A stretch of DNA of 64,000 nt from a bacterium. Lineage in GTDB: Bacteria; UBP6; UBA1177. The notes beneath the pieces were generated by a model. It worked only from the letters and a program-made list of their open reading frames with translations, was not told the origin of the DNA and did no database searches. Made by a program: the position numbers and the translations under genes. The stretch is taken from assembly GCA_017405875.1 (NCBI GenBank), contig JAFQZM010000022.1, positions 62,001-126,000 on the forward strand. The letters run 5' to 3'. Shown here one piece after another: positions 1 through 64,000 of this stretch. Position 1 is the first letter of the stretch; every line of letters starts with the position of its first letter.

Positions 1-215
1 GCATAAACGCAGGTCTTCCGGCTCTCGAGATCAAAAATCTTCTCGGTAAAGTCAAAAGGGGAGACACCCTTGAAATCAACACCGAAACGGGAACGGTTTT
101 CCTTCCAGACGGCTCCACAGTCACGTTCCCGCCGCTTCCTCCGGAAGTTGACGAAATCATGCAGAAAGGCGGTCTCGACGAATACATCAAAGCAAAACTT
201 GCTGCGAAAAATTAA
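1..215 (+). CDS. leuD: 3-isopropylmalate dehydratase small subunit, C-terminal end (partial)
   Basis: This is the last 70 codons of a gene that starts before the window; the frame is open from base 3 to the TAA at 213-215. The reading begins INAGLPALEI and ends with LPPEVDEIMQKGGLDEYIK, the pattern seen at the C-terminus of aconitase-family small (swivel) subunits: an N-x-GLP motif, a short beta segment and a final GGL-x-YIK helix. LeuD works with LeuC in leucine biosynthesis, isomerising isopropylmalate in the cytoplasm. The homologous homoaconitase and citraconate hydratase small subunits cannot be excluded from the tail alone. The stop overlaps that of the convergent lipoprotein gene in the shared tetramer TTAA. 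Confidence 0.7.
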   Translation, partial: INAGLPALEIKNLLGKVKRGDTLEINTETGTVFLPDGSTVTFPPLPPEVDEIMQKGGLDEYIKAKLAAKN

Positions 216-1009
216 AGGCTTAATGATTTTCTCGGTTTATCCGGTCTGGGATTGTCTGAAGTTGCCGTGTAGTCAAAGTTTACTTCAACTTCATCGTCGC
301 TGTCTCCTTTCGGAAAGACGGTGTCTTCAAGTTTTTCGACAGTGCAGTTGATGACGTATTTGTCGGTGAAAGTGTTGTTTCTGAGTTTGATGTCGTAAAC
401 TTCGCCGTCAGGGTCGATTGTGAATTTAAGTGTGAATTTTCCCTGTAATTTCGGGTTTTTTGCTTTTCGGTTGTCGAAACATTCCTTGAATTTCTTCATT
501 TTTGCAAGAGAGGCTATCGTCTTCGAGCGCAGATCGTTTATTTTGTGTTTTTCCTTTTCTTTGTGTTTTTCTCTGACGATTTTGTAGGAGAGGTGGAATT
601 CGGCATCACGCGATTTCCCGGGTCTTACACCGATCTGTTCCATCTCCTTTTTTATGCATTTGGCGATTTTGTTGGCGTTTTTCGATTTCATTTTCTCGAT
701 TTCTATCATTTCGAAGAAACCTTCGATGTCGATACTAAGGAGAAAATCAATATTCATGTTTTCGGCTTCACCTGGTTTTATCGTGTCCTGGTAACAGTCG
801 ATAAAATCCATATCGAGCAGCTTCATTTTACGTGCGACTTCTGGATCTTTCGAATATCCGTAGACTTTGAGAGTTTCGCCACCCTCCATTTCGACATATC
901 CTATTTCGGAATTTTCACTTTTTTTCGTGTTTTTTTTGGAAGAACTTTTTCCCGATGAACAGGAAAAAACAGAACAAACGATTAAAAGGATTGCAAGTAA
1001 TTTTTTCAA
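212..1009 (-). CDS. Lipoprotein with two AgmX/PglI-like modules
   Basis: The 265-residue product opens with a lipoprotein signal peptide whose lipobox ends in FSC at Cys17. After a Ser/Lys-rich linker there are two similar modules, about residues 65-145 and 160-250. Each has a helix with a Cys (Cys72, Cys177), a strand of the form F-x-ID-x-(D/E)G (ending near 97 and 202) and a second Cys (Cys118, Cys222). This is the AgmX/PglI C-terminal pattern, a domain family typical of Myxococcota, where members are linked to gliding and envelope functions. The start is TTG at 1009-1007, preceded by AGAGG five bases away, and overlaps the stop of the upstream HAD gene by 4 nt (TTGA), so the two are probably co-translated. 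The specific role is unknown. Confidence 0.75.
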   Translation of the reverse strand: MKKLLAILLIVCSVFSCSSGKSSSKKNTKKSENSEIGYVEMEGGETLKVYGYSKDPEVARKMKLLDMDFIDCYQDTIKPGEAENMNIDFLLSIDIEGFFEMIEIEKMKSKNANKIAKCIKKEMEQIGVRPGKSRDAEFHLSYKIVREKHKEKEKHKINDLRSKTIASLAKMKKFKECFDNRKAKNPKLQGKFTLKFTIDPDGEVYDIKLRNNTFTDKYVINCTVEKLEDTVFPKGDSDDEVEVNFDYTATSDNPRPDKPRKSLSL

Positions 1010-1650
1010 ATCAACCTCTTATTTAAAAGTTCCGTCAATGAACTGAAAACCGGAGCACCGGTGCTTTTCAATACTTCCGCCGTGTTGTGACCGCGTGAAA
1101 CGAGCGCGACGTCGCAACAGGCCGCCTTAGCTGTTTCGTAGTCGTGGCATGTATCGCCGACAAAAAGGATCTCGTTTTCGGAATAACCAGACTGGTCGAG
1201 GATTTTTCTGCAAAGATGGGTCTTTCCTTCGGCGTAGTAGTTTTCAATTCCTTCGATAAAGCGGAAATATTTGTTTATTCTGAGCATTTCGACATGTTTG
1301 TTGAGCATTTTGTGTTCCATTGCCGAAAGAATGCTGACTTCGATTCCTGCTTTGGTGAGTTCGTCAAGCGTTGAGACGACATCGGGAAAAAGTTTAACCT
1401 TTTCTATGTCTGTAATATAGAGTTTTCCGAATTCCTGCGCTATTTCATCCCATTCGCCTTTGACGTCAAGCCCGAGCTCTTTATAAAATACTGATACTGG
1501 GAATTGAAAATTTTCTCTGTAATATTCGGTTGTTATCGGCTTGATTCCGCGTTTTTCCAAAACACCGTTTATAGCGTTCAGGTTGAGCCAGACATCATCA
1601 ATCAGAGTGCCGTTCCAATCGAAAATTATCATTTTTTTGCCGTTTGCCAT
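1006..1650 (-). CDS. HAD-superfamily hydrolase
   Basis: The 214-residue protein has a HAD Rossmann core with a small helical cap, resembling phosphoglycolate phosphatase and related enzymes. Motif I is FDWNGTLIDD near residues 10-19, motif II is the Ser of SILSAME, and motif III/IV is VGDTCHDYETAKAA. The second acidic residue of the usual DxD is Asn here (DWN), which removes the normal general acid/base of phosphatases. Either the chemistry is altered or another residue serves. The start ATG at 1650 has GGAG six bases upstream. It lies 3 nt after the lipoprotein gene 1654-2241 and overlaps the next one by 4 nt, forming a three-gene operon. The substrate is not predictable. Confidence 0.8.
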   Translation of the reverse strand: MANGKKMIIFDWNGTLIDDVWLNLNAINGVLEKRGIKPITTEYYRENFQFPVSVFYKELGLDVKGEWDEIAQEFGKLYITDIEKVKLFPDVVSTLDELTKAGIEVSILSAMEHKMLNKHVEMLRINKYFRFIEGIENYYAEGKTHLCRKILDQSGYSENEILFVGDTCHDYETAKAACCDVALVSRGHNTAEVLKSTGAPVFSSLTELLNKRLI

Positions 1651-1653
1651 TTT

Positions 1654-2241
1654 TTACTCCACGGCGTAGCTTACAAGCTCGGTCGTCGTCTGCGGTATCA
1701 TCTTGTTTTCACGGACGTCTTCAAGAACTGTAACGATCTTTACAATGCCGACTTTAAGCGCGAAATAATGGTATGAGTGAAGCACTTTTTTGTTCGGAAG
1801 TTCAACGGTGGTGTGGACTTTGATCGTTCCTTCGAATTTTCCTGCCGGAACGGTTACGGTCTCGTCGACTCCTTCAGTTTTTCTGATTTCGCGCGTTTTC
1901 TGCTTGATTATCGTGATCCATGACTCTCTCTGGAGCGGGAACATCAGAAGATAGCGGTCTGCGTCTCTGATTCCGTGTCTGTCGGTTTTGAGCCTGCCGC
2001 CTTTGTTGTCGAGGAACCAGTCGCCGTCGGTTCCGACGATGCTGATTTCCTGCTCGCCGCTCTGACCGAAGTAGTTGACTTTGTATTTCCAACTGTTGCC
2101 GACTGCAAGCGGAAGATAGCGGTCTGCCGATTCCTTGTAGTCGGAAAGGTAGTATTTTTCATCTTTCTTTTTGTCGGCGCTGCCGCATGAAACCGCAAAA
2201 ACCGCAACGAAAACCATAAAAATCAAAAGTGCTTTTTTCAT
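1654..2241 (-). CDS. Lipoprotein of the 'PLAVGNSW' type, unknown role
   Basis: The 195-residue protein starts MKKALLIFMVFVAVF and has a lipobox ending VSC (Cys19). An ATG twelve bases earlier exists, but the internal ATG at 2241 has GAGG six bases upstream and gives a clean signal peptide, so I chose it. The mature part contains YLPLAVGNSWKYKV, a phrase found in many exported beta-rich proteins of unknown function, and later VTVPAGKFEGTIKV. It is the first gene of the minus-strand operon reaching base 212. A TATAAT box with a 16-nt spacer lies upstream at 2283-2310. No enzymatic motif is visible. Confidence 0.7.
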   Translation of the reverse strand: MKKALLIFMVFVAVFAVSCGSADKKKDEKYYLSDYKESADRYLPLAVGNSWKYKVNYFGQSGEQEISIVGTDGDWFLDNKGGRLKTDRHGIRDADRYLLMFPLQRESWITIIKQKTREIRKTEGVDETVTVPAGKFEGTIKVHTTVELPNKKVLHSYHYFALKVGIVKIVTVLEDVRENKMIPQTTTELVSYAVE

Positions 2242-2282
2242 AACTCCCCTCATTTTTAAAAACGCTCCAAAAATGCCGCAGA

Positions 2283-2310
2283 ATTATAATGATTTCTCTA
2301 AAAAGAGCAA
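2283..2310 (-). promoter_or_regulatory. Promoter of the lipoprotein/HAD operon
   Basis: On the minus strand, TTGCTC (2310-2305) and a perfect TATAAT (2288-2283) are separated by 16 nt. The box lies about 40 bases upstream of the lipoprotein start at 2241, in the region divergent from the M29 peptidase promoter. The -35 box is weak. Confidence 0.55.
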
Positions 2311-2365
2311 AAGAAACGCGATTTTTTTAAATTCGGCTGATTTTGCGGTCTGCCGAACTCTTTAT

Positions 2366-2393
2366 TTGACTTAAAAACCGCCGCAAATAAACT
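2366..2393 (+). promoter_or_regulatory. Promoter of the M29 aminopeptidase gene
   Basis: TTGACT (2366-2371) and TAAACT (2388-2393) with a 16-nt spacer, 39 bases upstream of the start codon at 2433. It faces away from the promoter at 2283-2310. Confidence 0.55.
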
Positions 2394-2432
2394 TTTGCGT
2401 TTTTTGTTTTTATTTAACTTTTGGAGGGAAAA

Positions 2433-3554
2433 ATGAAAGATCCGAGAATTGCGAAAATCGCGAAAAACCTTGTCAACTACAGCACGAACGTAAAGCCGGG
2501 CGACAATGTCCTGATTGAGTACAGGGACAACTGGCCGCTTCCGCTCGTTCTCGCTCTCATCGATGAAGTCAAAGCTGCCGGCGGCAGACCGTTTGTAAAC
2601 TTCACCGACATGCAGCTTCAGAGAAAACTTCTCAAGGCAGCAGACGACGAATGGTTCGACACAATGTGCGAAATCGACCTTCTCAGAATGAAGAAGATGC
2701 AGGCTTATATCTCGATCAACGGCAGAAACAACAGCTTCGAACTTTCGGACGTTCCGCCGGAACAGATGAAAAAGAACACGCAGAAATATCTTATTCCGGT
2801 TCATCTGGACCAGCGCGTAGCTCACACCAAATGGTGTATTCTCGCTTTCCCGAACCCGTCTTACGCACAGGCTTCCTCAATGAGCACCGAGGCTTTTGAA
2901 GACTTCTACTTCGATGTATGCTCGGTCGACTACGCGAAAATGGACAAGGCGATGGATCCGCTCAAGGAACTTATGGATAAAACCGACAAAGTCCGCCTTC
3001 TCGGCCCCGGCAGAACAGATCTCACGTTCTCGATCAAAGGACTTCCGGGAATCAAATGTTCCGGTCAGTGCAACATTCCCGACGGAGAAGTTTTCACCGC
3101 TCCGGTCAAAGACTCGGTCAACGGCGTTATTGAATACAACACTCCGACTGCTTACCACGGCACGAAATTCGACAAAGTCATCCTCACTTTCAAAGACGGC
3201 AAAATCGTCAAAATCGAAGGTTCCGATGTCGAAAAACTTGAAGAAATCTTCAACACCGATGAAGGCGCAAGATATGTCGGCGAATTTGCAATCGGCGTAA
3301 ACCCGTACGTCACGAAACCGATGGTCGACATTCTTTTCGACGAAAAAATCTGCGGATCGATCCACTTCACGCCGGGCGATTCGTATGAAGAGTGTCCGAA
3401 CGGCAACAAATCGGGAGTTCACTGGGATCTCGTTATGATCCAGACTCCGGAATACGGCGGCGGCGAGATTTATTTTGACGACGTTCTCATCAGAAAGGAC
3501 GGAATGTTCGTTCTTGACGAACTCAAACCGCTCAACCCCGAAAATCTCAAATAG
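2433..3554 (+). CDS. M29-family aminopeptidase
   Basis: The 373-residue protein matches the thermophilic metallo-aminopeptidase family M29 (AmpS/AmpT type), cytoplasmic exopeptidases using two metal ions. The expected ligand series is present with family-like spacing: Glu219 (DGEVF), Glu284 (VGEFA), His311 (SIHFTPG), Tyr318, and His330/Asp332 (GVHWDL). An in-frame TTG twelve bases earlier would place the start before the Shine-Dalgarno GGAGG, so the ATG at 2433, five bases after GGAGG, is taken. The gene appears to stand alone, with its own promoter and an intergenic repeat element just after it. It probably processes peptides for nutrition or turnover. Confidence 0.85.
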   Translation: MKDPRIAKIAKNLVNYSTNVKPGDNVLIEYRDNWPLPLVLALIDEVKAAGGRPFVNFTDMQLQRKLLKAADDEWFDTMCEIDLLRMKKMQAYISINGRNNSFELSDVPPEQMKKNTQKYLIPVHLDQRVAHTKWCILAFPNPSYAQASSMSTEAFEDFYFDVCSVDYAKMDKAMDPLKELMDKTDKVRLLGPGRTDLTFSIKGLPGIKCSGQCNIPDGEVFTAPVKDSVNGVIEYNTPTAYHGTKFDKVILTFKDGKIVKIEGSDVEKLEEIFNTDEGARYVGEFAIGVNPYVTKPMVDILFDEKICGSIHFTPGDSYEECPNGNKSGVHWDLVMIQTPEYGGGEIYFDDVLIRKDGMFVLDELKPLNPENLK

Positions 3555-3574
3555 TTTTTTTGCATCAGCTGTTC

Positions 3575-3635
3575 TTCGCGCCGTCGTAATAACGTAATTA
3601 CGTGATTCCGGTATTCCGGCAAGATTCGGCGCGAA
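3575..3635. repeat. Intergenic octad repeat element, copy 1
   Basis: A perfect 9-bp inverted repeat (TTCGCGCCG at 3575-3583 and CGGCGCGAA at 3627-3635) encloses a degenerate tandem 8-mer: CGTAATAA, CGTAATTA, CGTGATTC, CGGTATTC, then a diverged CGGCAAGA. It sits between the aminopeptidase gene and the promoter of the ankyrin lipoprotein gene. Related elements occur at 12469-12553, 15440-15495 and 16140-16202. The outer arms could form a stem, but there is no T-run that would make it a classic terminator. Confidence 0.7.
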
Positions 3636-3650
3636 AAGCAGCGGCAAAAT

Positions 3651-3678
3651 TTGCCTTTTTTCCTTTTTCCTTTAAACT
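3651..3678 (+). promoter_or_regulatory. Promoter of the ankyrin lipoprotein gene
   Basis: TTGCCT (3651-3656) and TAAACT (3673-3678) with a pyrimidine-rich 16-nt spacer, 41 bases before the start codon at 3720. It begins only 15 bases after repeat element copy 1. Confidence 0.45.
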
Positions 3679-3719
3679 TGCTCGTTTTTTTGTTTTTACT
3701 TAATTTTTTGGAGTCTGTT

Positions 3720-5330
3720 ATGAAAAAATTTTTCGTGCTTATGATTTGTCTGCTTTCCATGATTGCATGCGGAAACGGTCACGACGTGATGATGCAGAAA
3801 ATGGAAGAGGCTGCTGAAAGAAACAAAGCCTATAAAGAGGCTGAAGAGGCAAAAAAGAAAGAAAAACCGAAATTCGTAGATGATGAAATCAAAGAAGAAC
3901 TCCCTGCGATCGTAGATGCGGCTGCAAAAGGCAATCTTGCAGCTGTAAAAGCTGAAATCAGCAAGGGAACTCTTGTCGATACTAAAGACGGACGCAGCAG
4001 AACTCCGCTTTACATGGCTGCTAGCGAAGGCAAAAAAGATGTTGTTGACTATCTCATCGAAGAAGGTGCAAATGTCAACACGAAGCGCGATGACGGCGAC
4101 ACTCCGCTTATGGCTGCTGCAAGAAGAGGCGATATGGCAGTCGTTGAGGCACTTATTAATGCCAATGCTGATATAGCTCTTGCAGACAATTTCGGCAGAA
4201 CTCCGCTTATGATGGCTGCTTCCAGCGGTTCGAAAGAGCTTGTTGACTATATGCTTTCAAAGGGCGCAGACCTCAACGCAACCGACAAATACGAGCTTTC
4301 GGCTCTTATTTTCGCGATGAAGGCTCACAAAATGGACCTCGCGAAATATCTCCTCAGCAAAGGTGCGAAAGTATGGAAAGCGAAACCTCTCGTAATCAAG
4401 GAAAAACCCCTCACACTCAAGATCGAAGGAAAGGTTCAGCCGGGAATGGAAGAAGTCATCGAAAATCTTGACAAGAAAGACGTTCATCTCCGCCAGAAAA
4501 CCGAGCTTTTCTACGCAGTCGAAACGGGCGATCTCGACCTTGTCAAACTTCTTGTCCAGAAAGGATCTCCTGTTCTCGTAGACGATGTCGAGCAAAGCAG
4601 AGAAACGATAATTTATGAATTCGGTCAGGGCAAGGAAGAAGAGCGCGATATGCTTTTCCAGAGAAAGGTCACGAGAACTTCCTACGACCGCGACCAGAAA
4701 AACCTTCTTCACTACGCTGCTGAAGGCGGATATGTCGAAATTATGAAGTTCCTTATCTCCAAAGGCGCAAGACTTGAAGAGACCGACGGCGAAAACGTCA
4801 GAGGTCCGCTTTTCTACGTTGTTGCTCAGGAAATCGACCCGAAAGATCCCGGAAAAGAGGCTAGACTTGTCGCAACGGCTGACTACATCATCGAAGAGGG
4901 CAAAAAGACCTGGACGAAGAGAGTCAGACTTACCAAAAAAGAACTCGACAAGATGAGAGAGAAGGAAAAAGCTAAAAACTGGTGGGAAAAGAACCCGTTC
5001 GACACCGAATGGAAAGACGTCACCGCTCCGAAAGTCGACATTGAAGAATACGATTACGAAGGCTGGCACGTTCTTGCTCTCGCTGCAAAATACGGTCATA
5101 CCGACATTGTTAAACTTCTCATCAACAAAGGCGCGAACATCAACCACAAAGAGAGAAAAATGGGCAACACCGCGCTTATTTACTCGAGAGTCGGCAAGTT
5201 TCCTGAAATGGAAAAATTCCTTCTTGAACACTGCGCGAAAGAGGGCATCAACTTTGACCACGAAGAGCTCGCAAAACAGGGTTGGAAATGCGTTGACGGC
5301 AAGGAAGTTTTCGAAAAGCCTGCTGAATAA
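3720..5330 (+). CDS. Ankyrin-repeat lipoprotein
   Basis: The 536-residue product has a lipoprotein signal peptide (lipobox IAC, Cys17) and a charged Glu/Lys linker to about residue 60. It then has ankyrin repeats in two blocks. The first covers about residues 65-225 with repeats such as TPLYMAASEGKKDVVDYLI and TPLMAAARRGDMAVVEALI. The second block (about 275-520) includes NLLHYAAEGGYVEIMKFLI and a last clear repeat, LALAAKYGHTDIVKLLI. Between them are Lys/Glu-rich segments without repeat pattern. The start at ATG 3720 follows GGAG by 6 nt; a longer in-frame reading from 3651 runs through the promoter. The protein probably binds partner proteins in the periplasm or at the outer membrane. No enzymatic domain is seen. 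Confidence 0.8.
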   Translation: MKKFFVLMICLLSMIACGNGHDVMMQKMEEAAERNKAYKEAEEAKKKEKPKFVDDEIKEELPAIVDAAAKGNLAAVKAEISKGTLVDTKDGRSRTPLYMAASEGKKDVVDYLIEEGANVNTKRDDGDTPLMAAARRGDMAVVEALINANADIALADNFGRTPLMMAASSGSKELVDYMLSKGADLNATDKYELSALIFAMKAHKMDLAKYLLSKGAKVWKAKPLVIKEKPLTLKIEGKVQPGMEEVIENLDKKDVHLRQKTELFYAVETGDLDLVKLLVQKGSPVLVDDVEQSRETIIYEFGQGKEEERDMLFQRKVTRTSYDRDQKNLLHYAAEGGYVEIMKFLISKGARLEETDGENVRGPLFYVVAQEIDPKDPGKEARLVATADYIIEEGKKTWTKRVRLTKKELDKMREKEKAKNWWEKNPFDTEWKDVTAPKVDIEEYDYEGWHVLALAAKYGHTDIVKLLINKGANINHKERKMGNTALIYSRVGKFPEMEKFLLEHCAKEGINFDHEELAKQGWKCVDGKEVFEKPAE

Positions 5331-5372
5331 TCCTTAAAATTCTTAATTTTTTTCAATAAATCGAGGTGTTCA

Positions 5373-6422
5373 ATGAAAAAAATCTTTTTGATTCTTTTTG
5401 CTCTTTTGCTGATAGTGTCATGCGGTGGAGACGATCCTGAAGCTGACGCTGTTCAGGGTGAGGAAGGAGGAAAGTGCTATCCAAACAAGACTTGCAACGA
5501 CGGTCTGGAATGTTCTGAAGATGATGATATTTGCGTCAAAAAAGATTCTAACGCTGATATTGACGATCCGACAAATAACGATTCTGATGCCGATTCCGGC
5601 GATTCGGAGAATTCATCAGACAACGATCCTTCAGAAAACAACGATTCTTCCGATTCTGTTCCGGACAATGATTCAATCGAGAATGAATCAGAATGCGGCA
5701 ACGGAACAAAAGAAGCCGGCGAAGTCTGCGAAAAAGGGGATTATGTAACCTGTTCAGAGGTAAATAGCGAATATTCGGCTTCGAATTTTGCGACCTGCAA
5801 CGACTACTGCAACGGTTGGAATACCGCCAATTGTGAAAGTTCTCAAGAAGGTGTTCAGCCGCTTGCAAGTTTTCCGGCAAGAACCCATGAACTTACTTAT
5901 CTCTACAACGGCTTTAACGCTTTTATGGAACATGAAAATCAACTCCATGAACTTAAAACAGAATCCGTTTTTAATGCTTCAATCACTATGAATGGTGAAA
6001 CCTATTCCATCCCTAATCCACTTGCCGACACACATTGGATTGCCGCTTACTACGATTCGTCGGCACTTTCCTTTTATCAAAACTCATATTTCTGCGGCGA
6101 AGAGATGGAGTGCCAGTTCGCGACGCCCTCTGTTATGTTCGGAGCCGCTTTGTCAGCTCTGAAGGCCGGAAAAGAGCTTTCGATCGGCATTTCTGATGAA
6201 AATCAGGTCAATATGATAATTGAAGATGTTGTTAACGATAAAGATTGCGTAATGCTTGTAGGATACGGCACTTTGAAAGTCGATTCTGTAAATATTTCGG
6301 CAGGGGAAGCCGGAAATTTCAAATTCACAACTTCAAAAATCGGCTTGTATCTGCCGGCTGCAACACCGGAAGGCAATATGACAAACGATCTTGAAAGTGC
6401 GGGGTTCACGATATGCAAATAA
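5373..6422 (+). CDS. Cys-rich lipoprotein with acidic Asn/Asp/Ser linker
   Basis: The 349-residue protein has a lipobox ending VSC (Cys17). It continues with a small Cys cluster (CYPNKTC, GLEC, DDDIC), then a long low-complexity linker of Asp, Asn and Ser (about residues 50-105). A cysteine module follows: CGNG, GEVC, VTC, FATC, DYC, ANC. The same module, with similar spacing, occurs in the lipoprotein at 52298-53821, and it resembles the Myxococcus Cys-rich repeat. The C-terminal 200 residues are a beta-rich domain I do not recognise. The start has GAGGTG four bases upstream. The gene overlaps the sialidase-like gene by 10 nt, so the two are probably co-translated and may act together on the cell surface. 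Confidence 0.7.
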   Translation: MKKIFLILFALLLIVSCGGDDPEADAVQGEEGGKCYPNKTCNDGLECSEDDDICVKKDSNADIDDPTNNDSDADSGDSENSSDNDPSENNDSSDSVPDNDSIENESECGNGTKEAGEVCEKGDYVTCSEVNSEYSASNFATCNDYCNGWNTANCESSQEGVQPLASFPARTHELTYLYNGFNAFMEHENQLHELKTESVFNASITMNGETYSIPNPLADTHWIAAYYDSSALSFYQNSYFCGEEMECQFATPSVMFGAALSALKAGKELSIGISDENQVNMIIEDVVNDKDCVMLVGYGTLKVDSVNISAGEAGNFKFTTSKIGLYLPAATPEGNMTNDLESAGFTICK

Positions 6423-7687
6423 AAACTAAAATATCAATAATTTCAATAATTTTTGTTTGTTCGTTCTTTGCCGTTTCCTGCGGCAGCTCTTCGAAAGAAG
6501 AGCCGGAAAATGACACCGATACTGAAACAACTGATGCAGATGAAACGGACGATAGCGAGGATGAGAGCTACAATGCCAGTGTTTCTTCGATAAAATTTAC
6601 GATTCCTGAAGAATCTTCTCTGGTTGCCGAGTCTTCCGGTCATTTGGCGTTTCCTGATGTTGTCAAACTCCAAAACGGAAAACTGATGACTGTTTTCAGA
6701 AGCGGCAAGGATCATGCTGAAAAAAGCGGTTCTATAATCGTGGCTTTTTCCAAAGACGGAGTAGAGTGGGATGATTCCGATTATTTGATGAACGACAGCA
6801 CAATCGACGACCGCGACCCGTCAATCACCGTTTTTTCAGACGGAAGAGTCGGAATGAACTGGTTCAAATACCGTTATGCCGATGATCATAATGAGCCTTG
6901 GGTTCATCATTTGTTTTTTGCAGTTTCCGATAAAAGCGGGCTTAATTTCAGTGAACCGGTTCAGGTCGACCCCGGCATTTTCGACTATTCTGAAACTGCG
7001 GTTTTGGATGAAAACGGAGTTTGGCTTGACGAAAAAGGAGAGGAAATTACCGTCGCAGCTTCTTCGAGTTCCGCAATAGAACATGAAGGAAAGATAATAA
7101 TTCCGGGTTATTTCGGCGGTGCACTTAACTGGAGTTCGATGGGATCAACGCCGAAAACGAGAGTCGTTCTTTTTGAAAGCGCTGACGGCGGCGCAACTTG
7201 GACGCCGAATAAAGTCGAAGCCGAAATTGACGACAAAATTTGGCTCAGTGAACCCGCATTGCTCAAAGTTACTGAAAAACGCTGGCTTTTACATGTCAGA
7301 ACTGCAAAAGGTGCCAGCCCGAGCAACAAAGGTGATCTTATGCAGAGCATTTCGGAAGACGGCGGCAAAACGTGGTCTCCGTATGAAAGCCTGGGTTTTG
7401 TAGCTCATGCACCGGAACTCCTGAAACTTAACAACGGTGTGCTCGTCAGTTCTTTCCGCTGGCTCGACTATGTGGGATCAAATCCGAAAAGCGAATCTGT
7501 TTCGATGATTTATTCGCTTGACGGCGGCGCAACATGGTCGGATCTCATCGAAATTCTTGACTGCGGTGCGGCGGAATGCGGTTATCCCGGGATGGTTGAA
7601 CTTGACGGAAACAAAATCCTCGTCGTTTATTACACACCTGGCGGAAAGACGATTGAATCAAAAATCATAACTTTTGAAGCGGAATAA
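6413..7687 (+). CDS. Sialidase-like beta-propeller lipoprotein (BNR/Asp-box)
   Basis: The 424-residue protein has a signal peptide with lipobox VSC (Cys23), an acidic Asp/Glu/Thr linker to about residue 53, and a six-bladed propeller of the sialidase/BNR fold. Three clear Asp-boxes of the form S-x-DGG-x-TW are at residues 256-263, 314-321 and 368-375, with a degenerate one near 113-119. RDP at 134-136 matches a loop common in the family. A candidate Arg triad for carboxylate binding exists but cannot be assigned by eye, so this may be an exo-sialidase or a related glycan-binding propeller. It overlaps the Cys-rich lipoprotein gene upstream, which suggests a shared role in acting on host or environmental glycans. 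Confidence 0.7.
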   Translation: MQIKTKISIISIIFVCSFFAVSCGSSSKEEPENDTDTETTDADETDDSEDESYNASVSSIKFTIPEESSLVAESSGHLAFPDVVKLQNGKLMTVFRSGKDHAEKSGSIIVAFSKDGVEWDDSDYLMNDSTIDDRDPSITVFSDGRVGMNWFKYRYADDHNEPWVHHLFFAVSDKSGLNFSEPVQVDPGIFDYSETAVLDENGVWLDEKGEEITVAASSSSAIEHEGKIIIPGYFGGALNWSSMGSTPKTRVVLFESADGGATWTPNKVEAEIDDKIWLSEPALLKVTEKRWLLHVRTAKGASPSNKGDLMQSISEDGGKTWSPYESLGFVAHAPELLKLNNGVLVSSFRWLDYVGSNPKSESVSMIYSLDGGATWSDLIEILDCGAAECGYPGMVELDGNKILVVYYTPGGKTIESKIITFEAE

Positions 7688-7692
7688 TTGCT

Positions 7693-7714
7693 TTATAATT
7701 TTTTGTAATTATAA
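7693..7714. repeat. AT-only inverted repeat after the sialidase-like gene
   Basis: TTATAATT (7693-7700) and AATTATAA (7707-7714) form a perfect 8-bp inverted repeat with a six-base loop, right after the stop at 7687. It could be a weak terminator or a protein-binding site; the stem has no GC pairs. Confidence 0.3.
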
Positions 7715-7772
7715 TAATTTGCTTATGTTTTTTGGAATGTTTTTGGCAGTTTAATATTTTACGGAGTTAAAA

Positions 7773-8633
7773 ATGAAAAAAATTTTGTTGGTCATGCTTG
7801 TTTGTTCGCTCCTTTTCGCTCTTTCCTGCGGCAGCAGCGATAAAAAGGACGGAAAAACCTCTCTTATCGAAAAGAAGATCGAAATGATCAAAAACGACAA
7901 TCAGGGCAAACCTGTAAAACAGATGGTCGAAATCCTCAAACTCAAAGGTGAGAACGAGGAATTCGTAAAGAAATCAGTTATGAAGATCTATTCCGAAATC
8001 ACCGGAAAAGTCGCTCCTCACCAGCTTGCACAGTTCAAGGAATCTCCGAACAGAAACGTTCAGGTTCCCGGAAATGTTTCAAGAATCCACATCAAAAGCG
8101 ACTATGTTTCTAGTGCGAACGTAATGCTTTTCCTCATGAAAGGAAACGAGCCGGTCGTTTGGGACGAGCTCGAGTTCAACACCGAGAAAAAATACGATTT
8201 CGCTCCCGGCAACTACGATTTCGTTATGATCGTTGACAGACCGGACAACAGCAATGTTTACGTTTTCAAGTATGACCGCAGCTTCAAAGGCGGCGAGCTT
8301 TACTTGGGAGAATTCAAAATCATCGGCAAATACAGCAACTCCGGCGAATGTGCAACAGGTTATCTCCGCGATGACGCTGAAACCTGCATCGCTCCGTCAT
8401 TCAAAATTTTCGACAACTGTGACGCAGGAACACACCTTGTAGAGCACCTCTGCTGCGAAGAAGGATTCAACTTCATCATGGACGGTCAGTGCTCGAGATA
8501 CAGCGACACCGTTGAAAACGTTATCTGCCCGGCTGGTTACCACGAAGGCGGAAAGGGAAGATGCTGCCCGACAGGAATGCTCTTCATCGACGACAAATGC
8601 CAGGTTCCGCCGAAAGAAGAAACGGCAAAATAA
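7773..8633 (+). CDS. Lipoprotein with Cys-rich C-terminus, unknown role
   Basis: The 286-residue protein has a lipobox ending LSC (Cys19), a Lys/Glu-rich helical region (about 25-85), a beta-rich middle (about 90-190), and a C-terminal part with many cysteines (CATGY, ETC, DNC, HLCCEEGF, GQC, VICPAGYH, RCCPTG, DKC). These would form disulfides in the periplasm. The C-terminal pattern looks like repeated C-x(n)-G-(Y/F) units of about 25-30 residues. The start ATG has GGAG six bases upstream. The gene is followed after 12 nt by the small gene at 8646, so it may be the first of a short operon. Function unknown. Confidence 0.65.
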   Translation: MKKILLVMLVCSLLFALSCGSSDKKDGKTSLIEKKIEMIKNDNQGKPVKQMVEILKLKGENEEFVKKSVMKIYSEITGKVAPHQLAQFKESPNRNVQVPGNVSRIHIKSDYVSSANVMLFLMKGNEPVVWDELEFNTEKKYDFAPGNYDFVMIVDRPDNSNVYVFKYDRSFKGGELYLGEFKIIGKYSNSGECATGYLRDDAETCIAPSFKIFDNCDAGTHLVEHLCCEEGFNFIMDGQCSRYSDTVENVICPAGYHEGGKGRCCPTGMLFIDDKCQVPPKEETAK

Positions 8634-8645
8634 CCCGATTTTCTA

Positions 8646-8984
8646 ATGGATCAAAAACTTCTTCCCGAAATAAAACTTTTTAAAGAGCGGTTCAGCGAAT
8701 TTCTTGAAAGTGAAGCTGTACTCAACGGAAAACTGCTTGTGAGAGAGCTTATTTTCCGTTTTGCGACCGTTCAGTTCAGGGATACGCACGGTTTTACGGC
8801 TGGAAAAGTCGAATATATCGCCAAAGTTTTTGATGAAGCTCAGGCTGAATTCGGGAAGATTTTCGAGGATTTCGCTGTTTTCTGCATTGAAAACGGTTTG
8901 GACGAGACTTTTATAAACTCAGAGATGAAGAAATGGCTGACCGAAATTTCGGAAAAAATGGAACTCGAAAAGGCGGAAAGCTGA
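8646..8984 (+). CDS. Small helical protein, unknown
   Basis: The 112-residue soluble protein is predicted mostly helical and acidic, with no Cys pair, signal peptide or recognisable motif. It lacks a strong Shine-Dalgarno sequence. Its position, 12 nt after the lipoprotein gene and overlapping the TonB-domain gene by 52 nt, supports it as a translationally coupled gene. The long overlap is a caution: the downstream gene may start later, although its first membrane segment would then begin close to its N-terminus. Confidence 0.5.
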   Translation: MDQKLLPEIKLFKERFSEFLESEAVLNGKLLVRELIFRFATVQFRDTHGFTAGKVEYIAKVFDEAQAEFGKIFEDFAVFCIENGLDETFINSEMKKWLTEISEKMELEKAES

Positions 8985-10012
8985 TTCTTTTCATTCTGCT
9001 TTCGGTGCTTTTCCACGGGCTGATTTTCTTAATAAAAATCGACCTTTCAACTGATAAAAGCGAAGAGGAGAGTCTCGTTTCGATAAAGTATCTTGATGAT
9101 TCCGCGGCGAAACTTCCGGCGACTCCCGTTCTCCCGCCCAAACCGAAAGAAAAGAAAGAAAATTCCAAGCCGAAAGGGCAGGTTGCTGATATCGCCAAGC
9201 CCAAAATCGAAAAAAAGCCTTCCGAAAGCCGTTTTCTTTCAGAATTCGACAGCTCGGTCGAGAAAGAAACTGTTTCCACTCAGCACGATGACAACATAAA
9301 CGTCCGCGGCGAAGCTCTGAAAAGGCAGCTTGCAAAAAAAGCTGAAAACGTGAAAGTCGAATCCGACGAAAGCATGATGATGCCGATGCAGTCGGCTGAT
9401 GCACAGAAGCCGGAACAGGCTAAAGCCGAAAAAATCAAAAAAGGCGAACTCAAAGGTTTTGAAGGAACTGACGGAAACTATGCGTCAGGGCGTGACAAGG
9501 AGATCGCAGGAAAAATCGATGCAAAGGACGACAAGGATGAAGAAGGCCGCGTGAATGTCGGCGGAAGGTGGATACCCAAAAAACTTCTTCCGTATTTGAA
9601 CGGTGCAGATGCTGTGCTTATGAGTCCGTCGAACGATTTTCTGGAAGATGTTAAAAAGGGTAATGAAACCTATCTCAATACGAGAAAATTCGCATATGCG
9701 GCATATTTCAACAAGATGAAACAGGCAATATCGAGAAACTGGAGTCCTGGAACGGCGATAATCGTGAATGACCCGACCGGCAGAATGTACGGCAGAAAGG
9801 ACAGGTTCACGAAGCTCAAAGTTTTTATTTCGGCTCAGGGAAAACTCGTCAAAGCAAAGGTTATTACGAGCTGCGGAGTCGATTTTTTGGACAGGGAAGC
9901 GATCAACGCTTTCAAAATGGCGGCTCCTTTCGCTCCGCCGCCTGAAGTTCTTCTCAACGAAGACAAACAGCTTGAAATACAGTTCGGATTTATGGTGACA
10001 ACTCATGAATAA
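8933..10012 (+). CDS. TonB-family protein with C-terminal TonB domain
   Basis: The 359-residue protein has the TonB layout: a short cytoplasmic N-terminus, one membrane anchor (about 17-35), a long Pro/Lys/Glu-rich periplasmic spacer (about 40-230), and a C-terminal domain of about 95 residues. That domain includes YFNKMKQAISRNWSPG, LKVFISAQGKLVKAKV and DREAINAFKMAAPFAPPP, the hallmark of TonB C-termini. Proteins of this build transmit energy from ExbBD to outer-membrane transporters, or in Myxococcota serve related envelope roles. No exbB or exbD is nearby. The gene overlaps its upstream neighbour by 52 nt and queC by 8 nt. Confidence 0.75.
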   Translation: MADRNFGKNGTRKGGKLILFILLSVLFHGLIFLIKIDLSTDKSEEESLVSIKYLDDSAAKLPATPVLPPKPKEKKENSKPKGQVADIAKPKIEKKPSESRFLSEFDSSVEKETVSTQHDDNINVRGEALKRQLAKKAENVKVESDESMMMPMQSADAQKPEQAKAEKIKKGELKGFEGTDGNYASGRDKEIAGKIDAKDDKDEEGRVNVGGRWIPKKLLPYLNGADAVLMSPSNDFLEDVKKGNETYLNTRKFAYAAYFNKMKQAISRNWSPGTAIIVNDPTGRMYGRKDRFTKLKVFISAQGKLVKAKVITSCGVDFLDREAINAFKMAAPFAPPPEVLLNEDKQLEIQFGFMVTTHE

Positions 10013-10688
10013 TTCAAAAAAAGCGGTCGTTCTTTTCAGCGGCGGTCTTGATTCCACAACGGTTTTAGTCTATGCGCTGAAACAGGGATACGATGTTTAT
10101 CCGCTCACTTTTTCCTACGGTCAGAGGCATGTGATCGAAATCAAACAGTCGGAAAGAACTCTGGAAAAATACGGACTTCTTAACCGGCAGACGATATTTT
10201 CGATTGATCTGACGCCATTCGTAAACTGCTCGCTTATCAACAAAAATCTTGAAGTGCCGGAATTTGCAGAAAACAGGATTCCTTCGACTTATGTGCCGTC
10301 GAGAAACCTCATTTTTCTTTCGGTTGCATCGGGTTTTGCCGAAACTCTGGGCGCGGAAAAGATTTTCATAGGTGTCAATTCAGTCGATTATTCGGGCTAC
10401 CCGGACTGCCGTCCTGAATTTGTCGAAGCATTCAACAAAACGATTGCCGTCGGCACGAAGCAGGGCGTCGAAAGCGGAATAGAAGTCGTTGCGCCGATCC
10501 TCAATATGTCGAAAAAGGAGATAATCGAACTCGGAATGTCACTTCAAGTTGACTATTCGCTCACACACAGCTGCTACAATCCGACTCCTGACGGGCTTTC
10601 GTGCGGCGTCTGCGACAGCTGCCGCCTCAGACTTGAAGGTTTCAGACAGGCAGGATTTGTTGATCCGCTCAATTATGCGCGCCGATAA
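10005..10688 (+). CDS. queC: 7-cyano-7-deazaguanine synthase
   Basis: The 227-residue enzyme converts 7-carboxy-7-deazaguanine to preQ0 with ATP and ammonia, in queuosine tRNA modification. The N-terminal PP-loop SGGLDSTT (residues 9-16) binds ATP. The C-terminal zinc site is made by a Cys before YNP and by CGVCDSC. Length and motifs are standard for QueC. No other queuosine gene is in view. It overlaps the TonB-domain gene by 8 nt and so is probably translated from the same mRNA, with no obvious functional link. Confidence 0.93.
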   Translation: MNNSKKAVVLFSGGLDSTTVLVYALKQGYDVYPLTFSYGQRHVIEIKQSERTLEKYGLLNRQTIFSIDLTPFVNCSLINKNLEVPEFAENRIPSTYVPSRNLIFLSVASGFAETLGAEKIFIGVNSVDYSGYPDCRPEFVEAFNKTIAVGTKQGVESGIEVVAPILNMSKKEIIELGMSLQVDYSLTHSCYNPTPDGLSCGVCDSCRLRLEGFRQAGFVDPLNYARR

Positions 10689-10690
10689 AA

Positions 10691-10722
10691 CTTGTTTTTC
10701 ATCATCTTTTCTTTAAAATTTC
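10691..10722 (+). promoter_or_regulatory. T-rich promoter of the lipoprotein gene at 10751
   Basis: TTGTTT (10692-10697) and TAAAAT (10714-10719) with a 16-nt spacer, 31 bases before the start codon. The 32 bases 10691-10722 match 15508-15539, upstream of rdgB, at 29 positions without gaps. This suggests a shared regulator or a common promoter class. Confidence 0.5.
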
Positions 10723-10750
10723 TGCCGTTGACCTTTTTTAGGAGGAAAAA

Positions 10751-11917
10751 ATGAAAAAAATTTGGTTGGTTTTGATTTTGGCTTGTGTTTTCGTGCTTTC
10801 AAGCTGCGGTGACAGCAAAAGCCCGACAAAAGTTGAAGAACCTGACGAAACGCCGGTTGAAACGGACGATGCGGAAGAAGTTCCTGATGCTGAAGTTCCT
10901 GATGAACCTGCAGACAGCAACACGGAATTCGACCCTGAACGTCCAGGTTACACCGTTGAATTTAACATTATTGACATTGATATGATGGGACAGGGACAGT
11001 CAATGGCAATCGGATACTTCATGAAGACGGCGCGTGAAGATCTGGAAGAAGGCGAAGCCGTAGACGTAACGCTTGATACTTGCGTTATGGGTGAATCTTC
11101 TCCGCGTGTTCCGAGCTGTACAAGCAAAGCCGACTGTGCTCCGGAACAGGAATGTGTTCCTGAATATGACAACCAAAGCGGTCAGGCTATCGAAAACAGC
11201 GAGCACTGCGAAACTCCGAACAGAGCTTCTCTTGATGTAGGACCGGTTGAGATCGCAGGTTTTAACGGAGGTCCTTATCCGTTTGCTTACGAGCCGGGAG
11301 ATCAGGTTTACAAGATGAATGGAACCGGCGACGGCAGTATTGACCGTTCTCTTATTGCATACGGTGTCGATTATACGATTCGCGGCGAAAATATGCTGCC
11401 TGACGATCTTAATTCGCTTTCGGCAACATTTAGGATGCCGCCCGCACTGCAGTTGATTGAACCGGCTGCAACGGAAGGCGGAACATTCGGCGCTGCGATC
11501 GCAATTGACAACTCCAAACCGCTTAAATTTGTCTGGGAAGGCAACGGCGGACAGGGTTATATCGACATTACAATCACGGCGGCACAGTCGCTCGCCAATA
11601 CGGTTTCTGTAACATGCAAAGTTATTGACGACGGCGAATTTACGGTTCCGGAAGAGTTCGCTTCACAGCTTGTTTTCGGTGGCGGCGGTGACGGAATGAT
11701 GGATCAGATGCTCAGTATGATGAACATGGTTATTTTTGACCGTCACACTGAATCACCGATTACCGGCGACGGAATATCTGTCGGTAAAGTTTCATCGGAA
11801 CAGCTTATTATGGCAAATGTTATGCCTACCGGATCAAATACGGAACCGATTCCTGATCCTGAACCTACCAATGAACCTGAACCGGATCCTAATCCTGAAG
11901 GACCTGAAGGCGAATAA
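10751..11917 (+). CDS. Acidic lipoprotein, unknown role
   Basis: The 388-residue protein has a lipobox ending SSC (Cys19) and a Glu/Asp/Pro linker to about residue 65. A beta-rich domain of about 300 residues follows, with six Cys in the stretch around residues 110-155 (DTC, PSC, ADC, QEC, HC). The tail is a Pro/Glu repeat (PEPTNEPEPDPNPEGPEGE). The start has AGGAGG six bases upstream. The domain is not one I recognise; the tail could span the peptidoglycan or be surface exposed. It has its own promoter and precedes the GNAT gene by 8 nt. Confidence 0.65.
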   Translation: MKKIWLVLILACVFVLSSCGDSKSPTKVEEPDETPVETDDAEEVPDAEVPDEPADSNTEFDPERPGYTVEFNIIDIDMMGQGQSMAIGYFMKTAREDLEEGEAVDVTLDTCVMGESSPRVPSCTSKADCAPEQECVPEYDNQSGQAIENSEHCETPNRASLDVGPVEIAGFNGGPYPFAYEPGDQVYKMNGTGDGSIDRSLIAYGVDYTIRGENMLPDDLNSLSATFRMPPALQLIEPAATEGGTFGAAIAIDNSKPLKFVWEGNGGQGYIDITITAAQSLANTVSVTCKVIDDGEFTVPEEFASQLVFGGGGDGMMDQMLSMMNMVIFDRHTESPITGDGISVGKVSSEQLIMANVMPTGSNTEPIPDPEPTNEPEPDPNPEGPEGE

Positions 11918-11925
11918 TCTCCATA

Positions 11926-12465
11926 ATGAAAATTATCCGCGTCAACAAAGATCTGATTCTCAAGGAGTTGGAACTTAGTGACGCGGAATATATCTTCAAA
12001 ACAATCGATTCACAGCGTGGATATCTCGGCGAATGGCTTCCGTTCGTCGAATTTACGAAGAGCGTGAAAGATTCTCTCGACTATGTCAATTCAGTTGTAA
12101 CTATGCCGGAAGAGTGCAAGGAATGGCAGTTTGCTGTTTTTTTCGGTGATGATTTTGCGGGACTTGCCGGATTCAAAGGAACCGACAGGCTTAATAGGAA
12201 AAGCGAGATCGGCTACTGGCTGAAAGAGGATTTCCAGCATCGCGGCATAATGACCGAATCAGTGCGCGCTTTGATAAAATTCGGCTTCTCTGAGCTCGGT
12301 CTCAACAGGATCCAGATAAAGTGCGCCCCCGACAACGTCAAAAGCAACAAAATCCCGCAAAGACTCGGTTTTCATCTTGAAGGGATCGAGCGTGACAGCG
12401 AATTCGTGCGAGTTGGCGTTTTCCGTGACGCCAATGTGTGGAGTCTTCTGAAAAAAGAGTTTTGA
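11926..12465 (+). CDS. GNAT acetyltransferase of the RimJ/RimL type
   Basis: The 179-residue protein has the GNAT fold of the RimJ/RimL/SpeG group (Acetyltransf_3). An early L-x-x-L-x-x-x-D-A segment is followed by IGYWLKEDFQHRGIMTESVRAL, which covers beta-4 and the acetyl-CoA loop (QHRGIM), and by LNRIQIKCAPDNVKSNKIPQRLGF, the conserved N-x-x-S-N-x-(I/V)-x-x-x-x-GF motif. Such enzymes acetylate protein N-termini or small molecules with acetyl-CoA in the cytoplasm. The substrate cannot be told. It starts 8 nt after the lipoprotein gene without a strong ribosome-binding site. Confidence 0.82.
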   Translation: MKIIRVNKDLILKELELSDAEYIFKTIDSQRGYLGEWLPFVEFTKSVKDSLDYVNSVVTMPEECKEWQFAVFFGDDFAGLAGFKGTDRLNRKSEIGYWLKEDFQHRGIMTESVRALIKFGFSELGLNRIQIKCAPDNVKSNKIPQRLGFHLEGIERDSEFVRVGVFRDANVWSLLKKEF

Positions 12466-12468
12466 ATG

Positions 12469-12553
12469 AGCGGCGCTTCGTGATCCGGTTGCGGCGCTTT
12501 TCGGGATTCCGTGATTCCGGTATTCCGAGATCTCGTTATTTTGTTGCGCCGCT
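12469..12553. repeat. Intergenic octad repeat element, copy 2
   Basis: Arms AGCGGCGC (12469-12476) and GCGCCGCT (12546-12553) form a perfect 8-bp inverted repeat. Inside is the tandem octad series CGGGATTC, CGTGATTC, CGGTATTC, CGAGATCT, CGTTATTT (12502-12541). A second GCGGCGC lies at 12491-12497. The element fills the convergent gap between the GNAT gene and lipA, and its right arm lies within the last codons of lipA, so the SGATK end of LipA is encoded by the repeat. Confidence 0.7.
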
Positions 12554-13396
12554 GATCATGCTTTGGTGAATTTCCTTCGCGTTGAATGAACTTCTGACAA
12601 ATCTGCCAGAGTAAACTTCTTTGAATCCGATCGACAAACCGTAGTCGCGCAGTTCGTCAAATTCAGCCTGAGTGTAATCCTTTTCGACAGGGATGTGCTG
12701 CAGCGACGGGCGGAAATACTGCCCGATTGTCATTATATCGCAGCCGACATCGCGCAGATCGCGCATCAGAGCGTGAACTTCTTCGATGTTTTCTCCGACC
12801 CCGAGCATTATTCCGGATTTTGTGATAAAACCTTTGCGTTTCATATAGCAGAGAACGTCAAGCGAGCGTTTGTAGTCAGCCTGCGGACGCACTTTCGGGT
12901 AGAGTGATGGTATCGTTTCGACGTTGTGGTTGAAAACGTCTATCGGTGAATCAGCTACGATATCCAAATTTTCCTTTATTCCGAGAAAATCGGGGGTCAG
13001 GACTTCAACCAGCGTGTCGGGAGAAAGCTCTTTGACTTTTTTAACAGTTTCGGCAAAGTGCGCCGCTCCGCAGTCGGGGAGATCGTCTCTCGTTACCGAA
13101 GTTATGACTGTGTAGAGCAAGCCTAAATCCTTTACGGCAAGAGCAAGATTTTCCGGCTCATTCGGATCGGGAAGGGGAATATTTTCATTGTGGACGATAT
13201 TGCAGAAGCGGCAGTTGCGGGTGCAGCTGTTTCCCAGAATCAGGAAAGTCGCGGTTCTTTTCTTGAAGCAGTCGCCTATATTTGGGCAGTGCGCCGATTC
13301 GCAGACGGAATGAAGGTGGTGCAGACGCAGGATCTGCTTCATTTCGGCAACGAAAGGAGATTTGAAAGTCGATTTTTTGAGCATTTCTTCAGCCAT
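12536..13396 (-). CDS. lipA: Lipoyl synthase
   Basis: The 286-residue radical-SAM enzyme inserts two sulfurs into octanoyl groups on carrier proteins. Both iron-sulfur sites are visible: the auxiliary cluster in CESAHCPNIGDC and the SAM cluster in CTRNCRFCN. The C-terminal RSS serine that ligates the auxiliary cluster is in GRFVRSSFNA. A longer reading exists up to 13549, but it would overlap rlmN by 89 nt. The ATG at 13396 has GAGG six bases upstream and gives a normal family length. The gene lies downstream of rlmN with a possible promoter in the gap. No lipB or lplA is in view. Confidence 0.9.
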   Translation of the reverse strand: MAEEMLKKSTFKSPFVAEMKQILRLHHLHSVCESAHCPNIGDCFKKRTATFLILGNSCTRNCRFCNIVHNENIPLPDPNEPENLALAVKDLGLLYTVITSVTRDDLPDCGAAHFAETVKKVKELSPDTLVEVLTPDFLGIKENLDIVADSPIDVFNHNVETIPSLYPKVRPQADYKRSLDVLCYMKRKGFITKSGIMLGVGENIEEVHALMRDLRDVGCDIMTIGQYFRPSLQHIPVEKDYTQAEFDELRDYGLSIGFKEVYSGRFVRSSFNAKEIHQSMISGATK

Positions 13397-13429
13397 GATA
13401 AGCCTCATTGAACATTCATAAAACGCGGG

Positions 13430-13458
13430 ATTTAAGCCTTTGAAAGGGCAGTTGTCAA
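13430..13458 (-). promoter_or_regulatory. Possible promoter of lipA
   Basis: On the minus strand, a perfect TTGACA (13458-13453) is followed after 17 nt by TTAAAT (13435-13430), 33 bases before the chosen lipA start. This supports the short lipA start over the one inside rlmN. Confidence 0.5.
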
Positions 13459-13460
13459 GG

Positions 13461-14480
13461 TTAATTTTTGACTCTTCCGAGTTGTCCGCAGGCTGCGAGT
13501 TTGTCTCCGCCGCGCGATTTTCTGATAAGAGCGGTAACGTTTCTGGCAATCAGAATATTCTGAAAATCGATGATTTTTTTCATCGGAGTCGGCTCGAATG
13601 CCGCTCCGTCAAAGGTGTTGAAGGGGATGAGATTGACTTTTGCGTCGTATCTTTTCGCGATTTTTGCGAGTTTTTCGGCATCATCCGGAGTGTCGTTGAA
13701 ATTTTTGAGCATGACATATTCCAAAACGACCATTTTTCGTGAAATCGGGTAGGAGTCTATTGCCTTAAGCAGTGCCGAAAGCGGATATTTTTTATTTATC
13801 GGCATGATTATACTACGTTTTTCATCAGTCACGGCGTGAAGTGAAACTGCGAGGTTGACTTTGGTTTTTTCGCCGAGTTCCACGATTTTATCGGCAACGC
13901 CGGATGTCGAAACGGTGATTTTCCTGTTTGAAAAGTTAAAGCAGAAATCGTCCATTAAAATATTTATTGCGTCAAGCAGGTTTTCAAAGTTTAAAAGCGG
14001 CTCTCCCATTCCCATGAAAACGAGGTTCGTGATTTTCTGTCCGCGCTCTTCGGAAGCGATCTGCGCCGCCAAAACCTGACCGGTTATCTCCGAAACTGTG
14101 AGATCGCGCTTGAAACCGAGACTTCCGGTGCGGCAGAAAGCGCAATGCAAGGGGCATCCCGCCTGAGTAGAAACGCAGAGCGTGCAGCGGGTTTCTTCCG
14201 GAATGATGACAGTTTCGACTACATTTCCGTCAGAAAGTTTGAAAGCGAGTTTCTGCGTGCCGTCGGACGATGTGAAAACTTCTTCGGGCTGCATCGGCGT
14301 GATCGTGAAAAGTTCGGCAAGTTTCGCGCGGTCGTCTTTGCTGATGTTGCTCATTTCGTCGAATGAAAAAACTCTTTTCTGATAGATCCATTGAGTAATC
14401 TGGGTTGCCTTGAACTTTGGAAAACCGTTTTCCAGAAGAAATTCTTCGAGTTTTTTCCTTGTAATATCAAATATTTCCAT
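13461..14480 (-). CDS. rlmN: 23S rRNA/tRNA adenine C2-methyltransferase
   Basis: The 339-residue radical-SAM enzyme methylates C2 of A2503 in 23S rRNA and A37 in some tRNAs. The SAM cluster motif is CPLHCAFC in the first third of the protein, and VFMGMGEPLLN follows as expected. The two other catalytic cysteines are the one in RCTLC/VSTQAG upstream or near it and the late Cys in KLAACGQLG close to the C-terminus. The N-terminal helical RNA-binding part is present, so the protein is full length. Its start lies 2 nt after the prepilin peptidase stop, indicating one operon. Confidence 0.92.
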   Translation of the reverse strand: MEIFDITRKKLEEFLLENGFPKFKATQITQWIYQKRVFSFDEMSNISKDDRAKLAELFTITPMQPEEVFTSSDGTQKLAFKLSDGNVVETVIIPEETRCTLCVSTQAGCPLHCAFCRTGSLGFKRDLTVSEITGQVLAAQIASEERGQKITNLVFMGMGEPLLNFENLLDAINILMDDFCFNFSNRKITVSTSGVADKIVELGEKTKVNLAVSLHAVTDEKRSIIMPINKKYPLSALLKAIDSYPISRKMVVLEYVMLKNFNDTPDDAEKLAKIAKRYDAKVNLIPFNTFDGAAFEPTPMKKIIDFQNILIARNVTALIRKSRGGDKLAACGQLGRVKN

Positions 14481-14482
14481 TT

Positions 14483-15349
14483 TTACCAGCCGAAAAAGAA
14501 TGAAAACATTGAATTTATGATTTCAGTCGGAAGCAGGAACATCACAAGCCCGCCGAAAGCGAGGAACGGACCGAAATAAATTGCGTGTTCGACATCTTTT
14601 TCCTCTTTTGAATTGAGGTCTTCAGCTGAAATGTTGTCTGCAATACGCTTTTTGCCGAATATTAGTTTCGCCGCGAGATAAAAAATTATTCCGCCGAGCG
14701 ATGCGATAAGCAGTATGAAAGGAATCATAACAGGCCCGGTGAACGCGCCGATTGCCGCTAAAATGTAAACATCACCCAAACCCATGCCGATTTTTTTAGT
14801 AACAAGGTAGAAAAGCAGTATTGCAAGCAGAAGAAATCCTGCGCCGACGCCTATTCCTATGAGGGACTGCTGCCAGCTGAAAGTCGGCTCGAAAAAGCTC
14901 CACAAAATTCCCATGAAAATCGGCGGAATTATAACTTTCGAATAGACAAATTGAGTTCTGTAGTCGATCGCAGCCGTTACGACAAGTGCAGAAATGAAGT
15001 AAAGCGGGAGTATCAGACGCGGGTAAAGCCCGAATTTAAGGAATGCAAAAAGGTATAAAAACGCGTTTAAAAGCTCGATTGTCGGATAAATGAGCGAAAT
15101 TTTTTCGCCGCAGCCGGAGCACTTTCCGCGCAGGAAAATCCAGCTGAAAACGGGAATATTTTCATACCACTTTATTTTGTGGTTGCATTTTGTGCATGAA
15201 CTCGGCGGAAAAACGATGCTTTTGCCGAGCGGGATGCGGTAGATGCAGACATTGAGAAAACTGCCGAAAAGAAGCCCGTAAATAAAGACGAAAGCGACCG
15301 AAAACGGCATGAAGCGCTTTGAATTGAGAATAAAGAAAAAATCTTCCAT
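14483..15349 (-). CDS. Prepilin peptidase / N-methyltransferase (A24 family)
   Basis: The 288-residue inner-membrane aspartic protease cleaves the leader of type IV pilins and type II secretion pseudopilins and methylates the new N-terminus. It has an N-terminal GSFLNVCIYRIP segment, a zinc-binding domain with two Cys pairs (CTKC, CSGC), and several membrane helices. The two catalytic aspartates are in AAIDYRTQ and in MGLGDVYILAAIGA. The start is ATG 15349, five bases after AGGAG; a reading from 15412 has no such site. No pilin gene is in the window. The enzyme heads an operon with rlmN, to which it has no known functional link. Confidence 0.88.
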   Translation of the reverse strand: MEDFFFILNSKRFMPFSVAFVFIYGLLFGSFLNVCIYRIPLGKSIVFPPSSCTKCNHKIKWYENIPVFSWIFLRGKCSGCGEKISLIYPTIELLNAFLYLFAFLKFGLYPRLILPLYFISALVVTAAIDYRTQFVYSKVIIPPIFMGILWSFFEPTFSWQQSLIGIGVGAGFLLLAILLFYLVTKKIGMGLGDVYILAAIGAFTGPVMIPFILLIASLGGIIFYLAAKLIFGKKRIADNISAEDLNSKEEKDVEHAIYFGPFLAFGGLVMFLLPTEIINSMFSFFFGW

Positions 15350-15439
15350 TTTTGCTCCTAAAATCAACAAAAAACCCGAAATTTTCGACATAACCGAGGA
15401 AAAGTCAATCAAATTCGGCGGCGCGACCTCTTGCTTTTG

Positions 15440-15495
15440 CGCGCAGTCTTGCCGTAATACCGTAATTCCGTTATTACGTAATCCCGAAGTGCGCG
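15440..15495. repeat. Intergenic octad repeat element, copy 3
   Basis: Short arms CGCGCA (15440-15445) and TGCGCG (15490-15495) enclose the octads CGTAATAC, CGTAATTC, CGTTATTA, CGTAATCC (15453-15484). Direct copies of CCTCTTG lie outside, at 15427-15433 and 15505-15511. The element sits in the divergent gap between the prepilin peptidase gene and rdgB, only 14 bases before the rdgB promoter. Confidence 0.65.
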
Positions 15496-15507
15496 GGTCT
15501 TGTGCCT

Positions 15508-15539
15508 CTTGTTTTTCCTCTGCTTTTCTTTAAAATTTC
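15508..15539 (+). promoter_or_regulatory. T-rich promoter of rdgB
   Basis: TTGTTT (15509-15514) and TAAAAT (15531-15536), 16-nt spacer, 29 bases before the start. It is a near copy (29 of 32 positions) of the promoter at 10691-10722. Confidence 0.5.
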
Positions 15540-15564
15540 CGGCAGTTTGTTTTTGGAGGACGAA

Positions 15565-16140
15565 ATGAAAATAGTTTTTGCTTCGGGAAACCGCGGGAAA
15601 CTGCGCGAGGCAGGTGAGATATTTGCAGGTTTTGAAATTGTTCCGATAAGCGCTTTTTCTGCTTGGCATGCGCCTGATGAAAACGGCTCGACTTTTCTGC
15701 AGAATGCCGTGATAAAGGCAGAAGCTGCTGCGGCTGCAGCTGAAGGAGAGATCGTTCTGGCTGACGATTCAGGCTTGGTCGTTCCGGCTTTAAACGGTGC
15801 TCCGGGAATATTTTCGGCCCGTTTTTCACCTGAAGGAACAGATGCGGCCAACATAAGAAAACTTTTGGGCGAACTTTCAAAAATCGGTGACAGAAACGCA
15901 TACTTTCTCTGCACGGCTGTTCTTATCTTCCCGGACAGAACCGTGATTGCCGCAGAGGGAAGATGTTACGGTAAAATAATTGAAACCGAGCGCGGAAACA
16001 ACGGCTTCGGCTACGACCCGGTTTTTGTGCCAGACGGCTATGAAAAGACTCTGGCGGAACTTTCAGAAGAAGAGAAAAATGCGATCAGCCACCGCGGCAT
16101 GGCTTTTCGAAAAATCATGTCAAGATTGCAGGATTTTTAG
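15565..16140 (+). CDS. rdgB: XTP/dITP diphosphatase (Ham1/RdgB family)
   Basis: The 191-residue house-cleaning enzyme hydrolyses non-canonical purine nucleotides such as dITP and XTP to the monophosphate. The family start motif ASGNRGKLREAGEI is at residues 6-19, the catalytic ADDSGLVVPALNGAPG near 70-85, and the end carries ISHRGMAFRK. The start at 15565 has GGAGGA four bases upstream; the longer in-frame reading from 15502 crosses the promoter. It is transcribed alone and followed by repeat element copy 4. Confidence 0.93.
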   Translation: MKIVFASGNRGKLREAGEIFAGFEIVPISAFSAWHAPDENGSTFLQNAVIKAEAAAAAAEGEIVLADDSGLVVPALNGAPGIFSARFSPEGTDAANIRKLLGELSKIGDRNAYFLCTAVLIFPDRTVIAAEGRCYGKIIETERGNNGFGYDPVFVPDGYEKTLAELSEEEKNAISHRGMAFRKIMSRLQDF

Positions 16141-16202
16141 CGCCGCAACCTTAAGGACCCTAAAGACTTTAAGGAGCATAAGGACCTTACTGGGCGTCGC
16201 AA
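16140..16202. repeat. Intergenic nonad repeat element, copy 4 (variant)
   Basis: Five tandem 9-mers are visible: CTTAAGGAC, CCTAAAGAC, TTTAAGGAG, CATAAGGAC, CTTACTGGG (16150-16194). They are bounded by near-identical direct repeats, GCGCCGCAA (16140-16148) and GCGTCGCAA (16194-16202). The layout is like copies 1-3, with a degenerate short tandem repeat between GC-rich ends, but the period is nine and the unit differs. It starts at the last base of rdgB. Confidence 0.65.
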
Positions 16203-16232
16203 AGAAATCCCGAGCGGTGCTCCCGAATTTTT

Positions 16233-16260
16233 TTGACTTTTGAAGGCTCTTCAATATAAA
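16233..16260 (+). promoter_or_regulatory. Promoter of the YfgM-like/BamB-like operon
   Basis: TTGACT (16233-16238) and TATAAA (16255-16260) with a 16-nt spacer, 45 bases before the start codon at 16306 and 30 bases after repeat element copy 4. Confidence 0.6.
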
Positions 16261-16305
16261 GGCGCGTTATTTTGTTGTTTGTTTATTTTTTTCTTGGAGG
16301 AAATT

Positions 16306-17046
16306 ATGGCTTTAAAGCTTAGAGGCGCAAGAAAAGCTAAGAAAAAAGAGCTTGAAACGGCGGCAAATATCGTTGAAAATGACGCTTTTCAGGAGCAGGG
16401 TAAAAAGGTCGTTCTCGAACATCCTTACTTCATTTTCGGTTGCGTTGCAGCGATCGTTGTAGTTGTTATTGTCGCAATGCTTATTTCGACGGCTGTAAAA
16501 TCGGCATCAGATGCAAAATCGCTTGAATATGCTGCAGCGACGGAACTTCTCGACAAGGCTGACGATGATTCTTCTGAAAACGCAAAGGCAACTTACGAAC
16601 AGGCTCTTGCCGCTTTCGACAAAGTTATAAAAAATCAGTCCGGTTCGATGAATGCGGCTGCTTCGATGGTTTTTTCAGGCCGTATTTACAAGGAAAGCAT
16701 GAACAACTGCGACAAGGCGGTCGATTTCTTCAAACAGGCACGCACCAGCGGAAAACTCAGCACCGATGTCCGCTTCGTAGCTTATGAAGGCGAGGCAATG
16801 TGCTACTTCGATAAAGGCGATTACGAAAAAGCGGTTGATCTCTGGAAGGAATGGCTCAACCAGAAAACCGATATCTATAAGGATTACGCGCTTTACTACA
16901 CCGGCATGACCTATGAAAAACTCGGAAAAGCCGATGACGCTGCTCAGTATTACAACAGATTGAAAGACGAATATCCGAAGAGTCTTCTTATTGCAAAAAT
17001 CACGGGCAAAGTTACAACAAAAGAGCCTGAAAAAGCACAGAATTAA
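16306..17046 (+). CDS. Membrane-anchored TPR protein, YfgM-like
   Basis: The 246-residue protein has a charged cytoplasmic N-terminus of about 35 residues with Lys/Arg clusters. One membrane helix (about 48-67: a Val/Ile-rich stretch ending AMLISTAV) and a periplasmic helical domain with TPR-like pairs (about 80-240) follow. This is the build of YfgM (TPR_21 family), which contacts SecYEG and periplasmic chaperones. The gene directly precedes a BamB-like gene, the same order as yfgM-bamB in many Proteobacteria, which strengthens the call. The start is ATG 16306, five bases after GGAGG. The next gene overlaps by 1 nt. Confidence 0.7.
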   Translation: MALKLRGARKAKKKELETAANIVENDAFQEQGKKVVLEHPYFIFGCVAAIVVVVIVAMLISTAVKSASDAKSLEYAAATELLDKADDDSSENAKATYEQALAAFDKVIKNQSGSMNAAASMVFSGRIYKESMNNCDKAVDFFKQARTSGKLSTDVRFVAYEGEAMCYFDKGDYEKAVDLWKEWLNQKTDIYKDYALYYTGMTYEKLGKADDAAQYYNRLKDEYPKSLLIAKITGKVTTKEPEKAQN

Positions 17047-18266
17047 TGTTTCCGCGCAAATTTTTCCCAATTTTTTTCGTTTTTTTATTTTCGCTTCCGA
17101 TTTCTGCTGAATTTGTCGGATCTGTAGAATTTGATGAAAATGCAGGAAAAGCGCCTGAATTTGTACAGAAAGGCGAGCCGCATTTGGCTATTGAATGGGC
17201 GCTTCCGCTTAAGAAAAATCAGGTCCAGGTAAACAGACGCGAAGAAGCCGGTGTTACGCTTTTCGGAGATGATATTCTCGTCGCGGCGAGATCGGGCGAG
17301 CTTCATCTTTTCGGAAAAAACGGAGAACTCAAAGTGACTGCCGTTTTTGAAGGCGAGTGCACAGTGGCGCCTGTCGCAGTGGATGAAACCCACGCACTCG
17401 TCTCTGTTTCGAATTCGGTTTTCATGATGGAGCTTATTACTGAAAAAAAAGGGAAAAAGACGCAGTACAGCTGGAAAGTCCTTTGGAATATCGCCGGAAA
17501 GGCGACAGTTGCTGCACAGCCTTTCGTCTATGAAAACAAGCTTGTCCTCATTCAGTTTCACGACAGCGTGATTTATGTCGTCGACAAGGAGAGCGGCGAA
17601 CTCAAAAATATGTACAGCGACTACGAAAACAGTGAGGAGCTTGCCGTTGTACGCCTTGCACAGCCGATATTTGTTGACGGAAAGATCGTTTTCGGTTTTT
17701 CCGACGGCACGATAACCTTTTTCATGCTGCGCGACGAAGGCAAAGTCGACCTGATTCCTTACTACAAATTCAAAACGGCGAGCTCGATGAAAAGGTTCGA
17801 AAAACGTGACTTTTTCGACCTTCTTTCTTTTGTCCAGATCGAAGATTCGATTCTTTTTTCCGGCGGGGAATACGGCGGCGTTATTGTTGACGGAAAGCCT
17901 ACAAAACTTGAAAACATGGAAGATCTCCAGCTTTTCAAATATGAAAACGGTTTCGCCGGTTTCGGCCGCCGCGGGATTTTTCTTTTTGATGAAAACGGAA
18001 AATTCAAAACACAGCCTTTCAAGTCGATGAATTACGTGACGAATCTTGTTGCCGGCAACGGTTTCGCAGTCGCGATGACTTCCGGCGAAGGACCTATGCT
18101 GGGCGATACTGATGCCTTTATTTATCTGCTTTCACCGGATTTTACGAAGATACATTACTCCATGATGATACCGAACGGCGTTTCAAGTAACGTGGTGTGC
18201 GACGGGCGCGCTGTGTACTTTATTTCGGACATGGGAGTACTTTATAAGTTAAAAGTGTTAAATTAA
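17046..18266 (+). CDS. Exported PQQ-type beta-propeller, BamB-like
   Basis: The 406-residue protein has a signal peptide (cleavage likely after ISA, about residue 21) and no lipobox. It then has repeated beta-propeller units, e.g. GVTLFGDDILVAARSGELHLF, with the alternating short strands and Gly-x-(I/L)-x-x-(L/F) turns of PQQ repeats. BamB is a lipoprotein scaffold of the outer-membrane beta-barrel assembly machine. Here the absence of a lipid anchor is odd, but gene order after a YfgM-like gene supports the relation. The start codon overlaps the upstream stop (TAATG). A role in envelope biogenesis is inferred. Confidence 0.65.
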   Translation: MFPRKFFPIFFVFLFSLPISAEFVGSVEFDENAGKAPEFVQKGEPHLAIEWALPLKKNQVQVNRREEAGVTLFGDDILVAARSGELHLFGKNGELKVTAVFEGECTVAPVAVDETHALVSVSNSVFMMELITEKKGKKTQYSWKVLWNIAGKATVAAQPFVYENKLVLIQFHDSVIYVVDKESGELKNMYSDYENSEELAVVRLAQPIFVDGKIVFGFSDGTITFFMLRDEGKVDLIPYYKFKTASSMKRFEKRDFFDLLSFVQIEDSILFSGGEYGGVIVDGKPTKLENMEDLQLFKYENGFAGFGRRGIFLFDENGKFKTQPFKSMNYVTNLVAGNGFAVAMTSGEGPMLGDTDAFIYLLSPDFTKIHYSMMIPNGVSSNVVCDGRAVYFISDMGVLYKLKVLN

Positions 18267-18278
18267 TGGAAAATTTTC

Positions 18279-18306
18279 TTGCAATATTACAGAAAATGAT
18301 TAGAAA
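18279..18306 (+). promoter_or_regulatory. Possible promoter of the HU/IHF gene
   Basis: TTGCAA (18279-18284) and TAGAAA (18301-18306) with a 16-nt spacer, 41 bases before the start codon. Both boxes match the consensus at four of six positions. Confidence 0.4.
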
Positions 18307-18347
18307 TGAGCGGCTTTTTGGAGCAAAGACTTTTTATGGAGGAGTGA

Positions 18348-18623
18348 ATGAATAAGTCGAATTTAATTGCTGTTTTTTCTGACAAAGCAAACCTTTCAAA
18401 GAGAAATGCGGAACAGTTCGTAAACATTATGATTGATTCAATGATTAAAGCTCTCAAAAACGGCGAGCGCGTTGAAATCAGAGGTTTCGGCAGTTTCGTA
18501 GTCCGCACTTACGGTGCTTATGAAGGCAGAAATCCCAAGACCGGCGAAACGATAAACGTCGATCAGAAGAAACTTCCTTTCTTCAAGGCTGGAAAAGATC
18601 TTCTTTCCCGCATCAATGACTGA
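18348..18623 (+). CDS. HU/IHF-family DNA-bending protein
   Basis: The 91-residue protein is a full-length member of the bacterial histone-like family. The DNA-binding signature is GFGSFVVRTYGAYEGRNPKTG (residues about 45-65), with the beta-arm Asn-Pro that intercalates into DNA. The EIRGFGSF phrase favours the IHF-beta side over HU, but assignment is not certain. It acts as a dimer in nucleoid structure and DNA bending. The start has GGAGG five bases upstream. A strong hairpin terminator follows, so the gene is a single unit. Confidence 0.9.
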   Translation: MNKSNLIAVFSDKANLSKRNAEQFVNIMIDSMIKALKNGERVEIRGFGSFVVRTYGAYEGRNPKTGETINVDQKKLPFFKAGKDLLSRIND

Positions 18624-18639
18624 TTAACTTCAGTTTTTT

Positions 18640-18661
18640 GCCGCTTCGTGCGGCTTTTTTT
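18640..18661 (+). terminator. Rho-independent terminator of the HU/IHF gene
   Basis: GCCGC (18640-18644), loop TTCGT, GCGGC (18650-18654), then seven T (18655-18661). It ends 16 bases before the start of the JAMM-helicase gene, which must therefore have its own promoter or rely on read-through. Confidence 0.85.
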
Positions 18662-18677
18662 ATTTTTCGGATAACTC

Positions 18678-21188
18678 ATGTCGTTTAAAGCAGAACTTTA
18701 TTTTACGGCGGCAGCCATCCGGCTTGCGAGATATTTTATTTCGCAGAATGACGGAAACGAAATCGTTATGGTCGGCAAGGTGGATGCAGACGGAAAAATC
18801 TGTGATCTCCGTCGTGCCGCAATGGGTGATTCCGGCTCTGTTCCTGCGGTTATCGCGACTGCCGCGCCGGGTGAAGTCCTTATCCACAACCATCCTAGCG
18901 GAAACATAAATCCGAGCGGGGCAGATATTGAAGTCGCGGCCCGCGCAGCCGAAAAAAGCGTCGGTTCATACATTGTTGATAACGATGTGATAAATGTTTT
19001 TCCGGTAGTCGAAAGGATTGAACCCGAAAACACCGAAATAGAGCCTGTCGATCTTGAAGAAGTTGCGGAGATCTTCAGCATAAACGGCAGACTTGCGCAG
19101 TCAGACAGTACGTTTGAGTTCAGACATCCTCAGACTGAAATGGCTCTCAGTGTCGCCGAGGCGATAAACTCTTCGTCTGTTCTGGTTTCAGAAGCGGGAA
19201 CGGGAACCGGAAAAAGTTTTGCATACCTTGTTCCTGCGCTGCAATACGTCTCGAAAAACAAAGGGAAGAGAGTTGTCATAAGCACTTCGACTATCGCTCT
19301 GCAGGAGCAGCTTTTCAACAAGGATATTCCGGCACTTCTCAAAAAACTTGATATTGACGATGTCGGAACGGTCGTTCTGAAAGGAAGAAGCAACTATCTC
19401 TGCAAAAGGAGATACGCTGATTTCAGAATGGGAAGTATCCAGACGAAAATCGACGATGCGGCTTCGCAAAAAAGTGTCGAAACTGTTGAAGAGATCGACC
19501 GCTGGCTCAACTATACCGATGACGGATCGCGTTCGAACATGAATTCTGCTGTCTCTCTCGATATCTGGAACGAGATCTGCGCCGACGAACTTGCCTGCGA
19601 AAAGAGCAAATGCCGATTTTTCAGTTCATGCTTCTTTTTCAAGGCGAGAAGACGGGCAAATTTTGCCTCTCTCATCCTTGTGAACCACCATCTTTTGATG
19701 GCTGATGTCTCGATGAAATCAGCGGAAGACGAAGGTGAGGGGATTTTACCGAAGTTCGATATTTTAGTTATTGACGAGGCGCACAATATTTTTAAAAGTG
19801 CGGTCAGTTTTTTAGGCGAATCGGTTTCGTCAAATTCAGTCAGAAAACTGCTCGGAAAACTTTACAACACTTCATCAGGACAGGGGCTTCTGACAAAAAT
19901 TCTCAGCAACAACGCAAATTCAACGCTGCTGAAACCGCTTGAAAAGGCGGTAAACATTCTTTCCGGCGGATTTCAGGCGAAACTTGCACACTCGTTTATT
20001 CCTGAACTGATCTCGATTTTAGGTAAAAACAGCGACGAAAACCTTTTTGAACTTGACGACCCTGAAAAACGGAAGGAAATGACCGATGTTTTGGGAAAAA
20101 TCGTGACAGTCGTGACTGATGTTACCGATCTGATCGCGCCGGTCGTAAAACTTTTGAAGGAAAAGGATGAGGCGCAAACCGAGCTTCGAACAGTCATGGA
20201 TGACATGAACCGCTCGCTTCTCACTGATCTTGAAGGAGTCGTTGCAAAACTTGCCTCCTACGCAGGATTTTACAGTGAATTCTGCATAGGAACAAACACC
20301 GAAAATCAGGTTTTCTGGGGTGAAAAGAGCGGCGAAACACTAACACTTACGATAAGTCCGCTTGATGTGCAGCGGATCTTGGCTGACAATCTTTACAAAG
20401 ATACCAAAAGCATAATTTTCACTTCGGCGACTCTTACGACAAGCCGCGACGAGCACGGTTTCGACTTTTTCTACCGTGAAAGCGGTTTATCTATGACCGA
20501 AAGGGAAAAAAAGGCGATAAGTTTAGAGAGCTGTTTCGATTACGCTTCCCAGATAAAGGCTTTCATAGGCGGTGATATGCCCGATCCTGCCAGGGACCGC
20601 GAACTTTTCGATTCGGCGAGCATCGAAGCTGCACACGACATCGTCAAGGCTTCAGGCGGCGGCGCACTTGTTCTTTTTACTTCGATAAGCCACCGCGAAA
20701 ACGCTCTCAAATACTTTTCAGACCTTGATTTTGAGGTTTTTTCTCAGGGGAAAATGTCGGTTCAGGCGATAATGAAAAAGTTCCGCGAGGACGTGAACGC
20801 AACTCTTCTTGCGACCGAAACTTTCTGGGAAGGAATAGACATGAAAGGGGAGACGCTGCGAAACCTCGTGATAATCAAACTTCCGTTCCGCTATCCGAGT
20901 CACCCTTTCATCAAGCGTTATGTCGCACGTCTTGAGCAGGAAACGGGAAAGGGCGGTTTTCAGGTTTACACGCTGCCGAACGCGGTGCTTAAATTCAAAC
21001 AGGGCTTCGGCAGACTGATAAGAACGAAAAGCGACATCGGAACTGTCACAGTGCTCGATAAACGCATCGCCGAAAAGAATTACGGCCGCGATTTTATCAG
21101 GTCTGCGCCTGCAGGAGTCAGGTTCAACGTCCTTCCGGTTGCCGAAATCACCCGCAGAATCGAAGAATTTTTTTGCAGAAACGATTGA
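18678..21188 (+). CDS. RadC-like JAMM domain fused to a DinG-family helicase
   Basis: The 836-residue protein has two parts. Residues 1-115 form a RadC-like JAMM/MPN domain with a complete metal motif: Glu28, His70, His72, Ser80 and Asp83 in HNHPSG followed by PSGAD. Residues 140-836 form a superfamily-2 helicase of the DinG/XPD class, with Walker A GTGTGKS (174-180), DEAH (366-369), cysteines after LCKRR and in CADELACEKSKC that fit the iron-sulfur cluster, and motif VI QGFGRLIR. DinG helicases unwind 5'-3', including R-loops and D-loops. In other DinG proteins the N-terminal partner is an exonuclease domain; here it is a putative metalloprotease. It could cut a protein bound to DNA while the helicase clears the strand (inference). 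The start lacks a clear ribosome-binding site. Confidence 0.88.
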   Translation: MSFKAELYFTAAAIRLARYFISQNDGNEIVMVGKVDADGKICDLRRAAMGDSGSVPAVIATAAPGEVLIHNHPSGNINPSGADIEVAARAAEKSVGSYIVDNDVINVFPVVERIEPENTEIEPVDLEEVAEIFSINGRLAQSDSTFEFRHPQTEMALSVAEAINSSSVLVSEAGTGTGKSFAYLVPALQYVSKNKGKRVVISTSTIALQEQLFNKDIPALLKKLDIDDVGTVVLKGRSNYLCKRRYADFRMGSIQTKIDDAASQKSVETVEEIDRWLNYTDDGSRSNMNSAVSLDIWNEICADELACEKSKCRFFSSCFFFKARRRANFASLILVNHHLLMADVSMKSAEDEGEGILPKFDILVIDEAHNIFKSAVSFLGESVSSNSVRKLLGKLYNTSSGQGLLTKILSNNANSTLLKPLEKAVNILSGGFQAKLAHSFIPELISILGKNSDENLFELDDPEKRKEMTDVLGKIVTVVTDVTDLIAPVVKLLKEKDEAQTELRTVMDDMNRSLLTDLEGVVAKLASYAGFYSEFCIGTNTENQVFWGEKSGETLTLTISPLDVQRILADNLYKDTKSIIFTSATLTTSRDEHGFDFFYRESGLSMTEREKKAISLESCFDYASQIKAFIGGDMPDPARDRELFDSASIEAAHDIVKASGGGALVLFTSISHRENALKYFSDLDFEVFSQGKMSVQAIMKKFREDVNATLLATETFWEGIDMKGETLRNLVIIKLPFRYPSHPFIKRYVARLEQETGKGGFQVYTLPNAVLKFKQGFGRLIRTKSDIGTVTVLDKRIAEKNYGRDFIRSAPAGVRFNVLPVAEITRRIEEFFCRND

Positions 21189-21243
21189 TTGTGCTATGAA
21201 TATCCGCAATTTGTTATATGTTTGTTTTTTATAGGAGATTCCA

Positions 21244-22968
21244 ATGAGAGTAAGTCAGCTTTTTTTCCAGACATTGAAAGAAGTTCCCAAAGAGGCGCAG
21301 ATCGAAAGCCACAGGCTCCTTTACCGCGCCGGAATGATACAGAAACTCGCGAGCGGCGTTTACAACTACCTTCCGCTTGCACTCAGAAGCATCAGAAAAC
21401 TTGAAGACATAATCCGCGAAGAGCTCAACAAACGCGGCTGTCAGGAAGTCCTCATGCCGTCGGTACAGCCGGCTGAACTCTGGCAGGAAAGCGGCAGATG
21501 GGGCTACTACGGACCTGAACTTCTCCGTCTTAAAGACAGAAAAGGCGGAGATTTCTGCCTTGGTCCGACGCACGAAGAAGTCATCACCGACATGGTCCGC
21601 AGAAATTTAAGAAGCTACAAGCAGCTTCCTTACAACCTTTACCAGTTCCAGAGCAAGTTCCGTGACGAAGTCCGTCCCCGTTTCGGCCTGATGAGAGGCA
21701 GAGAGTTCATAATGAAAGACGGTTATTCGTTCGATGTCAGCGAAGAGAAGGCGAAGGAATCCTACAAAAAAATGTATGAGGCTTATAACGCGATTTTCAC
21801 GAGAAGCGGCCTTAAATTCAAGCCGGTCGATGCTGCAACGGGCGCAATCGGCGGCGATATGAGCCACGAATTCCAGGTCCTTGCCGATGCAGGCGAAGAC
21901 ACGATTCTTTCGTGCAGCAAGTGCAGTTACGCGGCAAACCTTGAGAAGGCAACATCGGTTTACAGCGAAAACAAGCCCGATTCTTCAAATGTTCCGCCTG
22001 TAAAAGATGTCGAAACTCCGAATCAGAGATCGGTCGAAGAAGTTGCCGCCTTCCTGGGTAAAACCACGAAAGAAATAATGAAATCAATGATTTATATGGT
22101 CGATGAAGAGCCTGTTCTCATCCTTGTCAGAGGCGACAAAGAGATCAACGAAGCAAAAGTTCAGGCTTTCTGCAAAGGAAACGCGGTCGAACTTGCAAGC
22201 GACGCCGTCATCGAAGATGTTTCGGGCGCGCCTCACGGCTTCATCGGGCCTGTAGGTCTTAAAAAACAGATCAGAATTCTGGCTGACTATTCGATCACGA
22301 CGATGTCTTCGCTGACTGCCGGTGCCAACAAAGAGGGTTACCACATCGAAAACGTCGTTATGCGCAGGGATTTCACTCCGGATGCAGTCGGCGATTTCGT
22401 CGTCACGACGGCTGGCGAGAGATGTCCTCACTGTGACGGCGTGCTTGAAGAGTGCAGAGGTATCGAAGTCGGGCAGGTTTTCTATCTCGGAACGAAATAC
22501 AGCTCGAAGATGAAATGCGAATTTATCGATGAAAACGGCGAATCTGTTCCTGCAGTCATGGGTTGCTACGGAATCGGCGTCGGCAGAACGGTTCAGGCTG
22601 CGATCGAGCAGAACCACGACGAATTCGGCATAATCTGGCCGATGGCGCTTGCTCCTTATGAAGCGATCGTTCTTCCGCTCCAGATGAACAAAGAAGAAGT
22701 AAAGAACGCTGCATTCGATTTTTATGAAAAGCTCAATGCTGCAGGAGTTGAAACTGTCATTGACGACCGCGACGAAAGGGCCGGATTCAAATTCAACGAC
22801 GCTGACCTTGTCGGATATCCGGTTCAGATAATTTTCGGCGCAAAATCGCTCGAAAGAGGCGTTGTAGAAGTAAAAATCCGCAAAACCAACGAAAAACAGG
22901 AAATGAAAATCGAAGACGCCGTTGATTTTGTCGTCAATTTCAAGAGGGAAGAACTCAGGATAAAATGA
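21244..22968 (+). CDS. proS: Prolyl-tRNA synthetase, bacterial type
   Basis: The 574-residue class II synthetase charges tRNA-Pro. Motif 1 lies in the N-terminal part (YNYLPLALRSIRKLEDII), motif 2 is FRDEVRPRFGLMRGREF (about residues 139-155), and motif 3 is GIGVGRTVQAAIEQ. The inserted YbaK-type editing domain, which removes mischarged alanine, covers about 225-390. The C-terminal anticodon domain starts near 470. The length is normal for the long bacterial form. The start has AGGAG six bases upstream. It overlaps the next gene by 4 nt (ATGA). Confidence 0.95.
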   Translation: MRVSQLFFQTLKEVPKEAQIESHRLLYRAGMIQKLASGVYNYLPLALRSIRKLEDIIREELNKRGCQEVLMPSVQPAELWQESGRWGYYGPELLRLKDRKGGDFCLGPTHEEVITDMVRRNLRSYKQLPYNLYQFQSKFRDEVRPRFGLMRGREFIMKDGYSFDVSEEKAKESYKKMYEAYNAIFTRSGLKFKPVDAATGAIGGDMSHEFQVLADAGEDTILSCSKCSYAANLEKATSVYSENKPDSSNVPPVKDVETPNQRSVEEVAAFLGKTTKEIMKSMIYMVDEEPVLILVRGDKEINEAKVQAFCKGNAVELASDAVIEDVSGAPHGFIGPVGLKKQIRILADYSITTMSSLTAGANKEGYHIENVVMRRDFTPDAVGDFVVTTAGERCPHCDGVLEECRGIEVGQVFYLGTKYSSKMKCEFIDENGESVPAVMGCYGIGVGRTVQAAIEQNHDEFGIIWPMALAPYEAIVLPLQMNKEEVKNAAFDFYEKLNAAGVETVIDDRDERAGFKFNDADLVGYPVQIIFGAKSLERGVVEVKIRKTNEKQEMKIEDAVDFVVNFKREELRIK

Positions 22969-23543
22969 GAAAGTTTTTTTCTCTGATTATCGTTTTTTGT
23001 CTTACCTTTCCCGTTTTTGCTGCCAAAGTAAACTATGATCCCGAAATAAAAGTTGATGAAAATCTGACGATCCCGCTTAGAAATTACGGCATTTTCGCAC
23101 CGGCATCGTTTTCCATCTACGCGATCGGGCTTTATGTGGCAGGAAATGAAACCGATAATATGAAGCTGAAAGACGCCGATCAGCCTATGGCTATCAGACT
23201 TGTTTCTCTTTCCAATCTTTTGAGAATGAAAAAGCTCATCAGCGAGCTTAGACGCGGTTTCAGTTACGGAATGAGTCACGACAAGGAGTTTTTGAAAACT
23301 ATTCAGACACGCATTGACACATTTCTCAATCTGCTTGAAAATTCCGGTAGAAAACCTAAGAAAAACAAGTCCATAACTTTTTTGTATCTGCCTGAAAAGG
23401 GGACGAAAGTTTATTTCGAAGATGAATTTTTGGGCGAAATAAAAGGACATGATTTCAAACGTGCTCTTTTCGGGATCTGGCTCAACAGCAACTGTGCCGA
23501 TCCTAAACTGCGTGATGAAGTGGTCAAAATAAGAAAAAAGTGA
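22965..23543 (+). CDS. Exported chalcone-isomerase-like protein
   Basis: The 192-residue protein has a signal peptide (cleaved after VFA, about residue 19) and the chalcone-isomerase-like fold. The sequence runs from a first strand near 'IPLRNYGIFAPASFSIYAIGLYVAG' (split here: IPLRNYGIF, FSIYAIGLYV), through MAIRLVSLSN, to LPEKGTKVYFEDEFLGEIKG and a final ALFGIWL. Bacterial members bind fatty acids or heme-like ligands and rarely isomerise flavonoids, so the role is open. The start overlaps the proS stop by 4 nt. The 7-nt gap to rpoH suggests the same operon. Confidence 0.72.
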   Translation: MRKFFSLIIVFCLTFPVFAAKVNYDPEIKVDENLTIPLRNYGIFAPASFSIYAIGLYVAGNETDNMKLKDADQPMAIRLVSLSNLLRMKKLISELRRGFSYGMSHDKEFLKTIQTRIDTFLNLLENSGRKPKKNKSITFLYLPEKGTKVYFEDEFLGEIKGHDFKRALFGIWLNSNCADPKLRDEVVKIRKK

Positions 23544-23550
23544 GGCTATT

Positions 23551-24447
23551 TTGAGCGAAAAACAAAGCTTAAGTAAAATTCCGATACTTTCGCAGAACAC
23601 TCTTTCGACTTATATCCGCAGCGTTCTTTCTGTTCCCGATCTGACGCGGGAGGAAGAGGCTGATCTTTTCAAAAAGTTCAAGGAGACTCAGAGCAAGGAG
23701 GCGGCGCAGAAAATCGTCGTCAGCAACCTGAAGCTGGTTGTAAATCTTGCATACAAATTCAGAAATTTCCGCGATGTTCCCGATCTTATCCAGGAGGGAA
23801 GTCTCGGACTTCTTACGGCTCTGCAGAAGTTCGATCTTGACAAAGGAGTCCGTTTTGCGACTTACGCGACATGGTGGATCCGCGCTAAAATTCAGGAGTT
23901 CATCATCAGCCAGATGAGTATTGTCCGCTTCGGAAAAAGCAGAGACGAGCGCAAACTTTTCTTCAACATGATGGCGACGATCAAAGACATTCAGAGTTAC
24001 GACAAAGACGGCGAAATATCGAAAGAAGAGCTTATTCAGGAAGTTGCGCGGCGTCTCAACGTTACGCCCGACAAAGTCATCGACGCGCTTCAGGTAGTCT
24101 CTTCCTACAACGACATTTCGATTGACCAGACGATCGAAGGAAGCGATGAAAAACTGATCGAACTTAAGGATAAAAGTGATTTCGATCAGGAAATTGACGA
24201 TGAAGATATGAAAGTCAAACTCCAGAATGCGATAAGTACACTGAATGAAAGGGAAAAATTTGTAATCTGGAACCGTTATCTTGCCGACGAGACGATGACT
24301 TTGGAAGAAATCGGCGAAAAATACGGAATTTCAAAAGAGCGCGTCCGTCAGATCGAATCACGCGCGCTTGCCAAAATAAAACTTTTCACAATGAAGCAGC
24401 CTAAACTTCTGCCGCAGGCTTCCAGCGACATCGAAGACGCTTTTTAA
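23551..24447 (+). CDS. rpoH: RNA polymerase sigma factor, RpoH-like
   Basis: The 298-residue sigma-70-family factor has region 1.2/2 with the core-binding and -10 parts (DLIQEGSLGLLTALQKFD, FATYATWWIRAKIQEFI), an RpoH-type segment after it (IVRFGKSRDERKLFF), and region 4 with the -35 helix (LEEIGEKYGISKERVRQIE). It lacks region 1.1, so it is an alternative factor of the heat-shock type. Start codon TTG at 23551 is five bases after GAGG; the next in-frame Met is too far inside. The stop lies 1 nt from the convergent mtaB stop. No RpoH-type promoter was seen upstream of the Hsp70 gene at 29112. Confidence 0.82.
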   Translation: MSEKQSLSKIPILSQNTLSTYIRSVLSVPDLTREEEADLFKKFKETQSKEAAQKIVVSNLKLVVNLAYKFRNFRDVPDLIQEGSLGLLTALQKFDLDKGVRFATYATWWIRAKIQEFIISQMSIVRFGKSRDERKLFFNMMATIKDIQSYDKDGEISKEELIQEVARRLNVTPDKVIDALQVVSSYNDISIDQTIEGSDEKLIELKDKSDFDQEIDDEDMKVKLQNAISTLNEREKFVIWNRYLADETMTLEEIGEKYGISKERVRQIESRALAKIKLFTMKQPKLLPQASSDIEDAF

Positions 24448-24448
24448 A

Positions 24449-25672
24449 TCACGATTCTAAGCCGAAAAGCCTTCCTTTTTCAAAAGAAAGTCTTACTTTT
24501 ACGAGTTCTCTTGGCTTGAAAGAGCCTTTGACGTTGACTGTCTGATACTTTGAAGAAGTCGAAGCAAATAGGTTTTCATCGATTTCTTCTTCGATTATCA
24601 CTTCTTCAACTGTGCCGGATAATGACTTCTGGAAAGCCTCTTTTTTTGCCTGAAAAATATCCCGCAGAATTGCGGCACGCTCTTTTTTGACCTGTTTCGG
24701 AACAGGATTTTCCTTCTCCATTTTTTCAGCCGGAGTGCCGGGGCGCGCGGAGAAGGGGAAGACGTGACCGTAAGCGAATGGAAGCGACTCGATGAACTTT
24801 CTTGTTTCTTCAAAGTCGGCGTCTGTTTCACCCGGAAAACCTGTGATCACATCAGTTCCGAAAGCTGGAAGAGAATCGTAACAATCTATGACTTTTTCGA
24901 CCGAACGCCTGAAAGCATCCGTTCTGTAAGGTCTGCGCATTGCCTGCAGCGTTCTGTCGCAGCCGCTCTGCAGCGGGATGTGCCAGTGCGGAAGGATCAT
25001 TCCGTTTCTTGCGTATTCAAAAAGTCTTTCATCTATTTCGGGCGATTCAAGCGAACCCATGCGGACTCTTCCGACAGTTTCGTAAGCCGCTTTGACGACA
25101 TCTGCTAAAGTAGTAGAGCCGTCGCTTAAGTCTTTTCCGTATTTTCCTATGTGGATTCCCGTGAGAACGACTTCCTTGAAGTTTTCGTCTCTGATTTTTT
25201 CTAGCAAAGCCCTGATCTCATGCAGCGGAACACTATGAAGCGGACCTCTGAGATGCGGGATTATGCAGTATGCGCAGAACTGGTCGCAGCCGCTTTGGAT
25301 CTTGATGAAAGGGCGGCTCCGCGTGAAAAATGCGTCATAGGAAAGCTGTGAACCCAGCATTTCGGCTACATCTTTTATATCCGGCACGATCTCTGTGTTT
25401 TCAAAGCAGTTTTCGTCTTTTATTTTGCGGGCGTAGCAACCCGTAAGTATCACTTTTCCGCGCTTTGAAAGGCGTCTTACCATGTTTCGCGCCTGACTTT
25501 CGGCAGTTGCGGTAACGGCGCAACTGTTTATCACGAAAATGTCGGCATCGTCGTCACAGCTTACGATTTCAACGTTTTGAAGCGATTTTTTGAGCTGGTC
25601 GCTTTCAAACAGGTTGACCTTGCAGCCGAAAGTGTAGAAGGCGACTTTCAAAGGGCGTTCCGAAAGGTTCAT
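24449..25672 (-). CDS. mtaB: tRNA t6A37 methylthiotransferase
   Basis: The 407-residue radical-SAM enzyme adds a methylthio group to t6A37 in ANN-decoding tRNAs. The N-terminal UPF0004 domain starts YTFGCKVNLFESDQ and holds the auxiliary cluster cysteines (FGC, NSC, LTGC). The SAM cluster is SGCDQFCAYCIIP, and a C-terminal TRAM-like segment covers about 345-405. GCKVN separates MtaB from MiaB and RimO. The start has AGGAG six bases upstream. The gene follows the rpsA terminator and converges with rpoH. Confidence 0.92.
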   Translation of the reverse strand: MNLSERPLKVAFYTFGCKVNLFESDQLKKSLQNVEIVSCDDDADIFVINSCAVTATAESQARNMVRRLSKRGKVILTGCYARKIKDENCFENTEIVPDIKDVAEMLGSQLSYDAFFTRSRPFIKIQSGCDQFCAYCIIPHLRGPLHSVPLHEIRALLEKIRDENFKEVVLTGIHIGKYGKDLSDGSTTLADVVKAAYETVGRVRMGSLESPEIDERLFEYARNGMILPHWHIPLQSGCDRTLQAMRRPYRTDAFRRSVEKVIDCYDSLPAFGTDVITGFPGETDADFEETRKFIESLPFAYGHVFPFSARPGTPAEKMEKENPVPKQVKKERAAILRDIFQAKKEAFQKSLSGTVEEVIIEEEIDENLFASTSSKYQTVNVKGSFKPRELVKVRLSFEKGRLFGLES

Positions 25673-25688
25673 TCAGTACTCCTGAATA

Positions 25689-25715
25689 CAAAAAAAGGGC
25701 ACCGAAGTGCCCTTT
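25689..25715 (-). terminator. Rho-independent terminator of rpsA
   Basis: Read on the minus strand: AAAGGGCAC, loop TTCG, GTGCCCTTT, then a T-run. It lies between the rpsA stop and the mtaB ribosome-binding site, so mtaB is expressed by read-through or from a weak promoter. Confidence 0.9.
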
Positions 25716-25734
25716 AAAATCATGAAAAAATGAG

Positions 25735-27411
25735 TTATTCAGCCGGTTTTTCTTCAGCCTTTTCCTCAGCAGCCTTGAATGCTGCAGCCATCGAACCGAG
25801 TTTCTCCGGAACTTTTTCAGTAACGGCTTCTGCTTCTTCAACGATCTTCTGATTTTCTTCATCGCTGACAGCTTTTACGCTGAGGGAAACCTTTCTGTCG
25901 GTATCGGAGATCGATTTGATGATGACTTCGAGTTTGTCGCCGGGCTGGTATTCTTTGTTGTCTTCGAATTCAGTTTTGTGGACAAGACCTTCGATCGTGT
26001 CGAAAACTTTTACGAAAACGCCGAATTCAGCAACTTTTACGACTTCGACTTCGATTTTGTCGCCGACATTGTGCTGATCTTTGAAGATCTTCCACGGATC
26101 TTCGGTCAGCTGTTTGATGCCGAGCGAGAATCTCTGTTTTTCAGAGTCGATATTGAGAACGACAGCTTCGATTTCGTCGCCTTTCTTGTAGTATTCCGAC
26201 GGGTGTTTCAGTTTTCTGTCCCAGGTAATATCGCTGGTTCTTACGAGACCGTCGATACCCTCTTCAACACCGACAAAAAGACCGAAATCGGTAATGTTGC
26301 GGATCGTTCCCTTTACGATGGTTCCTACCGGATACTTGTCTTTGAGAAGTTCCCACGGATTCGGCTCGATCTGCTTCATGCCGAGAGAAATTCTTCTGTT
26401 CTCGACGTCGATTTCAAGGATCTTGACTTCGACTTCGTCACCGATTGCAACCATTTTGCCCGGGTGTTTGATTCTTCTCGTCCAGGACATTTCGGAAATG
26501 TGGATGAGACCTTCAACGCCTTTTTCGAGCTCAACGAAAGCGCCGTAATCTTCAAGAGAAACGACAACGCCTTTAACCGTTTTGCCTGCTGCGTATTTTT
26601 CGGTAGCGTGGATCCACGGATCGTCGGTGATCTGTTTTACGCCGAGGCTGACTCTTTCGGAGTCTTTGTCGTATTTAAGGACTTTAACGTCAACTTCGTC
26701 GCCGATTTTGAACATTTCGGACGGATGATTTACTCTGCCCCATGACATGTCGGTGATGTGAAGAAGACCGTCGATGCCGCCGAGGTCAACGAAAACACCG
26801 TAGTAGGTGATGTTCTTGACGAGACCTTTAACGATCGCGCCTTCCTGAAGTTTTTCGAGAGTGGTGTTTTTGAGAGCTTCTCTTTCTTTCTCAAGAAGAT
26901 CTCTTCTCGAAATGACGATGTTGCCTTTCTTCTTGTCGAATTTGATGACTTTGAAGTCATAGGTTTTGCCGATGAGGTCATCGACGTTTTTGATGGGTCT
27001 CAGGGCAACCTGCGAGTTGGGAAGGAACGCCTTGACACCGATATCAACAGCCAAACCGCCGTTGACTTTCGCAACGATAGTACCGTTGACGAGTGTGCCG
27101 TCCTGGAAAGCTTTTTCAACAACTTCCCATACTTTGAGTTTGGAAGCCTTCTCTTTGGAAAGAGACATGCCTCTGTCGCCGTCCCAGTTCTCGACAACGA
27201 CTTCGATTTCGTCGTTGACTTTAAGGTTTGCAAGTTCTTCCGGCGTGAATTCGCTAGCCGAAATAACTCCGTCGCTCTTCAGACCGACATCAACGATGAT
27301 GACGTCCTTTCTGATTGCGCGAACGATACCCTTACTGATTTTTTCGCCTGAATTTTCTTCTTTGTTCGGAAGATAACTCTCAAGCAGTTCTTCAAAAGTT
27401 TCTTGTGACAT
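25735..27411 (-). CDS. rpsA: 30S ribosomal protein S1
   Basis: The 558-residue protein has six S1 RNA-binding domains from about residue 20 to 530, with clear repeated ends such as VGLKSDGVI, DIGVKAFLP, VDLGGIDGLLHITDMSW, VELEKGVEGLIHISEMSW, VGVEEGIDGLV and VFDTIEGLVHK. The C-terminus is Glu/Ala rich. S1 tethers mRNA to the 30S subunit for initiation. It has the strongest expression signals of the window: a consensus promoter, a leader hairpin and a full AAAGGAGG site nine bases before the ATG. The strong terminator after it makes it a single unit. Confidence 0.95.
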   Translation of the reverse strand: MSQETFEELLESYLPNKEENSGEKISKGIVRAIRKDVIIVDVGLKSDGVISASEFTPEELANLKVNDEIEVVVENWDGDRGMSLSKEKASKLKVWEVVEKAFQDGTLVNGTIVAKVNGGLAVDIGVKAFLPNSQVALRPIKNVDDLIGKTYDFKVIKFDKKKGNIVISRRDLLEKEREALKNTTLEKLQEGAIVKGLVKNITYYGVFVDLGGIDGLLHITDMSWGRVNHPSEMFKIGDEVDVKVLKYDKDSERVSLGVKQITDDPWIHATEKYAAGKTVKGVVVSLEDYGAFVELEKGVEGLIHISEMSWTRRIKHPGKMVAIGDEVEVKILEIDVENRRISLGMKQIEPNPWELLKDKYPVGTIVKGTIRNITDFGLFVGVEEGIDGLVRTSDITWDRKLKHPSEYYKKGDEIEAVVLNIDSEKQRFSLGIKQLTEDPWKIFKDQHNVGDKIEVEVVKVAEFGVFVKVFDTIEGLVHKTEFEDNKEYQPGDKLEVIIKSISDTDRKVSLSVKAVSDEENQKIVEEAEAVTEKVPEKLGSMAAAFKAAEEKAEEKPAE

Positions 27412-27441
27412 ACGAAAATACCTCCTTTGTTTTTCGTCACC

Positions 27442-27455
27442 GCCGGTTATCCGGC
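27442..27455 (-). promoter_or_regulatory. Leader hairpin of rpsA
   Basis: GCCGG, loop ATAA, CCGGC between the promoter and the ribosome-binding site of rpsA. S1 autoregulates its own translation in enterobacteria through structured leader RNA, so this hairpin is a candidate control element; it could also only stabilise the mRNA. Confidence 0.45.
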
Positions 27456-27469
27456 AAAGTGCGGGCGAA

Positions 27470-27497
27470 ATTATAGGGAAATAGACTCTTTTGTCAA
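27470..27497 (-). promoter_or_regulatory. Consensus promoter of rpsA
   Basis: On the minus strand, perfect TTGACA (27497-27492) and perfect TATAAT (27475-27470) with a 16-nt spacer. The upstream bases (27498-27530) are A/T-rich runs, as in an UP element. This is the best match to the sigma-70 consensus in the window. Confidence 0.85.
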
Positions 27498-27536
27498 TAA
27501 AAATTATTAGTAATAATCAATTATTTTTGGCTGAAT

Positions 27537-27971
27537 CTATCTTTTTCCTTTTTTCACGGCATTCAGTGCGGCCGGGAGGGAAAATCCTCTAGAAACGAGT
27601 TTTGAGACGAGTTTTTCTTCTTCGTATTTCCCGAGTTTGGCAAGCGCTTTTTCTGCTGCGGCGCACTCTTCTTCAAAAGGGTAGAATTCGGCTAAATCAA
27701 GTGAATAGAGCAGGGAAGAGCACCCTTTTTCGTAGAGTTTCTGCTTCAGATAGTTGATCCCTTTTCCTTTTGCGGAAATTTCGGAAATATATTTTCTGAG
27801 AACTTTTGAATCATCTAAATAGTTGAATCTGCTGAGTTTTTCTATTGCGGTTGCCGCTTCTTCCGCAGTTGCGCCTTTGGCTAGTATTTTCTGGCGCAAC
27901 TCTTCAGTAAAGTAGTCTCTTTTTGCAAGAAGTCTGCACGCGAAATCGAAATATTTGCCGGAATTTTCCAT
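27537..27971 (-). CDS. recX: RecX-family regulatory protein
   Basis: The 144-residue protein is helical with three tandem three-helix units, as in RecX. The first unit has LLAKRDYFTEELRQKI, the second FNYLDDSKVLRKYI, and the third SKLVSRGFSLPAALNAV. RecX binds the RecA filament and limits its activity. recA is not adjacent. Sequence is moderately diverged, so the call rests on the repeat pattern and length. Its start overlaps the HD hydrolase stop by 1 nt (TAATG), giving a zinc-ribbon, HD, recX operon. Confidence 0.75.
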   Translation of the reverse strand: MENSGKYFDFACRLLAKRDYFTEELRQKILAKGATAEEAATAIEKLSRFNYLDDSKVLRKYISEISAKGKGINYLKQKLYEKGCSSLLYSLDLAEFYPFEEECAAAEKALAKLGKYEEEKLVSKLVSRGFSLPAALNAVKKGKR

Positions 27972-28537
27972 TAAAGTTTGCCGAGACCGAGTTCCTCGGA
28001 CGATTCTTTCATTCCTTCGTGAACTATCGTTATGAAATCTTCAAGAGTTAGCGGAAAGTTTTCAGTCGCGCTTGCTATCTGCTCTCTGCTTGCCCCTGCC
28101 GCGAAGCGTTTTTCCTTGAAGCGCTTCATCATGAAACCCATGTCGAGGAAGTGGATGTTTTTTGTGGGCGACATGAGGACGCACGCCGTGAGAAAGCCCG
28201 TCGTCGGATCGACTGCGTAAAGCGCTTTTCCCATTGCGGTTGTTGCCGGAATGTTGCCGGAATGCATAACTATCGCATCAAGGATTTCAGTGTCGTCAAA
28301 ACCTTCTTTTCTGAGGATTTCGCCGGTTACAAGCCCGTGTTTCGGAAAGTCGTCTTTTGTTTCTTCGTAGTCTAAATCGTGGAGAAGCCCTGACATCGCC
28401 CATCTTTCGACATCTTTTTCGCCCAGGAACTCAGCCATTTTTCTCATTCCCGCTTCTACTGCAATGCTGTGCTTGATGAGATTTTTGTTCGGCAGATGTT
28501 TTTCAAGGAGTTTCAGCGCGTCGTCTCTATTCATCAT
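27971..28537 (-). CDS. HD-domain hydrolase (HDIG type)
   Basis: The 188-residue protein carries an HD metal-dependent phosphohydrolase domain: KHSIAVEAGM gives the first His, LLHDLDYE the HD pair, DFPKHGLVTG and VMHSGN the further His ligands. The group includes many tRNA- and nucleotide-linked phosphohydrolases annotated only as HDIG proteins. The start is one of two adjacent ATGs after GAGG. It overlaps the zinc-ribbon gene by 11 nt and recX by 1 nt. Substrate unknown. Confidence 0.78.
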   Translation of the reverse strand: MMNRDDALKLLEKHLPNKNLIKHSIAVEAGMRKMAEFLGEKDVERWAMSGLLHDLDYEETKDDFPKHGLVTGEILRKEGFDDTEILDAIVMHSGNIPATTAMGKALYAVDPTTGFLTACVLMSPTKNIHFLDMGFMMKRFKEKRFAAGASREQIASATENFPLTLEDFITIVHEGMKESSEELGLGKL

Positions 28538-28925
28538 CTTCCTCTTTCTTGAATGGTAAAGATTCCTTTGCTGCCTGAGTTGCAGCGGCGATTATCACGT
28601 TTCTTCTCGATTTTTTCCGCTCTTCCAGCTTGCGGTTCGATTCGCACTCCTTGCACATGATTTTTCCGTTTTCCCTTTTCGGGGCATAGAAAGCGTGCCT
28701 GAACTGCCCGCAGATGTCGCAGATAAAGTCGAACATATACTTTTCGTTTTTCGGGTCGAAAACTTTTTTGATTTTACCTTCTTTTCTGTTTTTGTGCATT
28801 TCCTTCAGGCATTCGTCGCAGTAGTAGTTCCTGTGTCCGTCGGCAACGAACGAAACGAAATACTCTTTTCCGCACTTTGCACATGTGATTTTTGTCAAAG
28901 TCTGTGTTTTTTTGAGCTTTTTCAC
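28527..28925 (-). CDS. Double zinc-ribbon protein, unknown role
   Basis: The 132-residue protein has two zinc ribbons: CAKC and CDEC (about 14-37), then CDIC and CKEC (about 67-94). Each pair is separated by roughly 20 residues, with aromatic residues between. The tail is Lys/Arg-rich then Lys/Glu-rich. It is basic overall and could bind RNA or DNA. The start is GTG at 28925, seven bases after GGAGG; longer readings lack a ribosome-binding site. It is the first gene of the operon with the HD hydrolase and recX. Confidence 0.65.
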   Translation of the reverse strand: MKKLKKTQTLTKITCAKCGKEYFVSFVADGHRNYYCDECLKEMHKNRKEGKIKKVFDPKNEKYMFDFICDICGQFRHAFYAPKRENGKIMCKECESNRKLEERKKSRRNVIIAAATQAAKESLPFKKEEDDE

Positions 28926-28950
28926 GTTTCCACCTCCTAAAAAACAGCGC

Positions 28951-28978
28951 ATAATACGACTTTTTGAAAAATCGGCAA
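28951..28978 (-). promoter_or_regulatory. Promoter of the zinc-ribbon/HD/recX operon
   Basis: On the minus strand, TTGCCG (28978-28973) and TATTAT (28956-28951), 16-nt spacer, 25 bases before the GTG start. Confidence 0.6.
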
Positions 28979-29027
28979 GGGAAAAATGCCTTGTCTGCAG
29001 CAAAATCGGCGAAGTTTTCGCGAATAA

Positions 29028-29055
29028 TTGCCAAAATATAAAAAAAATGTATTAT
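29028..29055 (+). promoter_or_regulatory. Promoter of the Hsp70/J operon
   Basis: TTGCCA (29028-29033) and TATTAT (29050-29055) with an A-rich 16-nt spacer, 56 bases before the start codon. Right at the expected transcription start an imperfect hairpin lies (CCCTT 29063-29067, AAGGG 29074-29078), so the mRNA could begin with a stem-loop. No CIRCE element or RpoH-type box is visible. Confidence 0.6.
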
Positions 29056-29111
29056 TCCGCTCCCCTTATTATAAAGGGTGTTTGGTTGGTTTTTTTGTTG
29101 GCGGAGATGAA

Positions 29112-30647
29112 ATGTCGAAATACGTTCTCGGAATAGATCTCGGAACTTCAACGACTACGGTCGCGGTCGTTCAGGACGGTCTTTCCACAGTTATCCCCAT
29201 TCCGGGAGAGGAAGAAGACAAAATAATGCCTTCGGTTGTTTCTTTCGTTAATGAAGGCAAAAATATCATAGTCGGAAAGAAGGCTAAGGATATGCGGCAC
29301 TTGAACCCTGTAAACACGATTTACAGTATTAAAAGGATCATAGGCCGCAATTTCAGCCATCCCGAGACTATAAAATATGCCAGAAAGTTCCCGTATAAAG
29401 TAGTCGGCGGCAAGAACGATTCGGTCGAAATAGAGATTTACGGCAAACGCATTACACCGCAGATGATCTCATCTTTAGTTTTGAAAAAGGCGAAAAAGGC
29501 TGCAGCGGATTATCTGGGCGAAGAAGTCGTCGATGCGGTAATCACTGTTCCGGCGAACTACAACGAAGCTCAGAGGCGTGCGACTCAGGAAGCGGGTCAG
29601 CTTGCAGGACTCAACGTTCTCCGCATAATCAACGAGCCGACTGCCGCTGCGCTTGCATACGGTTTCGGCAGCAACAGGGATGAAAAAATCGCAGTTTTCG
29701 ATTTCGGCGGCGGAACTTTCGATATCACCGTTCTCGAAGTCAAGGACAACGTTTTTGAAGTCCTTTCGACTGCCGGCAACAGCTTTTTAGGCGGTGATGA
29801 CATAGATGCCGCGATCGTTCAGTTCATGATGTACGACATCGAAGTGAACTACGGCGTCAAAGTTTCGATGAACAGCGAAATGATGACCGTTTTCCTTGCC
29901 GAAGCGGAGCGCATAAAAATCGCCCTTTCGACTCAGGATAAGATCAAAGTCCTCATCCGCAGCATGATCCCGCTCGGAGAGGAAAGATTTGCCGATTACG
30001 AAAGAATCATCGACAGAGAACTTTTCAACCAGATAATCGATCCGATAGTTTCGCAGGCTTTCGACATCTGCCGCGACGCGATGGAAAACGCCCATCTCGA
30101 TGTTTCGGCACTTGACGCGGTCATTCTTGTCGGCGGTTCTTCAAAGATCCCGCGCGTTCAGGAGCGCGTTTCAGAATTTTTCAAGCAGCAGCCTTACTTC
30201 GGCATAGAATCCGTTCTCGTCATCGCGATGGGAGCGAGCATCATGGGCAATTCGCTCATAAGCGACTACAGCGATCAGGCTCCGGTCCTGCTTGACGTCG
30301 TTCCGCTTTCGATCGGTGTAGGCAGTGTAGGCGACTACATCGAAATCTTAGTCGAAAAGAACGAGCCTCTTCCACTTGAAAGGACCAACATTTTTACGAA
30401 TGCAGCCGATAATGTCGATTCGGTAAAAGTCGAGATATATCAGGGCAACGCAAAAAGCAAGCGTGAATCACACCTGATGGGAGAGCTTACGCTTTCGGAA
30501 ATGAGAAAGGCGAAAAGGGGAGAACTCAAAATAGAGGTCAAATTCGAGATCGATACGAACGGCGTCCTTAACGTCAGTGCGGTCGACCTCGACACCGGAA
30601 GAATGCAGAAAATTTCATTGAATATTCTTGGTTTGGAGCAACGCTGA
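29112..30647 (+). CDS. Hsp70-family chaperone lacking the C-terminal lid
   Basis: The 511-residue protein has a complete Hsp70 ATPase domain: phosphate loop [13 protein letters not shown] near the N-terminus, [27 protein letters not shown] and [15 protein letters not shown] short beta substrate-binding domain follows (about 395-510: [52 protein letters not shown]). It stops where the helical lid of DnaK (about 100 residues) would begin, so clients could not be clamped in the usual way. It is therefore not the housekeeping DnaK. Start ATG 29112 follows GGAG by 5 nt. The J-domain gene overlaps its stop by 1 nt, making a chaperone/co-chaperone pair. Confidence 0.88.
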
Positions 30648-31543
30648 TGAGAAAGAAAATCGCAATCCTTATGAAAGATGAAAAATATTTGAAATCAATG
30701 GAAAAATTCTTGACTTCAAAGATCGATGACTGCGAATGTTTCATTACGCAGGATGTTAAGGAACTGCTTACCGAAGATCTGGAAAGCTACAACACGCTTA
30801 TAGTTTCTTCGGTTTTGTCTGAAGGGATCTGGCTCAAAGCTCTGCCGGTCATCCGTAAAGCGAAAAGTTTCATTCTTCTGGCTGTTGCCGAAGGTCCCGA
30901 ACTCAATGCCGATATTGCGGCAAAGTACGGCGCGGCGGCGTTTTTCAAGCTGCCTCTCAACAGCGAACAGTTCCTTGCAAAAGTTAAGGAAGTTGTCGAA
31001 AACAATGTTGAACCGGCGAGGATACCTAATGCAGTTTCAGTTGATATGCTTGAAGAAATCACATATTTTTCGAACAATATGGACAGTTACGACTACTACA
31101 CGTTTTTCGGTCTTCCGCAAAATGCGCCCCTTGCAGACATCAAGAAAAAATATATCGCAATGGCGAGGAAATATCATCCTGACAAATTCAGGAACATTCC
31201 GGCAGACATAAGGGAAAAGGCTTACGACATTACAAAGCGTGCCAACGAAGCGTATTCAGTGCTGATGAATCCTTCGAGAAAGGTGATCTACGACAAGATG
31301 CTCAAGGAAAATCCCGATGCCAAACGCTTTGATTTCAGGATAAAGGTTGCATACAACGAAACGCCCGAAGACACGATCCAGAACAATCAGGCGCGCCGTT
31401 TCGCCATCCTTGCGACGAAAGCCATTGAAATAGGTGATTACAAATCGGCTCTCACGCAGCTCAAAATGGCGGCTTCAATGGAAAAGAACAACTCCTACAT
31501 TGACCGTCTCATTGAAGAAGTCACTCAGAAAATCTCTCAGTAG
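30647..31543 (+). CDS. Pseudo-receiver / J-domain co-chaperone
   Basis: The 298-residue protein has three parts. Residues 1-118 look like a response-regulator receiver fold. The phospho-acceptor Asp expected after the third strand is replaced by Ser (Ser54 in LIVSSVL), while the conserved Lys is kept (Lys101 in FFKLP). Residues 148-215 form a J-domain (FFGLPQN, KKYIAMARKYHPDK with HPD at 177-179, ANEAYSVLMNPSRK). Residues 240-298 look like a helical TPR-type hairpin. HPD activates Hsp70 ATPase. Coupling to the lidless Hsp70 (TGATG overlap) suggests they work together, with the pseudo-receiver as a docking or signal input (inference). Confidence 0.8.
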   Translation: MRKKIAILMKDEKYLKSMEKFLTSKIDDCECFITQDVKELLTEDLESYNTLIVSSVLSEGIWLKALPVIRKAKSFILLAVAEGPELNADIAAKYGAAAFFKLPLNSEQFLAKVKEVVENNVEPARIPNAVSVDMLEEITYFSNNMDSYDYYTFFGLPQNAPLADIKKKYIAMARKYHPDKFRNIPADIREKAYDITKRANEAYSVLMNPSRKVIYDKMLKENPDAKRFDFRIKVAYNETPEDTIQNNQARRFAILATKAIEIGDYKSALTQLKMAASMEKNNSYIDRLIEEVTQKISQ

Positions 31544-31551
31544 GGTTTGAA

Positions 31552-32307
31552 ATGAACGAATACTGCATCAAATACGGATTGAACGAAGAGCGTCTGCCGC
31601 AGCATGTCGCAATAATCATGGACGGCAACGGACGCTGGGCGAAAAAACGGCTCTGGAACAGGATCAAAGGGCACCGAGCAGGTGCCGACGCAGTTGACGC
31701 GGTAACGACTTTGTGCCGTGAAATCGGGGTGAAATACCTCACGCTTTACGCTTTTTCGACTGAAAACTGGAACCGTCCCGAATCGGAAGTTACAGGTCTT
31801 ATGGAACTTTTCAAAGAGTTCCTCATTTCCAAAAAACATCTTCTTATCGAGAAAAGCATCCGTCTCAACATAATCGGAAGCAAGGACAGATTTTCGCCGG
31901 AACTGCTCAAACTAATGAATGACACAATAGCCGAAACGGAAAAATATGATCCCGAAATGACGCTTACGCTTGCTTTAAGCTATGGTTCACGTCAGGAGAT
32001 AACGCAGGCTGTAAGAAAAATCGCGCAGAAAGTCGCGGCACATGAAATAACTCCGGAAAGTATAGATGAAAAACTGATTTCGGAAAGTCTTTACACTTTC
32101 GATATGCCCGATCCCGACCTTGTTATCAGAACGAGCGGTGAATACAGGATTTCAAACTATCTTCTGTGGCAGATCGCATATTCCGAATTTTATTTCACCG
32201 ACACTTTGTGGCCCGATTTCAATAAAGACGAGCTGGTCAAGGCTCTCAAAGACTACGCAGGCAGGGAACGCCGTTTCGGAAAGACCGGCGACCAGATCAG
32301 GAAGTAG
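31552..32307 (+). CDS. uppS: Isoprenyl transferase (undecaprenyl diphosphate synthase)
   Basis: The 251-residue cis-prenyltransferase makes the C55 lipid carrier for peptidoglycan and O-antigen from farnesyl diphosphate and isopentenyl diphosphate. The signature HVAIIMDGNGRWAKKR (about 19-34), GHRAGAD, LTLYAFSTENWNR and near the end DLVIRTSGEYRISNYLLWQ and AYSEFYFTDTLWPDF are all present. Length is normal. The usual neighbours (frr, cdsA) are absent; it follows the J-domain gene by 8 nt and precedes the dcw cluster, to which it is functionally linked. Confidence 0.95.
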   Translation: MNEYCIKYGLNEERLPQHVAIIMDGNGRWAKKRLWNRIKGHRAGADAVDAVTTLCREIGVKYLTLYAFSTENWNRPESEVTGLMELFKEFLISKKHLLIEKSIRLNIIGSKDRFSPELLKLMNDTIAETEKYDPEMTLTLALSYGSRQEITQAVRKIAQKVAAHEITPESIDEKLISESLYTFDMPDPDLVIRTSGEYRISNYLLWQIAYSEFYFTDTLWPDFNKDELVKALKDYAGRERRFGKTGDQIRK

Positions 32308-32409
32308 TTTAACTCATTTAAATATTCCATCGCTGTAAGCGTCTTATTTTAAGCATAAAAAATCCCTTTAATTTCAGCTATATACATAAAAAATAATATT
32401 TTTTGCAAA

Positions 32410-32472
32410 AAAGTGTTGCTTTTGGGATACCTTTGTGGTAACAAAGGGCGTTTTTGTGTTGTTTTGTGGTAA
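32410..32472 (+). promoter_or_regulatory. Candidate MraZ operator: six phased repeats
   Basis: Six heptamers of the form WWWGKGN lie at 32410 (AAAGTGT), 32421 (TTTGGGA), 32432 (TTTGTGG), 32443 (AAAGGGC), 32453 (TTTGTGT) and 32463 (TTTGTGG). Start-to-start spacing is 11, 11, 11, 10, 10 bases, one helical turn each. Known MraZ sites are short direct repeats with about 10-bp period (TGGGN in Escherichia coli, AAAGTG-type in Mycoplasma), and MraZ represses its own promoter. The last repeat serves as the only ribosome-binding sequence before ATG 32476. A clear promoter is not seen; the region 32340-32400 is A/T rich. Confidence 0.65.
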
Positions 32473-32475
32473 AAG

Positions 32476-32976
32476 ATGTCAAAATTAGCCAAGACATTCT
32501 TCGGAAGGAAGGAATATAGAATCGATCCGAAAGGAAGGATTTCTCTTTCGGCGGATTACTATTCCAAACTGAATCTTTCCGATGAAAACGACACAATTGT
32601 CATCGCATGCAGCCCTTACAAGAATGAGCGTTATCTCGAAATCTTTTCTGAAGATCAGTGGGAAGCCCAGCAGAATATCATAGACAGAATGGAAGAGGGC
32701 CCTGTCAAGCAGTATTTCATCAGAAAGTATATCGGAACTGCAGAGGCTATACAGCTTGACAGCCAGAACAGGGTGAGACTTCCGAAATATATGATAGACT
32801 TCGCCGGAATAGACAAGGATGTCGTTTTTGTCGGTGCGATAAACAATATAAGAATCTGGTCTAAAGAGCAGCTCGACAACTATGAAAACACGGAAGGCGA
32901 TATCAGTCAGGATGATGTATTCAAGGTAATGAACAGCGCCAAAGATAAAATGGCGGAAAACGGGGGCAGGGAGTAA
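32476..32976 (+). CDS. mraZ: Transcriptional regulator MraZ
   Basis: The 166-residue protein has the two AbrB-like MraZ repeats. The first is FFGRKEYRIDPKGRISLSADY at the N-terminus (FGRKEYRID, GRISLSA), and the second is AEAIQLDSQNRVRLPKYM (about 91-108). MraZ forms ring-shaped oligomers and regulates the division and cell wall cluster it heads. The end is about 15-20 residues longer than usual, Asp/Glu rich then charged. It begins the dcw cluster and overlaps rsmH by 1 nt (TAATG). Six candidate binding repeats precede it. Confidence 0.92.
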   Translation: MSKLAKTFFGRKEYRIDPKGRISLSADYYSKLNLSDENDTIVIACSPYKNERYLEIFSEDQWEAQQNIIDRMEEGPVKQYFIRKYIGTAEAIQLDSQNRVRLPKYMIDFAGIDKDVVFVGAINNIRIWSKEQLDNYENTEGDISQDDVFKVMNSAKDKMAENGGRE

Positions 32977-33896
32977 TGGATTTTGTTCATGTTCCCGTCC
33001 TGTTCGACGAGGTGCTGTCTTCTTTTGACAACGCTCCCTCTGTTTTTGTCGATCTTACCTCCGGCGGCGGCGGTCACGATGCCGGCATTCTCGAAAAATA
33101 CCCGAATGTACGCGCCGTCCTCATCGACAGGGATCAGGATGCCGTTTCGCACCTTAAGGAAAAGTTCGCTTCTTTCCCGAATGTCACTGTAGTAAACGCG
33201 CCTTTCAGCGAAATAGATAAAGTTCTCTTCCTTCTGCAGATTCCGAAAGTCGACATCGTTTTTGCCGATTTAGGTGTCAGCAGTTTTCAGTTTGATACGC
33301 CGCATCGCGGTTTTTCAATGCAGAAAGAGGGTCCGATGGACATGAGAATGGATAAAAATTCTCCTGTCACGGCTCTCGATTTCATTAAAAATTCGACCGA
33401 GGGCGAACTCAGGAACATTCTGAGTCTTTACGCTCAGGAGCGCGAGGCAGGAACAGTCGCGAGAACGCTGAAAAGATGCGCCGACGAGGGAATGACGACA
33501 ACAATGCAGTTTGCCGATGAAATAAGAAAGGCAAAAAAATACGCCAAAAAGGGGATCGATCCTTCAACACAGGTGTTCATGGCGCTCCGTATGGCCGTAA
33601 ACGACGAACTCGGTGAGCTTGAAACAGCACTTAAAAAGGCTTTTCCGCTTCTTTCGGACAAAGGGATAATGGGAATCATCACGTTCCATTCGACTGAGGA
33701 CAGGATAGTGAAGAACTTTTTCCGCGACCGCAAGAACAAAGTTCCGTTCTATGTTGACGGAAAAGACACAGTTCCTTTCTGCGACGAGGCTTCATGCGCA
33801 GTCGAGATGATAACTCCGACGGATGAAGAGTGTGTCAGAAATCCGCGCGCCAGAAGCGCGAAACTGAGAATATTGAAAAAGACCGTTTTTATATAA
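32976..33896 (+). CDS. rsmH: 16S rRNA cytosine-1402 N4-methyltransferase
   Basis: The 306-residue SAM-dependent enzyme methylates C1402 in the decoding center. The N-terminus HVPVLFDEVL, the SAM loop LTSGGGGHDAGIL, DLGVSSFQFDTPHRGFS, MDMRMDK and near the end ITFHSTEDRIVKNFFRD and NPRARSAKLRI are all family hallmarks. The second gene of the dcw cluster as in most bacteria. It ends 17 nt before ftsL. Confidence 0.95.
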   Translation: MDFVHVPVLFDEVLSSFDNAPSVFVDLTSGGGGHDAGILEKYPNVRAVLIDRDQDAVSHLKEKFASFPNVTVVNAPFSEIDKVLFLLQIPKVDIVFADLGVSSFQFDTPHRGFSMQKEGPMDMRMDKNSPVTALDFIKNSTEGELRNILSLYAQEREAGTVARTLKRCADEGMTTTMQFADEIRKAKKYAKKGIDPSTQVFMALRMAVNDELGELETALKKAFPLLSDKGIMGIITFHSTEDRIVKNFFRDRKNKVPFYVDGKDTVPFCDEASCAVEMITPTDEECVRNPRARSAKLRILKKTVFI

Positions 33897-33913
33897 CTTT
33901 GGGGAGGACAACT

Positions 33914-34276
33914 ATGCCGGCTTACATCCATGCAGATTCCGAAAACATTAAAAAAGAGAGAACAAAAATTTTCAGCAGTTCAAGAGTGATCTCAACTAAG
34001 ATCAGAACACTTTTTTCGGGTGAACTTGTCGTATATATCTGCATGATCCTTGCGGCTGGTTCCCTGATGCTGACGGACAGCTACTACAAGGCTTACAAAG
34101 CGAATCTCAAAAACGATATCATAAGAATGATCGAGGATACTCAGGAGCTTGTATGGCAGAAAGAGTTATCCGAGCGCGGCTATCTTAAACTGACTTCTTC
34201 CGAAGCTCTTATGAAAAAAGCCAAAGAAATGAAGCTTTCGGTCACCACTTCGGACAAATTCGTAAAACTGGATTAA
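33914..34276 (+). CDS. ftsL: Cell division protein FtsL-like
   Basis: The 120-residue protein has a charged cytoplasmic N-terminus of about 36 residues, one membrane helix (about 37-55) and a periplasmic coiled segment of about 60 residues (KANLKNDIIRMIEDTQELVW), the layout of FtsL. FtsL bridges FtsB, FtsQ and FtsW/FtsI in the divisome. The position between rsmH and ftsI is the strongest evidence; sequence identity in this family is always low. Start ATG 33914 has GGAGG six bases upstream, while a longer reading from 33830 overlaps rsmH. Confidence 0.75.
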   Translation: MPAYIHADSENIKKERTKIFSSSRVISTKIRTLFSGELVVYICMILAAGSLMLTDSYYKAYKANLKNDIIRMIEDTQELVWQKELSERGYLKLTSSEALMKKAKEMKLSVTTSDKFVKLD

Positions 34277-34303
34277 GAGATCTCAAATGAGAGGTAAGTC
34301 AGC

Positions 34304-36430
34304 ATGGATACCGGACGAAAAATATATCTTGTTTTTGCGTTTATTATTCTAGTTCTTTTTTTTGTAGTCATAGGAAGATTCTACTATCTGCAGGTTGTGA
34401 AACATGCAGACCGTATGGATAAAATCGAAAATTCAGTCGAATTCTCAGTTGTCAGAGGTAAAAGGGGAACGATCTACGACAGAAACGGCAATCCCCTTGC
34501 AATGAGTGAAGTCAAAGTCAGTATCGCAGTCGATCCGGCAGGCGTCGTAAACAAGGAGTTCCTGGCTGATATAATCTCTGAAAATCTCGGCATGGGCAAA
34601 AAAGAAGTCCTCGAAATCCTTAAAAAGAATAAAAAAAGGAACGGGAGATCCAATCACTATGAAGTTTTGAAGCAGGATGTCGATTACGGCGAATACAAGG
34701 CTCTCAAAAATGCAATAAACGAAGCAAAGAATAAAGAGTCCAAGATATCGAAAACTGCAGCGAAAGGATCTCAGGAAAAAAAAGATGCCGACGAGCTGCT
34801 GAGCGATCTGAACAGAATAATTTATGAAAAGAATTTCAAGCGTGTTTATCCGCAGGGAAAACTGCTTGCCAATGTCCTCGGTTTCGTTCAGGCAAACAAA
34901 AATCCGACGGAAGAAGGCCCGGAAGGACTTGAAGGGATCGAGCTCAGGTATGATTCCATGCTTGCCGGTACGAAGGTTCAGGTAAAGCAGAACAAGCTCA
35001 CCAAAAAAAGGATATACGAGGATGATATAGACATTGAAAGCGAGATCGGCGATTCAAAGAAGGGAAGCGACATTTATCTTACAATAGATTCAGAAATTCA
35101 GTTCATAGCAGAGGAAGAACTCGCCAGAATGGTGGAAAAAGTTCACGCTAAATGGGGCGGCGTAGTCATTATGGAGCCTTATTCCGGAAAAATACTCGCC
35201 ATGGCGAACTATCCGACCTACGAGCCTGAGCGTTACCGCGAATATCCGATCGAAAACAAGAGAAATTTCGCAGTCAGCGATTTGTTTGAACCGGGTTCGA
35301 CCTTCAAATCCTTTTCAATTCTTGCCGTACTCAACGAAAATCTGGCAAAGCCGGGCGAACTTGTCTACGGTGAAAACGGAAGTTTTATTTTCGGAAAAAA
35401 ACTGGTCCGCGATTCCCACCCGAATCAGTGGATGACGATCCGCGACGTTGTCGTAAACTCAAGTAATATCGGTACTATAAAGTTCGCTGACAGGCTTACG
35501 AACGAGCAGCTTTACAACTATTTCACCATGTTCGGATTCGGTCAGAAAAGCGGGATAAATATTCCCGGAGAATCGAACAAACCGATAAGAGATTACAAAA
35601 AATGGTATCCTATCGACAAAGGCAACCTCTCTTTCGGACAGGGTCTCTCGGTAAATATGGTGCAGCTGGCGAGAGCTTATGCGGCGATATACAACGGCGG
35701 AGTTCTCTGGAAACCGGTTCTTGTCGATAAAATCGTCGGCAAAAACTCTGAAAAGGTCTTTATCCCCGAACCAAAGCGCATAAATTTCGAATATAAATCC
35801 GATAAAAAGATAATAGAAATGCTTGAAGGAGTTGTCTCCGACGAGCACGGAACCGCAAAAAGGGCGCGTCTCAAAGGAGTTGAGGTCGGCGGCAAAACCG
35901 GAACTTCGCAGATATACGATCCCGCTCTCAAGAAGTATTCGTGGAACAGAGTCGTCTGTTCTTTTGCGGGAGCCGTTCCGAACAACGATCCGAAATTCGT
36001 CATGGTAGTCGTAATCGACGAGCCGAAAGGGAAGGAATACGGCGGTACAGTTGCGGCTCCGGTATTCAAAGAGATAGCTGAAAGAGTGCTTCCCAAATTC
36101 GATGTCTTCGTCTATAAAAGCGAAAAGGATAAAGAGAAAATTCCCGAATATATAACTACCGATATGACCGGCAGCGTTATAGAGCTGGACGATTCCGAAA
36201 TCGCGTCCGAAATAGGTTCCGATTATGTGAAAATCCCCAATTTCAAGAATGTCGGCTCGAATGATGCACTCGCCATAGCAAACGACAAAAATCTTGAAGT
36301 GGTTTTTATCGGCAATCCGATAAACAACAGAAAGATAGTCGGACAATCGCCTAAAGCGGGCGAAGTCGTTCTTGCGGGAACTGTCGTAAGTCTCGATGTA
36401 GAAGAGGAAAAAAAGAATGAAAACGATTGA
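34304..36430 (+). CDS. ftsI: Division transpeptidase (class B PBP) with C-terminal PASTA domain
   Basis: The 708-residue protein has one N-terminal membrane helix (about 8-28), a pedestal domain starting RGKRGTIYDRNGNPLA, and a transpeptidase domain with Ser332-Thr-Phe-Lys335, Ser386-Ser-Asn388 and Lys531-Thr-Gly533. A single PASTA domain (about 640-703: KIPNFKNVG, NRKIVGQSPKAG) follows. It cross-links septal peptidoglycan with FtsW. PASTA on a division PBP is known in Firmicutes and Actinobacteria and some other phyla, but absent in the enterobacterial enzyme. A charged insertion (about 140-165) lies in the pedestal. It overlaps murE by 14 nt. Confidence 0.93.
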   Translation: MDTGRKIYLVFAFIILVLFFVVIGRFYYLQVVKHADRMDKIENSVEFSVVRGKRGTIYDRNGNPLAMSEVKVSIAVDPAGVVNKEFLADIISENLGMGKKEVLEILKKNKKRNGRSNHYEVLKQDVDYGEYKALKNAINEAKNKESKISKTAAKGSQEKKDADELLSDLNRIIYEKNFKRVYPQGKLLANVLGFVQANKNPTEEGPEGLEGIELRYDSMLAGTKVQVKQNKLTKKRIYEDDIDIESEIGDSKKGSDIYLTIDSEIQFIAEEELARMVEKVHAKWGGVVIMEPYSGKILAMANYPTYEPERYREYPIENKRNFAVSDLFEPGSTFKSFSILAVLNENLAKPGELVYGENGSFIFGKKLVRDSHPNQWMTIRDVVVNSSNIGTIKFADRLTNEQLYNYFTMFGFGQKSGINIPGESNKPIRDYKKWYPIDKGNLSFGQGLSVNMVQLARAYAAIYNGGVLWKPVLVDKIVGKNSEKVFIPEPKRINFEYKSDKKIIEMLEGVVSDEHGTAKRARLKGVEVGGKTGTSQIYDPALKKYSWNRVVCSFAGAVPNNDPKFVMVVVIDEPKGKEYGGTVAAPVFKEIAERVLPKFDVFVYKSEKDKEKIPEYITTDMTGSVIELDDSEIASEIGSDYVKIPNFKNVGSNDALAIANDKNLEVVFIGNPINNRKIVGQSPKAGEVVLAGTVVSLDVEEEKKNEND

Positions 36431-37865
36431 TTTTGTTGATTTTATTTCAAAATTCACTCTCGGGTCGCCTGTGACTGACAAAGAGAGCGGGCTTGTAAAA
36501 ATTACCGCGGATTCGCGCGAAGTTACGCCCGGCACGGTTTTTTTCTGCGTCAAAGGGCTTAACAGCGACGGACACGATTTCATAGAAGCCGCTTTTGAAA
36601 AAGGGGCAGCGCTCGTTGTCGGCGAAAAAGAGTGTAACGGCAGAAACTATATCCGCGTAAACTCCGTAAAAGAGGTTTTGAAGGAAGTTCTTCCAGTTTT
36701 TTACGACGAGCCCGACAAAAAGATGAAAATGACAGGTGTCACCGGTACGAACGGCAAAACTTCGACGACTTTCATTCTGGAAAATATGCTGCAGGACGAC
36801 ATGAGCTGCGGCGTTATCGGCACTTTGAACTACAAATATGCGGGAAAGCTGATTCCTGCGCAGAATACGACTCCTCTCAACTGGAAGTGGTATTCTCTTC
36901 TCGATGATATGCGTAAATCCGGTGTGGAAGCTGTGATTTCAGAGGTAAGCAGCCACGCTCTTGCAGAAAACAGGATCGAAAAAACGATGTTCGACGCTGC
37001 GATTTTCACGAATCTGACGCGCGATCACCTCGATTTCCACAAAACTTTCGAAAACTACTATCAGGCAAAAAAAAAATTATTCTCAGAGCATCTTAAACGC
37101 GGCGGAACGGCTGTCATAAATATTGACGACGAAGCAGGGAAAAGACTTTCGGAAGAGTTGTCCGGCATTCGTCAGATAAGGATTTCCGAAAAAGATAAGT
37201 CTGCTGAATTATTCATGAAAATAGATAGGATTTCTGATTGTGGAAGTGAAGTCGTTTTTACGCTCGGCGGCATTTCCAGAAAAGTGAAGATTCCTCTTGT
37301 CGGAAATTTCAACATCTACAACACGGCGGGCGCTTTTGCCGCGGCAAGTCTCTTTATCGGAGCGGAAAAGGCGTTCGAGAGGATAGAAAGCAATGTTTCA
37401 GTTCCCGGCAGGCTTGAAAAAGTGGGAAAACACGCAGTCTATATCGACTATGCACATACTCCGGACGCGATGGAAAATGTTTTGGTTACTTTAAGAAATT
37501 TAGGTATTTACGAAAAAATAATCATTGTTTTCGGTGCGGGTGGCGACAGAGACAGCGGGAAGCGTCCGATCATGGGTGAAACTGCATGCAGACTGGCAGA
37601 CAAAATCATTGTTACCGACGATAATCCGCGAACTGAAGACCCAAAGAAAATAATCGCCGATATTCTTGCCGGATGCCCTGAAAATGCCGATGTAACAGTG
37701 ATAAACGACAGGGCAGAGGCAATCAGAAAAGCAGTTGAAATCAAAGGAAAAAACGATGTCGTTCTCATTGCCGGAAAAGGTGCAGAGAACTACCAGATAA
37801 CAAAAAGCGGAAAGAAATTCTTTTCCGACAGACTTGAAGCAGAAAAATCGTTAGGGGAGGAATAA
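36417..37865 (+). CDS. murE: UDP-MurNAc-Ala-Glu:meso-diaminopimelate ligase
   Basis: The 482-residue cytoplasmic ligase adds the third amino acid of the stem peptide. The ATP loop is TGTNGKTST (109-117), the substrate part includes SSHALAENRI and LTRDHLDFHKTFENYYQAKKKL, and the C-terminal domain has TDDNPRTEDP. The DNPR motif marks enzymes that use meso-diaminopimelate rather than lysine, which fits a Gram-negative wall. The start lies inside the ftsI end, so translation is coupled. The stop is directly followed by the murF start. Confidence 0.95.
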   Translation: MKTIDFVDFISKFTLGSPVTDKESGLVKITADSREVTPGTVFFCVKGLNSDGHDFIEAAFEKGAALVVGEKECNGRNYIRVNSVKEVLKEVLPVFYDEPDKKMKMTGVTGTNGKTSTTFILENMLQDDMSCGVIGTLNYKYAGKLIPAQNTTPLNWKWYSLLDDMRKSGVEAVISEVSSHALAENRIEKTMFDAAIFTNLTRDHLDFHKTFENYYQAKKKLFSEHLKRGGTAVINIDDEAGKRLSEELSGIRQIRISEKDKSAELFMKIDRISDCGSEVVFTLGGISRKVKIPLVGNFNIYNTAGAFAAASLFIGAEKAFERIESNVSVPGRLEKVGKHAVYIDYAHTPDAMENVLVTLRNLGIYEKIIIVFGAGGDRDSGKRPIMGETACRLADKIIVTDDNPRTEDPKKIIADILAGCPENADVTVINDRAEAIRKAVEIKGKNDVVLIAGKGAENYQITKSGKKFFSDRLEAEKSLGEE

Positions 37866-39152
37866 ATGTTCACGACTTTACTTCTTGAAAAGGCTCTTGA
37901 AAAAGCCGGATTAAAAAAAAAGCTTAAAAATTCAGTAATCTCAAAATGTTCCATCGATTCGCGCGAATGCACTGAAAATTCGCTCTTTTTTGCCTTCAAA
38001 GGCGAGAAAACAGACGGTCACAACTACGTTCCAGAGCTTCTTAAAAAAGGTGTTTTGTGTATAGGTTCTGAAGATGTAAGTCAGGACGAAAATTATATTA
38101 AAGTGCCGGATGTGCTTGATTTTATGAGCATTCTGGCTCACGAAAGAAGAAAACTCTTCCACGGCAAAGTGATAGCCGTCACCGGTTCGAGCGGAAAGAC
38201 TTCGACACGCCAGCTCATAGCTTCGATGGCTGCCGTTTCCGGTAAAATCGTCTGGGCTACGAAAGGAAATCTCAACAACCATTTGGGTATGCCGCTCGTC
38301 ATTCTGAATATGCCGCTTCTGACTGAAGTTCTCGTTCTTGAAATGGGAATGAACCACAGCGGAGAGATAAAAAAACTTGTCGAAATCGCTGATCCCGGCT
38401 TTGTTACGATAACCAATATCGGAAATGCCCACATCGGAAATTTTGCAAGCCACGCCGATCTTGCTGCGGCAAAACTCGAAATTTTCAATTTTTCCAGCGC
38501 CGTCGTTTCGGCAAACGTTTCCGATCCTTACATGAAAAAGTGGGTCGATGAGTACAAAGATTCAAGAATTATCAATACTTATTCAAATGAAGAAGTCGCT
38601 GCTATCGCTGAAGATTTTGAAGAGCTTCCCGATTTTATGGCTGAAAACATAAACTGCGCGGCGAATATAGTTAAAACTGCTCTCGGTTCTCTGCCTGACC
38701 TCAAAAAATCGGTCGAAAAATGTGTCCTTCCCGGAATGAGAGGGGAGGTAAAAGTCATCGGAAAACGCACTTTTATTGCCGACTGCTACAATGCAAATCC
38801 GCAGTCGATGCAGAAATCGATAGAAAATTTTTACAAAAAATATGCTCTGAAAGAATCAGGAGAATGCTTTCTGATTCTCGGCAGTATGTTCGAACTCGGA
38901 AATTTTTCTGAAAAAATGCATAAAGAACTTGTAAATTCTTTAAAAGATTTTACACTATTAAAGGCTATTTTTTTGGTCGGTTGCGAATTCGATAAAGTAA
39001 AGTCGGATTTTTTGAACTGCAAAAAGCTCGTTTTTTTGGGTGATATTGCGGATATCAGGGGCTTGCTGCCGGAAGAAGGAACATTCCTTGTGAAGGGTTC
39101 CAGAGGCAACAGACTTGAAAGAATTTTTGATTTTCCGGAGGTTTTGAAATGA
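37866..39152 (+). CDS. murF: UDP-MurNAc-tripeptide:D-Ala-D-Ala ligase
   Basis: The 428-residue ligase adds D-alanyl-D-alanine to the stem. An N-terminal domain (DSRECTENSLFFAFKGEKTDGH), the ATP loop GSSGKTSTRQL, and the conserved TKGNLNNHLGMPL and VLEMGMNHSGEI segments identify MurF. The C-terminal domain starts near FIADCYNANPQSM. It begins immediately after the murE stop with GGGGAGG five bases before the ATG, and overlaps murD by 4 nt (ATGA). It is slightly shorter than the usual 450 residues. Confidence 0.94.
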   Translation: MFTTLLLEKALEKAGLKKKLKNSVISKCSIDSRECTENSLFFAFKGEKTDGHNYVPELLKKGVLCIGSEDVSQDENYIKVPDVLDFMSILAHERRKLFHGKVIAVTGSSGKTSTRQLIASMAAVSGKIVWATKGNLNNHLGMPLVILNMPLLTEVLVLEMGMNHSGEIKKLVEIADPGFVTITNIGNAHIGNFASHADLAAAKLEIFNFSSAVVSANVSDPYMKKWVDEYKDSRIINTYSNEEVAAIAEDFEELPDFMAENINCAANIVKTALGSLPDLKKSVEKCVLPGMRGEVKVIGKRTFIADCYNANPQSMQKSIENFYKKYALKESGECFLILGSMFELGNFSEKMHKELVNSLKDFTLLKAIFLVGCEFDKVKSDFLNCKKLVFLGDIADIRGLLPEEGTFLVKGSRGNRLERIFDFPEVLK

Positions 39153-40435
39153 AAGCATTGATAGTAGGTCTTGGGATTTCTGGCATCTCTTCCGCAAAAT
39201 TTCTGAAAAACTCCGGATATGAAATTTTTATTTACGACGACAATGCCGCACAGCTTGAAAAATATTCAGCCGAATATCTGAAATATGACGAAAATCTCAA
39301 ATACGATCTCGCCATAATCAGCCCCGGAGTTCCGGCAACTCATCGGGTCATTCAGAAGCTGAACGCTCAGGGAACTGAAATCATTGGAGAACTTGAACTT
39401 GCAGGAAGGTTTGTCAAAGATGAAAAAGTTATTGCCGTAACGGGCACTAACGGAAAATCAACGACGGTTTCGCTCGTTCACGCTTTTCTTAAAAATGCGG
39501 GATTCAAGTCGTTTCTCTGCGGAAATATCGGCGAGCCGGTCATCAACGGGATCGGGAAGGGCTACGAATTTTTCGTTATCGAACTCAGCTCTTTCCAGCT
39601 TGAGACTTTAAAAAGTCTCAAGGTCGATGTCGCGATGGTTCTCAATGTAACTCCCGACCATCTGGACAGATACAGAGACTTTGAAGACTATAAAAACACG
39701 AAGCTCAACCTGCTGAATTTGTTGAAGAAAGGCGGCGTTGCCATTCTCGGGACGGGAATCGTTGCAGACGATTTCAAACATCCTGATTTTGAAATCAGAT
39801 TCTTCTCGGTCGAAGGAACAAAAGATATCAAATGCGATGAAACAAACGTCTATTTTGACGGAAAAACGCTCAAAGTCGACGATCTGAAGATTCGCGGACA
39901 CCACAATATCGAAAATATAATGGCTGCCGTTTTAGGTGTTAAGGACTGGGTAGGCGATACTGCAATTCTGAGAAAATCGCTTCTTGAATTTGATCCGCTT
40001 GCTCACAGAACAGCATTCGTTGATAAATTCCAAGGCGTTGAATTTATTGATGATTCCAAGGGAACAAACGTCGGGGCGGTCGAAAAGTCGCTTGCCGGAT
40101 TTGATGACGGAAAAGTCGTTCTGATTCTCGGCGGAGTTGACAAAGGCGGAAGTTACGAACCGGTGAGAATTCTTGCCGACAGAAAGTGCAAGGGTGTCGT
40201 TCTCATCGGTGCGTCAAAAGAGATAATCCGTCCTTATTTCAACGGTTTTGCAAATGTCGAAAGCGCCGATTCGATGGCTGAAGCTGTCAAAAAGGCGTTT
40301 CTGCTTGCAAAAAATGACGGTGTAGTTCTCTTTTCGCCTGCGTGCTCAAGTTTCGACTGGTATAAGAACTACAAAGAGCGCGGAGTAGATTTCGTCAACA
40401 AAGTCAAGGACTTGAAAGCTGAGATCGGAGCTTAG
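39149..40435 (+). CDS. murD: UDP-MurNAc-L-Ala:D-glutamate ligase
   Basis: The 428-residue ligase adds D-glutamate. The N-terminal Rossmann domain begins VGLGISGISSAKFL, the ATP loop is VTGTNGKSTTVSL (about 95-107), then GNIGEPVI, ELSSFQLET and LNVTPDHLDRY, and the C-terminal ligase domain has HRTAFVDKFQGVEFIDDSKGTN and LFSPACSSFDWYKNYKERG. All are typical. In most dcw clusters mraY lies between murF and murD; here murD directly overlaps murF by 4 nt, so no room is left for it. Confidence 0.95.
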   Translation: MKALIVGLGISGISSAKFLKNSGYEIFIYDDNAAQLEKYSAEYLKYDENLKYDLAIISPGVPATHRVIQKLNAQGTEIIGELELAGRFVKDEKVIAVTGTNGKSTTVSLVHAFLKNAGFKSFLCGNIGEPVINGIGKGYEFFVIELSSFQLETLKSLKVDVAMVLNVTPDHLDRYRDFEDYKNTKLNLLNLLKKGGVAILGTGIVADDFKHPDFEIRFFSVEGTKDIKCDETNVYFDGKTLKVDDLKIRGHHNIENIMAAVLGVKDWVGDTAILRKSLLEFDPLAHRTAFVDKFQGVEFIDDSKGTNVGAVEKSLAGFDDGKVVLILGGVDKGGSYEPVRILADRKCKGVVLIGASKEIIRPYFNGFANVESADSMAEAVKKAFLLAKNDGVVLFSPACSSFDWYKNYKERGVDFVNKVKDLKAEIGA

Positions 40436-40436
40436 G

Positions 40437-41528
40437 ATGGAAAAGGCTGTCAAACTTTATTTTTCGATATTTTTCCTTCTCGTAGTTTTCGGGATGGTCA
40501 TGGTTTTCAATGTCAAAATGTTCAATGTTCCCTCTGCTGAAGCGTCTCTTCTGCCGCAGATACGCGGTTTTATTGTTAATTTTGCTTTTGCCGGAATCGC
40601 TTTTATTGCGGCTTATCTGGTAAATATTTCGTGGCTTAAAAATTCTTCAAAATATCTGGTTCTCTTCATAATCATCCTGCTTATAGCCACTTTGATTATC
40701 GGAACGACAAGAAACGGTGCTAAACGCTGGATAGATCTTCATTTTATGATGCTTCAGCCTTCCGAATTCGCCAAAATCGTCACCGTAATCTACATCAGTG
40801 AAGTTATGACGAAAAAAGGGGAGAGGGTTCAGCTTTTGAAAGATGTTCTCAGCATCGGTGTCGTCGTTGTTTCGATAGTCGGTTTGATTGCCATAGAAGA
40901 CCTCGGAACCGCGACCATTATCTGCGGAACTGCAATGCTTATGCTCCTTTTGGGCGGTATGAGAAAAAAATATCTCCTCTATCTTGCTCCTCTGGCGGTT
41001 GCGGCATTCTGCGTAATGGTATTCATGCCGGGCAAAGGTTACAGAATCGCTAGACTGCAGTCATTTATGGATCCGTGCAGTGACGAATACAGATTCGATA
41101 CCGGACTTCAGCAGTGCCGTGCCCAGGTCGCTCTCAGCACAGGCGGCGTAACGGGAGTAGGTTTCGGAAATTCAACGGTAAAAGTAAAGGATCTGCCCGA
41201 ATCACAGACAGATTTCATTTTTCCGATAATAGGCGAGGAATTCGGTTTTGTCGGTTCGGTTGCCGTGATTCTGCTTTTTATGGCTTTGTTCGGGATAGGA
41301 ACCTATTTTATTCTGCATTTGCACGAGACATTCAATTTTTATATGGTTTCCGGCTTCGTGCTGATGCTTGCAATTCAGGTTATAATAAATCTTCTTGTCG
41401 TTTCCTCGCTTTCGCCGAACAAAGGTGTTCCGCTTCCTTTCATAAGTTACGGCGGGAGCGCGCTGGCAAGTTATTCTTTTATGGTCGGTCTTATTCTTAA
41501 TGCGGTTACGAGTGAGAGCCGGCGCTGA
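40437..41528 (+). CDS. ftsW: Septal peptidoglycan polymerase FtsW (SEDS)
   Basis: The 363-residue integral membrane protein has about ten helices. SEDS hallmarks are GAKRWIDLHFMMLQPSEFAKI (about 89-109), an AQVALSTGGVTGVGFGNST segment, LPESQTDFIFPIIGEEFGF (about 250-268), and near the end GVPLPFISYGGSAL. It polymerises glycan strands from lipid II together with the class B PBP encoded upstream. The order between murD and murG matches FtsW rather than RodA. The start is 1 nt after the murD stop. Confidence 0.93.
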   Translation: MEKAVKLYFSIFFLLVVFGMVMVFNVKMFNVPSAEASLLPQIRGFIVNFAFAGIAFIAAYLVNISWLKNSSKYLVLFIIILLIATLIIGTTRNGAKRWIDLHFMMLQPSEFAKIVTVIYISEVMTKKGERVQLLKDVLSIGVVVVSIVGLIAIEDLGTATIICGTAMLMLLLGGMRKKYLLYLAPLAVAAFCVMVFMPGKGYRIARLQSFMDPCSDEYRFDTGLQQCRAQVALSTGGVTGVGFGNSTVKVKDLPESQTDFIFPIIGEEFGFVGSVAVILLFMALFGIGTYFILHLHETFNFYMVSGFVLMLAIQVIINLLVVSSLSPNKGVPLPFISYGGSALASYSFMVGLILNAVTSESRR

Positions 41529-41542
41529 TTTCGGAGGTGAAA

Positions 41543-42661
41543 ATGGATAGTTCGATTGAAACAAGATACATGCTGCTTATGACCGGCATCAATACGCGAG
41601 AACAGCAGAAAGCTGCTCTTTCACTGGCGATTACGCTGAGGCTTCGCGGCATAATGAGTGTTATAGCTCTTACGCAGGGTTCCATTTTTGCCAAACTTTT
41701 CAGTGAAAGAGGCTATGAAGTTGTTTCCACTTCCAATTTTCCGCAATCCAAGGATCTGTTTTCGAAAATTGTCAGAGCATTGAAAATGCAGTCCTGTGTG
41801 CAGGAAGCGACTCAGATTTTGAAAATCAAGGGTATAAACGCGGTTTTGAGTTTCGGCGGATTTTCAGCTTATCCTGTTCTTGAGGCTGCTTCAAAGATAA
41901 ACGGTATAAAAATTATGCTGTTCGAGGGGAATCTTGCAATTTCGAAATGCGGTGAAGACTTTATGAAAAAGGCTGACCGTATATATTTCCCCTTTGAGGC
42001 GATGCAGGAAAATATAGACTATGAATTCTACAAAAAGTCTTTTGTTGCAGGTATTCCGGTTGACAGAGAGGTTCTCAAGGCGGAACCGGCTGATATCCAG
42101 ACTAAAAAACGGAAACTTGTCATTCTTACATGCAAAAAAGAGACCAAAGAAATAAATTCCACTATTCGTGAACTGATAAATAAATATCCTGAAGTAACCA
42201 GAGACTTTCATATAATTCACGAAACCGGAGACCGCGAGATCGCATCGATTAACAAATATTACGAGGCTCATAAAATAGAAAGCACCTGCGAGATGTTTTT
42301 CGAAAACCGCGGTTCTTATTATAAACTTGCAGACATCGTTATCGCGCGTCCCAACAGCGATGTAATTGCTGAACTTATCGCTCTCAAAAAACCTGCCGTA
42401 TATCTGCCGCTTCCGAAAAATAAAGATTACTTCCAGAAGCAGAATGCCGTTTTTATGGCGAAAAAAAGTATGGGATTTATCGTTGAAGACGCAAAAAGCG
42501 TAAATGCGGCGGTAAGAATGAGAAAACTTTACTCGTTCCTCAATACCTACGTCAAAAACGAAGAGAGTATGAAAAGAAATATGGCCGAGCTTGATTTCGA
42601 AAACTCTGCAAACAGGCTGGCTGACGATATAGAAAAGATTTTGAAGAGCGGAAAAAAATAA
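41543..42661 (+). CDS. murG: Divergent MurG glycosyltransferase
   Basis: The 372-residue protein occupies the murG slot and keeps part of the family pattern: SFGGFSAYPVLEAA in the N-domain and IARPNSDVIAELIALKKPAVYLPLP with QKQNA in the C-domain, where MurG binds UDP-GlcNAc. The N-terminal glycine loop GGTGGH, with the catalytic His, is replaced by MTGINTREQQ. The usual R-x-GAsT donor motif is altered to RPNSD. MurG transfers GlcNAc onto lipid I at the inner membrane. Either this enzyme works with a changed active site or another MurG exists. The ATG at 41543, five bases after GGAGG, is chosen over a GTG that overlaps that site. Confidence 0.75.
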   Translation: MDSSIETRYMLLMTGINTREQQKAALSLAITLRLRGIMSVIALTQGSIFAKLFSERGYEVVSTSNFPQSKDLFSKIVRALKMQSCVQEATQILKIKGINAVLSFGGFSAYPVLEAASKINGIKIMLFEGNLAISKCGEDFMKKADRIYFPFEAMQENIDYEFYKKSFVAGIPVDREVLKAEPADIQTKKRKLVILTCKKETKEINSTIRELINKYPEVTRDFHIIHETGDREIASINKYYEAHKIESTCEMFFENRGSYYKLADIVIARPNSDVIAELIALKKPAVYLPLPKNKDYFQKQNAVFMAKKSMGFIVEDAKSVNAAVRMRKLYSFLNTYVKNEESMKRNMAELDFENSANRLADDIEKILKSGKK

Positions 42662-44022
42662 TGCATATTCATTTTATGGGCATAGGCGGAAGCGGTGTCA
42701 GCGGTCTTGCAACTGCTGCGAAGTCGTTCGGCTACAGGGTCAGCGGCTGCGACATGAAGGAAAGTTCGTTCCTTAAAATGGTGAGAGGTCAGGGAATAGA
42801 GTGTATGCAGGGGCACGATCCTGCTCATCTTGACGGAGTTGACATTCTCGTCCGTTCGAGTGCCGTTCCGCTTGACAATCCGGAAGTGACCGCGGCTTTG
42901 AAAAAGGGGGTAAAAGTCGTTACCAGAGGCGAATTTTTGGCAATCCTGCTTGAAAAAAAGCACAAAATCGGTGTCGGCGGCAGCCACGGCAAAACTTCGA
43001 CGACCTGGATGATATATGCGCTTCTTCGTGCCGCAGGAGTTGATGCCTCTGTTTATGCCGGCGGGAAAAGCAACGGTCTGACGAGTGTTTCTGCCGGTGA
43101 ACCTTACGTTGTCGAACTTGACGAAAGCGACGGCTCGATTTTCAAAATGTGTCCAGATTCGCTTGTTATCACAAACCTTGAGTTCGAACACGCCGATTTT
43201 TACAAAACGCCGGTCGAGATGCTGAAATCTTTCGAGCGCTATCTTCTTTCGGAAAGACCTGAAAATCTGATAATCGGTCGCGGCTACGATCTGAGCGACA
43301 GACTTTTTGCGATGTTTTCGCCTCTTTCTTTTCCGACTCACGATGAAATCAGACACGGCGACGGTTTTGAAAACAACGACTGCAGCAGTTTTTATATGAA
43401 AGAGGGTTCGCTTTTCTTCCTTTCGGGTAATACCGAAATTTATGTGGGAGATGTTGCGGAACCGACGCACATTCTGCAGAACCGCTCCGCTGCGCTTCTT
43501 GCAGCTTCTGAATATTTAGGAAAAACCGGGCGTTCTCTTCCTGTTATTAACCGCGAATTCTGGAAGTCGGTGCCGAAAGTCGACCGCAGGTTCCAGAATG
43601 TAGGAACCTGGCACGGAATGACGCTCGTTGACGACTATGCGCACCATCCGAGCGAAGTTCACGCACTGATCGAGCAGGCTGAACACGAGTTCAAAAACTT
43701 CTGTCTTGTTTTCCAGCCGCACAGAATTTCGAGATTTACTACTTTTTATGACAAGTTCAGGGAAGTTCTGAAAGATGTCGGAGCATTGATAATTCTTCCG
43801 GTCTATTCGGCGGGCGAAAAGTTCGAAGGGAGAGCATCAAGAGAACTTTATGAAGAGCTGAAAAACGGAGATAACTTTGTTTTTTATGCCGAAAATACAG
43901 ATAAGGCTGTCGAAATTATTAAAGAAAACGAAAAAAGACTTCACGCTTCGGCAATAGTTTCAGCCGGTGCGGGGGACGTGAATACGATTTTCGCCAAACT
44001 TATGAGCGGAGAAGATAAGTGA
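42661..44022 (+). CDS. murC: UDP-MurNAc:L-alanine ligase
   Basis: The 453-residue ligase begins stem peptide synthesis. The N-terminal motif HFMGIGGSGVSGLA, the ATP loop GVGGSHGKTSTTWMI (about 101-115), VVELDESDGS, LEFEHADFY, DDYAHHPSEVHAL and FQPHRISRF define MurC. The last four are also found in Mpl ligase, but the cluster position decides. It overlaps murG by 1 nt and murB by 4 nt. Confidence 0.94.
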   Translation: MHIHFMGIGGSGVSGLATAAKSFGYRVSGCDMKESSFLKMVRGQGIECMQGHDPAHLDGVDILVRSSAVPLDNPEVTAALKKGVKVVTRGEFLAILLEKKHKIGVGGSHGKTSTTWMIYALLRAAGVDASVYAGGKSNGLTSVSAGEPYVVELDESDGSIFKMCPDSLVITNLEFEHADFYKTPVEMLKSFERYLLSERPENLIIGRGYDLSDRLFAMFSPLSFPTHDEIRHGDGFENNDCSSFYMKEGSLFFLSGNTEIYVGDVAEPTHILQNRSAALLAASEYLGKTGRSLPVINREFWKSVPKVDRRFQNVGTWHGMTLVDDYAHHPSEVHALIEQAEHEFKNFCLVFQPHRISRFTTFYDKFREVLKDVGALIILPVYSAGEKFEGRASRELYEELKNGDNFVFYAENTDKAVEIIKENEKRLHASAIVSAGAGDVNTIFAKLMSGEDK

Positions 44023-44861
44023 AGTTCAAAAAGCGCGCCGACATAAGTGAACTTCTCACAATAAAGGTAAAAGACGCGGTCTGCGATCTTTACTTTCCTG
44101 AAATTATTGATGATCTGGTGCGCTTTACCTCTGAATTCGACGATTACAGAATCCTTTCCGGCGGCAGTAATATTATCGCAGGAGACGTGAAAAAGCCCGT
44201 TCTTTACATGGGAAAGGCGATTTCTACAAGCGATACCGACGATGTAGACGAATATCTGGTCAAAACTTTCATGCCTTCGTGGGTAAGCAACGCGGCTCTG
44301 CTCGACTATTCGATAAAGAACGGCTTGTCCGGTGTCGAATTTCTTGCAGGGATTCCGGGAAATCTCGGCGGCGCGCTTTACGGAAACGCGGCTCCGGCAG
44401 GTTCTTCGTGGGATGATGTAGTCGGCGTGATTTACGTCATTCAGAACGGCAAGGTTTTCCCGTTTTTGCCGAAATACAGCTACCGCTCGCTTGACAACAA
44501 GCCTGAAGGCTGTTTCGTGATTTACGGTGCTGAGTTGATTTTGACGAAAGATACTTCGGAAAACGTAAGAGCGAGGATTCTGGAATTCCTTTCGAAGAGA
44601 ATAAAGATAAAAGGGCACAGCGCGGGTTCGCTTTTCAAAAATCCGAAAGACGGCAAGGCGGGATATATGCTTGACCAGTGCGGAATGAAAGGTTTTTCCA
44701 TCGGCGGCGCGAAACTCAGTGACAACCATGCAAACATAATAATAAATACGGGTGAAGGAACTTTCGACGACTTCTGCCGCCTGAAAGAGATAGCGATTGA
44801 AAGAGTGCGCGAAAAATTCGGTGTTACTCTGGAACCCGAAGTTCAGTTCTGGTATGATTGA
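44019..44861 (+). CDS. murB: UDP-N-acetylenolpyruvoylglucosamine reductase
   Basis: The 280-residue FAD enzyme reduces the enolpyruvyl group to make UDP-MurNAc. The FAD-binding ILSGGSNIIAGD segment, GVEFLAGIPGNLGGALYGNA, a catalytic Ser-Ala-G-type region AGSLFKNP, and a conserved GFSIGGAKLSDNHANIIIN are present. Size fits the shorter type II enzymes. The start is GTG at 44019, overlapping murC (GTGA). It precedes ddl by 18 nt. Confidence 0.92.
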   Translation: MKFKKRADISELLTIKVKDAVCDLYFPEIIDDLVRFTSEFDDYRILSGGSNIIAGDVKKPVLYMGKAISTSDTDDVDEYLVKTFMPSWVSNAALLDYSIKNGLSGVEFLAGIPGNLGGALYGNAAPAGSSWDDVVGVIYVIQNGKVFPFLPKYSYRSLDNKPEGCFVIYGAELILTKDTSENVRARILEFLSKRIKIKGHSAGSLFKNPKDGKAGYMLDQCGMKGFSIGGAKLSDNHANIIINTGEGTFDDFCRLKEIAIERVREKFGVTLEPEVQFWYD

Positions 44862-44879
44862 TTTTTTGAGGAGATAAAA

Positions 44880-45788
44880 ATGAAACTCGACAAAAACATG
44901 AAGATTGCGGTCATTGCCGGCGGAATGTCGGACGAGCGCGAAGTCAGCCTCGTTACGGGAAACATGCTTTACAAAACCCTTTGCGAAGGCGGTTACACCA
45001 GCGTGAAGTTCATTGATGTCGGTTTTGATTTGGCTGAAAAACTCCGTGAATTCAATCCTGATGTAGTTGTAAACGGTCTTCACGGCAGATATGGTGAAGA
45101 CGGAACGGTTCAGGGACTTCTCGAAATGATGAAAATTCCGTACACGAATTCGGGTGTTACGGCAAGTGCTGTCGGCATGGACAAACTGCTCTGCCGCGCC
45201 GTTATGAAAGACTGCGGAATAAATGTCGCAGAAGGAAAAACGATCGAAGCGGCGCCTGACATGGAAAAACCTTACGATTTCCCGTTCGTCGTCAAAGATC
45301 CGGTCAACGGTTCAAGCCGCGGAGTTTACATAGTCAAAAACGAAGAGAGCTGGGAAGATTCGAAAAAAGAACTTAAAGCGGGAAAACGCTATCTCTGCGA
45401 AAAGTTCTTCAAAGGACGCGAAGTCAATGTTGCTGTGCTTGAAAACAAAGTTCTCGGCGATGTCGAGATCACTCCGGCAAACGAGTTCTACGACTACGAC
45501 GCGAAATACAACAGCGACAAGACGATATACACGGTTCATCCCGATATCAGCGAAATTGCGAGGGAGAAGATCTCCGACGCCGCTTTGAAACTGCATGTCG
45601 CGCTCGGCTGCAAAGGTGTCACGAGAAGCGATTTCATAGTCAGCGGCGACGACTACATAATGCTTGAGATCAACACTCTTCCGGGAATGACGGGACATTC
45701 GCTTGTTCCTATGATCGCGAAATACCGCGGGATAGGATACCTTGAACTTATTGAAACACTTATTTCGGAGTGCTTGAGCGCAAAATGA
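44880..45788 (+). CDS. ddl: D-alanine--D-alanine ligase
   Basis: The 302-residue ATP-grasp enzyme makes the dipeptide added by MurF. AVIAGGMSDEREVSLVTG starts the protein, followed by NGLHGRYGEDGTVQGLLE, YTNSGVTASAVGMDK, KDPVNGSSRGVYIV, and the metal/ATP end MLEINTLPGMTGHSLVP. The start has GGAG six bases upstream. It overlaps ftsQ by 4 nt (ATGA), as in many Proteobacteria. Confidence 0.96.
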   Translation: MKLDKNMKIAVIAGGMSDEREVSLVTGNMLYKTLCEGGYTSVKFIDVGFDLAEKLREFNPDVVVNGLHGRYGEDGTVQGLLEMMKIPYTNSGVTASAVGMDKLLCRAVMKDCGINVAEGKTIEAAPDMEKPYDFPFVVKDPVNGSSRGVYIVKNEESWEDSKKELKAGKRYLCEKFFKGREVNVAVLENKVLGDVEITPANEFYDYDAKYNSDKTIYTVHPDISEIAREKISDAALKLHVALGCKGVTRSDFIVSGDDYIMLEINTLPGMTGHSLVPMIAKYRGIGYLELIETLISECLSAK

Positions 45789-46654
45789 AGAAGTTCTTAG
45801 GGATATTGGGCGCTATAGGATACGTGCTCTGCACGTATCTTCTCGTGTCGCTTTTTGCTGCCGTATTCTGCTTTGCAGGAGATACTTTTGAGGCGTTCAA
45901 AAACAGTGACAGAATGCTCATAACTCCTGAAAATGTCGAGATAATAGGAAACGACCGCCTGAGCAGGGAAGATATTCTTTTTGTTGCCGGTCTTGATAAA
46001 AAAATCAGTTTTTTTGATGCCGACAGTAAAAAAATGACACTCAATCTCTCGACTTGCGGATGGGTCAAAAAGGCTTTTGTGGAAAAGTTTTTCCCGAATT
46101 CGGTGGTGATACATATAGAAGAATTCAAACCGGCGATGATTGTTACCAGCAGAAAAAGGTCGTCAGATTCAGACAAAGATTCCTTTATGCCGTGGTTTTC
46201 CGATGCCGACGGAATCCTTTTCAAAAAGGCTCTTTCACGTGAAATTCCGAAGGATATGCCCACTTTTTATCTGAAATATTCTACTCCGGAAGAGGAGAAA
46301 AAACGTTCGGAGAAGATAAAAAACGCTATTTTTCTTGCGAAAAAATGGGAAAATCTGGATTCGCTTTGCCATCTTAGAAGCATCAGTTATGAATTTCTTG
46401 CCGGATATTCGCTGCTGTGCGTTCTTGAAAAAAAGCGTTTGGAGACGGTCATCCATCTTAAGGAAGAGGCAACGGTAGATGAGTGGAACCAGATGATGCA
46501 GAAAACATCCGGTGCGATAAGAGAGCTTCTTGCCAAAAGTCAGTGGGTGTGGGAGTACGATTTTGACAAGGTAAAAAATAATTTCGGCGAGACGGAATTT
46601 GAAATTATATTCGGAAAACTTGTTAATATAAAAAAGGGAGAATCTGATGGCTAG
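45785..46654 (+). CDS. ftsQ: Cell division protein FtsQ
   Basis: The 289-residue protein has a short N-terminus, one membrane helix (about 5-30), and a POTRA domain: ENVEIIGNDRLSREDILFVAGL (about 43-64), then STCGWVKKAFVEKFFPNSVVIHIEE. A beta domain follows. FtsQ recruits FtsB/FtsL and FtsW/FtsI to the septum. Start at ATG 45785 overlaps the ddl stop; an upstream in-frame start lies inside ddl. It overlaps ftsA by 8 nt. Confidence 0.88.
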   Translation: MKKFLGILGAIGYVLCTYLLVSLFAAVFCFAGDTFEAFKNSDRMLITPENVEIIGNDRLSREDILFVAGLDKKISFFDADSKKMTLNLSTCGWVKKAFVEKFFPNSVVIHIEEFKPAMIVTSRKRSSDSDKDSFMPWFSDADGILFKKALSREIPKDMPTFYLKYSTPEEEKKRSEKIKNAIFLAKKWENLDSLCHLRSISYEFLAGYSLLCVLEKKRLETVIHLKEEATVDEWNQMMQKTSGAIRELLAKSQWVWEYDFDKVKNNFGETEFEIIFGKLVNIKKGESDG

Positions 46655-47873
46655 AGGCAATACGATGATTGCTGCACTTGATATAGGTACGCAGAGCGTC
46701 ACGACTCTTATTGCGCAAAAGAGTGATGACGGTGTTTTTGCAATTATAGGAAAGGGTGTCGCTGAAAACAACAAAGGTCTGATTGCGGGCGATGTCGTTG
46801 ATGTCCAGGCTACCGCTGCAGCGATACGCGATTCCGTATCGGAGGCCGAGCAGATTTCCTCAAAACGCATAAAAAAGGTCTATGTGGGTGTTTCAGGTGA
46901 AGGAGTCCGTTCTATAAACAGCCACGGCGTGATCCAGGTCAGAGGTCAGGAAGTCGCAAAGACCGATATGAACCGGGTCATAGAACAGGCCAAAATAATC
47001 ACATTGCCTGACGACAGAGAGATTATAAGTGTAGAAATAGGAAAATACACTGTCGACGGCAAGGCAGGCATAGTAAATCCGATAGGAATGGCGTGCAGGA
47101 GGCTCGAAGTCGACGTTCTTATAATAACGATGCCGAAAACGATGTTCAGAAATCTTTACAAAGCTGTCGAAGATGCCGGATTTTTCGTGAACGGTGTCGT
47201 TGTGAGCGCCATAGCTTCAAGCTGGGCTGTTCTTGAAGACGATGAGAAAAATATCGGTGTCGCGATGGTTGACATTGGTGACGGTGTTGCAGATATAGCG
47301 ATTTATCAGAACGGAGCTCCGGTTTATGTAGCGGTAATGCCGATGGGCGGAAAGTTCATCACCGACGACATCAGCAAAGTAATGAAGATTCCGCCGGCTG
47401 AAGCGGAAAAAATAAAATGTAAGTACGGCAATGTCCGTCCCGAGTACGTTTCGGATACTGAAGTGTTCGATACGGTTGTCATCGGTACGAATGCGCCGAC
47501 GACAAAAAAGGTTAAGCAGCTTGCAACTGTAATAACTCCGAGGATCGAGGAAATCCTCATAGAAATAAAAAAGAAACTTATGGAAAGTCAGAAAGAGAAC
47601 ATTATTCAGTCGGACATTGTTCTTACCGGAGGATCAGCGCAACTGAAGAACATTCAGTGCGTTGCGGAAGATACTCTGGAGCAGACGGTAAGGATCGGAA
47701 CTCCGAAGATTGATGAAACAAGTATCGGATTGAATGATGTGCTGAGTTCACCCAGGTTTGCGACGGCTGTCGGTATAATCAGACATTTTTCCTGCCGCAA
47801 ACAGATGGAAATCGCAAAAAGAAACGGATGGTTGGCGAGGGTAGCCGATATTTTTAGAAATTTTTTCGAGTAG
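46647..47873 (+). CDS. ftsA: Cell division protein FtsA
   Basis: The 408-residue actin-like ATPase anchors FtsZ to the membrane. ALDIGTQSVTTLIA is phosphate loop 1, the SHS2 insertion (about 85-165) contains VSGEGVRSINSHGV, VDIGDGVADIAIY is phosphate loop 2, and VLTGGSAQLKNI the adenosine motif. The C-terminal end GWLARVADIFRNFFE forms an amphipathic membrane helix. It overlaps ftsQ by 8 nt and precedes ftsZ by 9 nt. Confidence 0.95.
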   Translation: MARGNTMIAALDIGTQSVTTLIAQKSDDGVFAIIGKGVAENNKGLIAGDVVDVQATAAAIRDSVSEAEQISSKRIKKVYVGVSGEGVRSINSHGVIQVRGQEVAKTDMNRVIEQAKIITLPDDREIISVEIGKYTVDGKAGIVNPIGMACRRLEVDVLIITMPKTMFRNLYKAVEDAGFFVNGVVVSAIASSWAVLEDDEKNIGVAMVDIGDGVADIAIYQNGAPVYVAVMPMGGKFITDDISKVMKIPPAEAEKIKCKYGNVRPEYVSDTEVFDTVVIGTNAPTTKKVKQLATVITPRIEEILIEIKKKLMESQKENIIQSDIVLTGGSAQLKNIQCVAEDTLEQTVRIGTPKIDETSIGLNDVLSSPRFATAVGIIRHFSCRKQMEIAKRNGWLARVADIFRNFFE

Positions 47874-47882
47874 GAGAGTCGG

Positions 47883-49196
47883 ATGAGCGAGAAAGAAGGA
47901 CCAGTAAAAATTGCAGTTATCGGTGTGGGCGGCTGTGGCTGCAATGCGGCAAAAATGATTGAAGAGGAAACAGTTACCAATGAAGATTCGGTATTTAAGA
48001 ACAGCAACGTCAAGATAGTTGCTGCCAATACTGATGCGCAGGTGCTTGCGCAGCTTAACGAGGTAAACCAGATACAACTCGGTCCCAAACTGACAAAGGG
48101 TCAGGGAGCGGGCGGAAATCCTGATTGCGGAAGAGACGCGGCGATAGAAAGCCAGGTTGATATATATTCGGCTCTGGAAGGTAACGATATGGTTTTTCTG
48201 ACTACAGGTATGGGCGGTGGAACAGGAACAGGTGCAGCTCCCGTTATAGCCAGCGCCGCAAAGAAAAACGGAATACTCACCGTCGGAATCGTAACGAAAC
48301 CCTTTTCTTTTGAAGGCAAGCAGAAGATGAAATGTGCCGATGCCGGAATCGAGGAGCTTCGCAAGAATGTAGACGCTCTTCTTGTCGTTCCGAACGATAT
48401 CCTTCTCGAAATAGCAGGTGACGATGACGATGCCGTAGATATGTTCAAAAAACCGAACGAGATTCTCATTTATGCCGTAAGAAGCATATCGGAACTTATA
48501 ATAAAAACAGGTTTCGTAAACCTAGATTTCTCAGATGTCAGAAGCACCATGCTCGATATGGGTATGGCAGTTATAGGTTTCGGTAGTGCTACCGGTGAAC
48601 ACGCCCCGCTCAATGCCGTTAAAGACGCTCTCAATAATCCGCTCCTGAAAAATTTTACGATAAAAGGAACAAAGAGAATGCTTGTTTACGTCAACGGAAA
48701 TACAAAACTCAAGGAATTTGCAGAGGCATCAACCTATCTTAACGATATGGGTGATGAAGACGCAAGGTTTAAATTCGGTCTTTTCGTTGACAAGAACAAG
48801 ACTGATGTTTCGGTCCTTATCGTTGCCGAAGCTCACGAAGCGAATGTTTCAAGCTTAAAAGCGTGCAAAAAAGAGAAGGATGACAGTCAGAACACTATTT
48901 TTGATATCGAAAAAACCGAGCCTTTTAACGAAGATGTAGTTGTTGAACTGCAGAAACCGGTTGCAGAAAGCAACGGAATAGCTGCATCGGCGTCAAAAAA
49001 TGTTTCCGCAGAGCCGCCAAGCCTTGAAGTCAAGGACACGAAGCCCTTTTCCTTCAAGGATGAAACGGTAGCGTTTGTTCCAGAAAGCATCGATATCGAC
49101 CAGAATGACAAATCCATTCCCGCTGTTCTTCGCAAACTTTCGAAGGAAGAGAAGGAAAAAATGCAGGTTTCACTCACGGAATACATCTACAAATAA
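47883..49196 (+). CDS. ftsZ: Cell division GTPase FtsZ
   Basis: The 437-residue tubulin homologue forms the Z-ring. The GTP signature is GMGGGTGTGAAPVIA (about 103-117), preceded by GAGGNPDCGRDAA and followed by VTKPFSFEGKQK. The N-terminal loop is GVGGCGCNAAKMI, with Cys at two places that are normally Gly. An extra stretch of about 10 residues (EEETVTNEDSVF) follows helix H1. The variable linker covers about 330-410, and the tail carries the FtsA/ZipA-binding peptide SIPAVLRKL followed by about 20 further residues. It is the last gene of the dcw cluster. Confidence 0.96.
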   Translation: MSEKEGPVKIAVIGVGGCGCNAAKMIEEETVTNEDSVFKNSNVKIVAANTDAQVLAQLNEVNQIQLGPKLTKGQGAGGNPDCGRDAAIESQVDIYSALEGNDMVFLTTGMGGGTGTGAAPVIASAAKKNGILTVGIVTKPFSFEGKQKMKCADAGIEELRKNVDALLVVPNDILLEIAGDDDDAVDMFKKPNEILIYAVRSISELIIKTGFVNLDFSDVRSTMLDMGMAVIGFGSATGEHAPLNAVKDALNNPLLKNFTIKGTKRMLVYVNGNTKLKEFAEASTYLNDMGDEDARFKFGLFVDKNKTDVSVLIVAEAHEANVSSLKACKKEKDDSQNTIFDIEKTEPFNEDVVVELQKPVAESNGIAASASKNVSAEPPSLEVKDTKPFSFKDETVAFVPESIDIDQNDKSIPAVLRKLSKEEKEKMQVSLTEYIYK

Positions 49197-49207
49197 AATC
49201 TGTTTAT

Positions 49208-49233
49208 AAATTTCCCCGAAAATACTGAAATTT
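49208..49233 (+). terminator. Possible weak terminator after ftsZ
   Basis: AAATTTC (49208-49214) and GAAATTT (49227-49233) form a 7-bp stem with a 12-base loop, followed by two more T. The stem is A/T rich, so termination would be weak. Confidence 0.3.
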
Positions 49234-49244
49234 TTCACTTTAAG

Positions 49245-49272
49245 TTGAAAATAAAAAGTCTGTGTGTACAAT
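49245..49272 (+). promoter_or_regulatory. Promoter of the carboxyltransferase gene
   Basis: TTGAAA (49245-49250) and TACAAT (49267-49272), each five of six consensus, with a 16-nt spacer, 42 bases before the start codon. Confidence 0.65.
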
Positions 49273-49314
49273 GCTCTGCTTTTTGGTTTTTTATTATTTT
49301 TATATAGGTGGATC

Positions 49315-50964
49315 ATGGCAAAAAAACTTCTTATCAGAGACCTCACTTTAAGAGACGGTCAGCAGTCGCAGTTCGCGACCAGAATGAATCAGAATCAAGT
49401 CGACAGACTCTTGAAATCGTTCAACAAAGCACATTTCTATGCAATGGAAGTCTGGGGCGGAGCGGTTCCCGATTCAGTTATGCGCTATCTCGGCGAAGAT
49501 CCGTGGGATAGACTTGAAAAAATCAAAGCGGGAGTAGGCGAAGCGAGCAAACTCACGGCACTTTCAAGAGGAAGAAACCTTTTCGGCTACAATCCCTATC
49601 CTGAAGACGTTATCGAAGGCTTCAACCGCAACGCGATAAAATCGGGTATCGACATCATGCGTATTTTCGATGCTCTGAACGATATCGACAACATGCGCTC
49701 GACGATAAAATACGTCAAGGAAAACGGTGGAATGACAGACTGCTGCATCTGCTACACGGTCGATCCTAAATTCTCGGCGAAAGACAAGATCAAGGCTATG
49801 TTCAGCGGCAAAAAACTTCCGGACAACCTTTTCTCGATAGACTATTTCGTAAATAAAGCAGTCGAACTCGAAAAGGCGGGTGCCGACATGATTTCGATCA
49901 AGGATATGGCGGGACTCATCAATCCGGCAATGAGCGCAAAACTTATTTCGGCTCTTAAAAAAGCGGTCAAGATCCCGATAGACCTGCATACCCACTGCAC
50001 TCCGGGCTACGGCTTGGGCAGTGTTCTCATGGCGATGGTAAACGACGTTGATATCGTTGACTCCGTAATCATGCCGTTTGCAGGCGGTCCTGCGGCTCCG
50101 GCATTCGAGCTTATTCAGGTTTTTGCTACCAAACTCGGTCTTGAAACCAATGTTGATCTCTCGGCTGTAAAAGAAATCAGAACTGAACTTTTCAAGGTCA
50201 GAAAAGAACTTGCAAAATTCGACCAGTACAAGCTTTTCCCGAAAGATTTCGATCCGACGGACAAACTTCCGGCAGATGTCGAAAAACTTTTCGACGACGC
50301 TATCGCAGCGGCAAAGAAAGGTGATACCGATACAGTTACCGACCTCACTCAGCAGATTGAGCGCTACTTCAACTTCCCGAAACCGAACGAAGTCGTCAGA
50401 ATGGCGCAGATCCCCGGCGGAATGTACACCAACATGCTTGCACAGCTTCAGGCAGGCAAAATCGAACATCTTCTTCCGAAAGTAATGGAGATGGTTCCGA
50501 TCGTCAGACTTGCTGCCGGTGTTCCGCCGCTTGTAACTCCTACAAGCCAGATTGTCGGAACTCAGGCTGTAAGCTGCGTCATCAACCTCAATTCGGGCAA
50601 GGCGATGTATGAAAATACGTCTGTTCAGTTCGTAAATCTGGTTAAAGGCGGTTACGGTCACACGCCGTGGCCGGTTGATCCCGCTTTCCGTGAAAAAATC
50701 TCGGGAAAACGCGAGGAACAGCCTTACGACACGTCGAAACACGTAAAACAGGTAAATGAAACGCTTGACGAATTCGGCGGCGTAAAACTTGCTGCAACAG
50801 AAAAGGAAGAGCTTCTTCTCGAGCTTTTCCCGGCAGTTGCGAAACCTTTCCTCAAAACTAAAAGAGAAAAGGATTTCAGAGCGGAGCAGCAGAAAGTTCA
50901 GGATAAACTTGACGAAGAAAGAGGAAAACTCATTTCTGCGCTTGAAGGAAACGTCTTAGAATAG
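49315..50964 (+). CDS. Carboxyltransferase, transcarboxylase 5S / OadA-like, without biotin domain
   Basis: The 549-residue enzyme has an HMGL-like TIM barrel: LTLRDGQQSQFATRMNQNQ starts it, then MEVWGGAVPDSVMRYLGEDPW, ISIKDMAGLINP with the metal-binding lysine, and HTHCTPGYGLG. The conserved carboxylase domain follows (about 300-510: GGMYTNM, VMEMVPIVR, VTPTSQIVGTQA). The biotinyl domain with its MKM motif is absent, as in the 5S subunit of methylmalonyl-CoA carboxyltransferase; OadA and PycB usually carry it. The reaction is likely carboxyl exchange between oxaloacetate and biotin, with pyruvate as product. No partner subunit is nearby. The start is ATG 49315 after AGGTGG. Confidence 0.85.
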   Translation: MAKKLLIRDLTLRDGQQSQFATRMNQNQVDRLLKSFNKAHFYAMEVWGGAVPDSVMRYLGEDPWDRLEKIKAGVGEASKLTALSRGRNLFGYNPYPEDVIEGFNRNAIKSGIDIMRIFDALNDIDNMRSTIKYVKENGGMTDCCICYTVDPKFSAKDKIKAMFSGKKLPDNLFSIDYFVNKAVELEKAGADMISIKDMAGLINPAMSAKLISALKKAVKIPIDLHTHCTPGYGLGSVLMAMVNDVDIVDSVIMPFAGGPAAPAFELIQVFATKLGLETNVDLSAVKEIRTELFKVRKELAKFDQYKLFPKDFDPTDKLPADVEKLFDDAIAAAKKGDTDTVTDLTQQIERYFNFPKPNEVVRMAQIPGGMYTNMLAQLQAGKIEHLLPKVMEMVPIVRLAAGVPPLVTPTSQIVGTQAVSCVINLNSGKAMYENTSVQFVNLVKGGYGHTPWPVDPAFREKISGKREEQPYDTSKHVKQVNETLDEFGGVKLAATEKEELLLELFPAVAKPFLKTKREKDFRAEQQKVQDKLDEERGKLISALEGNVLE

Positions 50965-50966
50965 TC

Positions 50967-52301
50967 ATGGATTTCATCTCTCCCTACATCGACAGCGAAA
51001 AAAAGCTCCACATCAGGTTTGAAAAGCTCTTTTCTCTGCTTTCATCGTGCGGTTTTTCGGGAAAAATAAATGTCTTCAACGGCGGCGAAACTTTTTTCAT
51101 ACTTCTTTCAAAAGGCTCTGCTTGGACAGATAAACCAATGAATTTGTTGGGAAATTTGTCTAAAAACGCTCTTTTTAAAGTCGATAGCGCGATAAATGAC
51201 GAGATGAAGATGGGGATGAAGGAATATGACGGAAACGAATTCCTTTTTTCGGTGATCCTGAATATGTCCAGAGAGCGGGTCCTCGAAGTGCTCAAGCCTT
51301 ATGCGACGGAGTTCCTTTCGATAAAACCCGAAGCGGCGAAACTTATTTTTCTTCACGACGACCTTCAGCCTTTTGTCGGACAGAAAAGGATCGAGATTTT
51401 TTCAAATCTCAAAAAGAGTTACCGTGTTATCTATTTTCTTTTGATTTCGCAGTCTGCCGTCATTGTTCAGGCTACTGATGAAGAAAGGGTAAAAATAACT
51501 GAAAAACTCAATAAATCCGATATCTTTTCAGAAAAAGCGGCAACGGAAGAAGTTGTTGAAAAAGTTGCTGCGGAGAAGAAGCAGGAAACGCTTTCGGAAG
51601 AAGAGGAAATCAAAATGTTCCTCAACGCCAACGAACATTACAACGACGTTTTCCAGCTTTTCGGACTCAAAAACAAATTCGATGAAAAGATCGCGCGCCG
51701 TGAATACATCAGGATAATGCAGAAGATACACCCTGATAAACTTGTCGGGATTTCACCTAATACAGCGCTCAGGGCTAAAGAGTTTCTGCAGCTTGCAGGC
51801 GAATGCTACGAGCTTATCCGCGATCCTGAAGTGGCAAGTGATATCGAACATCTGATGATGAAATACGGTCCGATAAGGTCGAAAACCGAATATCTGAAAA
51901 TGAAGGAATACGATTCGGCGATGATGAAGGCAACCGCTCTGGCTAAAATCGGTTCGTATGAAGCGGCGGCAAAAGTGTTTGATTTTATTTATCAGGAGAC
52001 TAAAAATCCTGCGGCTCTGGAACAGAAAAATCTTGCTCTCTGGAAGCTCGCTCCGAAGTGGAACAAGTTCGAAAAAGCCGACAGATACAAAGATATCAGA
52101 GATGATTTCGTGAAAGTTTCAATGATAAGGGAACTCTCTTTCGAATCAATGTATATTCTGGCTGAAATTTACGAATATTTTGAAGATATCCCCGATGCCG
52201 TAAAAGTTCTCGACGCTATTCTTAAATCACGACCGGACGATTTCAAGGCTGCCGGAATGAAAAAAAGGATGATTTATTACAATCGGTTGAACAAGAATTA
52301 A
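50967..52301 (+). CDS. J-domain protein with N-terminal beta domain and TPR tail
   Basis: The 444-residue protein has an N-terminal domain of about 170 residues (GKINVFNGGETFFILLSKGSAW) that resembles DUF4388/PATAN-type signalling domains but is too diverged to assign. A charged linker (about 180-215), a J-domain (about 225-290, HPD at 255-257 in MQKIHPDK), and a helical TPR-like tail (about 300-440) follow. Proteins with this order are common in Myxococcota. It starts 2 nt after the carboxyltransferase stop and shares that operon. It could recruit an Hsp70, such as the one at 29112. The stop overlaps that of the convergent lipoprotein gene in TTAA. Confidence 0.72.
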   Translation: MDFISPYIDSEKKLHIRFEKLFSLLSSCGFSGKINVFNGGETFFILLSKGSAWTDKPMNLLGNLSKNALFKVDSAINDEMKMGMKEYDGNEFLFSVILNMSRERVLEVLKPYATEFLSIKPEAAKLIFLHDDLQPFVGQKRIEIFSNLKKSYRVIYFLLISQSAVIVQATDEERVKITEKLNKSDIFSEKAATEEVVEKVAAEKKQETLSEEEEIKMFLNANEHYNDVFQLFGLKNKFDEKIARREYIRIMQKIHPDKLVGISPNTALRAKEFLQLAGECYELIRDPEVASDIEHLMMKYGPIRSKTEYLKMKEYDSAMMKATALAKIGSYEAAAKVFDFIYQETKNPAALEQKNLALWKLAPKWNKFEKADRYKDIRDDFVKVSMIRELSFESMYILAEIYEYFEDIPDAVKVLDAILKSRPDDFKAAGMKKRMIYYNRLNKN

Positions 52302-53821
52302 TTCATAGAGCCGCGGACGCAGCGTACATATTGATTTGCGGTTTTGTAGTCGTAGACAACTGCAGCCGTCTTGAAGTCTACAGTCCAGACTCTTTTTGCT
52401 GCGGTAGGATCATCCGTGCTTGACCAGTAATTATATTGAATCTGCGATCCGACTTCTTCAGGCAGATAGTTTCCGGTGCCGCATCCTTTGCAGGCTGCCT
52501 GATTTGCCAGATAACCTTCATTATATCCTGGAGTTGCTACTGATACCGCGCATTCACTTGTTTTTGAGCAGCCTTTGACGAGCGATTTGAGTTCGTCGAT
52601 GTTTGGAAGTCTCCAGTCCGATTTTCCGGCAAGCTCAAGACTTTCGCACGGAGCAGCTGCATTTTCCCAGCCCTCGACTCTGACGATCTGTCCTGCCTGC
52701 CACTCGAGACCGTTTGCCGCAACGTAGGTTTCTGCCGGTTTGGTAACGCATTTGTGACCCTGACACCATTTGCCTTCGGGACAGTCTGCTTCGACTTTGC
52801 ATTCCCAATCCGGATTTTGCTCAGCTTCAGCATCCTGTTCTGGAACGTCATCTGCAGTTCCCTGACGGACGCATCTTACCCAGTTCGCTCCGCTCAAACT
52901 ATCTGCGTCGCTGCCGATGTATCCCGCTTTGTAGTTGAGATACCAGAAAGCGTTTGCAAGTTTGCCTGCTGCGCTTGTATTCGGTGTGTTTGACCATGTT
53001 CCGTTGCACGGATCGCCGAACATTGCTGGAACTATGTAACATTCCTCATTTTCAAGCTGTACATCAGAGAGCAGGCAGTCGTCTTCGGTGAGGAAATTTT
53101 CACCGTCTTTGTACTGATCGTCAAGAGCGTAACAGCCGAAACATGAATATCCGTAAGACTGGGAATTGTTTTTGTTTTTATTGCAGGTGTCCTGGTCGGT
53201 GCAGTTTTCGCTTGTCGGACATGTCCCGCCGGTCATTGTTGTGCTGACGCCTCTTACGATAGTTCTGAGTTCGTCAATTGTCGGCAGTCTCCAGTCGTCG
53301 GCTCCCGCAAGAACGAGGTTTTCGCAGTATTCAACTGATTTAGCATGATTTGGTCCGAGACCGCCGGTTCCCTTATGTCCCATCGGGTTTTCCCAAATGA
53401 GATAAGTGTCAGGATCGACCCAGATGCCTTTCGAATCTTTGTCAAAACCGCCGTTACCGGGAGTTGTCGGATCTTCATTTCCGGGATTTGTCGGATCTTC
53501 GCTGCTGCTGTTTCCCTTGCAGTCGGATGTGTTCCAGCCTGAACAGTCCGGTTTACAGGTTGCGATACCTCCGGTGTAGCCCGTATCAATTGATTGGCAA
53601 TCGATTGCGTTGCCGTCGCAGACTTCGCCGGTGTCGGTAAGCCCGTTTCCGCAGTTCGTATTCTGCTGATTTTCATCACTGTTGTTGCCTCCGGTATTAT
53701 CGCCGGAGTTGTCTTCCTGATTGCTGCCTTCGGTGTCAGTCTCATCATCGTCCGATACGCCGCATGCTGTAAACATAATGAAAACAACTGAAAGAATTAA
53801 GAAAAAACGAAAGAAACGCAT
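52298..53821 (-). CDS. Lipoprotein with Cys-rich module and two Lcl/DUF1566 domains
   Basis: The 507-residue protein has a lipobox ending TAC (Cys20), an Asn/Glu/Ser/Gly linker, a Cys module (CGNG, GEVC, IDC, ATC, DC, DC about residues 55-105), and a Pro/Gly linker. Two Lcl/DUF1566 domains follow: the first has ENPMGHK, CENLVLAGADDWRLPTIDEL and WVRCVRQG, the second CESLELAGKSDWRLPNIDEL, YNYWSST and YVRCVRG. The family is known from the Legionella collagen-like adhesin Lcl; each domain is usually a surface carbohydrate or matrix binder. A Cys pair region with CPEGKWCQGHKC separates them. The start has AGGAGG six bases before ATG 53821. It is likely an adhesin. Confidence 0.82.
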   Translation of the reverse strand: MRFFRFFLILSVVFIMFTACGVSDDDETDTEGSNQEDNSGDNTGGNNSDENQQNTNCGNGLTDTGEVCDGNAIDCQSIDTGYTGGIATCKPDCSGWNTSDCKGNSSSEDPTNPGNEDPTTPGNGGFDKDSKGIWVDPDTYLIWENPMGHKGTGGLGPNHAKSVEYCENLVLAGADDWRLPTIDELRTIVRGVSTTMTGGTCPTSENCTDQDTCNKNKNNSQSYGYSCFGCYALDDQYKDGENFLTEDDCLLSDVQLENEECYIVPAMFGDPCNGTWSNTPNTSAAGKLANAFWYLNYKAGYIGSDADSLSGANWVRCVRQGTADDVPEQDAEAEQNPDWECKVEADCPEGKWCQGHKCVTKPAETYVAANGLEWQAGQIVRVEGWENAAAPCESLELAGKSDWRLPNIDELKSLVKGCSKTSECAVSVATPGYNEGYLANQAACKGCGTGNYLPEEVGSQIQYNYWSSTDDPTAAKRVWTVDFKTAAVVYDYKTANQYVRCVRGSMN

Positions 53822-53864
53822 GAAAAACCTCCTGAAATAATTGTTAAGAAGCCGGAAAAAAAGT

Positions 53865-53892
53865 ATTTTAGTTCGTTTTTTAATGAATTCAA
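53865..53892 (-). promoter_or_regulatory. Promoter of the DUF1566 lipoprotein gene
   Basis: On the minus strand, TTGAAT (53892-53887) and TAAAAT (53870-53865) with a 16-nt spacer, about 45 bases before the start codon at 53821. Confidence 0.5.
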
Positions 53893-53953
53893 CGCAGGTG
53901 TTTAGCATAAAAGAAAAAAATTGTAAATATTCTGCTCGGACTTTCTTTGAGCC

Positions 53954-54874
53954 TTATTTCGATAAGTAATGTTCTGCCGCGACAGCTGCGATTGCGCCGT
54001 CTCCGACTGCGGTCGAAACCTGACGTACCAGTTTTTCTCTGATATCGCCCGCTGCGAAAAGACCGTCTGTTGATGTTCTGCATTCCGAGTCTGTCAGAAT
54101 GTGACCGCTTTCTGCAAGTTTGACAAGGTTTACAACCGGTTTGGTTTCGGGAACATAGCCCAGAAAGATGAAAACGCCGTCAACTGCAATTTCTGAAAGT
54201 TCGCCCGTTTTGACGTTTTTAACGACGATTTTTTCGACGAAATCCTTTCCTTCAATTCTTTCTGCGACTGAGTTGAGACAAAAGTCTATTTTGGGATTGC
54301 TACGAACTTCATTCTGTGTTATTTTTTCGGCTCTGAATTCTTCTCTGCGGTGGATAATAGTCACTTTTTCAGCGAATTTCGTGAGGTAGAGCGCCTCTTT
54401 CAAAGCGCTGTCGCCGCCGCCCAGAACTGCAACTTTAAGCCCGCGGTAGAAAGCTCCGTCGCAGACTGCACAGTAACTTACTCCGTTTCCGGTAAACTCT
54501 TTTTCGCCAGCTATTTCTGCTTTTCTTGGAACTGAACCAGCCGCATAAATCACAGTTTTTGCCGAAAATTCATTTCCCGAAGCCGTTTTTATGGAAAAGA
54601 GTTTTTCACCGGATTTTTCAACTTTCTGAACTTCTTCCGAAACGAATTTACAGCCCAGATCAACTGCCTGAGTGTGCATTTTTTCGGCAAGTTCATATCC
54701 CGCGATCGACTTTTCACCCGGCCAGTTTTCAAGTTTGTCGGTGAGCGCCATAAGTCCGCCGTAAGCGTTCTTTTCGAAAATTATGGTCTTGAGCAACGCT
54801 CTGGAAGCATAGATTCCTGCTGTCATTCCTGCCGGACCGCTTCCGATGACGGCAACGTCGTAAAGTTCGGGCAT
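53954..54874 (-). CDS. trxB: Thioredoxin reductase
   Basis: The 306-residue FAD/NADPH enzyme reduces thioredoxin-like proteins. FAD binding is VIGSGPAGMTAGIYA near the N-terminus, the redox pair is in YCAVCDGAFY, NADPH binding is VLGGGDSALKEALYL, and the C-terminal AAGDIREKLVRQVSTAVGDG closes the FAD site. The start has GGAGG four bases upstream. It is the last gene of the pyrimidine operon. A possible client is the glutaredoxin-like domain of the NrdD at the window end. Confidence 0.94.
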   Translation of the reverse strand: MPELYDVAVIGSGPAGMTAGIYASRALLKTIIFEKNAYGGLMALTDKLENWPGEKSIAGYELAEKMHTQAVDLGCKFVSEEVQKVEKSGEKLFSIKTASGNEFSAKTVIYAAGSVPRKAEIAGEKEFTGNGVSYCAVCDGAFYRGLKVAVLGGGDSALKEALYLTKFAEKVTIIHRREEFRAEKITQNEVRSNPKIDFCLNSVAERIEGKDFVEKIVVKNVKTGELSEIAVDGVFIFLGYVPETKPVVNLVKLAESGHILTDSECRTSTDGLFAAGDIREKLVRQVSTAVGDGAIAAVAAEHYLSK

Positions 54875-54894
54875 AATACCTCCGTATGCGGAAT

Positions 54895-55509
54895 TTAGAT
54901 AATAAAATCAGCGAATTTGCTGTAGTAAAGGTGAAGCTTTTCTATCTCTTCGACTTGGTAGGGGTTGTAAAGTTTGGAACTTGCAAAACGCTCCTTTTTC
55001 AGCATGAGGATCGCAATGAGAAGCTGAAGGTAGTTGGTTGTCGGGAAATATTGCTTTTCGTTCATCAGAGTTCTCAATTTTTTGAAAAAAGAAGCGGCTT
55101 TCTGCGGGATGAGCAGCGATGTTCTGCTTTCTACGAAGTGGATCCCGTCCTCTTTTTCGTGGAAGTATGAGAGTATGAAATCACGCTCTTTGTACCACGT
55201 CAGGCTGTTTTCCTCGTCTTCCGAAAGATTCAGCTTTTCTTCGGTGAAAAAATCCTCACCTTTAAGCCTTGAAAAAAGGGAAGGGGAGAAAAGCATGATC
55301 CGCGCCTTTTCAAGTCCTCGCTTGTCGGCAAGAGTCGTTTTGTTGCCGATGTCAAAGTGATAAATGAAAAAAAGGTTGAAAAACTGCTGCCAGAAATCGT
55401 GGTTTTTGACGTCTTCGCCCGTGACATAAAAGCATTCTTTTTTGAAATCCTGCAGCGCCGCAGATTCAAAATCGTCAAAAGATGAGTAAATTCTTGTCTT
55501 TACTGCCAT
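54895..55509 (-). CDS. Unknown cytoplasmic protein in the pyr operon
   Basis: The 204-residue protein has no signal peptide, membrane helix or Cys pair; it is charged and helical with many Phe and Tyr (FWQQFFNLFFIYHFD, LHLYYSKFADF). I do not recognise a family. The start overlaps the pyrC stop by 1 nt (TAATG), and trxB follows after 20 nt, so it belongs to the operon. Its conservation next to pyrC in related genomes would be the best clue to function. Confidence 0.6.
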   Translation of the reverse strand: MAVKTRIYSSFDDFESAALQDFKKECFYVTGEDVKNHDFWQQFFNLFFIYHFDIGNKTTLADKRGLEKARIMLFSPSLFSRLKGEDFFTEEKLNLSEDEENSLTWYKERDFILSYFHEKEDGIHFVESRTSLLIPQKAASFFKKLRTLMNEKQYFPTTNYLQLLIAILMLKKERFASSKLYNPYQVEEIEKLHLYYSKFADFII

Positions 55510-56783
55510 TAAAAATCTCTGGAGTAGATTATTTTTCCGTTCACGATCGTAGCCGATACAGCGCCTTTTACGTGGAAACCGTGGAAAGGAGTGTTATGGC
55601 TTTTCGATTTAAACATGTTTTTATCGACTGTCCACTGATAGTCAGGGTCGAAAACGGTGATGTCAGCCGGAGCGCCTACTTCGATCTTGCCGCCTTTGAT
55701 TCCCATGATTTTATATCCTGCAGTGAAAAGCTCTACTATTCTTTCGATCGGAAGTTCCTTGTCGTGATAAAGTCTGAGAACGAGCGGAAGAGCCGTCTCC
55801 AAGCCTACGATTCCAGACGGAGCGTTATTGAACTCGACCTCTTTTTCCCTCTGGTGATGAGGAGCGTGGTCGGTTGCGATAGCATCGATTATTCCTTCTT
55901 TGAGAGCTTTGATGACTGCGAGTCTGTCTGCTTCGCTGCGAAGAGGCGGGTTGATTTTCGTGTTGGTGTCGAATCCGCCCAAAGCTTCATCTGTAAGCGT
56001 GATGTAGTGCGGAGCTGTTTCAGCCGTTATCTTCGCGCCGCGTTCTTTAAAGAATTTGATTACGTCAACTGAAAGAGCCGCGCTGACGTGTGCGATGTGG
56101 ATCGGGAGCTTAAGATATTCAGCCATCATGCAGTCACGTGCGATCTGCGATGCTTCGCCGACAACAGGGCAGCCCGTCATACCGTAAACTGTCGAGTAGT
56201 AACCTTCGTTCATCTGCGCAGTTTCGGAAAGATAGAGGTCTTCGCTGTGTGAAACATACATCATATCGAAAGTCGAAGCATATTCCATGACTCTTTTGAG
56301 AAGATCGGTGTTTTGTATTGGTCTGCCGTCGTCGCTGATTGCGATTGCGCCGCCTTCTGCAAGTTCACCGATCGGAGCGAGCGATTCGCCTTTGAGTCCT
56401 TTTGTAGCAGCAGCTATCGGATAAAGTTTGACGCCGTTTCCTTTCGAAGCGCGCTCGTACATGTAGCGGATGGTTTCGACGTTGTCAGCTGCCGGTTTGG
56501 TGTTCGGCATCGTGCAGACAGAGGTGAATCCGCCTGCCGCAGCAGCTTCGAGACCTGAAATGATGTCTTCCTTGTATTCGAAGCCAGGATCTCTGAAGTG
56601 AACGTGGATATCGATAAATCCTGGAGCGACGAAAAGACCGTCGGCATCGAAGACTTCGGCACCTTTCGTGTCGGGATTCTTCGTGATTTCAGTTACTACG
56701 CCGTTTTCTATAACTATTGAAGTTTTCTCGGTTTTTCCGACAAGCGGATTGACAACCGTTCCGTTTTTAACAACTAATTTCAT
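55509..56783 (-). CDS. pyrC: Dihydroorotase
   Basis: The 424-residue type I dihydroorotase closes carbamoyl aspartate to dihydroorotate. The zinc site starts [16 protein letters not shown] (about 57-72), then [27 protein letters not shown] and IATDHAPHH near 300-308. [11 protein letters not shown]-like sequence (here [11 protein letters not shown]) is also present. The length is normal. It overlaps pyrB by 4 nt (ATGA), a classical pyrBC arrangement. Confidence 0.96.
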
Positions 56784-57694
56784 TTGTCTGCCCCTCCGAG
56801 AAGAAGATAAAGAACCGCCATTCTGACATTTACTCCGTTTGATACCTGCTCAAGGATTACCGACTGTTCGCCGTCCATGACGACATCGTCGATCTCGACT
56901 CCTCTGTTTGCGGGACCCGGATGCATAACGAGTGCATCTTTCTTTGCGAGTTTGAGGAGTTCCGGAGTGAGCATGAAGTATCTCGAATATTCTCTGACAT
57001 CGGGGTAGAGGAGGTTGCTTGCGCGTTCGTTCTGGACTCTGAGCATCATGACGATGTCGGCATCCTGAACCGCGTATTTCGGCAGTTTTTCTACCGTTAC
57101 GCCCATCTTTTCGACTTCTTTCGGAAGCATCGTTCCGGGACCCGAAATCGAAACGTGAGCGCCCATTTTGTTGAGAAGGTAGATGTTCGATCTTGCGACT
57201 CTGCTGTGGTAAATGTCGCCGAGAAGTGCGACTTTGAGACCTTCGAATCCGCCTTTTCTCTGCCAGATCGTGTAGGCGTCAAGCAGAGCCTGTGTCGGAT
57301 GCTCGTGGAAACCGTCGCCCGCGTTGATTATCGAGCAGTCCATGATCTCGGTGAGCAGCTGCGGCGTTCCCGAAACGGAATGTCTGATGACCATCGCGTC
57401 AGGGCCCATTGCCTGAAGGTTGAGCGCTGTGTCGGCAAGGGTTTCACCTTTCTGAATAGCACTTCCCGAAACAGCGATGTTGTATGTGTCGGCGCTGAGA
57501 CGCTTTTCGGCAACTTCGAACGAAGTTCTCGTTCTGGTCGAAGGCTCCGCGAAGAAGTTGATGATCGTTTTGCCTTTCAGAGTCGGCACTTTTTTGATCT
57601 GTCTCTGGTTGATTTCCGCGAAACTTACAGCCGTTTCGAGGATGTTCATAATCTGATCTTTATTAAGATTTTCGATTCCAAGAAGATGTTTCAT
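56780..57694 (-). CDS. pyrB: Aspartate carbamoyltransferase catalytic subunit
   Basis: The 304-residue enzyme condenses carbamoyl phosphate and aspartate. The carbamoyl phosphate site is [13 protein letters not shown] (about 50-62), then [12 protein letters not shown], and the aspartate loop MLRVQNERA and [12 protein letters not shown] close the list. No regulatory subunit pyrI is nearby, and PyrR lies just upstream, so control is likely by PyrR. The start has GGAG seven bases upstream. Confidence 0.96.
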
Positions 57695-57708
57695 TGTTTT
57701 TCTCCGGT

Positions 57709-58254
57709 TTATCCAAGAACAACTTTATCTTCGCCGTCGGTTTCCTTAAAGAAAACGGCAACTTTGTCTTCCGGCGATGTCTCGATGACTTTGCCGACGA
57801 TATCGGGATGGATCGGAAGCTCTCTCAAACCTCTGTCGATGAGAGAAACGAACTTTATCGATTTCGGTCTGCCGTAGTCCATGACTGCTTCGATCGCCGC
57901 TCTGACCGTTCTGCCGGTGTACATAACGTCGTCAACTAAGATGATGTGGTATTCTTCCGGGTCGAAGTTAAGTACCGACGGACCTGTCTTCGGCGAGGAA
58001 AGCCCTTTGCAGAAGTCGTCTCTGTAAAGCGCGATGTCGATCGTTCCTGTAGCAAGTTTGACATTCTCTTTTTCTTCTATTTTTTTGATGAGCCTTTCAG
58101 CGAGAATTACGCCTCTCGTGCGGATTCCGACGATTGCAACGTTCTTCAGCAGACTTAGGTGCTCAATCATTTCATAAACCATTCTGTCAATGATTTTCGA
58201 CATTTCGGTTTCGTTGAGAAGAACTTTTTTAACGTTTATGCTTTCTCTTTTCAA
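57709..58254 (-). CDS. pyrR: Pyrimidine operon regulator / uracil phosphoribosyltransferase
   Basis: The 181-residue phosphoribosyltransferase-fold protein binds pyr mRNA in the presence of UMP and can also make UMP from uracil. The PRPP motif is [30 protein letters not shown] is the typical N-terminal part, and [19 protein letters not shown] the C-terminal part. The start is TTG at 58254 with GGAG seven bases upstream; no closer ATG fits the fold. I could not find the standard PyrR-binding loop or an attenuator in front of it; only 12 nt separate it from the membrane protein gene. Confidence 0.92.
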
Positions 58255-58266
58255 AACCTGTCTCCA

Positions 58267-58644
58267 TTAAAACATTTTATCAACTTGGGCAGCTTCTTTA
58301 TAAATTTTGAATTCCAAATCTTTTACTTTCTGTCCGAAAATCTTCATTTCGTCGAAGTAAACGAAAGTAGCCTGTACCTGTTTGGTGTCATCATCTTTTT
58401 CAATGTGAAGACCTCCGCGCGTACCGTCTTTCATCGTTCTGGTCGTGTCGACTTTGCCGCCTAAATCCTGTTTGAGTCTGTTGTCGAATTCTTTGATGCT
58501 CTCGTCTTCCGAATGGATCGTTGCATACTGAGCGATGCTGTCGACAGCTTTCGTAACCTTATACTTAAGGATGAAAGGTTGAGCTACACACCAGCCGACG
58601 TAAAGAACCAAAACCGCGAGAATCACTTGAATTGCCTTTGCCAT
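58267..58644 (-). CDS. Small membrane-anchored protein, unknown
   Basis: The 125-residue protein has one N-terminal membrane helix (about 4-22, AIQVILAVLVLYVGW) and a periplasmic alpha/beta part of about 100 residues with a DNRLKQDLGGK helix. The layout is like DUF4845 proteins, but I cannot confirm the match. Start ATG 58644 follows AGGAGG by 5 nt; longer readings have no site. It is the first gene of the pyr operon. No functional link to pyrimidines is evident. Confidence 0.6.
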   Translation of the reverse strand: MAKAIQVILAVLVLYVGWCVAQPFILKYKVTKAVDSIAQYATIHSEDESIKEFDNRLKQDLGGKVDTTRTMKDGTRGGLHIEKDDDTKQVQATFVYFDEMKIFGQKVKDLEFKIYKEAAQVDKMF

Positions 58645-58780
58645 TGTTTCCTCCTGAGAAAATTGATAAACTAAAAACCGCGGGAAGTTATCAAAATAGT
58701 TCCGTGAAGTCAAAAAAAACAGAGCCTTCGGAAGTGTTTTTTAGATTTTTTACGCGACAAATTATTTATTAATGTTTTTA

Positions 58781-58808
58781 TTGAAATAATGCGCTCTTTC
58801 CGTATAAT
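58781..58808 (+). promoter_or_regulatory. Promoter of the lipoprotein/DksA/priA operon
   Basis: TTGAAA (58781-58786) and perfect TATAAT (58803-58808) with a 16-nt spacer, 25 bases before the start codon at 58834. Confidence 0.75.
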
Positions 58809-58833
58809 ATCGCAGTTTTTTTAGGAGGTCACA

Positions 58834-59826
58834 ATGAAGATATTCTTTCTCATGCTGCTTGCGGCGCTCGTTTTCGGCTGTTCCGATTCAAAGCACGATA
58901 CTGCCGAGTTGAAAATTTCTTACTCGCTTGAAGAGGGCAGAACCTGCCAGACTTACCTTGCAGACCATTTTCTGGTTACTGTCTACGATTCTTCGCAGAG
59001 AAAGATCAGCGAAAAGAAAATCATGTGCGACAGCGAAGAGGGAGGAATGAAGCTCGTCGTTGAAAAAGATTCATACTACGTTTCGGTAGTTTTGCTCAAC
59101 AAAGACAACTGGTGGCAGAGTTACGGTGCGGCAAAGGCTGAAGTGAGCGGCGACACTGAAATAAACGTCGCGATGGAGGCTTATCAGGGCGGAATGATCT
59201 TCGAATGGGAACCGTCTGACTGCAGCAAATACAACCTTTCGCTGATGACTCTCGATATGTTTTCTGAAGGAGAGCCCGTTACTGCGGTGATCTGGGGTGA
59301 AGAAGTCAAACTTGAAAACTTTGCCATCCCGTGCAGTGCAGCTCGGCTCGAAGTGATAAACATTTCTCCTGATCCGACTTATACCGCAGCGATCCGTGGT
59401 TATAGAAAGTCGGTAAAAGACGAAAGCCGCGTTGTTTATGAGATCCCCGAATTCGTATCGGGACACGGTCAGAATAAAAAAGTCAACATCAACGATTACA
59501 GAGAAGTTCTTGTTTCAGACATGAAAGTTTCGTGGGAATTCGACAGCAAGAGTATCGATTCATGCGAAACTGCGGGAATCACCAAGGTCAGAGCGGAACT
59601 GGTTTCCGATGAAGAATACACTGTCTCTGACGAACAGACGTGCGACAACAAATTTTCCGATTTTTACCTTTACGAGATAACGAAACACAAATACACGCTT
59701 TATGTTTACGGTATAACCGACAAAGACGAGATTTTGTTCGAATCTTCGCTCGAATTGGACGAAATTGAGCCCGGTTCGATAGGAAAGAACATTCTTGAAA
59801 ATAAGATTTTTCTCAAAGAAAAGTAG
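58834..59826 (+). CDS. Lipoprotein, unknown role
   Basis: The 330-residue protein has a lipobox ending FGC (Cys16) and a beta-rich body with about three repeated segments of strand pairs. Cys pairs occur near 38/64 and later (SDC, PC, SC, TC). The overall look is of immunoglobulin-like or carboxypeptidase-regulatory-like modules, but no family is certain. The start has AGGAGG five bases upstream. It opens a plus-strand operon with the DksA-family gene 8 nt downstream. Confidence 0.65.
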   Translation: MKIFFLMLLAALVFGCSDSKHDTAELKISYSLEEGRTCQTYLADHFLVTVYDSSQRKISEKKIMCDSEEGGMKLVVEKDSYYVSVVLLNKDNWWQSYGAAKAEVSGDTEINVAMEAYQGGMIFEWEPSDCSKYNLSLMTLDMFSEGEPVTAVIWGEEVKLENFAIPCSAARLEVINISPDPTYTAAIRGYRKSVKDESRVVYEIPEFVSGHGQNKKVNINDYREVLVSDMKVSWEFDSKSIDSCETAGITKVRAELVSDEEYTVSDEQTCDNKFSDFYLYEITKHKYTLYVYGITDKDEILFESSLELDEIEPGSIGKNILENKIFLKEK

Positions 59827-59834
59827 GAGGAACC

Positions 59835-60218
59835 ATGCTGACATCCGAACAGTTGAACTACATTAGAGATCTGCTTAACAAAGAACTTGCAGAGATCGAG
59901 GAGCGGAACCGCGAAAAAGTTGGCGAAATGGAGTCCATGCGCAACGATTCCGAAACATTCCACGGCGACGAGGCGGATCAGGCGAATTTCATGGAGGAGC
60001 GTAACAGACAGCTTCGCATGAGAGACAGAGACAGAAAGCTTATCAACAAAATACGCGAAACGCTGCACAAGATCGACATGGGCGAATACGGCATATGCGA
60101 ATCATGCGGCTGCGACATCTCTTTCGAACGTCTTAAACTGCGTCCGGTAGCATCGCTTTGCATCGAGTGCAAAAAAGAGGCCGAAGAGCGCGAAGAACGC
60201 GAGCGTTTTTCAAGATAG
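59835..60218 (+). CDS. DksA/TraR-family zinc-finger protein
   Basis: The 127-residue protein has a coiled-coil hairpin (about 1-80) with acidic residues near its tip (SETFHGDEADQA) and a four-Cys zinc finger: CESCG (about 90-94) and CIECKK (about 111-116), with the family phrase GEYGICESCG. Such proteins insert the coiled coil into the RNA polymerase secondary channel and, with ppGpp, control transcription. The tip has GDEADQA, where DksA has DxxDxA, so the activity is probably kept. The start has AGGAGG four bases upstream. Confidence 0.88.
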   Translation: MLTSEQLNYIRDLLNKELAEIEERNREKVGEMESMRNDSETFHGDEADQANFMEERNRQLRMRDRDRKLINKIRETLHKIDMGEYGICESCGCDISFERLKLRPVASLCIECKKEAEEREERERFSR

Positions 60219-60235
60219 TTTCGTGAGGTAGAGCT

Positions 60236-60832
60236 TTGAAATTTATTTTTGCATTATTTTTCCTGTCGGTGATTTCACCTTCCGAAATGATAACGGACAT
60301 GACCGATACTCTTTATCTTCCCGATCATAAGATAGCTCTTCAGGGTGTTGACGGCGAAAACAATCCTGTCCGGCTTGAATTCGACAAAGAAAAAAAAGTT
60401 TTGGTAAAAACCGAAAAAGGGGAAAAATCGGAGATAAAACTTGCCGATATGCCTCTTTTTCTCAAACTTTTCTTCTTTACAGCCGATAAAACAGCGCCGG
60501 AAACGCTTGCAGTTTCGGCAAAATCGATAACAGGCGCGCTTCATGCAGCGGGAATAAACACCGAAGTTTCAACTGTCAGCGTTTCTGAATACGACGGCAG
60601 CGCAGTTTTGGCTATAGGAAAGGAAAAACGTTTTACCGAAGCCAATGTTCTTGAGCTTTCGAAAGAGTCGATGCGTCCGGCGATACTCAAAATCGGGGAT
60701 GAAACCTATGTTTTTTCAGATTATCACAGAAGTTCGTTGCCTCTTGCGTTTCCCGGAAATATAAAGTTTTTCAAAAACGGCGCTTTGCAGGGCGAGTGGA
60801 TTTTTTTAAGGGACGAATATAAGCAGAAGTGA
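60236..60832 (+). CDS. Exported protein of unknown function
   Basis: The 198-residue protein has a short signal peptide (MKFIFALFFLSVISP), no lipobox, and a beta-rich body with no Cys. The start is TTG at 60236, seven bases after GAGG. A phrase such as RLEFDKEKKVLVKTEKGEKS suggests strand-turn-strand structure. I see no known motif. It lies between the DksA-family gene and priA, overlapping priA by 4 nt (GTGA), so it is co-translated with priA. Confidence 0.55.
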   Translation: MKFIFALFFLSVISPSEMITDMTDTLYLPDHKIALQGVDGENNPVRLEFDKEKKVLVKTEKGEKSEIKLADMPLFLKLFFFTADKTAPETLAVSAKSITGALHAAGINTEVSTVSVSEYDGSAVLAIGKEKRFTEANVLELSKESMRPAILKIGDETYVFSDYHRSSLPLAFPGNIKFFKNGALQGEWIFLRDEYKQK

Positions 60833-62844
60833 GCGCCGATCCTCGAAAATTCGCCGTTGTAGCGGTTCCCAGACCAGGAATTTCGCTGCTTTTCTACAAA
60901 AATCCTTCTTTTTTAAACTGTTCAAAAGGCGACTGTGTCGAAATTGAACTCAAAAATATGAAAATATGGGGGATCATTTCCGATTTTTGCGATGAACTGC
61001 CGGAAGACCTTGACGAACAAAAGGTGAAGCCGATCCTCGGAAGGATCTGTTCGAGCCCGGTTTTTGCAGATAGAAAAGAGACCGATTTCCTGAAATGGGT
61101 CGCCGATTACTACATGTTTCCGTTCCACAAACTTTTAAAGCAGATTTTTCTTCCGCTTATAGGTTCAGACAATGCGCTGATAGGCGACAGTGCTCCGGAA
61201 AAACATCTGAATGTCCTGTGTAAAGCTGAAAAACTTCCCGGAACCGAGCTTAATCCGGCTCAGAAGCGCGTAGTCGATTCGGTACTTTCACGCTGGGAAA
61301 AGCGCGATTACAAGCCTGTTATGCTTTACGGAGTTACCGGAAGCGGAAAAAGCGAGATTTTTGCAGAAATCTGCCGCGACGTGATAAAAAAAGGAAAGCA
61401 GATACTTTATCTTGTGCCTGAAATCGGGCTTACTACCAAGTCTTTGCAGCATCTTGTCGGCAGGATCGGGGCTTCGGGAGTGATTCTCCACAGCTCCGTA
61501 ACCAAAAAAAAGAGGTTTTCGGCTCTTTACTGCGCTATTCACAAACATGCCTCCATCATCGTCGGAACGCGCTCTGCCGTCCTTTATCCCTTTTTTGATA
61601 TAGGACTTATCGTCATTGATGAGGAGCACGACGGCAGCTACAAAAATTTCGAGCCGCCTTACTATCATGCCAGAGATGTCGCCGTGATGAAGGCTGCGGC
61701 AATGAAAATCCCTGTTGTTATGGGAAGCGCGACTCCTTCGGGTGATTCGTGGCTTAATGCGGTAAACGGCAAATATCACCTTGAAATCATTAAGGAAAGG
61801 GCAAACAATAAGCCGCTTCCTAAGATCGAAACTTTTACATACCGCGGCGATTTGTACATTCCGTCGGACTTGGTCGATATCGTTTCCGATTCGCTCAAAA
61901 ACGGTGAACAGAGCCTGTTTTTCCTCAACAGACGGGGCTTTGCAACTATCGCGAGATGCGCCGACTGCAATGAAGTCGTCATGTGTCCGAACTGCAAGAC
62001 AGCTCTGATTTACCACAAGAAAAAAGATAAACTTGTCTGCCACCACTGCGGGTACGGCGTAAGTCCGAAAAATTGCGGAAAGTGCGGCGGAAAGCTCGTT
62101 TTCGAAGGGATCGGCGTTGAAAAACTGTTTGAGGCGATCGAAAGTTATTTCCCCGGCGCGAAGGCTCTTTCATTTGACAAGGACAGTCTCGGCACAGCTG
62201 CTCTTTTTGACAAGGCGGTGAAGGAAATTTCCGAAGAAAAGTTTCAGCTCATTGTCGGAACAGTTATGATTTCAAAAGGACACAACTTTCCGAAATTGAG
62301 AAATGTCATAATAAAATTTGCAGATTATCTTTTGGGGTTCAGAGACCCGAGAGCTTCCGAAAAGTGTTTCCAGCAGATAACTCAGGTCGCGGGACGCGCC
62401 GGAAGATTCGGAGTAGAGGGGCGCGTTTTTGCAGAAACTATTTATCCAGATCACTACATATGGAACTATATTAAAAACAACGACTACGAAGGTTTTATCA
62501 ATGAAGAGCTTTCGTGGCGCGAGCAGCTCGGATTTCCGCCGTTTACGAGGATGATAACTGTTAGAATTTCGGGAACCGACGAAGAAAAAACCGATAAGTT
62601 TGCAGACAAATGCTTCAAAATCATTGGTGATTTTGCTAAGGAACACTCTTTTGAAGATGTTCTGGTCTATCCTCCGGCAGAACCGATGCTTTCGAAGGTT
62701 CAGAACCGTTTCAGGAAAAATATTTCCATAACTTTTCCGAAAAATGCCAAAGTTGCTGCCGCAATCAAAAACTGTCTTTGGAAAATAGAGAAAAAATCAG
62801 GAATAACGGTAACTTATGACGTTGATCCGATAAGTGAAAACTAA
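60829..62844 (+). CDS. priA: Primosomal replication restart helicase PriA
   Basis: The 671-residue helicase reloads the replicative helicase at stalled forks. The N-terminal 3'-binding domain covers about 1-110, Walker A is GVTGSGKSEI (about 166-175), the DEAH-like box is VIDEEHDGSYK, and motif III is VVMGSATPS. Zinc-binding cysteines are in CADCNEVVMCPNC and CHHCGYG...NCGKCGG (about 380-425), and motif VI is TQVAGRAGRFG. It is somewhat shorter than the Escherichia coli protein. The start is GTG, overlapping the upstream stop. The stop directly abuts that of convergent nrdD. Confidence 0.94.
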   Translation: MSADPRKFAVVAVPRPGISLLFYKNPSFLNCSKGDCVEIELKNMKIWGIISDFCDELPEDLDEQKVKPILGRICSSPVFADRKETDFLKWVADYYMFPFHKLLKQIFLPLIGSDNALIGDSAPEKHLNVLCKAEKLPGTELNPAQKRVVDSVLSRWEKRDYKPVMLYGVTGSGKSEIFAEICRDVIKKGKQILYLVPEIGLTTKSLQHLVGRIGASGVILHSSVTKKKRFSALYCAIHKHASIIVGTRSAVLYPFFDIGLIVIDEEHDGSYKNFEPPYYHARDVAVMKAAAMKIPVVMGSATPSGDSWLNAVNGKYHLEIIKERANNKPLPKIETFTYRGDLYIPSDLVDIVSDSLKNGEQSLFFLNRRGFATIARCADCNEVVMCPNCKTALIYHKKKDKLVCHHCGYGVSPKNCGKCGGKLVFEGIGVEKLFEAIESYFPGAKALSFDKDSLGTAALFDKAVKEISEEKFQLIVGTVMISKGHNFPKLRNVIIKFADYLLGFRDPRASEKCFQQITQVAGRAGRFGVEGRVFAETIYPDHYIWNYIKNNDYEGFINEELSWREQLGFPPFTRMITVRISGTDEEKTDKFADKCFKIIGDFAKEHSFEDVLVYPPAEPMLSKVQNRFRKNISITFPKNAKVAAAIKNCLWKIEKKSGITVTYDVDPISEN

Positions 62845-64000
62845 TTACTTGAGATTCTTTTTGAAGCTGATGATGTCGGAAAGACCAGAGTAGGTTTTGT
62901 ATGCGTTGTTTTCGCAGACAACGACTGTCGGAACGCTTCTGATCCCGAATTTTCTGGCAAGGTCCATGTGGTCTGCCGCATCAAGAACCTGAAGGTAAGG
63001 AGTTCCTTCCATTTCCTCTTTTGCTTTCGGGCAGTTGGGGCAGGTTTTCTGGGTGAAAAGGTAAACCTGTTTGTCGCTGCACGGCGCCGCTGACATTGAA
63101 GCTGCGGGCTGAACGAAGGATTCCGGAGCTATTTTTGTGTTTAAACCTGTTCCGATGGAGCTGCCGTTTCCAGAGCTGCTGCTGCCGAAAGTTTCTTCTA
63201 CGATGTTCTCGGAAACCTGATATTCCGTTCTCTTCTCGAATTCCTGTTTTTTACCGTCGTTCCAGTGTTCGATCGGTCTGTAATAGCCGGTAATTCTGCT
63301 GTAGACTTCAACTTTGCCGCCGCATGTCGGGCATGAGTCGTGTTCGCCTGCGCTGTAGCCGCATTTCGGGCAGATCGTGTAGGTAGGAGAGATCGTGAAG
63401 TAGGGGAGTTTGAAGGTGTAGGCGATTTTTTTGACGAGTGCCGCAGCCGACTGCCATGAAGGAAGTTTTTCGCCGAGGAAGGTGTGGAAAACTGTTCCGC
63501 CTGTGAACTTCGTCTGAAGTTTGTCCTGAATTTCGAGGGCTTCGAAAGGATCAGTCGTGTAGTTTACCGGAAGGTGGCAGCTGTTGGTGTAGAAAGGTTT
63601 CTCGTCCTTGCTTGCCGCAGCGGTGATGATATCGTCCCATCTAGCCTTATCCATCTTTGCAAGTCTGTATGCGGTTGATTCTGCCGGAGTTGCTTCAAGG
63701 TTGTAGAGATCTCCTGTCTCTTCCTGATAGTTCTTGAGGGTTTCGCGCATGAAATCAAGAACTTCCTGCGAGAACTTAAGTCCTTTGTGACCTGCGATGT
63801 TCTCTTTGATCCAGCATGCGTTGAGGCACATTTCGTTCATTCCGACAAGACCGATAGTCGAGAAGTGGGAGTCGAAGTTGCCGAGGTATCTTTTGGTGTA
63901 GGGGTAGAAGTTTTCATTGAGGAGCTTCGTGCAGACTTTTCTTTTGATTTCAAGGCTTCTTCTTGCGATGCTCATGAGTCTCGAAAGTTTTGCATAGAAC
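62845..64000 (-). CDS. nrdD: Anaerobic ribonucleotide reductase with fused glutaredoxin-like domain (5' end missing)
   Basis: The visible 385 codons are the C-terminal part of a class III ribonucleoside-triphosphate reductase; the frame stays open at base 64000 (FYAKLSRL before MSIARRS). It has a zinc site CPKC/CPTC and the glycyl-radical loop SRITGYYRP. After a Ser/Gly/Pro-rich linker, a glutaredoxin/thioredoxin-like domain of about 75 residues is fused, with redox pair CPNC in TQKTCPNCPKAK and the cis-proline SVPTVV. Class III enzymes normally use formate; some members use a redoxin with NADPH, and a built-in redoxin fits that type. trxB at 53954 could recharge it. nrdG is not in view. Confidence 0.9.
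   Translation of the reverse strand, partial: FYAKLSRLMSIARRSLEIKRKVCTKLLNENFYPYTKRYLGNFDSHFSTIGLVGMNEMCLNACWIKENIAGHKGLKFSQEVLDFMRETLKNYQEETGDLYNLEATPAESTAYRLAKMDKARWDDIITAAASKDEKPFYTNSCHLPVNYTTDPFEALEIQDKLQTKFTGGTVFHTFLGEKLPSWQSAAALVKKIAYTFKLPYFTISPTYTICPKCGYSAGEHDSCPTCGGKVEVYSRITGYYRPIEHWNDGKKQEFEKRTEYQVSENIVEETFGSSSSGNGSSIGTGLNTKIAPESFVQPAASMSAAPCSDKQVYLFTQKTCPNCPKAKEEMEGTPYLQVLDAADHMDLARKFGIRSVPTVVVCENNAYKTYSGLSDIISFKKNLK

Follow-up and report, generated by a model that had tools for sequence, protein, structure and literature searches.

A RadC-type JAMM domain on an Fe-S DinG helicase: an intact motif and repeated loss in a known protein type

We analyzed a 64,000-nucleotide stretch of bacterial DNA (the window) that contains a gene for a RadC-like DinG protein. 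The gene lies on the forward strand at positions 18678..21188 and encodes 836 amino acids followed by a stop codon; the ORF starts with ATG, has no internal stops, and its extent is supported by full-length orthologs. Upstream, across a 54-bp gap, an ORF on the same strand (18348..18623) encodes an HU-type DNA-binding protein of 91 amino acids. The downstream neighbor, also on the forward strand (21244..22968), is an ORF of 574 codons which was named by eye as the housekeeping enzyme prolyl-tRNA synthetase.

The N-terminal part of the protein (residues 1–119; 18678..19034, + strand) is a RadC-type JAMM/MPN domain, assigned on the basis of Pfam RadC (PF04002), AlphaFold2, and Foldseek. A fast-evolving linker (residues 120–145; 19035..19112, + strand), whose dN mostly exceeds that of both domains when relatives are compared, joins it to a DinG/YoaA-type SF2 helicase (residues 146–836; 19113..21185, + strand) identified by an NCBIfam model and Foldseek. 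PF04002 was found at residues 58–92 with 27.8 bits when the whole protein was searched (cut-off 22.1) and with 31 bits on the isolated JAMM domain, and all 60 fusion domains of our alignment A3 matched it. In the helicase part, Pfam Helicase_C_2 matched residues 653–811 with 135 bits, and DEAD and DEAD_2 were matched with 42.5 and 27.7 bits, respectively. The top NCBIfam helicase match was the YoaA model (NF053712; residues 131–815), at 509.7 bits against a curated cut-off of 680. The single ORF, the Pfam matches, and the orthologs bear out the original prediction, made from this DNA alone, that one gene joins a JAMM domain to a DinG-type helicase.

The motif of JAMM/MPN+ enzymes, E-xn-H-x-H-x7-S-x2-D, is present within the MPN fold. 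Its glutamate, E28 (18759..18761, + strand), is the predicted general acid-base by analogy with E22 of AfJAMM (PMC300881) and was found in all 72 fusions compared; the predicted metal-binding motif H70-x-H72-x7-S80-x2-D83 occupies 18885..18926 (+ strand). Although E28, H70, H72, S80, and D83 were invariant across these 72 near-full-length fusions, the set is partly biased, since our search pattern contained HNHP and our ORF filter HxHx7SxxD, so that the two histidines were partly selected by the former and S80 and D83 by the latter. An asparagine lies between the two histidines (H70-N-H72), as also occurs in distant relatives (PMC300881). All five residues previously proposed to form an intact JAMM motif are present where they had been placed.

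The helicase part, all on the + strand, contains a Walker A motif, GTGTGKS (residues 174–180; 19197..19217), around which E172, A173, G174, T175, G176, G178, and K179 are invariant in alignment A2; four Fe-S cluster cysteines, C242, C307, C312, and C318 (19401..19631), conserved in 99%, 93%, 100%, and 100% of the 72 fusions, respectively; a DEAH box (residues 366–369; 19773..19784) with D366, E367, and H369 invariant in A2; and motif VI, QGFGRLIR (residues 775–782; 21000..21023), with Q775, G776, G778, R779, L780, and R782 invariant in the same alignment. Residues 146–836 are a complete Fe-S DinG/YoaA-type helicase, as had been suggested earlier.

Using an input alignment of 60 fusions, AlphaFold2 predicted the whole chain with a pLDDT of 91 and a pTM of 0.88, and residues 1–122 with a pLDDT of 95. 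In Foldseek searches against PDB, the top match of the whole chain was E. coli DinG (6fwr, with ssDNA; E = 7.7e-36). For the JAMM domain, RadC (2qlc) was first (E = 7.8e-5), followed by Rpn11, AfJAMM (1oi0), and CSN5, with moderate TM-scores (~0.5) and 16–21% identity in these matches. A profile built from the 60 fusion domains also reached the RadC structure 2qlc (E = 2.7e-8). An MPN fold of the N-terminal part, set in advance as a test of the fusion, was thus predicted confidently, with RadC as the closest PDB match. In comparison with RadC, approximately eight residues of the first MPN helix are missing, which explains why the Pfam match is limited to the second half of the domain. AlphaFold2 also predicted a C-terminal helix at residues 821–833, a candidate counterpart of alpha7, the extra helix in motor domain 2 of RadC-like DinG.

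A sequencing or assembly frameshift could in principle have joined two neighboring genes, but we found nothing in its favor. Orthologs rule out such a chimera: full-length open copies occur in related genomes at 80–97% identity, orthologs at 93–97% among them, and of the 18 further family genomes that we searched, 17 have the same single ORF, as do dozens of unrelated records. In addition, dN/dS among near relatives of the window protein was 0.01–0.17 for the JAMM part and 0.03–0.14 for the helicase, the former falling within the helicase range for most comparisons. An artifact, which had been raised as a possible refutation, therefore has a practically negligible chance of being correct. The fusion is real and, judging from these substitution patterns, kept by selection; purifying selection in both halves is consistent with the earlier view that both are probably active.

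The architecture itself had been presented as if it were new; however, it has already been published and is common. The Aravind group noted RadC domains joined to DinG/RAD3 helicases in 2017 (PMC5512222), and "RadC-like DinG" is one of ten DinG subgroups in a 2025 review, with its type protein from Desulfuromonas soudanensis (Cheng 2025, PMC11981726, section 3.8). The review predicted the same active site for RadC-like DinG and stated that there had been no research on the subgroup to date. The window protein, encoded on the chromosome and inherited ancestrally, belongs to this subgroup: its RadC-like domain is N-terminal and has E, H, H, and D, it carries the motifs of an Fe-S DinG-type helicase and a predicted C-terminal helix that may correspond to alpha7, and its genome has no HolC. 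On the other hand, it is only about 33–34% identical to the Desulfuromonadales members that we fetched, belongs to a deep spirochete branch, and has HU upstream in its own lineage. The fusions of the 2017 paper share the RadC-clade JAB domain and DinG/RAD3-like helicase, but that paper deals mainly with polyvalent proteins of mobile elements, whereas the window gene is chromosomal and lies among housekeeping genes.

Other DinG subgroups carry an N-terminal exonuclease or endonuclease (PMC11981726). In these ExoDinG and EndoDinG proteins, an additional enzyme domain is attached to this helicase at the corresponding N-terminal position, but in the window protein this domain is MPN/JAMM rather than a DnaQ exonuclease or an endonuclease. 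No N-terminal exonuclease family was found in the window protein, and TIGR01407 matches it only from profile position 240. YoaA provides the best NCBIfam helicase match, but the window protein scores below its cut-off, carries the JAMM domain, and comes from a genome without HolC. Standalone RadC (PF04002, TIGR00608) has the same JAMM motif and fold and supplies the nearest solved structure, 2qlc; the window domain differs in being only ~20% identical to 2qlc, with the shortened first helix, and residues 1–131 score far below the cut-offs of the standalone models (22.9 bits vs. 133.85 for TIGR00608; 26.8 vs. 180 for NF000642). Overall, the protein belongs to a known, widespread, named, and functionally uncharacterized type, and its occurrence here is of low surprise.

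To place the gene in context, we compared its neighborhood across loci. HU is directly upstream in six loci including the window, and 29 of 81 loci have it close by. Two arrangements occur: HU immediately precedes the gene in the lineage of the window, and lies approximately three genes downstream in Treponema (e.g., L303). We rejected HU as a functional partner of the JAMM domain; since HU also lies beside genes which have lost the domain, it is uninformative in this respect. Neighbors vary between phyla, no operon partner common to phyla was seen among the loci compared, and no ubiquitin-like or E1-like partner was seen among the shared neighbors. Thus, the protein probably works alone.

In its own genome, the fusion is the only DinG/XPD-type helicase, as the single Helicase_C_2 protein is the one at this locus. 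HolC (PF04364) is absent from this genome and was found in the E. coli and Caulobacter controls. A separate standalone RadC is also present. According to our tally, about 7 of about 80 genomes with the fusion lack standalone RadC, compared with 3 of about 30 genomes without the fusion; because it is about equally common in both groups and the two forms co-occur, neither replaces the other. We also rejected an origin from a mobile element, as there was no plasmid match and the hits on viral contigs were short RadC-like or very large proteins of other architecture. One exception (L121; viral contig IMGVR_UViG_3300037189_012269, 2-9017) is a 3005-residue ORF with JAMM-like and helicase-like motifs, which may encode a polyvalent protein of a phage or element. 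Separately, in the genome of Treponema porcinum that contains L055, a RadC domain (G025:C14:188399-188749) lies in a 2745-residue open frame. A relationship to the type IV CRISPR DinG (Csf4) was dismissed because the PADLOC match arose from helicase homology only, and no csf genes were recognized by eye among the neighbors of the helicase. Elsewhere in the window (51007-51085, − strand), an Rfam match to SNORD36 just above the threshold (E = 0.53) is almost certainly due to chance in a bacterium.

Nearly every genome of the window's family has a full-length copy of the fusion, and such copies also occur in the order. A scan of genome contigs also detected fusions in Spirochaetota, Fusobacteriota, Halanaerobiales, Desulfuromonadales, Sumerlaeota, and Planctomycetota. 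Among the 80 loci kept, the frame is continuous from the JAMM motif to at least the Walker motif in nearly all, and one (L039) is cut by a contig end.

Considering that the set of 72 fusions was partly biased for the motif, we examined an independent sample by searching the order that includes the Treponema porcinum genome with the helicase part alone, which yielded an even sample of 110 helicase genes. A full JAMM domain was recognized by profile in 79 of these, and HxHx7SxxD is kept in every one of the 79. Another copy (L252) has an intact domain with an insertion, and 28 copies lack the domain, their N-terminal stretch giving no match to any JAMM profile. In the only clear pseudo-JAMM of the sample (L312 / L219, G110:C3), the domain has decayed and lost its HxH motif while still being fused to an intact helicase. 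In L241 (G115:C57), the JAMM domain (881-1226) and the helicase (1182 onward) are in two overlapping frames, owing either to a genuine split or to an error in the assembly. In another member of this helicase group (L280, G238:C4), ~500 residues precede the helicase and JAMM is matched only weakly, so that its domain arrangement may be a different one.

On a quick tree of the helicase part (98 rows, with long outgroup branches), domain presence requires 12 changes, at least seven of which are forced by well-supported branches, and domain-less copies of the Treponema order are nested inside domain-bearing clades. In one sister pair, L302 lacks the domain and L303 has it, and both show the same gene order on either side (CarB-like, amidase, GerMN, c5, Rel/Spo, helicase, PlsC, S20, HU, Lnt; labels read from sequence). 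The helicase frame of L302 opens ~113 codons closer to the Walker motif than that of L303. This is domain loss in place. Given the 28 clean absences, one decayed copy, and one in-place loss, together with the intact motif in 79 of 79 full domains, the JAMM domain is an accessory part which is dispensable to the helicase and kept catalytically intact where it is retained. We did not find such a survey of retention and loss in PMC5512222 or PMC11981726, relative to which it is new.

These observations bear on whether the domain is an enzyme at all. Some MPN domains act as scaffolds, and it is conceivable that the main role of this one is to bind a partner or a DNA structure and to regulate the helicase, with catalysis being secondary or absent. 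The repeated loss of the domain while the helicase stays would fit such a role. However, a pure scaffold is not expected to keep all catalytic residues, and the intact metal motif of the full domains, with L219 as the only decayed copy, makes this explanation unlikely. Most likely, the JAMM domain functions as a zinc-dependent hydrolase, as suggested by its conserved residues for predicted metal binding and catalysis.

What such a hydrolase might act on can be approached from the place it occupies. We favor nucleic acid as the substrate, mainly on two indirect grounds: the position of the domain, which in DinG relatives is taken by nucleases, and a published argument on its groove, according to which RadC-clade JAB domains lack the groove for the ubiquitin tail and are more likely to be nucleases or nucleic-acid-processing enzymes (PMC3482391, 2012; PMC5512222). 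This nuclease view rests partly on the RadC domains in DinG-type helicases, located where nucleases otherwise sit (PMC5512222, PMC3482391). In the best explanation, the Fe-S helicase would load on ssDNA and open forks, D-loops, or R-loops by ATP-driven 5'-3' unwinding, by analogy with DinG and YoaA; the JAMM domain would then hydrolyze the exposed strand or a lesion at its end, standing in for the N-terminal nuclease of ExoDinG/EndoDinG. We consider the chances of this explanation as a whole to be roughly even. Several points weigh against it. None of the RadC-like DinG proteins has a reported biochemical activity (PMC11981726), and we found no report of a JAMM domain shown to cut nucleic acid. 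According to Attaiech 2008, as cited in PMC11981726, mutation of radC does not make E. coli sensitive to DNA damage. Moreover, the repeated domain loss shows that the helicase can do without the JAMM domain, and in its JAMM residues the domain agrees exactly with proven isopeptidases (e.g., Csn5).

The last point leads to the function originally proposed, in which a JAMM metalloprotease trims a DNA-crosslinked or tightly bound protein or peptide while the helicase clears the strand. The MPN+ motif, which is complete and the same as in isopeptidases, its five invariant residues, and the presence of Rpn11 and CSN5 among the fold neighbors are consistent with a peptidase, and the DALI neighbors listed in PMC11981726 are metalloproteases, not nucleases. 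On the other hand, RadC-clade JAB domains are argued to lack a ubiquitin-tail groove (PMC5512222, PMC3482391), the window domain is even shorter than RadC at its first helix, and no ubiquitin-like or E1-like neighbors were seen, so that a peptidase is possible but doubtful. With a JAMM peptidase that removes DNA-bound or crosslinked protein ahead of the helicase, the protein would combine helicase and protease in one chain for the repair of DNA-protein crosslinks in bacteria, kept by some lineages and cleanly lost by others; we regard this as quite improbable. In our literature searches, we came across no experimental work on RadC-like DinG or on JAMM proteins in bacterial crosslink repair. 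A helicase with a JAMM hydrolase acting on exposed nucleic acid is still our preferred reading.

RadC-type domains are very common in bacteria, and we found no proven activity for them in the literature. The repeated loss of the domain in place makes its function testable: sister lineages with and without the domain, in the same gene order, offer a clean system for the function of RadC-type domains.
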